DNA of 64,000 nt. Origin: Williamsia sp. CHRR-6 (lineage in GTDB: Bacteria > Actinomycetota > Actinomycetes > Mycobacteriales > Mycobacteriaceae). The notes under the pieces are model-generated. The model was not told the origin of the DNA. It saw only the letters and a program-made list of their open reading frames with translations, and made no database searches. The DNA lies in assembly GCF_018474015.1 (NCBI RefSeq), contig NZ_JAHCSG010000001.1:682001-746000 (forward strand), read 5' to 3'. Positions within the stretch are counted from its first letter, which is position 1, and each line of letters begins with the position of its first letter. Below, piece after piece: positions 1 through 64,000 of this stretch. The translations under genes and the position numbers were made by a program.

Positions 1-21608
<21,608 letters not shown>

Positions 21609-21933
21609 GATCGCACGTCGGTACTGCGGCGTGTTCTCCGGACCACAATGGTCTCATCGGGCATCGGTCGCGTCCGATGGACACGCCCAGCCGCCCGATC
21701 TCGACAGCGTCTTGGCCGAATATGACCAGCTCACGCCACATGTGGCGAGCTGACACAGCGGGCATCTCCCGCCACTCACGACGCCCCTCGCAAGTGACTT
21801 AACGATGTCGAAAAGATGCTTACCGATGCTACACGAGAGTGAGGACCTCAACAGATCTCGTGTAGACACACGGACTCGCCGGACGACGCATGCGACGTCC
21901 GGCGAGGTCAGGAGTTGATGTGAAGGGCGCTGC
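21609..21933. promoter_or_regulatory. Intergenic region before the NRPS with a 10-bp inverted repeat
   Basis: About 325 bp without a convincing gene separate the small upstream gene from the NRPS start. It is less GC-rich than its surroundings around 21795-21870. A perfect 10-bp inverted repeat (ctacacgaga at 21829-21838, tctcgtgtag at 21856-21865) is separated by 17 bases. It could form a hairpin in the leader of the NRPS message (attenuator) or be an operator. No run of U follows, so it is not a classic terminator. No promoter boxes were identified with confidence. Confidence 0.6.
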
Positions 21934-22380
21934 TCACGACGCAGCGAGGCGGCTGGCGATGTCTCGCAAGTCGATCTCGTTGGTCCGCAAGGCCCCCTTC
22001 GGCGCGTTCGACGCGTCGTCGAGCTCGGCGAGGTCGGCGAAAACTCGCGCGAACGTGCCGTCGACGACGGCTGCGACCGTCGCCGGGTCGCATTCCGACG
22101 ACAAAGCAGGCATGCCGGCGAAGACCGCAGCCACCACTGCGGCCCGATCGTCCATGCTCTGGCTGCGAGTGACCGGGACCATCAGATCGATGGCCGACGC
22201 CAGCTCTCGATAGGTCAGTGTTCGATGGTGGTAGCGGACCACCACTCGATCCGGACCGGTGTCGGCGATTCGGCGAACCGCGGCCAAGAGATCGGCTGCG
22301 TCCACCTCAGTCGACATGGCCCTGATCCCGTTCGTTGATGCTGCGGTCGTTCCCCCCGACCGAACTGCTGCAAATGACAT
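21934..22380 (-). CDS. Small protein resembling only an A-domain N-terminus (copy B)
   Basis: 148 residues from ATG 22380, preceded by AGGGG five bases upstream; an ATG at 22317 (MSTEVDAADLL) is an alternative. I know no named family for it. From about residue 25 it reads like the first 65-70 residues of an adenylation domain: AADLLAAVRRIAD, then DRVVVRYHHRTLTYRELA, then DDRAAVVAAVFAGMPAL, then a helical tail. No ATP-binding or catalytic A-domain motif is present, so it cannot activate an amino acid alone. It lies between the MbtH-like gene and the NRPS on the same strand, so it probably belongs to the same operon. A decayed A-domain remnant is the alternative, but the intact frame, plausible ribosome site and a second relative nearby argue for a kept gene. 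Confidence 0.68.
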   Translation of the reverse strand: MSFAAVRSGGTTAASTNGIRAMSTEVDAADLLAAVRRIADTGPDRVVVRYHHRTLTYRELASAIDLMVPVTRSQSMDDRAAVVAAVFAGMPALSSECDPATVAAVVDGTFARVFADLAELDDASNAPKGALRTNEIDLRDIASRLAAS

Positions 22381-22641
22381 GTTCACCCCTGTGCGTTGCT
22401 TCCACCGTGCGTGCGTGGGAAGAGCGTAACTCTCGCCCGTGCCGATCGGATTGAAAGAATGTTACACAACGTAACCGTGACCTACGCCACAACACGAGCT
22501 GAATTGCCGTCTACCAGCAGAAAAGGCCCCAACGACCAGTGTTTGCCAGCTCAAAGCGCGTGTGTTCTGACGCACATCCGTGGCCCCGCAGTGTCATGGC
22601 CGTTATCAAAGTGGCCAGTGTTACAGGAATGAACGATGTGA
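22381..22641. promoter_or_regulatory. Gap with palindrome gttac-n5-gtaac
   Basis: 261 bp between the MbtH-like gene and copy B, less GC-rich than its neighbours. It holds a 15-bp dyad, gttac acaac gtaac, at 22461-22475, about 80 bp upstream of copy B. This looks like a site for a dimeric regulator, and the region may be an internal promoter for copy B and the NRPS. No regulator for it is visible in the immediate locus. No gene is seen here. Confidence 0.45.
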
Positions 22642-22863
22642 CTACTGAGACGAGTCGGCTTCCATGGCGTCGATGAGGCTCTGCGGACGCAGATCGGTCC
22701 AGTTCTCCGTCACGTAAGCCAGGCAGTCCGCTCGGGATGCCTCGCCGAAGACCTTGTTCCACCCCGCGGGGATGTCGGCGAACGTCGGCCACAGGGAGTG
22801 CTGGTTCTCGTCGTTGACGAGAACGAAGAAGCGACCCTCTTCGTCGTCGAATGGATTGCTCAT
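22642..22863 (-). CDS. mbtH: MbtH-like NRPS helper protein
   Basis: 73 residues, the usual MbtH length, with the family pattern intact: [44 protein letters not shown]. MbtH-like proteins bind the large subdomain of A domains and are needed for folding or activity of many actinobacterial adenylation domains. The start ATG 22863 follows AGAGGGG at a good distance. It is on the NRPS strand, between the two small A-domain-like genes, and almost certainly serves this synthetase. Confidence 0.97.
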
Positions 22864-22942
22864 GGTCGAACCATCCCCTCTCGGTTCTCAACAGGGCGGC
22901 AGGGCCACCGGTACGCCCCCGATGTGGCCACGTCGATCGTGG

Positions 22943-23362
22943 TCACACCTCTCGTGCGCCGGCGACGGCCATCGTCGCCTGGACTCGGACAGACGACAGC
23001 GTAGCGGCCAGACCGTCGGGTCCGGACACGGCCAGACCGGGAACACACATCATCAGGGCCATGGTCAGCGCCGAGTCGTCGACCACCTGCCCGCCGGACA
23101 ACGCCAGCGCCGCCCCCTGCGCACGAGCGTGGAGTTCGGCGAAGCTGACCGGTCGGGCCGGTGTGATGACCGACGGGGCATCAGGCGCGACCCGCGCCGC
23201 CGCCGAGACCAACGACCCGAGCGAGGTGTCGGCCTCCGAGCGAGTCGCCACGGCGGCCGACGTGCGGTGCAGCGCGTTCGGTGTCTGCCGGTTCACCGGC
23301 TGGGAGTTCGAGTTCTGGGGCATCGCGGTGGTGATCCGACGCGATCGATACATCGACGTCAC
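22943..23362 (-). CDS. Small protein resembling only an A-domain N-terminus (copy A)
   Basis: 139 residues from GTG 23362, placed seven bases after AGGAG; an in-frame ATG at 23353 is the alternative. After a ~50-residue polar leader it reads SLGSLVSAAARVAPDAP, then PVSFAELHARA, then DDSALTMALMMCVPGLA, then a short tail. This is the pattern of an A-domain opening, and it matches copy B and the two fragments inside the NRPS better than it matches a complete A domain. Core motifs A3 to A10 are all absent. It is the first gene of the minus-strand cluster, 79 bp ahead of the MbtH-like gene. Function unknown; a partner of MbtH or of the synthetase is a guess. Confidence 0.68.
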   Translation of the reverse strand: MTSMYRSRRITTAMPQNSNSQPVNRQTPNALHRTSAAVATRSEADTSLGSLVSAAARVAPDAPSVITPARPVSFAELHARAQGAALALSGGQVVDDSALTMALMMCVPGLAVSGPDGLAATLSSVRVQATMAVAGAREV

Positions 23363-23671
23363 GGAAGCTCTCCTCACTGGCGCTTACAGGTCGGTGAGTC
23401 TCCACCGACATGGGCGCGACGAATGCCCCCAGACGTCGCAGCTGTGTTCGGTGCTCACTGTATCCGAGCACGCCGACACCCGGAGGACGTCGGGCGGTTC
23501 ACCTGTTCGACGGGGATGTCGCATCCGCGTCGACTGACATGTCGCATCCACGCTGCTGAGCGTTACAGGTGTGGCGTCTGAGCTAAGTTCTTCTCATGAC
23601 CTGGCACAGCGGCGTCGGCGGAGTCCGGGCGGGCGAACGTCGAGGCGGCAGTCGAGTCGGGGGTCACGCGG
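23363..23671. promoter_or_regulatory. Divergent promoter region between NRPS cluster and exporter
   Basis: 309 bp between two divergently read operons, with no convincing gene. It holds an 11-bp direct repeat atgtcgcatcc at 23516-23526 and 23539-23549 (23 bp start to start, about two helical turns). It also holds a short dyad gtgctc/gagcac at 23451-23471. Either could be a shared operator. The ribosome site gaggagag for copy A lies at 23368-23375. I did not find sigma-70 boxes I would defend. Confidence 0.5.
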
Positions 23672-24883
23672 ATGCGTGATGACCCGACGCCCGCGACCAC
23701 GTACCGTACGCCCGTGGAGTCGAACAGGCCCGTCACCGGCCCGTGGTCCCTGCCGGAGAAGATCGACACCGGTCGGCGATCGGCGCACGCGCAGGGTGTC
23801 GATGCGGCGCAGGGTGTCGATGCGGCGCACGCGCACGGGAGCGCCCGCGGACCCGCAGTCGTGGCCGACGGGCTGGTCAAACGCTTCGGTGAGTTCACCG
23901 CAGTCGACGGCGTCAGCTTCGAGGTACCCGCCGGAACGGTGCTCGGATTGCTGGGCCCCAACGGCGCAGGCAAGACCACGACGGTGAACATGCTGGCCAC
24001 GCTGCTGCTGCCGGACGGTGGCAGTGCCCGGATCGCGGGCTACGACGTGGTCTCCCAGCGCAGCGAGGTGCGCAAGTCGATCATGCTGACCGGCCAGTTC
24101 GCCGCCCTCGACGAATCGCTGACCGGCCGCGAGAACCTGGTCCTGTTCGGACGACTGCTCGGATTGGACAAGGCTGCGGCCCGGCGGCGAGCCGAGGAAC
24201 TGCTGGAGGCGTTCAACCTCACCGAGGCCGCGACGCGCCGGGTGGGCAAGTTCTCCGGTGGCATGCGCAGGCGCATCGACATCGCCTGCGGGTTGGTGGT
24301 GCGTCCAGAGGTCGTCTTCCTCGACGAACCGACCACCGGCCTCGATCCCCGCAGTCGCCAGGACGTGTGGAACATCGTCACCTCGCTGCGCGATCTGGGC
24401 ATCACCACCTTGCTGACCACGCAGTACCTCGAGGAAGCCGACCTGCTCAGCGACAACATCGTGGTCATCGATCGCGGGCGGGTGATCGCCGAGGGCACCG
24501 CAGACGAGCTCAAGGACCGCGTCTCGGGCACCTTCTGCGAGGTGGTGCCCAGCTACCCCGACGATCTGGTCAAGATCGAAGAACTGCTGGCCGACCTGGC
24601 TCCGAAGGGCGAGCTGCGGATCAACCCGACCCGCACTGCCCTGACCGTACCGGCCACCGACGGCACCACGACTCTGGTCGAGATCGTGCGTCGGCTCGAC
24701 GCGGCCTCCATCGCGCTGACCGACGTGGGGCTGCGCCGACCCTCGCTCGACGACGTTTTCCTCAAATTGACCGACCGGACCGCAGGCGAGGCAACTGATC
24801 TCGCCGCATCCGACCAGTCGGGCCCCAGCGACCAGGATCGCGCAGACCTCGCTTTCCGACCCGATCCCGGAGCCGCCCGGTGA
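23672..24883 (+). CDS. DrrA-type ABC transporter ATPase
   Basis: 403 residues. After a ~65-residue variable leader comes a complete ABC domain: Walker A GPNGAGKTT, signature FSGGMRRRIDIA, Walker B VVFLDEPTTGLDP, switch region LLTTQYLEEAD. A C-terminal extension typical of daunorubicin-resistance (DrrA) ATPases follows. It powers export of a hydrophobic or peptide product through the two permeases downstream, with which it overlaps by four bases. The leader contains a duplicated AQGVDA encoded by an 18-bp tandem repeat, so the true start may be later than ATG 23672. The divergent position next to the NRPS suggests the peptide as cargo. Confidence 0.92.
   Translation: MRDDPTPATTYRTPVESNRPVTGPWSLPEKIDTGRRSAHAQGVDAAQGVDAAHAHGSARGPAVVADGLVKRFGEFTAVDGVSFEVPAGTVLGLLGPNGAGKTTTVNMLATLLLPDGGSARIAGYDVVSQRSEVRKSIMLTGQFAALDESLTGRENLVLFGRLLGLDKAAARRRAEELLEAFNLTEAATRRVGKFSGGMRRRIDIACGLVVRPEVVFLDEPTTGLDPRSRQDVWNIVTSLRDLGITTLLTTQYLEEADLLSDNIVVIDRGRVIAEGTADELKDRVSGTFCEVVPSYPDDLVKIEELLADLAPKGELRINPTRTALTVPATDGTTTLVEIVRRLDAASIALTDVGLRRPSLDDVFLKLTDRTAGEATDLAASDQSGPSDQDRADLAFRPDPGAAR
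23789..23824. repeat. 18-bp tandem repeat in the DrrA leader
   Basis: Two perfect head-to-tail copies of gcgcagggtgtcgatgcg encode AQGVDA twice, followed by a partial third. It lies in the non-conserved leader of the ATPase, before the ABC domain. Confidence 0.85.
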
Positions 24884-25695
24884 CGGCGGTGACCTTTGCG
24901 CCCGAACTGCACGGCGCCGACCTGCGACCGTCGATCTCGGTGATCGGGCAGGTGGCGGCACTGACCAACCGCTCGATCCGCGGCATGTGGCGCCAGGGCG
25001 AGTTCTTCCTCGGCATCGTCGCGCCGATCATGCTGACGATCTGCTTCTACGTGCCGCTGCGCAGCATCTTCGACTCGTTCCCCGGGGTGAACTACGCGCA
25101 GTTCCTGATGCCGGTGATCTGCCTGCAATCGGTGGGATTCGTGGCGACCTCGGCCGCCATGCGCTCGGCCAACGACGGCACAGTCGGGATCACCGAGCGG
25201 CTTCGCAGCATGCCGGTGAGCCCCGTGGTGCCGATCGTCGCGCGCCTGTTCGCCAACGCGGTGCTGCTGGCCATATCGCTGGGCTGGGCGATGCTCTCCG
25301 GCCTGGTCATCGGATGGCGCCCCAACCACGGTCCGCTGAACCTGCTGGGGTTCCTCGCGGTGGCGTTCGCGGTGGGTCTGCTGTTGGCGTTCGGCGCCGA
25401 CATCATCGGCGTGCTGGCCAAGAACCCCGAGGCGACCAGCCAGGCGTTGGCGTTGCCACAGCTCATCCTGGGCATGCTCTCGACCGGGTTCGTCCCCGAG
25501 GCCAGCTTCCCCGAGTGGATCCGACCCTTCGCCCGCAATCAACCGATCTCGCAGTTCACCGAGCTGATGCGTGGTTTCGACAACGGCAACGTCACCGCAT
25601 CGATGGCGATCGGCCCCCTGGCCTGGGCCGGCGGGATAGCGGTGCTCGCCGTCGGTGGCGGGGTGCTGCTGATCGTGCGGAGTTCGCGCCGATGA
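24880..25695 (+). CDS. ABC-2 type permease, DrrB-like
   Basis: 271 residues from GTG 24880, overlapping the ATPase stop (GTGA). It has about six hydrophobic segments, beginning with FFLGIVAPIMLTICFYVPL and ending with LAVGGGVLLIV. The conserved stretch RPFARNQPISQFTELMRGF before the last segment is typical of Drr/ABC-2 permeases. It forms the membrane channel together with the next gene. The tight coupling of three genes indicates one transcript and fixed stoichiometry. Confidence 0.92.
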   Translation: MTAVTFAPELHGADLRPSISVIGQVAALTNRSIRGMWRQGEFFLGIVAPIMLTICFYVPLRSIFDSFPGVNYAQFLMPVICLQSVGFVATSAAMRSANDGTVGITERLRSMPVSPVVPIVARLFANAVLLAISLGWAMLSGLVIGWRPNHGPLNLLGFLAVAFAVGLLLAFGADIIGVLAKNPEATSQALALPQLILGMLSTGFVPEASFPEWIRPFARNQPISQFTELMRGFDNGNVTASMAIGPLAWAGGIAVLAVGGGVLLIVRSSRR

Positions 25696-27254
25696 GCTGG
25701 GAGATCACCGGGACCCCGGAACAACCACCTCGCCGCGGCTCACGTACCCCGCCGCCGAGTGACGACGACTCCGCCGGGCGAGCCGAGTCGGGCCGTAGAT
25801 CTCGCCACCGCTCGCCGGACTCGACCCCCGACGATCGGTGGTGGAGTACCGATCGCAACGCGGCGTTGCGAGCCGAGAACGCCGGCGAGGCGCTGACCCG
25901 GCCCATCATCCGGGTGCGTTCCGATGCGACCCCACCGGGTCCACCGTCCGGGCCGGGCGCGCAGCCACCGTCCGGGCCGGGCGCGCGCACACCGTCCGGG
26001 CCGGGCGCGCGCACACCGTCCGGTCGGGTGGTGCGACCGCGTTCCGTGCCGGGTTGGGGACCGCGGCCACCCGGGGCACCTGTCGCAGACCGACCGCTGC
26101 GGCCACACCGCGACGGTCCGTACCGGGACGCGGCGTATCGGGAAGGTCCGCCCGAGCGGCAGGTGCTGTTTCCCGGCACGGGCTCGATTCGCGCAGTGGT
26201 CGGCCCGTGGACGGTCCTCAACGAACGGATGACCGGCGAGCGCACCGGTCGTGAGCGCGCCCGCACAGACTCCGGTGCGCTGCGGGAGAGCTCCCGGCCC
26301 CAGCAGGTCGACACCGATGCGGCCACGGGGGCCGACGACGCACCGACCATCAGACTGACCGCCATCAGCGCGGCCGCGCTCGCTGCGGACACCGCCACCC
26401 CTACGACGACCGGCGTCACCACCCGCGCCGCGTGGTCTGCGGTCACGCGGTTCCCCCCGGCGGCTGCCCTCGGTGAACGCGGGTGGACCGCCTACCGCAA
26501 GCACACCGCCGCGCTCAGCGGGCGACAGCTGATGGTGGTGGGTCGCGACCGGGTCACTCTCTTGCAGACCCTGTTGTTCCCGGCCTTGAGCATGATCATG
26601 TTCAAGGTGGTGCTCGGTGATGCCATCGGTCAGGCCACCGGCCAGAACAGCGCGTTCGGCACCGTCCCACTGGTCGTCCTCGTCGGCGCGATGTTCGGTT
26701 CGTTGGCCGGAGGTGTCCGCCTGATGACCGAGCGACGCACCGGCCTGCTGACGCGTCTGTACGTGCTGCCGATCCACCGTGGCGCCGATCTGAGCGCTCG
26801 AATCATCGCCGAGTTGGCGCGCATCCTGCTGGGCACGGTCATCCTCACCTCGTTCGGGATGATCATCGGCTGGCGGTTCAACCAGGGCCTGCTACCCGCC
26901 CTGGGCATCTTCGCGGTCGCCCTGCTCTATGGGGCCGCGTTCTTCAGCATCGTGCTCACGGTGTCGCTGTCATCGTCGAAAGTGCCCCTGGTGCAGGTGA
27001 TGTCACTGGTGTCGAGCCTGTTGATGTTCTTCAACTCCGGCTTCTCCCCGGTCAGCGCGTATCCGAAACTGTTGCAGCCGTTGGTGTCCAACCAACCGAT
27101 GACCACCGCCATCGACACCATGCGCGCCCTGGCTGTCGGTGGCCCGGTCGCCGACAGCCTCGTCAAGACCCTCGCCTGGGCCATCGGCATCATGGTCGTC
27201 TTCGCTTACCCGGCCCTGCGCGGCTACCGTAAGGCGGCGGCGTCACCGTCCTGA
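25692..27254 (+). CDS. ABC-2 type permease, DrrC-like, with long disordered N-terminal extension
   Basis: 520 residues from ATG 25692, overlapping the previous stop (ATGA). The C-terminal ~250 residues are an ordinary ABC-2 permease (LLFPALSMIMFKVVLGDAIG, then LYVLPIHRGADLSARIIAE, then LLQPLVSNQPMTTAIDTMRAL). The first ~270 residues are Pro, Arg, Gly and Asp rich, without hydrophobic segments, and include the tandem unit PSGPGART. Such an extension is unusual for DrrC, normally about 250-280 residues in total. It is expected on the cytoplasmic side, because the first membrane segment starts only after it. Starting later would lose the ATGA coupling. Confidence 0.9.
   Translation: MSWEITGTPEQPPRRGSRTPPPSDDDSAGRAESGRRSRHRSPDSTPDDRWWSTDRNAALRAENAGEALTRPIIRVRSDATPPGPPSGPGAQPPSGPGARTPSGPGARTPSGRVVRPRSVPGWGPRPPGAPVADRPLRPHRDGPYRDAAYREGPPERQVLFPGTGSIRAVVGPWTVLNERMTGERTGRERARTDSGALRESSRPQQVDTDAATGADDAPTIRLTAISAAALAADTATPTTTGVTTRAAWSAVTRFPPAAALGERGWTAYRKHTAALSGRQLMVVGRDRVTLLQTLLFPALSMIMFKVVLGDAIGQATGQNSAFGTVPLVVLVGAMFGSLAGGVRLMTERRTGLLTRLYVLPIHRGADLSARIIAELARILLGTVILTSFGMIIGWRFNQGLLPALGIFAVALLYGAAFFSIVLTVSLSSSKVPLVQVMSLVSSLLMFFNSGFSPVSAYPKLLQPLVSNQPMTTAIDTMRALAVGGPVADSLVKTLAWAIGIMVVFAYPALRGYRKAAASPS
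25943..26027. repeat. 24-bp tandem repeat in the DrrC extension
   Basis: Three full 24-bp units beginning accgtccgggccgggcgcgc (25943-25966, 25967-25990, 25991-26014) and a partial fourth. The second and third units are identical. They encode an eight-residue period, PSGPGART or PSGPGAQP. All indels are multiples of three. Confidence 0.9.
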
Positions 27255-27404
27255 ATCCATAAAGGGGTCAGGCCAACCCGCCCCAGGAACCGCATCTCGT
27301 CTGAATTGTCCGACGTGCTGGTCGGTGGATGTGGCGAAGTTCAGATGAACGAGTGACACCGAGCGGTTGCGACCCCCTACGGGCGGTGAGAGCCTCGAAC
27401 GACC

Positions 27405-28265
27405 ATGAAAATGCACACCCTGTCGGTGGTCATCCCCGTCTACAACGAGGCGCAGAGCATCGAACGCTGCCTGGAGCAGCTGTGTGCGCAGCGCGCACCG
27501 ATCCACGAGATCGTGGTGGTGGACAACAACTCCACCGATGACACCGCCACCATCGTCAAGGACTTCGCGACCGATCACCCGCAGGTGAACCTGATCTCCG
27601 AGCAGCGGCAGGGCGCATTGCACGCAGCTGCGCGCGGGCTGGCCGAAGCCACCGGCGACCTCATCGCCAAGATCGACGCCGACACCCTGGTGCTGCCCGC
27701 CTGGTCTGACAACATCGCGGCGTTCTTCGCCGTCGCCCCCGCCGACATGGCCGGCGGAAGCGGGATGTGCACCATGCACGACATGCCCTGGCAGCGGCCC
27801 TTCGCCGCCCTGCAACGACGCATGTCCTCGGCGCTGACGGCGAAACTCGCGCGGGGTGAGTTCTCGGAGATGGCCGACTCTTTCGGCGCGAACTTCGTGA
27901 TGCGCGCCCAGGCGTGGCGCGACATCGCGGACAAGACGAGCACCCGCAACGACATCCAGGACGACCTCGACATCGGGATCACCGTGGTAGCCGCCGGTTG
28001 GCGCCTGGCGTTGATCCCCGGCATGGACGCCACCATCTCCGGTCGGCGGCTGTGCACCAGCCCGCGCAGCTACTGGCGCTACAGCGCACGCACGCCGCGC
28101 ACCTTCCGGATGCACGGTCGCACAGGCGATTTCGTTCGATCGATGATCGGCGTGACTGCCGCCCGCATCGCTCACGCGCTGTGCTGGCCCGCGCTCCGGC
28201 TGTGGGACCCGCAGGCACATCGGTTCCGGTTGCGCTCCACCCAGACCGACCGCGTCCTGCCCTGA
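27405..28265 (+). CDS. GT2-family glycosyltransferase
   Basis: 286 residues with a GT-A fold signature: LSVVIPVYNEAQSIERCL at the N-terminus, VVVDNNSTDDTA, and the metal/nucleotide-sugar motif DADT. There is no long membrane segment. It is expected to move a sugar from an activated donor to an acceptor; the acceptor is unknown. It lies 150 bp after the exporter on the same strand, with only a weak ribosome site, and ends one base before the converging next gene. Glycosylation of the NRPS product is an inference from position only. Confidence 0.85.
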   Translation: MKMHTLSVVIPVYNEAQSIERCLEQLCAQRAPIHEIVVVDNNSTDDTATIVKDFATDHPQVNLISEQRQGALHAAARGLAEATGDLIAKIDADTLVLPAWSDNIAAFFAVAPADMAGGSGMCTMHDMPWQRPFAALQRRMSSALTAKLARGEFSEMADSFGANFVMRAQAWRDIADKTSTRNDIQDDLDIGITVVAAGWRLALIPGMDATISGRRLCTSPRSYWRYSARTPRTFRMHGRTGDFVRSMIGVTAARIAHALCWPALRLWDPQAHRFRLRSTQTDRVLP

Positions 28266-28266
28266 C

Positions 28267-28692
28267 TCAGCCGGACACGTCCAGCCCGGCGATCACCTTG
28301 GTGGGCTCGATCCACACGACCAACTCACCGGGCACCCCGTTGCGGGCCCCGAACTCCTCGGCCCGATCGGCCCCCATGTAGCGGCCCCCGGCCGCGGTCG
28401 CGATGCGACGGACCTCGGCGAGGTCGTCATCGAGGGTCGCGATGCCCTGCACCTGGACGAACCCGTACGGCGGCTCGGGCAGATCCACGCTCAGTGCCAC
28501 CCGCCGATCGCGCCGCAGGGCGCGGCCTTTGGCGCTGTCGGCGCCGGTGTTGAACGCCAGCCGGTTCCCGTCGAGCACGAACCAGATGGGTGCGACCAGG
28601 GGCCGTCCGTCGGACGCGGTGAAGGCGAGGTGCCCGGTTCGTGTGCCGGTGGTCAGGAAACGGCGCACGTCGGGATCGTCGAGGCTGCTCAT
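28267..28692 (-). CDS. PPOX-class (F420/FMN-dependent) oxidoreductase
   Basis: 141 residues from ATG 28692 (MSSLDDPDVRRFL). It shows the split-barrel flavin/F420-binding pattern of the pyridoxamine-5'-phosphate-oxidase-like superfamily: HLAFTASDGRPLVAPIWFV, NTGADSAKGRALRRDRRVAL, and a C-terminal LVVWIEPTKVI. Proteins of this size in mycobacteria (Rv1155-like) use F420 or FMN. The substrate is unknown. It stands alone and converges with the glycosyltransferase. Confidence 0.87.
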   Translation of the reverse strand: MSSLDDPDVRRFLTTGTRTGHLAFTASDGRPLVAPIWFVLDGNRLAFNTGADSAKGRALRRDRRVALSVDLPEPPYGFVQVQGIATLDDDLAEVRRIATAAGGRYMGADRAEEFGARNGVPGELVVWIEPTKVIAGLDVSG

Positions 28693-28833
28693 CTGACCAG
28701 CGTAAGCGCATTGTGAACCGAGATTCAGGTACTTCGTCGAGGTATGCGATGCTAGCCCGACGGCTTGCCACCGACGGGTGGCGACAGGACACGTCGGCCC
28801 TGGTGGGTCGATCCGGTGACAACGAGGTGACCC

Positions 28834-29946
28834 GTGACAGAACCCGACCCGACCCAGCCCGCCGGCACCGGACCTCTGTCGGGGGTGAGGGTGGTCGAGT
28901 TCGCCGGCATCGGACCTGGACCACACGCGGCCATGCTCCTTGCCGACCTGGGTGCGCAGGTGGTGCGGGTGCAGCGGGCGGGGTCGCTCCCGATCGCCGG
29001 CGCCCCGGCAGATCAGTTGCTGCGTGGTCGATTCGCGGTCGTGGAAGCCGACCTCAAGTCCCCCGCCGACCGGGAGCAGGTCGTCGGTCTCGTGACTCGG
29101 GCCGATGTGATCCTCGAGGGATTCCGCCCCGGGGTGATGGAGCGCCTCGGTCTGGGCCCCGACGATCTGTTGGCGGTCAACCCTGGCCTGATCTACGGCC
29201 GGATGACCGGGTGGGGACAAGACGGCCCGCTGGCCCAACGCGCGGGACACGACATGAACTACCTGTCGCTGACCGGCCTGCTGCACGCGATCGGCCGAGC
29301 AGGGGAACGGCCCGTCCCCCCGTTGAACCTGGCCGCGGACTTCGGTGGTGGCTCGATGTTCCTCGTCTTCGGGGTGCTCGCGGCGCTGGTGGAGCGCAAC
29401 CGTTCCGGCGCAGGACAGGTGGTGGACGCGGCCATGGTCGACGGCGCTTCGGTTCTGGGACAGATGATGTGGGCGTTTCGTGGTCTGGGCATGTGGCGCG
29501 ACACCCGCGGGGTGAACATGCTCGACACCGGCGCCCCCTACTACGACGTGTACGAGACCTCCGACGGCAAATACATGGCGGTGGGTGCGATCGAGCCGCA
29601 GTTCTACGCCGCCCTGGTGCACGGGCTCGGGCTCACCGACACCGACCTTCCCGGCCAGAATGACGTGGCCCGCTGGCCCGAACTGCGCCAGATCCTGACC
29701 ACGACGTTCGCCACCCGCACCCGCGACGAGTGGGCTGCGGTGTTCGACGGCACCGACGCCTGCACCACCCCGGTCCTCACCTTCGCCGAGGCACCGACAC
29801 ATCCACACATGGCTGCACGAGCCAACCTCGTCGAACTCGACGGCGTGACCCAGGCCGCCGTGGCACCACGGTTCTCCCGAACCGTGCCCGGCACTCCGAC
29901 GCCGCCGGTACGCACGGCCACCGACCCGGCCACCATCTGGGTCTGA
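28834..29946 (+). CDS. Alpha-methylacyl-CoA racemase (CaiB/BaiF family III)
   Basis: 370 residues from GTG 28834, after AGGTGA. The opening [21 protein letters not shown] and the pair His139 (QRAGHD) and Asp169 (LAADFGG), 30 residues apart, match the catalytic His and Asp of mycobacterial MCR. This points to a racemase rather than a CoA-transferase. Such enzymes invert the 2-methyl centre of branched acyl-CoAs, including sterol side-chain intermediates. The KshB-like reductase follows 101 bp downstream on the same strand, which supports a sterol context. Confidence 0.88.
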
Positions 29947-30047
29947 CCGCACGGCCGAGCGCCGCGTCCCTGACGCGGCCCGTCGGCCCTGTGGCTGTCC
30001 GCCGGCCCAGTCGCTACGCGCCGCCCCTGTCGCTACGCTCGGACTCG

Positions 30048-31154
30048 ATGAGCACCACAGCACCGACGCACTCTCGCCGCAGCGCCATCCTGACCGTCAC
30101 CGATGTCGTCGCCGAGACCCCCCTGGCCACCTCGCTCACCTTCGAGGTACCCACCGAGGCGATCGACCGCTTCGGTTACGCACCCGGACAGTTTTTGACG
30201 TTACGGATCCCCAGCGAACGCACGGGATCGGTGGCACGCAGCTATTCGCTGTCGTCGTCGCCGTTCGACGATCCGCGACCGACCGTCACCATCAAGCGCA
30301 CCGATGGCGGGTATGCGTCGAACTGGTTGTGCGACAACATCTGTGTGGGCGATCAGATCGAGTCGTTGCCGCCCGCAGGGGTGTTCACCCCGCGTGATCT
30401 CGACGTGCCGTTGCTGCTGATCGCCGGGGGCAGCGGGGTGACCCCCATCATGTCGATCCTCACCGCCGCCCTGTCCCAGGGCCACGCGCCGATCACGATG
30501 GTCTACGCCAACCGCAGCGCCGATGACGTGATCTTCGCCGACCGACTCGATGCGCTGACCGCCGCGAACCCCGACCGGCTGACCGTCGTGCACTGGCCGG
30601 CCGATCAGCGGGGCCTGCCCACCGCAGCCGCATTGGCGCCGGTGCTACGGCCTCACCGCGACCGCGAGGTGTTCCTGTGCGGACCGGCCCCGTTCATGGA
30701 GGTGACCCGAACGGCGTTGTCCGACATCGGCGTAGAGCGCGCAGCAATCCACACCGAGGTCTACCTGTCACTGACCGGTGACCCGTTCACCGACCCGGCC
30801 CCGACGGCATCGGACACGACCGGAACCGGCACTGACACTCCCGGTATCGACACCGCTGACGCCCCCGGGACTGACACGGCCGACGCCGCGAAAGTGGCCG
30901 TGGAACTCGACGGCACGGTGCACCAGCTCGACTGGCCGCGCGACCAGACGCTGGTCGAGGTGATGCTCGCCGCAGGGATCGACGTCCCGTATTCCTGCCA
31001 GGCCGGCGAGTGCGGATCGTGCACCGCCACCATCAGCGCGGGCACGGTGGAGATGACAGCATGTGAGGCGCTGGACCCCGACGACGTGGCCGACGGTTAC
31101 ATCCTGGGTTGCCAGGCCCGGCCCACCGCCGACCGGATCGAGATCGCGTTCTGA
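30048..31154 (+). CDS. KshB/HmpA-like oxygenase reductase (FAD, NAD, 2Fe-2S)
   Basis: 368 residues. The N-terminal FAD domain has RSYSLSSSP, the NAD domain has GGSGVTP and LCGPAPFM, and a C-terminal plant-type ferredoxin has CQAGECGSC plus a later LGCQA cysteine. This order (FAD-NAD-2Fe-2S) is that of KshB, the reductase of 3-ketosteroid 9-alpha-hydroxylase, and of PaaE-type reductases. It passes electrons from NADH to a Rieske oxygenase, which is not in the window. Between the NAD and ferredoxin domains (~243-283) is a Thr/Asp/Ala/Gly-rich linker with repeats such as TDTPGIDTADAPGTDTADA, longer than I expect for KshB. The start ATG 30048 was chosen because the homology begins just after it. 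Confidence 0.85.
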   Translation: MSTTAPTHSRRSAILTVTDVVAETPLATSLTFEVPTEAIDRFGYAPGQFLTLRIPSERTGSVARSYSLSSSPFDDPRPTVTIKRTDGGYASNWLCDNICVGDQIESLPPAGVFTPRDLDVPLLLIAGGSGVTPIMSILTAALSQGHAPITMVYANRSADDVIFADRLDALTAANPDRLTVVHWPADQRGLPTAAALAPVLRPHRDREVFLCGPAPFMEVTRTALSDIGVERAAIHTEVYLSLTGDPFTDPAPTASDTTGTGTDTPGIDTADAPGTDTADAAKVAVELDGTVHQLDWPRDQTLVEVMLAAGIDVPYSCQAGECGSCTATISAGTVEMTACEALDPDDVADGYILGCQARPTADRIEIAF

Positions 31155-31177
31155 ATCAGGCCGGAGGACAGCCTGAT
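31155..31177. terminator. Hairpin between converging reductase genes
   Basis: atcaggc (31155-31161) pairs with gcctgat (31171-31177) across a nine-base loop, directly after the plus-strand stop and just before the minus-strand stop at 31188. Its position fits a shared terminator; the stem is short. Confidence 0.55.
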
Positions 31178-31187
31178 CCGGCCACTA

Positions 31188-32378
31188 TCAGAGCAGATCG
31201 GCGATCGGTGGTCGCGCGGCCACGGTGGCCCGCATCTTCATCACCGCCCCGGCCCGACCGCCGCCCACCACGCCGGTGAGCACGCCGTCGCGGTGAAAGT
31301 AGGCCAGGAACTTGTCCCCGTCGGAATCGACGATATGAACCTCATCGTCGGCCGACGGATCGCCCAGGCTCTGGATCTTCAGATCGAACTGATCGGTCCA
31401 AAAGTACGGCACCCCAAGCACACTCGGAGCCAGATCGGTACCCGCGATGGCGTCGGCGACCACCTTGGCCTCCTCGACCACATGGTTCCAGTGCTCCACC
31501 CGGCGCACCCGACTGCCGTCGGCGCGGGCCCAGTTGGCCACGTCGCCGAGGGCGTAGATGTGCTTGCGAGACGTGAGACCCTGTGTATCGCAGGCGATCC
31601 CACCGGCCAGCGAGGCGTCGGCCAGCTCTAGACCCAGCTTCTCGGCCACCGCGGTCGTCGGAGTGGACCCGATGCCCACGACCACCAGGTCGGTGGCCAG
31701 GGTGGTGCCGTTGTCGAGCACCACCGCGGTGACCGCCCCGTCGGACACGTCGATGCGTTCGATGCCCACGCCGGTACGCACCCCCACTCCCCGACTGGTG
31801 TGCAGCTGCGCCACCCGGGAACCGATCACCGGACCCAACGCGGCATACAGCGGGGTGGGCGCAGGCTCGACGATGGTGACCTGGGTACCCAACGACTGCA
31901 GTGAGGCGGCCACCTCGCAACCGATGAACCCGGCGCCCACGACCACCGCCGACACCCCGGGCCCGGCGGCCTCACGCAGGGCGACGGCGTCGTCCTGGGT
32001 GCGCAGCACGTGAACCCCGCGCACCTGCTGCGTGCCGGGGAGATACCGGGCGTCGAGGCCGGTGGCCAGCACCAGGGTGTCGAAGTCGAGGGTCGTCCCG
32101 GAGGCGAGAGTGACGGTGCCCGCGTCGGCATCAGCGTCGACGACCTCCGCATCGAGCAGCAACGTCACGTCGTTGTCTGCGTACCACCCCTGCGGCTTGA
32201 GCTCGACGATGTCGCGGTCACCGCGCAGCACCGCCTTCGACAGCGGCGGCCGGTCGTATGGTGCATGACGTTCGCGGCTGACCAGCGTGATCGGATCGGA
32301 AAACCCTGCCAGCCTGAGGTTCTCGGCCACTCGTGCGCCACCCAGCCCGGCTCCGACGATGACCACGGCGTTACCCAT
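31188..32378 (-). CDS. FAD-dependent ferredoxin/rubredoxin reductase (putidaredoxin-reductase-like)
   Basis: 396 residues with two dinucleotide-binding motifs: GAGLGGARVAENLR at the N-terminus for FAD and GAGFIGCEVAASL in the middle for NAD(P)H. It also has ERHAPYDRPPLSK, typical of the oxygenase-coupled reductases (CamA, ThcD, BphA4). It reduces a small ferredoxin or rubredoxin that feeds a P450 or oxygenase. No ferredoxin is next to it; the P450 at 38.6-39.9 kb is a possible distant client. The ribosome site GGAGAAG precedes ATG 32378. Confidence 0.9.
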   Translation of the reverse strand: MGNAVVIVGAGLGGARVAENLRLAGFSDPITLVSRERHAPYDRPPLSKAVLRGDRDIVELKPQGWYADNDVTLLLDAEVVDADADAGTVTLASGTTLDFDTLVLATGLDARYLPGTQQVRGVHVLRTQDDAVALREAAGPGVSAVVVGAGFIGCEVAASLQSLGTQVTIVEPAPTPLYAALGPVIGSRVAQLHTSRGVGVRTGVGIERIDVSDGAVTAVVLDNGTTLATDLVVVGIGSTPTTAVAEKLGLELADASLAGGIACDTQGLTSRKHIYALGDVANWARADGSRVRRVEHWNHVVEEAKVVADAIAGTDLAPSVLGVPYFWTDQFDLKIQSLGDPSADDEVHIVDSDGDKFLAYFHRDGVLTGVVGGGRAGAVMKMRATVAARPPIADLL

Positions 32379-32487
32379 GAGCGCTTCTCCTCACAATCGA
32401 CTGACCTGCGGCCGACTCTACGCAACCGTCCCGCCTGCGCGAGAACACCTCCGCGTCCACCTCAGCCACCACAGGTCGGCGTCCGCC

Positions 32488-35400
32488 TCAGCGACGACAC
32501 GGCGGGTCGTAGGCCTGCCCGGGCAGGTAACGCTGCCATTCGGTCTCGGTGATCGCAGCGGTGCCCGACGAGCACACCGAGGCGGCGATCGCCTCGGCGT
32601 CCAGCGCCCACGACTGGATGACCCCGGCGGCACCGGCGGCCAACACGGTGCGGTCGTCGGGCCCGAACATCACGTCGTAGATCCGGCCGGGGTAGGCCTG
32701 CAGGCGGTACTTCTCCACCGGATGTCCGCGGCGACTCACGTCCCACACCCACACCTGATTGTCGGCTCCGCCGACGGCGACGAGTCGACCGTCGCGCGAG
32801 AACGTGGCGCCGTAGATGGTGCTCGACGGTCCGGTCATCTCGCTGGTGACCACCGGCGTGGTGGGTCTGGAGATGTCGATGATCTTCACCTGCCGGGTGG
32901 CCGAGGACACCACCAGCGACCGCTGATCGGGACTGAACCGGGCGGCCAAGGCAAGGGTGGCGAACAGCTGCTGCCGGAACAGGATTCGGGGTCGGCGAGG
33001 ATCGGAGAGGTCGATCAGCAAGACCGCGCCGCGATCGGTCGTCACGACCGCCCGGCGCCCATCGGCCGACATGGCCGCCCACGCGGGGCCGTTGCCCGTC
33101 CCGACGTCGACGGTCGAGACGGTCGTCGGGCGACTGGGATCGGTCACGTCGAGTACCGCGACGCTCGACGAGGCCAGGGTCGCCGCCACCGCAAGATTCG
33201 ATCGGGTGCTGACGTCGACCGTCTCCACCAGGCCGGGTACCGCGGCCACGCCCGGCCCGGCCAGCACCGGCCGCGTCGGATCGGAGTAGTCACCGAAGTA
33301 GACCCGACCGTCGACACCACCGACCACGGCCAGCCGCCCGTCGGCCGAATACGACAGGGACGTGAACTTCGTACCCGCGGGGGCGGAAAGCAATGGCCCG
33401 CGCGACTGCAAGTCTGCTCCCGGGCCTACCCGCCACTGCGACAGCGATCCGTCGGTGCGGGCGTTGCCTGTGATCAGCGCGGTGCCGTCGCCGGTGAACG
33501 CGAACTGGAAGCTCTGATCGACCGCGGACTGCACGCCTGGTCGCGCGGCCGGCCAGACACGCAGGGCCCCGTCCTCAGACACCGAGGCGATCCGCTCGCC
33601 GACATAGACCGCCGAGGTGACCACCGCACCGGCCCGCAGTGCCTGAGGGCCGGCGATGCCCGTGCGGTCGACGACGCGAACGGTGTTGTCCGAGCTGGCC
33701 CCCAGTAGGTGGCTACCGTCCGGGCTGTAGTCCACCGCGTTGACGTAGCTGCCGAAATCGGAGTAGTCCTCGACGAGTCGGGGTCGCGCTGGGTCACCGA
33801 TGTCGTAGACCCTCATGTCTCGCGACTTCAGACCCACCGCGATCTCGGGGCGCTGCGGCGCAAAGGCGATGTCGGTCGCGACGATGTTGCTCGATCCTGG
33901 CAACGGAACCGTGGCGAGTACGCGCAGTTGGTCACCGGCGACGTCGTAGAGCTCGAACCGTTGCTTTCCACTGGCCCCGGCCAGCCGTCGCCCGTCGGGT
34001 GAGAACGCCACCGCCGAACCGTCACCGGCCACGTCGGCAGGCACCCCCAGCCGAACCCACGGGGCCTGCGCCGTGGCGGGGATGCGGTAGACGACGATGC
34101 CGACGGTGTCGGCGGCCACCGCCAGCAGTTGCCCGCTCGGATCGACCTCGAGGTCACGCACTGCCGCCGAGATCGGCGGGGGCCCCGGAAGTTGTTTCGG
34201 CGCAGCCGGATCGGAGATGTCCCAGCGTTGCACCTCGGCCTGCCCGGCGACGTAGAGGGTGGCGCCATCGGGTGCAAACGACACCGCGTAGAGCTCCTTG
34301 TCCGGTTGCGCGCCGCCGAAGACACTCACCGGCCCGCTGCTGCGCGAGTCGGGACGGAACAGTCGGATCTTGTTGTCGGAGTTGACCACTGCCAGCAACG
34401 AATTGTCACGGTTGTGTGCCACGCGACTCGACCCCGGAGCGGTGAGGTGTCGAACCGGCAGTGGACCGGCGCTGCTGTCGACGAGCGCGGATCGGGCTTC
34501 CTCCGTCGGCGCGATGCGGTTGGCCACCATGGCCAGCTGCACCGACAGCGCCGGGTCGATGGCACGCTGTTGGTCGGCCACCGCCGCCAGGCGGGCGCTG
34601 AGCGCGTTCTTGCGCAACTGTTCGGCGGTGTTGCGTTGGGCGAGGGCATCCGAGCGGGCTGAGACGGCGAACCCTGCGGCCACCAACGCCAGCACCGCCG
34701 AGATGGTGGCCAGAAGTGCGATCGCACCCAGCACCCGGTTGCGCCGTTTCCCCTCCTGCTCGCTGCGATCCTGTTGCGCGCGAGCTCGATCCAGGAACCG
34801 CCGGTCGGCCGGATGGATGCGGCTGGCGTTCACCGGGTCGTCGGCGAAATCGGTGAAGATGTCCAGGCGTCCACCCCGGGGCAACAGGTCGTCGGTCTCG
34901 TCGGCCTCGGTCCACATCTCACGCGCCACCCGCAGACGCCGCAGGATCAGCAGGTTGCCGCGATCGTCGTCGATCCAGGCGGCCAGCCGGGGCCACGCGC
35001 TCAGCAGCGCCTCGTGGGTCAGTTCGGCGTGGGTGTCGGACACCGTGACCAGTCGCGCCGAGGCGAACAGGTTCACCACCCGCGCCGCTCGCCGTTGCCG
35101 CACGTCGAGCCGTTCGACGTCGACGGCGGCGGTGCCCTCGATGCCCAACTCGGCGAGCTCGGCGCGCCGCCGCGACGCGAAGTCCTCGTCGACGTGGGTC
35201 ATGGCCAACAGTTGCCGCCGCGCCACCACCTTCTCGGCATAGTCCAACCCCGAGTACACCCGTTCGGCTGTCTGCTCCACCGCGCCGCGAATACCACCGG
35301 TGGCGAGGTAGTCGGCCACCGTCAGGCGACGCCGATCCGAACGCGACCAGGTGGCGTGCAGGGCATGCGAGAGCAGCGGCAGCGCTCCGGTGCCGGTACC

Positions 35401-36354
35401 ACGCTCGGCCCCGGGACGTAGATCGGCGAGCATCAGGTCGACCAGGCCGTCGCCCAACTCCAACCCCGCCTTGTGTGCCGGAGCGGTGATCACCTCACGT
35501 AACTGCTTCTCCCCCAGCGCAGGCACCAGGACGTGGGCGTTCTGCAGGGCGTAGGTCAGTCGCGGGCTCGACGCGATGGACCCGTAGAAGTCCGCGCGGA
35601 TCGCGGTCACCACCACCAGCCGCGGCACGGTGTCGGCAAAAGCGATGATGGCCTCGGTCAACGCGCCGCGCACCACCCGATCCGATGTCTGGGTCCACAG
35701 CTCCTCGAGCTGATCGATGGCGACGATCACCGGACCCGTGCCCTCCGACAGCGACTCGCGCGCCGCCTCGAACGCCGCCAGCGGGTCACGACCTGGGCTG
35801 AACAGCAGGTGCCGCCACTGTTCGAACGGTCCAGGCAGGCCGGTCTGCGACAGCAATCCAGCACGCAGCACCGACGACTTGCCCGCACCGGATGCCCCCA
35901 CCAGGGTGACCACCGGCACCTTCGGTCCGTCGACCAGGGCGGCGGTCGGGTTCTCGGCCTGTTCGAGCACCGTGGCGGCCACCAGATCCACGATGTCCTC
36001 ACGTCCGAAGAACCAGTCTCGGTCGCCGATCCCGAAAGCCTCGAAACCACGGTAGGGCGGCGGGGTGACCGTCGGCGAGGGCCTGCGGTTGTTGCGGCGA
36101 CGAACCCCCTCGGCGGCGAACACCCAGGCGTCCTGCTCCTGCGGATCACTCACCCCACACACCGCGAGGACCCTGCGGAACGGTTCGAGGTTGGCCCCTC
36201 CCGGCACGTGATTGCCCGAGAACCACCCCGACACCGTCCCGAAGATCGCATCCGCGTTGGTGGCGACCTGCCGGATGGACAACCCGGCCTCGGTGCGTAG
36301 CTCGGTCAGCCCCCGCGCCAGGTCCTCATGTGTGCGGACCTCGTCTGGCCTCAT
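32488..36354 (-). CDS. XRE-HTH / nSTAND1 NTPase / WD40 repeat protein
   Basis: 1,288 residues. Residues ~8-70 are an XRE-type helix-turn-helix. An nSTAND1 NTPase follows, with Walker A GASGAGKS (153-160) and Walker B VIVAIDQLEELW (~209-220). A membrane segment lies near 541-563 (LGAIALLATISAVLALVAAG) with a coiled LAQRNTAEQLRKNALSARL stretch after it. The last ~630 residues are WD40-like blades (SPDG and FSPD repeats, VWDVS). Proteins with this layout are signal-triggered switches whose ligand is unknown; some STAND relatives act in stress or phage defence. The start ATG 36354 has AGGAG upstream; a longer frame exists but lacks support. It is divergent from the small LuxR-type gene. Confidence 0.88.
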   Translation of the reverse strand: MRPDEVRTHEDLARGLTELRTEAGLSIRQVATNADAIFGTVSGWFSGNHVPGGANLEPFRRVLAVCGVSDPQEQDAWVFAAEGVRRRNNRRPSPTVTPPPYRGFEAFGIGDRDWFFGREDIVDLVAATVLEQAENPTAALVDGPKVPVVTLVGASGAGKSSVLRAGLLSQTGLPGPFEQWRHLLFSPGRDPLAAFEAARESLSEGTGPVIVAIDQLEELWTQTSDRVVRGALTEAIIAFADTVPRLVVVTAIRADFYGSIASSPRLTYALQNAHVLVPALGEKQLREVITAPAHKAGLELGDGLVDLMLADLRPGAERGTGTGALPLLSHALHATWSRSDRRRLTVADYLATGGIRGAVEQTAERVYSGLDYAEKVVARRQLLAMTHVDEDFASRRRAELAELGIEGTAAVDVERLDVRQRRAARVVNLFASARLVTVSDTHAELTHEALLSAWPRLAAWIDDDRGNLLILRRLRVAREMWTEADETDDLLPRGGRLDIFTDFADDPVNASRIHPADRRFLDRARAQQDRSEQEGKRRNRVLGAIALLATISAVLALVAAGFAVSARSDALAQRNTAEQLRKNALSARLAAVADQQRAIDPALSVQLAMVANRIAPTEEARSALVDSSAGPLPVRHLTAPGSSRVAHNRDNSLLAVVNSDNKIRLFRPDSRSSGPVSVFGGAQPDKELYAVSFAPDGATLYVAGQAEVQRWDISDPAAPKQLPGPPPISAAVRDLEVDPSGQLLAVAADTVGIVVYRIPATAQAPWVRLGVPADVAGDGSAVAFSPDGRRLAGASGKQRFELYDVAGDQLRVLATVPLPGSSNIVATDIAFAPQRPEIAVGLKSRDMRVYDIGDPARPRLVEDYSDFGSYVNAVDYSPDGSHLLGASSDNTVRVVDRTGIAGPQALRAGAVVTSAVYVGERIASVSEDGALRVWPAARPGVQSAVDQSFQFAFTGDGTALITGNARTDGSLSQWRVGPGADLQSRGPLLSAPAGTKFTSLSYSADGRLAVVGGVDGRVYFGDYSDPTRPVLAGPGVAAVPGLVETVDVSTRSNLAVAATLASSSVAVLDVTDPSRPTTVSTVDVGTGNGPAWAAMSADGRRAVVTTDRGAVLLIDLSDPRRPRILFRQQLFATLALAARFSPDQRSLVVSSATRQVKIIDISRPTTPVVTSEMTGPSSTIYGATFSRDGRLVAVGGADNQVWVWDVSRRGHPVEKYRLQAYPGRIYDVMFGPDDRTVLAAGAAGVIQSWALDAEAIAASVCSSGTAAITETEWQRYLPGQAYDPPCRR

Positions 36355-36392
36355 CGCAATGCACTCCTCTGAGCTGCGCAAACAGCGCCGAA

Positions 36393-36416
36393 TGTATGGA
36401 CCTGTGTATGGACCTG
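36393..36416. promoter_or_regulatory. Perfect 12-bp tandem repeat in a divergent promoter
   Basis: tgtatggacctg occurs twice head to tail (36393-36404, 36405-36416), between the start of the XRE-nSTAND-WD40 gene (36354) and the LuxR-type gene (36514). The place and size fit an operator for one of the two flanking DNA-binding proteins. Confidence 0.5.
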
Positions 36417-36513
36417 CCGAAAACTTGGCAACTAGCTGGCCGCCGATGGTCCTGCCCGAGATTATGGGCACCACCGCACGAGCGTGCGACGAAGGTCGAT
36501 GGAGGAATGTCTC

Positions 36514-36849
36514 ATGTCAGTTGCCCGCCCACTCGGGTCGACGTCATCTGCTCGGATCCCGGCCGGCGGCGACCCGCGCGCAGGTGCTCGATCGGGCGCG
36601 AATCTGCATCTGGTGTCCACCCGGGTGCCTGCCCTCTCCGATCGTGAGGTGGAGGTCCTGCTGGCCTGGCTGGCCGCCGAGTCCAAATCCGAGGCCGCCG
36701 ACGCGCTGTTCATCAGCGCCTCGACGGTCAACACCCACCTCACCCGGATCCGAGCCAAGTACAGCGCCGCGGCGCGACCGGCCCGATCGAAGGCCAGCCT
36801 GTTCGCCCGGGCCATCCAGGACGGCTACACCACCCTCGACGAATGGTGA
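36514..36849 (+). CDS. Small LuxR/GerE-type DNA-binding protein
   Basis: 111 residues from ATG 36514, preceded by GGAGGAA at a normal distance. After a ~35-residue leader it is only an HTH domain: LSDREVEVLLAWLAAES, then ADALFISASTVNTHLTRIRA. There is no receiver or ligand domain, so it may be constitutive or partnered. The divergent position and shared spacer suggest it works with the nSTAND protein, but this is inference. Confidence 0.8.
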   Translation: MSVARPLGSTSSARIPAGGDPRAGARSGANLHLVSTRVPALSDREVEVLLAWLAAESKSEAADALFISASTVNTHLTRIRAKYSAAARPARSKASLFARAIQDGYTTLDEW

Positions 36850-36890
36850 GGGCGTAGCCGACCCCGAGCGACGCCGCATCAGACAGCCGC

Positions 36891-36925
36891 GACGCCCCCC
36901 GCACCTGCTCGGTACGGGGGGCGTC
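36891..36925. terminator. GC-rich hairpin between converging genes
   Basis: A perfect 11-bp stem, gacgccccccg (36891-36901) with cggggggcgtc (36915-36925), and a 13-base loop. It lies between the LuxR-type gene and the converging SDR gene, so it probably ends both transcripts. There is no U-run, as is common in actinobacteria. Confidence 0.75.
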
Positions 36926-36972
36926 GTGGGCTTGTGGGGGCTCGCCCGACGGTGCCGGGGGTGCCGGTGGGA

Positions 36973-37842
36973 TCAGGGCGCGCCGGTGGGTTCCTGCTCG
37001 CCGGTGACCCGCTTGAGGTACTCCGCACGTTCGGTCTCGTCGTAGGACATGAACATCGTGTCGGTGCCGGTGAGCTTGAGGGTGGAGCGCTTGAACTTGC
37101 GCGGCAGCACCGAGTTGCCGTGCACCCACGCCAGCGAGGCGGGCACAGTTGCATGCATCTTCTTGCCCTCGATGCTGCGCAGCACCTGCGCGGCCACCTG
37201 CTCGGGGCTGACGGTCTGGATGAACTTGTTGGTCTTGATGCCCGAGATCAGTCCGGTGCGGGTGAACGTCGGGTTGACGGTCTTGATCGTGACTCCCTGG
37301 CCCGACAGTTCGGCGTCGGCGGATTCGGAGAACGCGATCACTCCGGCCTTGGCGCCGTTGTAGATGGTCAGCCCCGGCACGAACAATCGACCCGCCACCG
37401 AACCGATGTTGATCACCTGGCCACCTCCGCGCGGGATCATCCGCTTGGCGGCGAGCTGGGTTCCGATGACGACGCCGAGCAGGTCGATGTCGAAGTTGCG
37501 CTTGATCACGTTGAGGTCATAGTTGAGCAGCGGGCCGGTGGGCATGATGCCGGCGTTGTTGATCAGCACGTCGATCGGGCCGGCCACCTTCTCCACCTGA
37601 TCGAGGAACGCCTCGAAGGAGGTGGGGTCGGTGACGTCGACGACGAAACCGTCGCGACCGAGGTCGGCGTTGGCTTTACCCACGGCCTCGCCGTCGATGT
37701 CGCCGATGACCACGTTGGCGCCGGCGTCGAGCAGGGTGCGGGCGGTCTGGAACCCGATGCCGCGGGCGGCTCCGGTGATGGCGATGGTCAGGCCGCGGAC
37801 CTTGTCCTGTCGAACCTTGCCCGCTGCGGTCTTGTTGGCCAT
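36973..37842 (-). CDS. Short-chain dehydrogenase/reductase
   Basis: 289 residues with the classical SDR motifs: TGAARGIG (23-30) for cofactor, INNAG, and the catalytic YxxxK in IYNGAKAG. The Asp in VIGDIDGE after beta-2 favours NAD(H). The ribosome site GAGGAGAA precedes ATG 37842. It lies 94 bp after the TetR gene and may form one unit with P450 and TetR; M. tuberculosis has the same trio (Rv3057c SDR, Rv3058c TetR, Rv3059 cyp136), though with the P450 divergent. Substrate unknown. Confidence 0.88.
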   Translation of the reverse strand: MANKTAAGKVRQDKVRGLTIAITGAARGIGFQTARTLLDAGANVVIGDIDGEAVGKANADLGRDGFVVDVTDPTSFEAFLDQVEKVAGPIDVLINNAGIMPTGPLLNYDLNVIKRNFDIDLLGVVIGTQLAAKRMIPRGGGQVINIGSVAGRLFVPGLTIYNGAKAGVIAFSESADAELSGQGVTIKTVNPTFTRTGLISGIKTNKFIQTVSPEQVAAQVLRSIEGKKMHATVPASLAWVHGNSVLPRKFKRSTLKLTGTDTMFMSYDETERAEYLKRVTGEQEPTGAP

Positions 37843-37936
37843 GAGTCGTTCTCCTCGATAGGTGTGCGGATCCGATCCGCACGGGGGTGGGCCGGCATGG
37901 GCCGGGGTCTGTCGAACACCGGTGGCGACCAGCTGG

Positions 37937-38551
37937 TCACCACACCATCGGTGCGAAATACCGGGTGGCGTAGCCGCGCACGTACTCCGGCTCCCTGGTC
38001 TCGGGATCGCCCGAGGGCACTTCGAGCAGCGAGATGATGAGCCGGATCATCAACTCGACCACCTCACGCAGCTCGTCGTCGGCGCGGGTGGCGCCCAGCG
38101 AGCGAAGGGTGGCCACCGTGCGGTCGGTCACCGCGTCGATGAACATCGCTGTCACCGACGAGGAGATCACCGAACGCATCTCCTCGTCGTCGACCACCAG
38201 CCGGTGCATCAGCGGATCGGAGGCGATCAGCGCCGCACCCACCGCAAACGCCTCGGCCACAGCCTCTTTCGGCGTCAGGCCCACCATCGCGTTTTCGAGC
38301 TGCCGCATCCCACGCAGGTACAGACGGGTGGCCACCGCCAGCAGCAACGACTCGCGGTTGGGGAACCGGCGATACAGGGTGCTGCGACTGACCTGCGCGC
38401 GCCGCGCGATGTCGTCGATCGACGCGCGGCGGACACCGAACTCGGTGAACTCCGCTGCGGCCGCGTCGACGATCGCGTCTTCCTGATCCCGTGGACTGGC
38501 GGTGTTGCGGATCTTGCGCCCGCTCGCCGAGACCATCGGCCCCGCACTCAT
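37937..38551 (-). CDS. TetR-family regulator
   Basis: 204 residues from ATG 38551 (AGGTGA seven bases upstream). The N-terminal HTH reads IVDAAAAEFTEFGVRRASID, then IARRAQVSRSTLYRRFPNRE, followed by an all-helical ligand domain. It starts seven bases after the P450 stop, so it is probably translated from the same message and represses that operon on binding a small lipid-like ligand; the ligand is not known. Confidence 0.88.
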   Translation of the reverse strand: MSAGPMVSASGRKIRNTASPRDQEDAIVDAAAAEFTEFGVRRASIDDIARRAQVSRSTLYRRFPNRESLLLAVATRLYLRGMRQLENAMVGLTPKEAVAEAFAVGAALIASDPLMHRLVVDDEEMRSVISSSVTAMFIDAVTDRTVATLRSLGATRADDELREVVELMIRLIISLLEVPSGDPETREPEYVRGYATRYFAPMVW

Positions 38552-38558
38552 CCTGAGA

Positions 38559-39899
38559 TCACCTGTGCCGCAACGTGACCTGGAAGCCACGCTTGGGAAT
38601 GGGCAGCGACGCGTAGTTCATCGGGAGTACGTAGCCCTCGGGTACCGACCACTCGTAGTCGCGCACGAGGTGATGCATGATGGTCTTGATCTCCATCTGA
38701 CCGAAGTAGAGGCCGATGCACTTGTGCACGCCACCACCGAACGGCGCAAAGCCCATTCGGAACTTCTTGTCCTCTGCCCGGTCCGGGGCAAATCGGTTGG
38801 GATCGAAGACCAGCGGGTCGGTGTAGACGGTCTCGTCGTAGTGGTTGGCGTACACCGGGACGGTGATCATCGTGCCCTTGGGCACGAAGTATCCCGACAC
38901 CTCGGTGTCCTCGATGGCCATCCGCGGATGCGCAGGCACCGGGGTGCACATGCGCAGCGACTCCTTGAAGATGACGTCGAGGTCGGTCAGCGCGCCGAGG
39001 TCGTCGTAGCTCAGCGTCGCGTCGAGCTGCATCGACTGGTCGTGGGCCCGTTGCTGCCACTGCGGATGAGTGGCCATCCGGTAGCACATCTGGGTCATCG
39101 AGATGGTCGAGGTGTCATGAGCGGCCATCAGCACGAAGATCATGTGATTGACCACGTCTTCATCGGAAAACGTCTGTCCCTCATCGCTTTCCGCGTGACA
39201 CAGGACCGAGAAGAGATCATCGGTCTTGGTGGCCCGCTTGGCCGGGATGTGGGCGTAGAAGAACTCCTCGAGGATCTTGCGCGAACGCAGGCCCTTCCAC
39301 CACCGGGTCCCTGGCACCGGTTTGCGGATCACCGCGACGCCGGCCTGCACCGTCTCCAGGAATGCCTTGTTGATGCGATCCGCCTCGGCCTTGGGCAGTT
39401 CGAGACCGAGGAACACCTCCAGGGCCACGTCGAGGGTGAGTGCCTTGAACTCCTTGAACAGGTCTACCTTTCCGGTCGGGAAGGCGGCCATCCGCTCGGC
39501 GATCATCGGCTGCATGAGGTCCATGTACTTGCGCAGCACCGCCGGGTTGAATGCTTGCTGCAGGATCAGTCGATGGCTGCGGTGCTCCTCGAAGTCGAGC
39601 AGCATGACGCCCCGATTGAAGAACGGCCCGATGAGATAGGTCCAGGCCGGCCCGTTGGCGAAGGTCTTCTTCTTGTTCATCAGGATCTCTTCGGCCGCCT
39701 CGGGTCCCGACGGGACCACCCATGTCCGCCCGAATGCGTGATACCCCGACACCGGACCCAGCTGCGCGATCCGCTTGCGTTCAAATGCCAGCGGGTCCCG
39801 CCGCGAGCTGAGGACCTCGACGATCCCCGGTTTGCTCGAGATCGGGATTTCCTTGAGCTCGCTGCCGACCGGAATCTGGGAGAAAGCGGTTGTGGTCAT
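38559..39899 (-). CDS. Cytochrome P450, possibly CYP136-like
   Basis: 446 residues with an I-helix AAHDTST, ExxR in ESLR, and a haem-binding loop FAPFGGGVHKC with Cys394. There is no membrane anchor, as in bacterial soluble P450s. The neighbourhood (TetR, SDR) is that of cyp136 in mycobacteria, and the haem loop fits, but the subfamily cannot be fixed without alignment. It needs a ferredoxin and reductase from elsewhere. The ribosome site GGAGGGTG precedes ATG 39899. It sits 63 bp after menC on the same strand. Confidence 0.9.
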   Translation of the reverse strand: MTTTAFSQIPVGSELKEIPISSKPGIVEVLSSRRDPLAFERKRIAQLGPVSGYHAFGRTWVVPSGPEAAEEILMNKKKTFANGPAWTYLIGPFFNRGVMLLDFEEHRSHRLILQQAFNPAVLRKYMDLMQPMIAERMAAFPTGKVDLFKEFKALTLDVALEVFLGLELPKAEADRINKAFLETVQAGVAVIRKPVPGTRWWKGLRSRKILEEFFYAHIPAKRATKTDDLFSVLCHAESDEGQTFSDEDVVNHMIFVLMAAHDTSTISMTQMCYRMATHPQWQQRAHDQSMQLDATLSYDDLGALTDLDVIFKESLRMCTPVPAHPRMAIEDTEVSGYFVPKGTMITVPVYANHYDETVYTDPLVFDPNRFAPDRAEDKKFRMGFAPFGGGVHKCIGLYFGQMEIKTIMHHLVRDYEWSVPEGYVLPMNYASLPIPKRGFQVTLRHR

Positions 39900-39962
39900 C
39901 TCGGTTCACCCTCCATTGGAACAGATGCCGGTAACCGTATCTTTGAGGCGCGAAAATGTCTA

Positions 39963-40937
39963 CTACGTCACATGGCGGGCCGCCGGGTGGCCGTCGACCA
40001 GCAGGGCGTGGACCCGTTCGAGGCGGTGGACCCACCACCGTCGTCGCGCCCGCGACGCCAGCGGCGCCCGACCGTCGGGACGGACCAGACGCGGGACGAG
40101 ATGCCCGCTGACCACGGCGAACGGCTCGGCCACATCGGTGACGAACATGCTGCCGGTGCCCAGCCCGCACGCCGGCGGCTGAGCGGGTAGCGCTGCGGCG
40201 GTGGCGACGCCCGCCGACAACCCGACCGCGGTGTCGAGGGCACTGGAGACGACGACCGGCAGCCCTGTCTCCTGCGCCAGCCACAACACCCGCCGCATCC
40301 CACCCAGCGGTGCCACCTTGAGCACCGCGACGTCGGCCGCGCCTGCTCGCACCACGCGCAGCGGATCCTCGGCGCGGCGGATGCTCTCGTCGGCGGCGAT
40401 CGGCACCGACACCGCCGCCCGCACCTGCGCCAACTCCGCCACGGTGGCACATGGCTGCTCGACGTACTCCAGCTCGCCGAGTGCGGCGATGGCCCGGATC
40501 GCCTGCGCCACAGACCATTTGCCGTTCGCATCCACCCGGACCGTGGGTACCAGCTCGCGCACCGCGGCCACCCGCGCCACCTCGTCGTCGAGGGTGTCGC
40601 CGGGTTCAGCCACCTTCACCTTGGCTGTGTGCGCGCCGGGAAACCGCGCCAGGATGGCCGCCACATCGGCGGCCGGGACGGCCGGGACGGTGGCGTTGAC
40701 CGCCACACTCTCGCGCACGGCCGCGGGCGGTCCGAGGTAGGCGGCCTCGATTCCCGCTGCCAGCCACCAAGCTGCCTCGGCGTCGTCGTATTCGACGAAC
40801 GGCCCGAACTCGCCCCACCCGGCGGGACCGGCGAAGATCATCGACTCACGCACCGTGATGCCTCGGAACCGTTCGCGCATGGGCAGTGCGACCACGATGG
40901 CCGAATCGAGGATCTCCGCGAGTGCGGGCAGTCGCAT
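39963..40937 (-). CDS. menC: o-Succinylbenzoate synthase
   Basis: 324 residues, the length of actinobacterial MenC. Enolase-superfamily residues are visible: KVKV (catalytic Lys), RVDANGKW (metal Asp), YVEQP (metal Glu), AADES (metal Asp) and AVLKVAPLGG (second Lys). It dehydrates SHCHC to o-succinylbenzoate in menaquinone synthesis. The start ATG 40937 follows GGAGG closely. No other men gene is near. The related N-succinylamino-acid racemase activity cannot be excluded by sequence. Confidence 0.87.
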   Translation of the reverse strand: MRLPALAEILDSAIVVALPMRERFRGITVRESMIFAGPAGWGEFGPFVEYDDAEAAWWLAAGIEAAYLGPPAAVRESVAVNATVPAVPAADVAAILARFPGAHTAKVKVAEPGDTLDDEVARVAAVRELVPTVRVDANGKWSVAQAIRAIAALGELEYVEQPCATVAELAQVRAAVSVPIAADESIRRAEDPLRVVRAGAADVAVLKVAPLGGMRRVLWLAQETGLPVVVSSALDTAVGLSAGVATAAALPAQPPACGLGTGSMFVTDVAEPFAVVSGHLVPRLVRPDGRAPLASRARRRWWVHRLERVHALLVDGHPAARHVT

Positions 40938-41035
40938 CGAACCTCCGTGTGGGTTGCCGGCCACCGCGATTGCGGGCTCCGGATGCTCGTGAGACGGTGA
41001 TCCGCACCGTCTCACACGATTCGGAGGAATCACCG

Positions 41036-41983
41036 ATGTCCGAGAGTATCGAGACCACTCCACCGACTGGGCGACCCGACTTCGACACGCGGATCCGTGA
41101 GGCGCAACCGGTCATCGACATGTCCCCGCAAAGGAGCGGAGCACCACTGGGACCAGAATCGTTGACCTGGAAGTTCTTCGGCGACGTACGCGGAATACTG
41201 GGATTTCAGCGGGCCGCAGGCACCGAGAACTGCATCGAACAGCTGGGCCAGGGCGTGCTGGACCACTCGGTGATCTTCGACGACTTCATCGGGCGGGCCA
41301 AACGCACCGGACCGCCGATCATGAAAACCGTCTATGGGGCCGACGACACCGACTGGGGTCACACCGTGCGCGATTTCCACCGCGACATCAAGGGCACCAT
41401 CAGCGACGGATCGCGGTATCACGCGCTCAATCCCGAGCTGTACTACTGGGCGCATGCGACTTTCGTCGAAACGCTGATCTTCGTGACCGACACTTTCATC
41501 CGGCGGCTGTCGTACGCGGAGAAGTGCCAGATCTTCGACGAGAGCAAGACCTGGTACGCCCGCTACGGCATCAGCGCCCGGGACCAGCCGGCGACCTACG
41601 ACGAGTTCTGCGACTACTTCGACTCCATGTGTCAGCGCTTCGTCCCGCACAAGACCGTGGTGTATGCCACCGGATACATCCGCAAGGGTGTACCTCGGCC
41701 TCGACGGATTCCCGCGCCGGTCTGGGCCGTGCTCTCGGCACCGCTCAACGAGTTCATCCGCACCGTGATCGTGGGCACCGTTCCGCAGGAGATGCGCGAT
41801 GTCTGCGATCTGCCATGGAATGCCAAGCGCCAGAAACGTTTCGATCGTTTCGCCGCCGCGATGCGACTAGCCAACCCGCTGTTCCACCGGCTACCCCTGG
41901 CGGTGTTGTACACCCCGTGGGCGCATGAGGCCTGGGTGGCCGCCGGGGTGGATCCACGCCGATTGCACAATCGCACCACCTGA
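41036..41983 (+). CDS. MpaB-family (DUF2236) oxygenase-like protein
   Basis: 315 residues from ATG 41036, with GGAGGAA before it. It has the family core: DTDWGHTVRDFHRDIKGTI, then YHALNPELYYWAHATFVET. DUF2236 includes fungal MpaB and latex-clearing-protein relatives, thought to bind haem b through conserved histidines and act on long hydrophobic chains. The true reaction is unknown. It is divergent from menC with 98 bp between. Confidence 0.8.
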   Translation: MSESIETTPPTGRPDFDTRIREAQPVIDMSPQRSGAPLGPESLTWKFFGDVRGILGFQRAAGTENCIEQLGQGVLDHSVIFDDFIGRAKRTGPPIMKTVYGADDTDWGHTVRDFHRDIKGTISDGSRYHALNPELYYWAHATFVETLIFVTDTFIRRLSYAEKCQIFDESKTWYARYGISARDQPATYDEFCDYFDSMCQRFVPHKTVVYATGYIRKGVPRPRRIPAPVWAVLSAPLNEFIRTVIVGTVPQEMRDVCDLPWNAKRQKRFDRFAAAMRLANPLFHRLPLAVLYTPWAHEAWVAAGVDPRRLHNRTT

Positions 41984-42096
41984 GTATTCAGGGTCGAGAT
42001 GGCTTGCAATCACCACGAATTGAACCGTTGAGGTCGACGAGCAGCGGTGGTGTCGTTGAACGCACCGTCGCATGCTGACATCGAAAGGCCCCTGAC

Positions 42097-43014
42097 ATGT
42101 TCACGCAGACCCCCACCGTCACCAAACTCGGCGCCCATATCGGTGCCCGCGTCGACGGGATCCGGCTCGGTGGCGACCTCGACACCGGATCGGTCGAGTT
42201 CATCCGTCGTGCCCTGCTCACCCACGGGGTGATCTTCTTCCGCGATCAGCAGCACCTCGACGACGAGGCCCAGTACGAGTTCGCGGCCCGGCTGGGTACG
42301 CCCACCACCCCGCACCCCACGGTCACCTCGCAGGGCACCCGCACCCTGGCCATCGACTCCGAGCACAGCAAAGCCAACAGCTGGCACTCCGATGTCACGT
42401 TCGTCGACCGGATTCCCAAGGCGTCCATTCTGCGCTCGGTGGCGCTGCCTGAATACGGTGGCAACACCACGTGGGCATCACAGGTGGCCGCCTACGAGTC
42501 GCTGCCGGTGGGCCTGCGTCTGCTGGTGGACAACCTGTGGGCCACCCACACCAACCTCTACGACTACGCCGCCACCGCCGAGGACCACACCAACCCGAAG
42601 AACGCGGCCTACCGGCGGGAATTCGAGTCGTCCTACTACGAGGTGCAGCACCCGGTGGTGCGCATCCATCCCGAAACCGGTAAGCGCACACTGCTTCTCG
42701 GCCATTTCGTCAAGAACTTCGTCGGCTACTCCACCAAGGAGTCACAGACGCTGTTCAACCTGCTGCAGGATCGCATCACCCGGTTGGAGCACACCGTGCG
42801 CTGGCAATGGTCACTGGGCGACGTCGCGATCTGGGACAACCGTGCCACCCAGCACTACGCGATCGCCGACTGGGACGATCAGTACCGACGCCTGGAACGG
42901 GTGACTCTGGCCGGCGACGTCCCGGTGAGCCTGCAGGGCGAGTCGAGTCGAGTGATCGCAGGCGACGCCACGCACTACTCCCCCATCGAGACCCCGCACC
43001 TCGTCGCCGTCTGA
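42097..43014 (+). CDS. TauD/TfdA-family Fe(II)/2-oxoglutarate dioxygenase
   Basis: 305 residues. The iron triad is visible as His97-x-Asp99 (NSWHSDVTF) and a distal histidine at 253 ([13 protein letters not shown]), followed by the 2-oxoglutarate arginine in YRRLERVTL. The family hydroxylates taurine, alkyl sulfates or aryloxyalkanoates to release a sulfite, sulfate or phenol; the exact substrate is not readable. No sulfonate transporter is beside it. The ribosome site GAAAGG precedes ATG 42097. Confidence 0.87.
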
Positions 43015-43033
43015 CGCGGGGATCGGCCACACC

Positions 43034-44539
43034 TCAGCGGACCGAACTGAGCCCCAGCTCGTCGGCGCGCGGGTCGATCGCAATCGTGGGCGCACCGGGA
43101 TCTGGGTCGCCGAACACCCTGACCGGGCGGACCGATCCCACCGGCGCCCAACCGGGTTCTCCGTCGGTGGCGAAACGCACCCACGTCGAGTGCATCTCGT
43201 CGGCCAACACCTGCGGTGGGTTCTCGCCGGTGAACTTCGCCGAACCGCCCAGGGTGTCGAATACGAACGGCAGCTCCAGCGCGTGGCAGGACCCCAGATC
43301 AGACACCGTTGTGCGCCAGGCAAACTCGTACTGCCAGGCGCGCGCAGTCCGGCTGCGGGCCACCATGTCGACCAACTGCGCGGTGGGTGACCGGAAGGCG
43401 TGATCGGTGAGCAACGCGCACAGCACGTCACCCTCGGTGGCGGCGGGTCGATTGCGCCGGTACGTCGCAACAACCGCCGGGTCCACCCCGAAGCGCGCCA
43501 GCAGCATCGGCATCATCTCCGCGGTCACCATCCCGGCCAGCCCGGTAGGCACCAGGAAGAAGCGGAACTCCTCACGCGTGGTACCGGCCAGGATGTCCAC
43601 CGAGGTGGACGTGATCCCGTCGATCGGCACAGTGGGCAGCACATCTGCGTCGATGGTCGGGAACTGACTCATCACTCCCAGACCGCGCGCGATGACCGTG
43701 GCACCCCAGCGCGACGGCTCCGGTCCCCCGACCACGGCCAACGCCAACCGGTCCTGCGCCTGCAGCAGGTCGTCATCGGAGACGGCTCCCAGCGCCTCCG
43801 CGGTCGGTTCCACGCCCAACACCCGCGCATACTCCGCCGTCACCAGCCGCGCATCGGCCTGCTCGGCAGCGGCAACAGCGTTGCCGCTCTGCAAGATTGC
43901 CCGAGCGAACAGTCCCTGCGCGGCAGGTGACGCGAGCAGTGCGGCGATGCTCATCGCGCCGGCCGATTCACCGAACACCGTCACCCGATCGGGGTCACCG
44001 CCGAATGCGGCGATGTTGGTCTGCACCCACCGCAGCGCCGCGATCTGGTCGAGCAGACCGCGGTTGTCCGGCGCGCCGTCGACCGAGAGGAACCCGGTGA
44101 CCCCCAACCGATAGTTGATGCCCACCAACACCACACCGTCACGCGCGAACGCGGTGCCGTCATAGGTGGGCAGCCGATGAGTGCCCCGCACAAAGGCCCC
44201 GCCGTGGATCCACACCATCACCGGCAGGCGGTTGGCCCCCGGATCGGGCGTCCACACCGACAGGTTCAACGCGTCCGCGCCGGGCACGATCACGCTGTCC
44301 AGCAACGCCGAAGTCGGCCGTGCATAGGGTGATTGGATCGGGGTGGGCCCGTGCTGCACCGCGGGACGCTCGCCGTCCCACGGCGACACCGTGCTCGGCG
44401 CGGCGAACCGGCTCGGCCCGCGCAGGCCACCGGCAAACGGGATGCCGAGAAACGCGTGGACCGCGCCGCTGCGCGTGGACACCGTCGTACCCCGCACCAG
44501 CCCGCGGTCGGTGCGCACCAGCGCTGACTGATCGTTCAT
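43034..44539 (-). CDS. Type-B carboxylesterase
   Basis: 501 residues from ATG 44539, with GGGGAG upstream. Alpha/beta hydrolase with oxyanion motif WIHGGAF, nucleophile FGESAGAMS (Ser near 190) and the C-terminal histidine in SCHALELPFVF. There is no signal peptide, so it is intracellular. It cleaves carboxyl esters of unknown identity. It converges with the dioxygenase gene, 19 bp apart. Confidence 0.9.
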   Translation of the reverse strand: MNDQSALVRTDRGLVRGTTVSTRSGAVHAFLGIPFAGGLRGPSRFAAPSTVSPWDGERPAVQHGPTPIQSPYARPTSALLDSVIVPGADALNLSVWTPDPGANRLPVMVWIHGGAFVRGTHRLPTYDGTAFARDGVVLVGINYRLGVTGFLSVDGAPDNRGLLDQIAALRWVQTNIAAFGGDPDRVTVFGESAGAMSIAALLASPAAQGLFARAILQSGNAVAAAEQADARLVTAEYARVLGVEPTAEALGAVSDDDLLQAQDRLALAVVGGPEPSRWGATVIARGLGVMSQFPTIDADVLPTVPIDGITSTSVDILAGTTREEFRFFLVPTGLAGMVTAEMMPMLLARFGVDPAVVATYRRNRPAATEGDVLCALLTDHAFRSPTAQLVDMVARSRTARAWQYEFAWRTTVSDLGSCHALELPFVFDTLGGSAKFTGENPPQVLADEMHSTWVRFATDGEPGWAPVGSVRPVRVFGDPDPGAPTIAIDPRADELGLSSVR

Positions 44540-44604
44540 GGCTCCCCGTTCCTGGATTTCCGGTGGTGGACGTCCGGTAGTGGAATCCACTGTGCCACCG
44601 ACGA

Positions 44605-45750
44605 TCAGGTCGCGGGCGGCGCGACCCGATGCTCGCTGAAACGATCGTCGACGCGGGCCACGCGGTAGTAGACCAGCGCCGTGATCCACACGGCCACGAA
44701 CACTGCGACCACAACCATGCCGATCCGCTCGAGGTCGATCGCCGCCACCACGTCCCACAGGCCGCCGCTCAGGCCGAGCTCGTCGCTCAGCAGGGACAGC
44801 AGCTGCAGGGTGCCGATGACGAAGGCGACGAAGACCGACAGCCCGGTCATGGTGATGTTGTAAAAGATCTTGCGCGCCGGGGTGACGAAGGCCCATCCGT
44901 AGGCCTTGGCCATGAACACCCCGTCAACGGTGTCCATCAGCGTCATGCCTGCTGCGAACAGGATCGGCAATGCGATGATCGCTGCGGGCGGTAACCCACC
45001 GGCGATGGCCGAGGTCCCGGCGATCGCGAGCAGACCCACCTGGGTGGCGGTATCGAACCCCAACCCGAACAGCAACCCCAACGGGTACATCTGCCAGGAA
45101 TGGTTGATCACTGCCGCGTAGCGGCCCCGCAACAGCCGGTTCATCAGGCCCCGCTTGGCCAACACCTCGTCCAGGGAGTCGTCGGTGAACTCCCCGCGCG
45201 CAGCACGCCGCCACACCCGGATGATCCCGAGCAGCACCGCCACGTTCAGCGCGGCGATCACGTACAGAAACATCCCCGACACCAGCGTCCCGATGATCCC
45301 GCCCGGACCGGCGAACACGTCGGCAAACGCGGTGGCTTTCGCGGCGACCAGCGCGATGGCGGCGACGAACACCAGCACCACCGTCGAATGTCCAAGGGAG
45401 AAGAACAATCCCACCGACAACGGGCGCTTGCCCTTCTGCAGCAGAAATCGCGTGGTGTCGTCGATGGCGGCGATGTGATCGGCGTCGAACGCGTGTCGCA
45501 TCCCCAGCGCATACGCCAACGCCCCGGCTCCGGCGTAGACCAGGCTGCCGTCGGGGCCGGTGAGGGAATGGATGCGTGGGATGGAGTTGTAGTGGGTGAA
45601 CAGTCCCCACCCGAGCACATGCAGCACCACCAACACCGCGGCGATGCCGAGAAGGCGCGGCATCTCGGCACGGCGCACCAGCGCCGTCGGCGAATCGGTT
45701 CGATCGGTGAAGGTCACGGCTGTCGACGATATTCGACGCGACCGAGCCAT
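44605..45750 (-). CDS. NiCoT-family nickel/cobalt permease
   Basis: 381 residues with about eight membrane segments and the NiCoT signatures RHAFDADHIAAIDDTTR in segment II, LGHSTVV in segment III and LGFDTATQ. The first signature binds and selects the metal. It takes up Ni(II) or Co(II). No metal regulator or urease/hydrogenase gene is adjacent. A later GTG start (VTFTDRTD) is possible because the ribosome site for ATG 45750 is weak. Confidence 0.93.
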   Translation of the reverse strand: MARSRRISSTAVTFTDRTDSPTALVRRAEMPRLLGIAAVLVVLHVLGWGLFTHYNSIPRIHSLTGPDGSLVYAGAGALAYALGMRHAFDADHIAAIDDTTRFLLQKGKRPLSVGLFFSLGHSTVVLVFVAAIALVAAKATAFADVFAGPGGIIGTLVSGMFLYVIAALNVAVLLGIIRVWRRAARGEFTDDSLDEVLAKRGLMNRLLRGRYAAVINHSWQMYPLGLLFGLGFDTATQVGLLAIAGTSAIAGGLPPAAIIALPILFAAGMTLMDTVDGVFMAKAYGWAFVTPARKIFYNITMTGLSVFVAFVIGTLQLLSLLSDELGLSGGLWDVVAAIDLERIGMVVVAVFVAVWITALVYYRVARVDDRFSEHRVAPPAT

Positions 45751-45773
45751 GCGCGTCGGCGACTCCCCGCACG

Positions 45774-45813
45774 CGAGAACGCCCGACCCCTCGACAGGGA
45801 TCGGGCGTTCTCG
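45774..45813 (-). terminator. Strong hairpin downstream of tuf
   Basis: A 13-bp perfect stem, cgagaacgcccga (45774-45786) with tcgggcgttctcg (45801-45813), whose loop can pair further (ccct/aggg). It follows the end of the str operon and precedes the permease gene; no U-run. Confidence 0.8.
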
Positions 45814-45879
45814 GTGGTGCGTTCCCGCTGGGCGCGGGAGGTGTCACGTGTCGAGCAGCGTCACGTGTTGATCCGTGAC

Positions 45880-45903
45880 TCAGGTCCGCGCTAGCGGACC
45901 TGA
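45880..45903 (-). terminator. Second hairpin, immediately after the tuf stop
   Basis: tcaggtccgc and gcggacctga form a 10-bp perfect stem with a four-base loop, two bases past the tuf stop. Together with the hairpin at 45774-45813 it gives a tandem stop for a highly expressed operon. Confidence 0.72.
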
Positions 45904-45905
45904 AG

Positions 45906-47096
45906 TCACTTGTTGATCTTGGTGACGCGGCCGGCACCGACGGTGCGGCCACCCTCACGGATCGCGAAGCGCAGGCCCTCGTCCATGGCGACCGGCTGGA
46001 TCAGCTTGACGCTCATCTCGGTGTTGTCGCCCGGCATGACCATCTCGGTGCCCTCGGGCAGGGTCACGACGCCGGTCACGTCCGTGGTGCGGAAGTAGAA
46101 CTGCGGACGGTAGTTGTTGAAGAACGGGGTGTGACGACCACCCTCGTCCTTGCTCAGGATGTACGCCTGGCCCTCGAACTCGGTGTGCGGGGTGGTGGTG
46201 CCGGGCTTCACGATGACCTGGCCACGCTCCACGTCCTCACGCTTGAGGCCACGCAGCAGCAGACCAGCGTTGTCGCCGGCCTCGGCCGAGTCGAGCAGCT
46301 TGTGGAACATCTCGATACCGGTGACGGTGGTCTTGGTGGACTTCTCGCGGATGCCGACGATCTCGACGTCCTCGTTCACGTTGACCGAGCCACGCTCCAC
46401 GCGACCGGTGACCACGGTGCCACGGCCGGTGATGGTGAAGACGTCCTCGACGGGCATCAGGAAGGGCTTCTCGGTCTCGCGGACCGGATCCGGCACCGAC
46501 TCGTCCACCGCAGCCATCAGCTCGACGATCGACTCGGCCCACTTTTCGTCACCCTCGAGGGCCTTGAGGGCCGACACCTTGACCACCGGGGCGTCCTCGT
46601 CGAACTCCTGGGCGGCCAGCAACTCGCGGACCTCCATCTCGACGAGCTCGATGATCTCCTCGTCGTCGACCATGTCGGCCTTGTTCAGCGCGACCAGGAT
46701 GTAGGGCACGCCGACCTGGCGGGCCAGCAGCACGTGCTCACGAGTCTGGGGCATCGGGCCGTCGGTGGCCGCCACGACCAGGATCGCGCCGTCCATCTGG
46801 GCGGCACCGGTGATCATGTTCTTGATGTAGTCGGCGTGACCGGGGGCGTCGACGTGCGCGTAGTGACGCTTCTCGGTCTGGTACTCGACGTGGGAGATGT
46901 TGATCGTGATACCACGAGCCTTCTCCTCCGGCGCCTTGTCGATCTGGTCGAACGCGAACGCGGCGTTGAGGTCCGGGTACTTGTCGTGCAGAACCTTGGT
47001 GATGGCCGCGGTCAGGGTGGTCTTGCCGTGATCGACGTGACCGATGGTGCCGATGTTGACGTGCGGCTTGGTCCGCTCGAACTTCGCCTTACCCAC
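45906..47096 (-). CDS. tuf: Elongation factor Tu
   Basis: 396 residues from GTG 47096, with AGGAGGAC at an ideal distance. GTPase motifs are [16 protein letters not shown] and NKAD, followed by the two beta-barrel domains. It carries aminoacyl-tRNA to the ribosome as the GTP complex. Last gene of the str operon, with two hairpins after it. A 181-bp gap from fusA contains a hairpin and may hold a separate tuf promoter. Confidence 0.99.
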
Positions 47097-47162
47097 TTGA
47101 TGTCCTCCTGGACTGTTGTTGCGCCTGAGGCCTTCTCAGCCGCAAAGTTTGATACTTGCAGT

Positions 47163-47190
47163 GCCGTTCACGGCAGGCGCCGTGAACGGC
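47163..47190. terminator. Hairpin between fusA and tuf
   Basis: gccgttcacggc (47163-47174) and gccgtgaacggc (47179-47190) form a perfect 12-bp stem with loop aggc. On the minus strand it lies between fusA and tuf, where it could attenuate or process the message so that tuf level differs from fusA. Confidence 0.65.
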
Positions 47191-47194
47191 GTGA

Positions 47195-47277
47195 TCACTC
47201 GCCCGTCGCCTTCGCGATGCAGTTGGCTCGACTCCGGACTCGCTCCGCTCCTCGGACGCTGGCGCGTCCTACGATGC

Positions 47278-47302
<25 letters not shown>
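47195..47302. repeat. 25-bp copy of the fusA 3' end in the fusA-tuf gap
   Basis: The 25 bases that end fusA (47278-47302) recur perfectly at 47195-47219, 83 bp further downstream, beside the hairpin. The text between includes gc-rich imperfect repeats (actccggactcg). The likely origin is a local duplication or recombination scar. Confidence 0.85.
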
Positions 47303-49383
<2,081 letters not shown>

Positions 49384-49470
49384 TTTGTGTGCCTCGCTCT
49401 TTCGCGTTGGAACGTCAGGATTGGGGTCGGTCTGCGGGCCGCCGGTCGGGCCGCCCGCAGACCGGGGAGA

Positions 49471-49941
49471 TCACCAGCGGTAGTGCGCGAACGCCCGGTT
49501 GGCCTCAGCCATCTTGTGGGTGTCCTCGCGGCGCTTCACGGCAGCACCAAGGCCGTTGCTCGCGTCGAGCAGTTCGTTGGCCAGACGCTCGACCATGGTC
49601 TTCTCACGACGCTGACGGCTGAACGTCACCAACCAGCGCAGCGCTAGGGTGTTGGCCCGGTTGGGCTTGACCTCGATCGGCACCTGGTAGGTGGCGCCAC
49701 CGACGCGGCGGCTCTTCACCTCGAGGGCGGGCTTGACGTTGTCCAGCGCGCGCTTGAGGGTGACGACCGGATCGGTGCCGGTCTTCTCACGCGCCTGCTC
49801 GAGTGCCTGGTAGACAATCCGCTCGGCGGTCGACTTCTTGCCGTCGAGGAGGATCTTGTTCACCAGCTGGGTGACCAGCGGCGAACCGTAGACGGGATCG
49901 GCGATCAGCGGGCGCTTGGGGGCGGGTCCTTTACGTGGCAT
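49471..49941 (-). CDS. rpsG: Ribosomal protein S7
   Basis: 156 residues, standard length, starting [20 protein letters not shown] and ending AFAHYRW. It nucleates the head of the 30S subunit and in many bacteria represses its own operon. Its ATG overlaps the rpsL stop by one base (TGATG), so translation is coupled. Confidence 0.99.
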
Positions 49942-50315
49942 CAGCCCTTCTCCTTCTTCGCGCCGTAACGGCTGCGGGCCTGCTTGCGGCCCTTGACGCC
50001 CTGGGTGTCCAGGGAGCCACGGATGACCTTGTAGCGCACACCTGGGAGGTCCTTCACACGACCACCGCGCACGAGCACCATCGAGTGCTCCTGCAGGTTG
50101 TGACCCTCACCGGGGATGTAGGCGGTCACCTCGACCGAGCTGGTCAGTCGCACACGGGCGACCTTGCGCAGCGCGGAGTTCGGCTTCTTGGGGGTGGTGG
50201 TGTACACGCGGGTGCACACGCCACGGCGCTGGGGGCTGCCCTTCAGAGCCGCCGTCTTCTGCTTGGCGGTCTTGTCGTGGCGGCCCTTGCGGACCAGCTG
50301 ATTGATTGTTGGCAC
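49941..50315 (-). CDS. rpsL: Ribosomal protein S12
   Basis: 124 residues from GTG 50315 ([11 protein letters not shown]); the length and N-terminus match mycobacterial S12, so longer frames upstream are rejected. Lys43 (TTPKKPNS) and Lys88 (GGRVKDLPG) are present, the usual wild-type residues at the two sites where streptomycin-resistance changes occur. AAGGA lies ten bases upstream. Confidence 0.99.
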
Positions 50316-50665
50316 TGAGTGTTTTTCCTTCAGATCGGCGTTCGTCGTTCGGCTCTGTGGTTGGTGCTCCGGGCAGGCCCACCGACCACGTCCGGTCGGC
50401 GAATCTCCACAGATCGCCCCACCAGGACGAATGCCCTGGTCAGTAGTGCTATGTTCACCCCACTGTCGGGCGTGTCGCGATTGCCCGCACGAGGATGGGT
50501 TCGTCACCCGCACGCTGCCCACACCAGCAGGAACAAGACCGGCGATCGATGGCATACGGATCAGCCCAGCTGTTGCCAGGCACCAGCGGCCAACTGTACC
50601 GACCGCCCCAGATGAGGTCAAAAAACGTTGCCGCGTCCGGCTCACCCGGTCGACACTGGTCGACC
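50316..50665. promoter_or_regulatory. Divergent region between str operon and PhyH gene
   Basis: 350 bp with no convincing gene. It must contain the str operon promoter and leader on the minus strand. On the plus strand a perfect 7-bp dyad, ggtcgac actg gtcgacc (50648-50654, 50659-50665), abuts the ATG of the PhyH gene and takes the place where a ribosome site is expected. Confidence 0.5.
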
Positions 50666-51451
50666 ATGAGCCTCTCTGACACCCAGATCGCCGATTTCGA
50701 GCGGGACGGATTCGTCGCGATCCGGGGCGCGGTGGACCGCGCGACCATCGACGACTGCCGTCGGCAGCTGTGGGAACTGCTGGCCGAGGATCCCGCCGAC
50801 CCGACGACCTGGACCGAACCGGTCCGACGGCTCAGCAGCCCGATGACCAGGCCTTTCACCCGGGCCGCGCACGCGACTGCGCTGAGCGAGGCCTACGACC
50901 AGTTGGTGGGCTCGGGTCGATGGCAGCGACGCATCGAACTCGGCAACGTGGCAGTGCGTTTTCCCACCGGCACCGATTCGAGCGACACCGGATGGCACAT
51001 CGATGCCAGCTACCTGCCCGACGGTGCCCGCCGGTACTTCATCAACGTGTCCTCACGCGATCGTGGCCTGCTGATGCTGTTCTTGCTCTCCGATGTCGAC
51101 GACGACGACGCGCCCACCCGCATCCGAGCCGGCTCACACCTCGACGTCCCACGCCACCTCGCCCCGTATGGACCCGCCGGTGTCGACATGTTCGAGCTCG
51201 CCGACGTCCTCGACCGCATCGGCCGCACCGAGACAGCCGATCGTCGCGAGGTCCTGGCCACCGGATCGGCCGGCGACGTCTTCCTGTGCCACCCGTTCCT
51301 CGTCCATGCCGCGCAGCTGCATCGCGGGACGCCTGGGCGCGTCGCGTCCCCTCGATTTCTGGCGCAGCCGGGTCTGATGCTGAGCGAGCAGTTCGATCTC
51401 GATCACCCGAGCAGCCCTGTCGAACGGACCATCGCCGCAGGGCTCACATAG
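50666..51451 (+). CDS. Phytanoyl-CoA dioxygenase (PhyH)-family protein
   Basis: 261 residues. Iron ligands are seen in GWHIDASY (His111, Asp113) and in the distal [14 protein letters not shown]. Family members are Fe(II)/2-oxoglutarate oxygenases acting on fatty acyl-CoAs, ectoine or secondary metabolites; the substrate is not known. ATG 50666 begins the conserved [18 protein letters not shown]. No Shine-Dalgarno is visible because the start follows a hairpin directly. Confidence 0.85.
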
Positions 51452-51534
51452 CCGGCGCAGAAATCATCGGAAGGTTCGACAGCGCAGCGGCGTTGGTAGG
51501 ACTGTCGCGTCGCACCCGCAGGCGCCGACGCAAG

Positions 51535-52054
51535 CCGCTGGCCTCCGACCTCGCCGCAGGCACTGTGGTGTTGTGGGAGCACATCATCCCGATCGTCGTC
51601 CTGGCTCCGTTCCTGCCGTCCGCGTTGCGCGCCTTCGCGCGACTCACGCGCCGCGACCAGGCCGCTGTCGTGCTCATCGGCATCGGTTCGTCGGCGGTGG
51701 CGACAGCTCTGTTCACCCGAGCATTCGCGATCGCAGGCGCCGACGGCGACTACATCACGCCGCTGGTGCTGCAGAAGCTGCAGCCCGTCCTGGCCATCGC
51801 CCTGGCCGTTCTCGTCCTCGGCGAACGGTTGCGTCCCCATTTCGGCCTGTACGTGCTACCTGTCCTCGTCGGTGCGTGGTTGTTGGCCTTCGCCGACCCG
51901 ATGCAGGTGCGGGTGTCCGAACTGGAGCCTGCCCTGCTGCGCGCTGGTGTTGGGCACCCACCTGAGTGGGTCGCAGTGGGCCGGCCTGGCCGTCATCGCC
52001 GCCACGGTCACCGCCATGGGTCTGCGTGAGGCCCGCAGCGCCACCGAGACCTGA
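51535..52054 (+). pseudogene. Decayed EamA/DMT-family transporter
   Basis: A stretch from about 51546 to 51935 reads as EamA membrane helices in one frame (VVLIGIGSSAVATALFTRAF, then LVLQKLQPVLAIALAVLVLGE, then YVLPVLVGAWLLAFADPM). It breaks after SELEPALLR, and the text resumes in another frame with ALVLGTHLSGSQWAGLAVIA and a normal C-terminus. Most of the second EamA repeat is missing, the frame is shifted, and the first helices are absent. It is most simply a transporter inactivated by a 5' loss and an out-of-frame internal deletion. Confidence 0.8.
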
Positions 52055-52124
52055 GGCGATGGCGTTCACCGAATCGTCATCTCACGCACGGTTCCACGGG
52101 GGTAGACGTCTCTAGTCTGTCGGG

Positions 52125-52865
52125 ATGTTCACCGCTGCCGCACCCGGCCTGCTGCCCGATGAATCGACCTCAGAGCTGGGCGGCGTGGCCCTACCGCCGG
52201 GGAGCATCGTGCGTTCCGACCCCGGCTTCGACCAGACCGGCGAGAGCCGGCCGGTGGCATGGATCAGCCGCGACATCCTCAGCGAGGATGCGCTGTCGAA
52301 GTTGGTGCGGTCGCTGGTCGAGGTGTTCCCCACCACCGGACTGTGGCCGCTGGCAGCCGCCGGCCTCGGCGGCGACTCGCTGGAACGCCCGTGGACCGAC
52401 GGCGAACTGGCCGGCCCACCGGTCGAGGCCGTCGCCCCTACGCCTGATGACGTGCTGTCCGGACGTGGGGTCACCACGTTTGCCGACGCAGTCACCGGCC
52501 CCGACTACACCGCCAGCGATGTCTACACGCCGCACGGGGGCCTGTTGCTGGTCCCGGCCCGACGACCCTCCGATGTCCCCGGCGCCCTGGGATGGATGGG
52601 ACCGGTCAACCACGACCTGTCCGGCGCCGACATCTCGGCAGTGCTGGCCTCCTGGGAGGACCGATTCGGTGCGGTGCTGGTGCAGATCGGCTTCGCCGAG
52701 TTGGCTCTGCTGGTGCGCCGGCCCCCAGCAGCGGAAAATCAGGTGGAGCGGCTGGTCGACGAGCACTATGCCTTCTGCCCAGACAACATCGATCAGGGCC
52801 TTGATCGGGAGACCTACACCGACATGCTGACCGTCCGAGACGTCTGGTCCTTCTGGTGGGATTGA
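52125..52865 (+). CDS. DUF4253-domain protein
   Basis: 246 residues starting MFTAAAPGLLPDE. The C-terminal half has the DUF4253 pattern: FGAVLVQIGFAELALLVRRPP, then EHYAFCPDNIDQG and a tryptophan-rich end VWSFWWD. The domain is of unknown function and common in actinobacteria, sometimes near polymorphic-toxin immunity genes. No membrane segment. A 44-residue gene follows after three bases. Confidence 0.8.
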   Translation: MFTAAAPGLLPDESTSELGGVALPPGSIVRSDPGFDQTGESRPVAWISRDILSEDALSKLVRSLVEVFPTTGLWPLAAAGLGGDSLERPWTDGELAGPPVEAVAPTPDDVLSGRGVTTFADAVTGPDYTASDVYTPHGGLLLVPARRPSDVPGALGWMGPVNHDLSGADISAVLASWEDRFGAVLVQIGFAELALLVRRPPAAENQVERLVDEHYAFCPDNIDQGLDRETYTDMLTVRDVWSFWWD

Positions 52866-52868
52866 CCG

Positions 52869-53003
52869 ATGACCCCAGATGACCAACCGCTGACCACCGA
52901 CCTCGAGGACGCGATCGCCCATGGCCTCGCTGCGCGTGATCGCGCGAACGTAAACGACGCCGCCATCCGCGGCAACGCCGCCTACCTCGCCGGGCTCGAC
53001 TGA
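52869..53003 (+). CDS. Short hypothetical protein
   Basis: 44 residues (MTPDDQPLTTDLEDAIAHGL and on, ending YLAGLD), starting three bases after the DUF4253 stop, so translational coupling is likely. It is acidic and apparently helical. No family recognised. Coding is supported only by position and the intact frame. Confidence 0.45.
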   Translation: MTPDDQPLTTDLEDAIAHGLAARDRANVNDAAIRGNAAYLAGLD

Positions 53004-53021
53004 CTCGCTTGCGTCTTGCGG

Positions 53022-54665
53022 TCAGCTCTCCGCCGCGTCGGGGTGCAGGGCACGCTGAACCAGCTCGGCAACCCCGCGACGGTCGATCTTGCCGGTCGCG
53101 TTGCGGGGTAGCTCGTCGACGAAGATCACCTCGCGTGGCACCTTGAATCGCGCAAGGTTCGCGCGCACATGATCTTTCACCGTATCGACGTCGAGGTGGG
53201 TTCCTGGTTCGACGACCACGATGGCACAGAGGCGCTGTCCGAAGTCCCTGTCGTCCACCCCGATGACCGCGACGTCACAGACGTCGGGGTGGGCGTGCAG
53301 CAGGTTCTCGATCTCGAGCGGATACACGTTCTCGCCGCCCGAGACGATCATGTCGTCGTCACGCCCCACCACGAACCACAGACCGTTGTCGTCGACGTAA
53401 CCCATGTCGCCACTGGACATCAGCCCGTCGATCATCTGCTTGGTTCGCCCGTCGGTGTAGCCGCCGAAGCTCAACGAACTCGACACGAAGATGCGCCCGG
53501 TGGTGTGCGGGGTGGTGATCGCCTGTCCGGCATCGTCATACAGAGCCACCCGGCAACCGGCCGGCGGGCGACCCACCGTGCCCGGCGCCAACTTCAGGTC
53601 GTCAGGCCCGGCCACTGTGGCCACCGCCACCTCGGTGGACCCATACAGGTTGTGCAGCACGTCGCCGAACTCGACGCGGGCGCGCTCACACAGGTCCGGA
53701 GCCAACGCCGACCCCGCCACCAGGATCACCTCCAGCGACGAACAGTCATAGCGCCCCCGGATCTGCGGGTCGAGATCGAGAATGCGTTGCAACATGGTCG
53801 GCACCATGACGGCCATGCGGGCCTTGTTGTCGGAGATGAGTCGCAGAGTGCGCTCCGGATCGAAACGTCGCTGCAGCGCAATGGCATTGCCCAACGCCAT
53901 GCCGATCAGACCCATGGCCAGACCGGTTCCGTGGAAGATGGGGGCCGCCGAGACCACCACCCCACCGCGCGGCACCGGCACCCGATCCACAAGTTGCGCG
54001 GTGACCAGCGGGTTCACCCGATCCCGCGGCGCACCCTTCGGGACACCGGTGGTACCGCTGGTCAACAACACCAGCCCGCCCGGCGCAGGGGGTCGGGGCA
54101 TCGGTGCGCTCGACCGTCCGACCAGCAGATCGTGCACCGACACGTCGCCATCGGTTGCACCCCAGGCGATCACCCGTTCGACCGTGTCGGGCACCACCGA
54201 CAACAGACCGGTGAACTCGGTGTCGGCGACGATCACCGTCGCGCTCTCCCGGTCCACCACCGCAGCCAGCGCCGGGGCACCGAACCCCGTGTTGAGCAGC
54301 AGCGCCCGGGCACCGATCCGGTTGGTGGCCAGCGTGGTGGCCACCAACCACCGATGATCGCGACACATGATGCCTACCACCCCGCCGGCGGTCACGCCGC
54401 GCTCGATGAGACCGCGCGCCAACGCATTCGACACCGAATCCAGTTCGCCGTATGTGATGGTGCCGGCGTCGTCGATGACGGCGGGAGTGGACGGGTCGCG
54501 GGCCACCGCGTTGGCCACCACCCCCGCGAGCGGGCCGAACTGCTTTGCCGTCCGGAACGAGAGCACCGCCAGATCGGGTCGGGTCAACTCCAACACACCG
54601 CGCCGCTGCAGGACCACGATGCTGCGGGCGGTGTCGGTCACGGACCTCAGCAGTGCTGTCGGCAT
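53022..54665 (-). CDS. Fatty-acyl-CoA ligase (FadD family)
   Basis: 547 residues from ATG 54665, four bases after GAGGAG. Adenylate-forming motifs are LLTSGTTGVPKGAP, NLYGSTEVAVA, SGDMGYVDDNG and C-terminal RNATGKIDRR with the catalytic Lys. It converts a carboxylic acid to its CoA thioester with ATP. It is the last gene of the minus-strand acyl-CoA operon and plausibly loads the pathway substrate, as AtuH does in terpene degradation. Confidence 0.9.
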   Translation of the reverse strand: MPTALLRSVTDTARSIVVLQRRGVLELTRPDLAVLSFRTAKQFGPLAGVVANAVARDPSTPAVIDDAGTITYGELDSVSNALARGLIERGVTAGGVVGIMCRDHRWLVATTLATNRIGARALLLNTGFGAPALAAVVDRESATVIVADTEFTGLLSVVPDTVERVIAWGATDGDVSVHDLLVGRSSAPMPRPPAPGGLVLLTSGTTGVPKGAPRDRVNPLVTAQLVDRVPVPRGGVVVSAAPIFHGTGLAMGLIGMALGNAIALQRRFDPERTLRLISDNKARMAVMVPTMLQRILDLDPQIRGRYDCSSLEVILVAGSALAPDLCERARVEFGDVLHNLYGSTEVAVATVAGPDDLKLAPGTVGRPPAGCRVALYDDAGQAITTPHTTGRIFVSSSLSFGGYTDGRTKQMIDGLMSSGDMGYVDDNGLWFVVGRDDDMIVSGGENVYPLEIENLLHAHPDVCDVAVIGVDDRDFGQRLCAIVVVEPGTHLDVDTVKDHVRANLARFKVPREVIFVDELPRNATGKIDRRGVAELVQRALHPDAAES

Positions 54666-54790
54666 CTCACTCCTCATCGAAGGGCGTCGTATGAACGGTA
54701 AGGGCCGCAGCTGTTCTCCCGCGCCTGTTCGGCGACATCGACACCTGATCGGCGGTGGGGTCGACTCTTCGACCGGTATGGCGACGAGGT

Positions 54791-55423
54791 TTAGCGCAGG
54801 GCGGCGGCGAGAACCTCCGACCAAGTCTCGATGACCTGCGCCCGGCGCGCCGAATCGTCGGACAGGGTGTCGGCCAGACCGAGTCCGCGCGCCATGTCGA
54901 GGGTCGCCTGCACCAGTCGGTGGATTTGTGGATCAGCGTGATCGCCGGCCAACGACCGCACTGTCATCTTGTGCGCCGCCCGAGCGAATTTCCGTTCCAT
55001 CGGTAAGATCTCGGCCCGCAGCGTGGCATCGGATGCCGCCGCGCTCCACACCTGTAGCGAAGCCTTGAAGTGCATCCCCGTGTAGATGGCCACCGCATGC
55101 TCCACCACCGTCCGGACCCGGTCCGGGCCGGCCGGGAAGTCCTGGTCGATGCCTGAGGCCCGCAGGGTCATCTCCTCGAAGGTCTGTTCCAACGCCGCGG
55201 TGATCAGCCGTTCACGGGTGGGGAAATGATGTTGCGCCGCACCGCGAGACACCCCGGCCCGCTCGGCAACCGCCGCCACTGTCGCCGCAGCCCAACCATC
55301 AGATGCCAACACCTCGATCGTCGCGGTCAACAGTCGTTCACGGGTGGCCCGAGACCGATCCTGCTGCGGTGCACGCAGAATCGACCGACGGGTCCCCGCC
55401 GCCGCTACGGTGCGCTCACCCAT
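54791..55423 (-). CDS. TetR-family regulator of the acyl-CoA operon
   Basis: 210 residues with an N-terminal HTH (LLTATIEVLASDGWAAATVA, then VAERAGVSRGAAQHHFPTRE). The GAAQHHF form is frequent in regulators of acyl-CoA pathways. Its start lies 19 bases inside the end of the enoyl-CoA hydratase gene on the same strand, so it is coupled to the operon it probably represses, with an acyl-CoA as likely ligand. Confidence 0.88.
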   Translation of the reverse strand: MGERTVAAAGTRRSILRAPQQDRSRATRERLLTATIEVLASDGWAAATVAAVAERAGVSRGAAQHHFPTRERLITAALEQTFEEMTLRASGIDQDFPAGPDRVRTVVEHAVAIYTGMHFKASLQVWSAAASDATLRAEILPMERKFARAAHKMTVRSLAGDHADPQIHRLVQATLDMARGLGLADTLSDDSARRAQVIETWSEVLAAALR

Positions 55424-56196
55424 CGCGGGGGCCTCTTCTGTAGAAACGACGCCATCCCCTCACGCGCCTCCTCCGAGGAGAACAACGCGGCCGAATGCGC
55501 AGCCCGCTCGTCGGCCCACCGGTCGAACTCTTCCCGGATGGCGGCGGTGGCAAGCCTTTTCGACTCTCGAAGCCCCTGCGGCGAGCCCGCCGCCAGATCC
55601 GACACCCAGCCCGCCACCCTCGCGTCGAGGTCGGGCGGCGAATCGGCGGCCACGGTGATCACCCCGGCTGCGGCGGCCTCCTGCGCACCGAACTTCTCAC
55701 CGGTGACGAAGTAGCGACTCACGGCTCGAGACGTCATGCGCGACAGCAGGGTCAACGAGATGACCGACGGCGCCAGCCCCAATCTCGCCTCGGTGAGCGC
55801 AAAGGTGCTCGACGGCCCGGCCACCACCATGTCGCAGGCGCCGAGCAACCCGAACCCACCGGCACGGACATGGCCGTCGACGCGTCCGATCACTGGGATC
55901 GGCAACTCGAGCATGGCACGCATCAACCTCACCAGGCCCTGCGCTCCCGCCGCCGACGCCTCGTCCGGCGACATACCCGTCTTCAGCGCCCCCGCCAGAT
56001 CGGCTCCTGCGCAGAAGGTCCCGCCGGTGTGGGTGAGCACCACGCACCGCACCGATGCGGTGGCGGCTGCCGTTTGCAGGTGCCCCAGCAGTCCGGACAC
56101 CAGGTCGGTCGACAACGCGTTGCGGTTGCTCGGTGAATCCAACGTGATGGTCGCGGTGGTGCCGGCGACGTCGAGGTGGACGAGTTCGTCGGTCAT
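55405..56196 (-). CDS. echA7: Enoyl-CoA hydratase/isomerase
   Basis: 263 residues of the crotonase fold: oxyanion loops at GTFCAGADLAGAL and at GHVRAGGFGLLGACD. The second catalytic position reads TEARLGLAPSVISL, keeping Glu-Ala-Arg-Leu-Gly. Order and direction match M. tuberculosis echA7 (Rv0971c) at the end of the fadE13-accD2-accA2-fadE12 operon; the symbol rests on that synteny. It probably hydrates the carboxylated enoyl-CoA, in the manner of methylglutaconyl-CoA hydratase (AtuE-like). Start ATG 56196 has a weak ribosome site. Confidence 0.85.
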   Translation of the reverse strand: MTDELVHLDVAGTTATITLDSPSNRNALSTDLVSGLLGHLQTAAATASVRCVVLTHTGGTFCAGADLAGALKTGMSPDEASAAGAQGLVRLMRAMLELPIPVIGRVDGHVRAGGFGLLGACDMVVAGPSSTFALTEARLGLAPSVISLTLLSRMTSRAVSRYFVTGEKFGAQEAAAAGVITVAADSPPDLDARVAGWVSDLAAGSPQGLRESKRLATAAIREEFDRWADERAAHSAALFSSEEAREGMASFLQKRPPRWVSAP

Positions 56197-56245
56197 GAGC
56201 TGGGTGGTGCCTCTCGCATCGATCGGGCGCGGTGACGGGTTGGTC

Positions 56246-57436
56246 TCAGTACGACTTGGGTAGGCCCAGGCTGGTCTGCGCCACGAAGTTGAGCACCATC
56301 TCCCGACTGACCGGGGCCACCCGCCCGATCCGACACAGATTGAGCAACGGCGCCACCCCGTACTCGGTCGACAAACCGTTGCCACCCATCGAGTGCACAG
56401 CCTGATCGACCAGTTTCACCGACGCCTCGGCGGCGGCGTACTTGGCCATGTTCGCCGGTTCAGCGGCACCCCAGTCATCACCCGCGTCGTAGAGAGTGGC
56501 GGCTTTCTGCATCATCAACTTGGCCATCTCGAGCGCGATCTTGCCCTCGGCCAACGGATGTGCGATCGCCTGGTGCGCACCGATCGGGGTCTTCCACACC
56601 GTCCGGGTGCTCACGTAGTCCACGGCCTTGCCCAACGCGAACCGGCCCATGCCGATGGCCGAGGCCGCGGCCATGATGCGCTCGGGGTTGAGTCCGGCGA
56701 ACAACTGGCTCAGCGCCGCATCGGCCGAGCCCACCAATGCGTTGGCAGGCAGCCGCACGTCGTCGAGGAACAACTGGAACTGCTTCTCCGGGTTCAACAG
56801 TTCCATCGAGATCTGCTTGTACTCGAAGTTGGGACTGTCGGTGGGCACGATGAACAGCGCGGGCTTGAGCTTGCCGGTCCGCGCGTCCTCGGTGCGGGCC
56901 ACGATCAGCACCGCCTGCGCCTGATCGACACCTGAGATCCACACCTTGCGCCCGGTCAACAGCCAGTCGTCGCCGTCACGACGCGCGGTGGTGATGATGT
57001 TGTGCGAGTTGGACCCGGCGTCGGGTTCGGTGATGCCGAACGCCATGGTGATCGAGCCGTCGGCCAGACCCGGCAGCCACGTCTGCTTCTGCTCGTCGGT
57101 GCCGAACCGGGCGATGACGGTGCCGCAGATGGCCGGGGACACAACCATCATCAGCAGGCTGGTGCCTGCCGCAGCCAGTTCTTCCATCACGATGGCCAGC
57201 TCGTACATCCCGGCACCACCGCCGCCGTACTCCTCCGGGATGTTCACCCCGAGGAACCCGAGCTTGCCTGCCTCACTCCACAACTCGTCGGTCTTCTGGT
57301 CGGTGCGGGCACACTCGAGGAAGTACTCCTGGCCGTAGTTCTTGGCCAACGCCGCCACCGACGCACGCAACGCGGCGCGCTCGGGTGTCTCGACGAACGG
57401 GTTGACGGTGGCGGGACGTTCCGACGTAGCGGTCAT
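56246..57436 (-). CDS. fadE12: Acyl-CoA dehydrogenase
   Basis: 396 residues with the FAD/substrate motif FGITEPDAGSNSHN and the C-terminal HSMGGNGLSTEYGVAPLLNL. ATG 57436 follows AGGAGA. It introduces the alpha-beta double bond into an acyl-CoA, with electrons passing to ETF. It lies between the carboxylase alpha subunit and the hydratase, as does fadE12 (Rv0972c); in Atu/leucine pathways this place is held by citronellyl- or isovaleryl-CoA dehydrogenase. Confidence 0.9.
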   Translation of the reverse strand: MTATSERPATVNPFVETPERAALRASVAALAKNYGQEYFLECARTDQKTDELWSEAGKLGFLGVNIPEEYGGGGAGMYELAIVMEELAAAGTSLLMMVVSPAICGTVIARFGTDEQKQTWLPGLADGSITMAFGITEPDAGSNSHNIITTARRDGDDWLLTGRKVWISGVDQAQAVLIVARTEDARTGKLKPALFIVPTDSPNFEYKQISMELLNPEKQFQLFLDDVRLPANALVGSADAALSQLFAGLNPERIMAAASAIGMGRFALGKAVDYVSTRTVWKTPIGAHQAIAHPLAEGKIALEMAKLMMQKAATLYDAGDDWGAAEPANMAKYAAAEASVKLVDQAVHSMGGNGLSTEYGVAPLLNLCRIGRVAPVSREMVLNFVAQTSLGLPKSY

Positions 57437-57508
57437 GATGCTCTCCTGTGGCGGACGGTGTGATGGTTGATCGAGTTTCTCGGATGGTCGGGGATCGAGT
57501 GGTCGGGG

Positions 57509-59566
57509 TCAGGTGGCGGCCGGGCTGGGGTGGATCTCGGTCTCCGATTCAGATGCGATGACGGCCAACACATCACCCACGGCGAGCTGTTGACCGGTGG
57601 CCACCGAGATCTCGGCCACCACCCCGTCGGCGGGGGCGTGCACGGTGTGTTCCATCTTCATCGCCTCCAACCACAGCAACGGCTGCCCCTGGGTCACCTG
57701 ATCGCCCACCGCAACCCCGATCCGGATGACCGAACCCGGCATCGGCGCCAGCAACGACCCTGGGCGTCCGACGGTGGACGGATCGGTGAACCGAGGCACC
57801 TCACTGAAGGCCACCGAGGCGGTGTCGGAGTCGACGTGGTGAGCCACCGAACCGTCGGGGCCGACATATCGAGCCACCGCGAACCGCCGCAGTACCCCGG
57901 CCACCTCGAGAGCGACCTGATCAGCCTGGGCGTCAACCACAGCGATCGCCTCGTCGTCGGGCAATTCCACGTCGGCGCGGCGGTGCCGATAGCGTACCGC
58001 CACCTCATCGCCCCCGGCCGTGACGAGCGATCGGGTCTGATACTGCGAGAACAGGTTGCGCCAGCCGGCCGGGATGTCACGGTGCACCGGTGCGGCCTCG
58101 CGCTCGGCCGCTGCGGCCGCCAGCGCCGCGGCCACCGCCGCGAGCCGTACCTGGTCGGCGTCGGCCAGTGGGCGCGCCAACACCTCGAGTCCGACCTGAT
58201 CGAGGTATCCGGTGTCGGTGTCGCCGCCACCGAACACGCGCTCGCGCATGATGTTCACCAACAGATCGCGATTGGTGCCCGGCCCGTGCAGCCGCGCGCG
58301 GGTCAGCGCCGCCGCCAACATCGCGGCCGCTCGAGCCCGATCAGGAGCCCAGCTGATCACCTTCGCCAGCATCGGGTCGTAGAACACCGAGATGTCGCTG
58401 CCGTCCTCGATCCCCGAATCGACCCGCACCCCAGGACGATCCAGTCGATCGAAGTGCACGTCGGCTGGGATGTCGATGGTGTGCACGTGACCGGACTGCG
58501 GCGCCCACCCTGCGGCAGGGTCCTCGGCATAGAGCCGCGCCTCGATGGAATGCCCGACTATCGGCGGCGGATTCGGTGGCAGTTCTTCACCGGCGGCCAC
58601 CCGCAGTTGCCACTCCACCAGATCGAGGCCGGTGGTGGCCTCGGTCACCGGATGTTCCACCTGCAGACGGGTGTTCATCTCCAGAAAGTAGAACCGACCC
58701 TGCCCGTCGGCGAGGAACTCCACGGTGCCCGCACCCACGTAGCCGATGGCGGCGGCCGCCGTGCGGGCCGCTTCGAAGAATCGTTCACGCAGATCACCAC
58801 CGATCCGCTCCACCAACGGCGACGGAGCCTCTTCGATGATCTTCTGGTGGCGGCGTTGGATGGAGCACTCGCGCTCCCCCACTGCCCACACCCGACCGTG
58901 AGTGTCGGCGAGGACCTGTACTTCGATGTGGTGGCCGCGTTCGACATAGGGCTCGCAGAAGACCGTTGCGTCGCCGAAGGCCGACTCCGCCTCGCGTGCA
59001 GCACCGTTCACCTCGTCGCTCAGCGCGCCGATGTCGCGCACGATGCGCATGCCGCGACCGCCGCCGCCGGCCGATGCCTTGATGAGGACCGGCAGATCCG
59101 AGGCCTGGAGGGTGGCCGGGTCGAGATCACCGAGGATCGGCACTCCCGAGTCGGCCATGATGGCCTTGGCGTTGACCTTCGATCCCATCGAGACGATGGC
59201 CTGCGGCGTCGGCCCGATCCACACGAGACCGGCGTCGAGCACCGCCTGAGCGAATTCGGCGTTCTCCGAGAGGAATCCGTAGCCGGGGTGGATGGCATAG
59301 GCCCCGGCAGCCCGGGCCGCTGCGATGATCGCCGAACCCGACAGGTAGGTCTGCGCCGAGGTGTCGCCCGGCAGTCGGACCGCGCGATCAGCGGCGGCGA
59401 CATGCGGGGCACGGGCATCGGGATCGGAGTAGACCGCCACGGTGGCGATCCCCATCCGAGCGCAGGTGGCGAAGACCCGACGTGCGATCTCGCCGCGGTT
59501 GGCCACCAACACCGAGCTGATCGGCCTGCGGTGGGGGGTGCTGTTCTGGATTGTCATCTGCCCCAT
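57509..59566 (-). CDS. accA2: Biotin-dependent acyl-CoA carboxylase, alpha subunit
   Basis: 685 residues. The N-terminal biotin carboxylase has SVLVANRGEIARRV, the ATP lid SAGGGGRGMRI and the catalytic FLEMNTRLQVEHPVTE; a linker follows, then a biotinyl domain with EAMKMEH near the end, whose Lys carries biotin. It carboxylates biotin and delivers it to the beta subunit just upstream in the operon. ATG 59566 overlaps the accD stop (TGATG); ATG 59557, three codons later, is an alternative. Synteny matches accA2; function may be methylcrotonyl- or geranyl-CoA carboxylation. Confidence 0.94.
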   Translation of the reverse strand: MGQMTIQNSTPHRRPISSVLVANRGEIARRVFATCARMGIATVAVYSDPDARAPHVAAADRAVRLPGDTSAQTYLSGSAIIAAARAAGAYAIHPGYGFLSENAEFAQAVLDAGLVWIGPTPQAIVSMGSKVNAKAIMADSGVPILGDLDPATLQASDLPVLIKASAGGGGRGMRIVRDIGALSDEVNGAAREAESAFGDATVFCEPYVERGHHIEVQVLADTHGRVWAVGERECSIQRRHQKIIEEAPSPLVERIGGDLRERFFEAARTAAAAIGYVGAGTVEFLADGQGRFYFLEMNTRLQVEHPVTEATTGLDLVEWQLRVAAGEELPPNPPPIVGHSIEARLYAEDPAAGWAPQSGHVHTIDIPADVHFDRLDRPGVRVDSGIEDGSDISVFYDPMLAKVISWAPDRARAAAMLAAALTRARLHGPGTNRDLLVNIMRERVFGGGDTDTGYLDQVGLEVLARPLADADQVRLAAVAAALAAAAAEREAAPVHRDIPAGWRNLFSQYQTRSLVTAGGDEVAVRYRHRRADVELPDDEAIAVVDAQADQVALEVAGVLRRFAVARYVGPDGSVAHHVDSDTASVAFSEVPRFTDPSTVGRPGSLLAPMPGSVIRIGVAVGDQVTQGQPLLWLEAMKMEHTVHAPADGVVAEISVATGQQLAVGDVLAVIASESETEIHPSPAAT

Positions 59567-61164
59567 CACATCCGGAAGACGCCGAAGGTGGACGTGCCCT
59601 GCACCGGCGCGGTGTCGATCGCCGAGAGGGTGATGCCGAGGACGGCCCGGGTGTCGCGGGGATCGATCACGCCGTCGTCGTAGAGCATCCCGGACAGGAA
59701 CGCGGGCACCGACTGGGCCTCGATCTGGGCTTCGATGGCTGCGCGCATCTGCTTCTCGGCCTCGGGATCGACTGAACCACCGCGTGCTTCGGTGGCCGCG
59801 CGTGAGACCATCGCGATCACCCCGGACAGCTGCGCGGCGCCCATCACCGCCGATTTCGCGCTGGGCCAGGCGAACAGGAATCGCGGGCCGAACGCACGGC
59901 CACACATGCCGTAGTGACCCGCGCCGTAACTGGCCCCGATCAGCAGCGAGATGTGCGGCACGGTGGAGTTGGAGACTGCGTTGATCATCATCGAGCCGTG
60001 CTTGATGATGCCACCCTGCTCGTACTCCTTGCCCACCATGTAGCCGGTGGTGTTGTGCAAGAACAGCAATGGCGTGTTAGAGCGGTTGGCAAGCTGGATG
60101 AACTGGGTGGCTTTCTGCGCCTCGGCGCTGAACAGCACGCCCTGTGCGTTGGCCAGGATGCCTACCGGATAGCCGTGGATGCGGGCCCAGCCGGTGCACA
60201 GCGACGATCCGTACTCGGGTTTGAACTCGTCGAAGTCGCTGTCGTCGACCACGCGCGCGATCACCTCGCGCGGATCGAACGGGATCTTCAGATCACCGGG
60301 CACGATGCCGAGCAGTTCGTCGGGGTCGAACCTCGGCTCGATCACCCCGGCCACCGGCCCAGGACCTTGCTTGCGCCAGTTCAATCGGGACACGATACGA
60401 CGCCCGATCCGGATGGCGTCCTGCTCGTCGCGGGCGAAGTAGTCCGCCAGCCCCGACTGACGCGCGTGCATCAACGCTCCACCCAACGACTCGTCGTCGC
60501 TCACCTCACCGGTGGCCATCTGCACCAGCGGCGGGCCACCGAGGAACACCTTGGACTGGTTCTCGATCATCACCACGTGATCGGACATGCCCGGGATGTA
60601 GGCGCCGCCGGCGGTCGAGTTGCCGAAGACCAATGCGATGGTGGGGATTCCGGCCGCCGAGAGCTGAGTCAGGTCGCGAAACCCACGACCCCCCGGGATG
60701 AACACGTCCTTCTGAGTGGGCAGGTCGGCACCACCGGACTCGACCAACGCGATGCAGGGAAGTCGGTTCTCCATGGCGATCTCGTTGGCCCGCAACGTCT
60801 TGCGTAACGTCCACGGGTTCGATGTGCCGCCGCGTACGGTCGGATCATTGGCGACGATCATGCACTCGATCCCCGACACCACGCCGATGCCGACCACCAC
60901 CGACGCACCCACCTGGAAGTCCGAGCCGTAGGCGGCCAACGGACACAGTTCCAAGAACGCACTGTCGCGATCGATCAGCAGCTCGATCCGCTCCCGCGGC
61001 AGCATCTTTCCCCGCTTGTGGTGACGAGCCACCTTGTCCGGGCCACCACCGGCCAGGGCGGTGTCGAACTCGGCGGAGAGCGCGGCCAGCTTCTCCTCCA
61101 TCACCGTCGCCGCGTCGACGAACTCCGGCGACGCGGGGTCGACGGTTGATCGCAATGTCGTCAT
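59566..61164 (-). CDS. accD2: Acyl-CoA carboxylase, beta (carboxyltransferase) subunit
   Basis: 532 residues, full carboxyltransferase length, with RHHKRGKMLPRERIELLID, the oxyanion glycines in LVESGGADLP, and NTTGYMVGKEYEQGGIIKHG. The last reads like methylcrotonyl-CoA or geranyl-CoA carboxylases rather than propionyl-CoA ones. Coupled to both neighbours (ATGA with fadE13, TGATG with accA2). The same-strand acyl-CoA dehydrogenases support a branched-chain substrate. Confidence 0.94.
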   Translation of the reverse strand: MTTLRSTVDPASPEFVDAATVMEEKLAALSAEFDTALAGGGPDKVARHHKRGKMLPRERIELLIDRDSAFLELCPLAAYGSDFQVGASVVVGIGVVSGIECMIVANDPTVRGGTSNPWTLRKTLRANEIAMENRLPCIALVESGGADLPTQKDVFIPGGRGFRDLTQLSAAGIPTIALVFGNSTAGGAYIPGMSDHVVMIENQSKVFLGGPPLVQMATGEVSDDESLGGALMHARQSGLADYFARDEQDAIRIGRRIVSRLNWRKQGPGPVAGVIEPRFDPDELLGIVPGDLKIPFDPREVIARVVDDSDFDEFKPEYGSSLCTGWARIHGYPVGILANAQGVLFSAEAQKATQFIQLANRSNTPLLFLHNTTGYMVGKEYEQGGIIKHGSMMINAVSNSTVPHISLLIGASYGAGHYGMCGRAFGPRFLFAWPSAKSAVMGAAQLSGVIAMVSRAATEARGGSVDPEAEKQMRAAIEAQIEAQSVPAFLSGMLYDDGVIDPRDTRAVLGITLSAIDTAPVQGTSTFGVFRM

Positions 61165-62324
61165 GCCTGATATCCCAACCGCTTGGCGGCCAGTCCGGTG
61201 AGGATCTCGGTGGTGCCGCCGCCGATCCCCAGGATCCGCATGTCGCGGTATTGCCGCTCGATCTCCGACTCACTCATGTATCCCAACCCTCCGAACAGTT
61301 GCACGCACTTGTTGGCCACCCACTCGCCCGCCTCGACGGCGGTGTTCTTGGCGAAACACACCTCGGCAATCAGGTCGTCGGCCGGTGTGGTCACCTTCCG
61401 TTCCACCACGGCACGGGTGTAGACCCGGGCGACGTCGATGCGCCGCGCCATCTCGGTGATGCTGTCCTGCACCGACTGTCGCGCGATGAGCGGTTTGCCG
61501 AAGGTCTCACGACTGCGCACCCAGTCGAGGGTGATGTCCAGGCAGCGCTGGGCGCTAGCGTAAGCCTGCGTGGCCAGACCGGCGCGTTCGGAGACGAATG
61601 CCGTTGCGATCTGCGCGAATCCGGTGTTCTCGAACCCGACGAGATTTTCCACCGGCACCCGGGCGTCGACGAAGCTGAGCTCGCCGGTGTCCGAGGAGCG
61701 CCAGCCCATCTTGTCCAGCTTGCGGCTGACGCTGAATCCGGGTGTGTCGGTGTCGATGACCAGAAGCGACACCCCGCCTGCTCCGGGACCACCGGTCCGT
61801 ACGGCGGTGACGATGAAGTCGGCCCGCACCGAGGAGGTGATGTAGGTCTTGGCCCCGTTGACCACGTAGTGATCCCCGTCGCGCACCGCGCTGGTGCTCA
61901 GATGGCCGACATCGCTGCCCCCACCGGGTTCGGTGATCGCCAGGCTCCCGATCTTCTCCCCCGCCAGGGTCGGGCGTACCCAGCGGTCGATCTGATCGGT
62001 GTCACCGGCCGCGATGATGTGGGGCAACGCGATCCCGTTGGTGAACAGCGAGGCGAACACCCCGCCCGCACCGCCGCGCTGGTGGAACTCCTCACACAGG
62101 ATGGTCGCGTCGATGTGGTCACCGCCGGCGCCGCCGACCGATTCGGGCACCCCGAGCCCCAGCAGACCGAGTTTGCCTGCCTCGATGTGCAGCTCGCGCG
62201 GGATCAGTCCCTCACGCTCCCACTCGCTCTGGAACGGAAGGACGTGGCGCTCCACGAAGCCGACGACGGTGGAACGCAGTTCACGTCGTTCGTCGGTCTC
62301 CCAGGCGGGGGTGGCCAAGCTCAT
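61161..62324 (-). CDS. fadE13: Acyl-CoA dehydrogenase
   Basis: 387 residues from ATG 62324, overlapping the upstream stop (ATGA). It has SLAITEPGGGSDVGHL and FGGLGYMSESEIERQYRDM. The C-terminal segment reads IGGGTTEIL, lacking the Glu of the EGT form that acts as base in short-chain dehydrogenases; isovaleryl- and long-chain types place the base elsewhere, so this is not evidence of inactivity. Synteny fits fadE13 (Rv0975c). Confidence 0.9.
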   Translation of the reverse strand: MSLATPAWETDERRELRSTVVGFVERHVLPFQSEWEREGLIPRELHIEAGKLGLLGLGVPESVGGAGGDHIDATILCEEFHQRGGAGGVFASLFTNGIALPHIIAAGDTDQIDRWVRPTLAGEKIGSLAITEPGGGSDVGHLSTSAVRDGDHYVVNGAKTYITSSVRADFIVTAVRTGGPGAGGVSLLVIDTDTPGFSVSRKLDKMGWRSSDTGELSFVDARVPVENLVGFENTGFAQIATAFVSERAGLATQAYASAQRCLDITLDWVRSRETFGKPLIARQSVQDSITEMARRIDVARVYTRAVVERKVTTPADDLIAEVCFAKNTAVEAGEWVANKCVQLFGGLGYMSESEIERQYRDMRILGIGGGTTEILTGLAAKRLGYQA

Positions 62325-64000
62325 GCGGATACCTCGAATCGGGTGGGGACGTCGATGATGCGGGCGCGCAACCACTCCCCGATGCCCTTGGCCTGCGGGT
62401 CGAAGCGCACATTGTCGGCCACTCCGCGACCGAGGATGCCCTCGATCACGAAGTTGACAGCCAGCAGGTTGGGCAGGCGGTACCGGTGGACGGCCAGATC
62501 GGCGGTCTCGGGCAACAACTCGGCGAGTCGAGCAACCGTCAGCACTTCATCGAGCCACTCGAAGTGCTCCCGATCGCGCACCCAGACACCGACGTTGGCG
62601 CTACCGCCCTTGTCGCCGCTACGCGCCCCAGCGATGCGACCCAGCGGCATCGGGGTGCACGGACCCCAGTCCCGTTGTGGCGTAACCGGATCAGCGGGAA
62701 GCGCAGGGAGATCAGCCCGGGTCGGACTGGGGTCGATCACGCGCACCGATCCGTCGGGCAGGGTCACGCGGTGCTCCACCGCCTCGGCGGCGACGTAGGC
62801 GGGTTCGAACACGCCGTAGGGCCCGCCCGCGCCCGGCGGGCCGGTCATGGTGAACCCCGGGTAGCTGGCCAGTGCCAATTCCACTGCGGTGGAGGAGAAA
62901 GCGCGACCCACCGCAGCAGGGTCGGTGCTGCGCGCCACCACCTGCAGCAGTGCACTCCCCTGTGCTTGGGTGCTCGGATCAGGACGGTCGAGTCGCGACA
63001 ACTCCCAGGTCAGGGAGTCCGGCTTGACTGGCAGCGCACCCTCGAACTGTTCCCGCACCAGAGCTGCCTTGGCTTCGATGTCGAGCCCGGTGAGCACCAT
63101 CGTCATCTCGTTGCGGAATCCCGCGAGGTGATTCAGCGACACCTTCAGCGTGGTCGGGGGCGCTTCCCCACGAACCCCGGAGATCTGCACCCGATCGGGT
63201 CCGACCTGGTGCAGCGCAACCGAATCCAACCGGGCGGTGACGTCGGGGCCGAAGTAGCGGGGTCCGCCCACCTCGTAGAGCAGCTGCGCGGTCACCGTGC
63301 CCACGCTCACCGCGCCGCCGGTTCCGGAGTGTTTGGTGATCACCGAGCTCCCGTCGGCGGCCACCTCGGCGATGGGGAACCCGGGGTGGCGCAGGTCTGC
63401 GATCTCGGTGAAGAACGCGTAGTTGCCACCGGTGGCCTGCGCCCCGCACTCGATGACGTGACCGGCCACCACTGCGCCGGCGAGAGCGTCGAGATCGTGT
63501 GGCGTCCAACCGAAATGGCTGATCGCGGGGCCGACCACCAGCGATGCGTCGGTGATCCGCCCGGTGATCACCACGTCGGCGCCGGCATCGAGCGCGGCCG
63601 CGATCCCGAAGCCACCGAGGTAAGCGTTGGCGGTCAACGGTGCGCCCAACCCGAGTTCGTCGGCGCGGGCCATGAGGTCGTCACCGTCGACGTAAGCGAT
63701 GGCCGCCGTCAGGCCCAACTCCTCGGCGAGGGCCGCCAGCGCGTCGGCCAGACCGCGCGGGTTGACCCCACCGGCGTTGCTGACGATGCGCACCTTGCGT
63801 TCCATGGCCAGCCCCAGACAGTCCCGCAGCTGCCGGACGAACGTGGTCGCGTAGCCGCGGGCGGGGTCCTTGAGTCGGTCGCGACCCAGGATCAGCATCG
63901 TCAGCTCGGCCAGATAGTCGCCGGTCAGGTAGTCCAGGTCGCCGCCGGTGAGCATCTCCCGCATGGCCGAGAAGCGGTCTCCGTAGAACCCCGACGAATT
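62321..64000 (-). CDS. DUF1446 / AtuA-like protein, 5' end beyond window
   Basis: 559 residues are visible and the frame is open to the window edge (NSSGFYGDRFSAMREML), so the start lies outside. The family pattern is clear: DYLTGDYLAELTMLILGRD, VSNAGGVNPRGLADAL, NAYLGGFGIAAALDAGADVV, and a C-terminal domain with GARSGDKGGSANVGVWV. DUF1446 proteins such as AtuA are always found with acyl-CoA carboxylases and dehydrogenases in terpene or branched-acid degradation, but their reaction is not established. First gene of the operon within the window, coupled to fadE13. Counterpart of Rv0976c. Confidence 0.9.
   Translation of the reverse strand, partial: NSSGFYGDRFSAMREMLTGGDLDYLTGDYLAELTMLILGRDRLKDPARGYATTFVRQLRDCLGLAMERKVRIVSNAGGVNPRGLADALAALAEELGLTAAIAYVDGDDLMARADELGLGAPLTANAYLGGFGIAAALDAGADVVITGRITDASLVVGPAISHFGWTPHDLDALAGAVVAGHVIECGAQATGGNYAFFTEIADLRHPGFPIAEVAADGSSVITKHSGTGGAVSVGTVTAQLLYEVGGPRYFGPDVTARLDSVALHQVGPDRVQISGVRGEAPPTTLKVSLNHLAGFRNEMTMVLTGLDIEAKAALVREQFEGALPVKPDSLTWELSRLDRPDPSTQAQGSALLQVVARSTDPAAVGRAFSSTAVELALASYPGFTMTGPPGAGGPYGVFEPAYVAAEAVEHRVTLPDGSVRVIDPSPTRADLPALPADPVTPQRDWGPCTPMPLGRIAGARSGDKGGSANVGVWVRDREHFEWLDEVLTVARLAELLPETADLAVHRYRLPNLLAVNFVIEGILGRGVADNVRFDPQAKGIGEWLRARIIDVPTRFEVSA

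Follow-up and report, generated by a model that had tools for sequence, protein, structure and literature searches.

A predicted disordered N-terminal tail on the DrrC-like permease of an exporter beside an NRPS cluster in Williamsia sp. CHRR-6

The drrABC genes and their neighbors

The window, which is the whole 64,000-nucleotide stretch of Williamsia sp. CHRR-6 DNA analyzed here, carries three successive exporter genes on the forward strand. The drrA gene (positions 23672 to 24883, +) encodes an ATPase that scores above the TIGR01188 (DrrA) cut-off (378.6 versus 312.45 bits), drrB (24880 to 25695, +) encodes a DrrB-like permease, and the third gene (25692 to 27254, +) encodes, by its ORF and translation, a drrC-like permease of 520 amino acids with an N-terminal extension. 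The three genes are joined by successive four-base overlaps, the drrC ATG (as ATGA) overlapping the drrB TGA. The drrC product matches the full TIGR01248 (DrrC) model (positions 1 to 152) with 120.9 bits, below the curated NCBIfam cut-off of 165.65 bits, and it is therefore properly named DrrC-like rather than filed as a member; for brevity, it is called DrrC below. The N-terminus of DrrA contains the sequence NRPVTGPWSL, which resembles a motif of the DrrC tail and is followed at 23789 to 23829 by an 18-bp tandem array (2.3 copies, 100% matches). Elsewhere in the Williamsia-group DrrA frames, something close to NRPVTGPWSL was seen only in locus L018 (PGSWRV, perhaps untranslated).

The permease core of DrrC is of an ordinary ABC-2 type and begins near residue 267, after 266 preceding residues. 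Residues 273 to 479 match ABC2_membrane (PF01061) above the Pfam gathering cut-off (52.9 versus 26.9 bits), and a Pfam search at an E value of 0.001 found two ABC2 families only and no FHA domain. Among the loci fetched (the best 80 of 165), the closest core is that of W. maris, with 83% identity. In Foldseek searches with the DrrC model, the ABC-2 exporters KpsMT-KpsE (8tsl_C, E value of 2.2e-4), TarGH (9cfl_A, 2.6e-3), and WzmWzt (6m96_B, 4.1e-3) were among the best matches, and ABCH and ABCG transporters were also matched. The likeness to KpsM, Wzm, and TarG is confined to the core, with identities of 13 to 21%, whereas the modeled tail has no confident structure.

DrrABC of Mycobacterium tuberculosis, the PDIM exporter, likewise has an ABC-2 permease and drrA, drrB, and drrC genes in an assembly-line cluster, but there the cluster encodes PDIM polyketide synthases and here an NRPS, and DrrC here has about 235 extra residues. 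In the available text of PMC11539658, M. tuberculosis DrrBC is argued to be a type V exporter and carries the coupling-helix pattern R-x-aromatic-x-x-P (R113, W115, and P118). The same feature is found here as R355, Y357, and P360, of which Y357 and P360 are invariant and R355 is kept in at least 90% of the 15 aligned tailed DrrC proteins. Within this DrrA/B/C-type exporter, which is encoded next to an NRPS cluster, DrrC makes up one of the membrane halves.

The NRPS gene (3 to 21608, −) is divergent from drrABC and leaves the window; its at least 7,202 codons encode Condensation, AMP-binding, and PP-binding domains. Between it and drrA lies an mbtH-like gene (22642 to 22863, −; PF03621, E value of 5.4e-29), flanked by genes for proteins of 150 amino acids (21934 to 22386, −) and 144 amino acids (22943 to 23377, −) with no Pfam match at an E value of 0.01. 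These two proteins may be N-terminal adenylation-domain pieces kept as separate proteins. The 150-amino-acid protein weakly matches the beginning of a DltA-type model (E value of 6e-4). The NRPS start, mbtH, and the two small genes adjoin drrABC in all 15 Williamsia-group loci. On the other side, 3′ of drrC, lies a family 2 glycosyltransferase gene (27405 to 28265, +).

The N-terminal extension of DrrC

Relatives of the permease core are encoded at 165 loci, and the best 80 were compared, more distant genera lying outside this sample (L001 and L002 are the window itself, L003 to L005 are paralogues, and the drrB gene of L038 could not be resolved). Sixteen of these 80 loci, 15 from the Williamsia group and one from Jongsikchunia, encode a tailed DrrC, with an extension of 147 to 195 residues and a total length of 400 to 449 amino acids. 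The other 64 loci belong to Rhodococcus, Nocardia, and Gordonia, and in the 63 that could be resolved, only 15 to 65 residues precede the core. The preliminary description of this DNA had held that DrrC proteins are normally about half as long as the one in the window, which is correct for these three genera (a core of about 254 residues plus 15 to 65) but not for the other tailed proteins. It had also named homologues that all start near the core as an observation that would count against the extension; this is the case at the 63 resolved loci but not in Jongsikchunia or at the 15 Williamsia-group loci.

Several observations bear on whether the extension is translated, as the earlier description had argued from the coupled ATGA. 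Among the best 80 of 165 loci, each of the 16 tailed relatives has a drrC start overlapping the 3′ end of drrB. A ribosome-binding-like GGAG stands 9 bases 5′ of the start (25679 to 25682, +), and GGAG or GGGG is found at this distance in 11 of 15 tailed drrC genes, a conservation that may be partly forced by the codons of DrrB. In addition, all 11 pairs compared, which are of related and so not independent sequences, show a dN lower than dS within the extension (e.g., 0.14/1.09, 0.16/1.36, and 0.53/1.19). These results agree with the earlier argument. If the start were instead miscalled, DrrC would really begin near residue 240 to 266, as the resolved Rhodococcus, Nocardia, and Gordonia proteins do, and the GC content by codon position is indeed less coding-like in the extension (0.74/0.715/0.787) than in the core (0.606/0.465/0.886). 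However, the lower GC at third positions is expected of a stretch rich in Pro, Arg, Gly, and Ala, the last alternative start lies at residue 180 with no ATG, GTG, or TTG in the drrC frame from there to the core, and the relatives show coupled starts, conserved motifs, and dN below dS, which makes a miscalled start highly improbable. The extension is, on comparative and modeling grounds, a translated, lineage-specific tail, predicted to be disordered, on an ordinary exporter permease.

The long Pro/Arg/Gly-rich segment reported earlier before the permease core is present and is predicted to be unstructured. An AlphaFold model built with 15 sequences (mean pLDDT of 58.7, pTM of 0.49) gave a pLDDT below 50 for 242 residues, nearly all of them within residues 1 to 244, and the helical core was better predicted. 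The earlier estimate of about 270 residues agrees with the 266 that precede the core, but the last 30 or so (residues 236 to 266; 26397 to 26489, +), with the pattern T252.F254P....E262.G264, resemble by eye the short N-terminus of an ordinary DrrC, and the extension proper therefore comprises about residues 1 to 235 (25692 to 26396, +), as delimited by pLDDT, absence in other genera, and dN below dS. By eye, the segment from T252 to G264 has a counterpart in the ordinary DrrC of other genera in different wording.

Tandem-repeat search located an array of 24-bp repeats at 25942 to 26023 (+), with 3.4 copies, 96% matches, and a score of 148, the highest of 25 repeat rows in the window. The translated array reads PSGPGAQP-PSGPGART-PSGPGART-PSG; the array described previously is thus real, but it holds two exact PSGPGART units rather than three. 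The repeats lie in a stretch of about 100 residues of the window's tail that is missing from the other aligned tails, and PSGPG occurs in only 1 of the 17 extensions compared, which is that of the window, and in none of the 16 others. Judged from this distribution, the repeats are an incidental local expansion within filler, and a role for them as a functional element of the extension was rejected on the ground of their window-only occurrence.

Conservation is instead concentrated in motif islands amid variable filler, namely, [RP]xRHR, D.WW[RS], FPGTGSIRAVVGPWTVL, and acidic-x-P-T-x-R-[LF]. Across 14 aligned Williamsia-group tails, M1, R38, H39, R40, R167, W173, T252, E262, and G264 are invariant. 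They include the RHR of the first motif (residues 38 to 40; 25803 to 25811, +) and two positions, R167 and W173, of the motif FPGTGSIRAVVGPWTVL (residues 160 to 176; 26169 to 26219, +), which is present in most of the 14. The acidic motif, whose position shifts between species, is represented in the window by DDAPTIRL (residues 215 to 222; 26334 to 26357, +), in which T219 is a candidate Ser/Thr-kinase acceptor by its pattern and a published logo. Outside the islands, similarity is limited; the other tails are 23 to 47% identical to that of the window.

The tail was found in few other places. A tail profile run on the genome of the strain (4.0 Mb, 14 contigs; 150 of 171 first-look candidates scored) matched only the drrC gene at E values of up to 10. 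Among 151 family genomes, with at most 22 first-look candidates scored per genome, 22 had a tail match at an E value of ≤0.1; 18 were strong (E value of <1e-28) and fell in three genera, and the four weak ones (0.004 to 0.07), an AAA-ATPase-like frame and short frames, looked chance-like by eye. The idea of a module used elsewhere was rejected, as strong matches were restricted to these three genera. A PDB sequence search gave no match, and no title or abstract opening among the matches listed in the literature searched described a DrrA or DrrC with a tail of this kind.

Candidate functions of the tail

We consider the chances about even that the DrrC tail is flexible, lies in the cytosol, and serves the exporter in docking or regulation, perhaps as a target of a Ser/Thr kinase, in a manner comparable to the linker of Rv1747. 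On this view, the tail would act as a flexible tether close to the ATPases and its motifs as sites of docking or modification, through which the tail might gate, localize, or cluster the exporter. The available text of PMC9312465 and PMC13257379 describes the disordered linker of M. tuberculosis Rv1747 as clustering on phosphorylation. In both systems, a cytosolic segment of an ABC exporter is disordered, here by prediction; clustering is kinase dependent in Rv1747, whereas the kinase link here comes from motif resemblance. Unlike Rv1747, the drrC protein has its ATPase on a separate chain and lacks an FHA domain, and the exporter is therefore not of the Rv1747 type regulated through FHA. PMC13257379 treats disorder in ABC transporters generally, and “Drr” does not occur in its available text. 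M. tuberculosis DrrABC was modeled as DrrB, DrrC, and two DrrA chains, with the low-complexity N-terminus of DrrC truncated at P16 for modeling, in the available part of PMC11539658. By analogy with this stoichiometry, a tail on DrrC would be present in one copy per transporter and a tail on DrrA in two.

The kinase part of this reading starts from the PknA acceptor logo of M. tuberculosis, which, in the available text of PMC7164672, has acidic residues at −1, −3 to −6, and +7, Pro at −1 and +2, Leu or Val at +3, and Lys or Arg at +4. The tail sites DDAPTIRL, EDAPTTRL, DDLPTTRF, and DDEPTTRF fit it in part. The pattern [DE][DE].PT..[LIVF], which was picked after the tails had been inspected, occurs 7 times in 17 tails (3,020 amino acids; three of these tails being near copies) and 6 times in 29 Gordonia DrrA frames (6,199 amino acids), versus once in 153 disordered control segments (19,293 amino acids) and 4 times in 370 control proteins (129,563 amino acids). 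At least four features of the logo are present at 16 of 228 Thr residues in 13 nonredundant tails, compared with 19 of 1,044 in control segments, and shuffled sequences attain the score of the DrrC tails in 1 of 1,000 trials; none of the 228 Thr residues attains five features. For 24 nonredundant Gordonia DrrA frames, the count is 14 of 388, and shuffles score as high in 296 of 1,000 trials. In the genome of the strain, five matches to Pkinase and three to FHA exceed the cut-off. The acidic-x-P-T-x-x-[LIVF] motifs are plausible candidate targets that a PknA-like kinase might phosphorylate, and the kinase link, drawn from motif resemblance, is a lead and not a result.

Alternatively, the tail may be a lineage-specific disordered N-terminus that is for the most part neutral, its length drifting and its presence simply tolerated. 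Its length varies from 147 to 266 residues, the window's tail being about 100 residues longer with its repeats included, the low identity among tails has been noted above, dN is higher in the extension than in the core, and two Gordonia loci have no tail at all. The invariant residues spread over 14 tails, the dN values below dS, and the enrichment of motifs speak against neutrality, which we regard as rather unlikely; the sequences behind the motif counts are related, as are those behind the dN/dS counts, and neither set is independent.

More specific partners had been suggested in the preliminary description, in which the tail could recruit the synthetase or the glycosyltransferase to the exporter. 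A glycosyltransferase that is more than 50% identical to that of the window and on the same strand follows drrC in only 2 of the 15 Williamsia-group loci, directly in L006 and about 1.2 kb on in L018. Since the gene is rarely kept at this place, a glycosyltransferase tether is unlikely and was rejected. The tail might instead tether the NRPS, or MbtH or the product, to the exporter for direct handover. The divergent NRPS start, mbtH, and small genes kept in all 15 Williamsia-group loci favor such a tether, as do the NRPS stretches found in the retrieved DNA of every Gordonia locus that has a long DrrA frame except L056 (28 of 29). However, the Gordonia loci L065 and L074 have an NRPS and no tail, 21 of the 33 Rhodococcus and Nocardia loci without a tail have an NRPS-like stretch in the DNA retrieved, the tailed Jongsikchunia locus L024 has no NRPS match in its fetched DNA, and the N-terminal parts of the Gordonia NRPSs are only 33 to 46% identical to that of the window. 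A clean link between the presence of an NRPS and that of a tail was rejected because of the untailed loci with an NRPS and L024, and an NRPS tether is considered unlikely.

If the tail does regulate or dock, in-frame deletions or motif changes would provide a genetically simple handle on an exporter of mycolate bacteria, by which the coupling of export to biosynthesis or to Ser/Thr kinase signaling could be probed.

Tails on DrrC and DrrA across genera

In 29 of 31 Gordonia-clade loci (best 80 of 165), DrrC is short and an open N-terminal frame of 112 to 401 codons, disordered in look, precedes the DrrA ATPase; this open frame 5′ of the ATPase, with a putative start, was taken as the Gordonia DrrA tail. 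In Jongsikchunia and the Williamsia group, the corresponding frame spans 38 to 95 codons. Comparison of nine Gordonia pairs gave a dN lower than dS, sometimes barely, in 31 of 32 blocks of the DrrA frame, and for one block no value was obtained. Five Rhodococcus loci (L045, L058, L061, L064, and L069) also have open frames of 146 to 435 codons before DrrA but were counted as untailed by eye because the conserved short start of their relatives stands right before the ATPase, and part of the 14 Rhodococcus and Nocardia control frames used below are therefore probably not translated. The Nocardia DrrA N-termini, of some tens of residues, partly Ala-rich, and without tail motifs, were counted as no tail.

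The tree of DrrB plus the DrrC core comprises 79 rows, with L009 and L012, near copies of L008, left out, and its midpoint root is a drawing aid only. All tailed systems fall on one side of a branch with an SH-aLRT support of 100 (46 rows), and the two Gordonia rows with a tail on neither subunit, L065 and L074, are among them. Within this group, Williamsia, with the tail on DrrC, is supported at 98, and Jongsikchunia L024, which has a DrrC tail and stands on a long branch, joins Gordonia, with the tail on DrrA, at 84. The tail state requires three changes for three states, the least possible being two, and these would fit either a single transfer of the tail from DrrC to DrrA along the Gordonia branch or separate gains. 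L049, whose MAG bears the name Rhodococcus, is nested within the Gordonia clade, and L009, from a record titled Kitasatospora arboriphila, is nearly identical to the Williamsia muralis locus; both are probably mislabeled or contaminated.

Motif comparison and overall similarity give divided evidence on whether the tails of the two subunits are the same element. A chain of four motif blocks learned from the Williamsia tails was scored against disordered segments of the window's own genome, which come from mechanical gene calls with antisense frames included and from disorder and hydropathy scales. At p values of ≤0.05, the chain was found in 12 of 29 Gordonia DrrA frames versus 9 of 152 controls (Fisher p value of 3.5e-6, relatedness ignored), in the DrrC tail of Jongsikchunia at 0.003, and in none of the 14 Rhodococcus and Nocardia DrrA frames of at least 90 residues, some of which are probably untranslated. 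Taken singly, the RHR block was found in 13 Gordonia frames versus 12 controls, GPW in 6 versus 2, DAPT in 6 versus 7, and WWR in 0 versus 6, and block order was weakly kept in the Gordonia frames (mean rank of 9.9 of 24, with 12.5 expected). The Williamsia tail profile ranked Gordonia L047 best among the DrrA frames (E value of 0.007), which alone beat all 4,050 shuffles, followed by the window's own DrrA, Nocardia L071 and L084, and Gordonia L029. The remaining comparisons were negative. hhalign of the DrrC tails against the Gordonia DrrA frames aligned 6 columns at a probability of 0.5%, searching with a profile built from five Gordonia DrrA frames recovered no DrrC tail convincingly (best E value of 0.074), and in a motif-free ungapped comparison using 24 of 29 Gordonia frames and 13 of 17 tails, 3 of 13 tails exceeded a z value of 1.64 versus 10 of 40 controls (−1.7 to 3.5 for the tails; control mean of 0.79), no better than the controls.

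Independent gains of the Williamsia DrrC tails and the Gordonia DrrA tails, without a common origin, are the probable explanation, consistent with the negative hhalign, Gordonia profile, and motif-free results; the motifs shared above controls and the either-or placement of the tail inside one tree group argue against them. Disordered tails quickly lose overall similarity, and the negative similarity tests therefore have low power. Because the evidence on tail identity is divided, we hold as doubtful, yet worth considering, that a tail whose motifs are free in position and include kinase acceptor sites passed from DrrC, where Williamsia and Jongsikchunia have it, to DrrA in Gordonia. More tentatively, the Gordonia DrrA tail might do the same job as the DrrC tail, which would make it a function of the assembled complex and not of the permease alone. 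Such a relocation, if true, would show that the tail acts for the transporter complex as a whole and that the regulation of a bacterial exporter can be rewired when a tail shifts from one subunit to another. The contrast between Williamsia and Gordonia offers a natural swap experiment on where the tail is required.

Long N-terminal frames were also observed outside these loci. L005 (G000:C2:305170-308790), a DrrA-like paralogue in the genome of the strain, has a long Pro/Ala-rich N-terminal frame, and disordered ATPase tails may thus be commoner in these genomes. In addition, a recurring [GD]W.TPLP stands in the short DrrC N-termini of Nocardia (L066, L071, L073, L081, L082, L084, and L085) and resembles the GWQTP of the DrrA frame of Gordonia L019.
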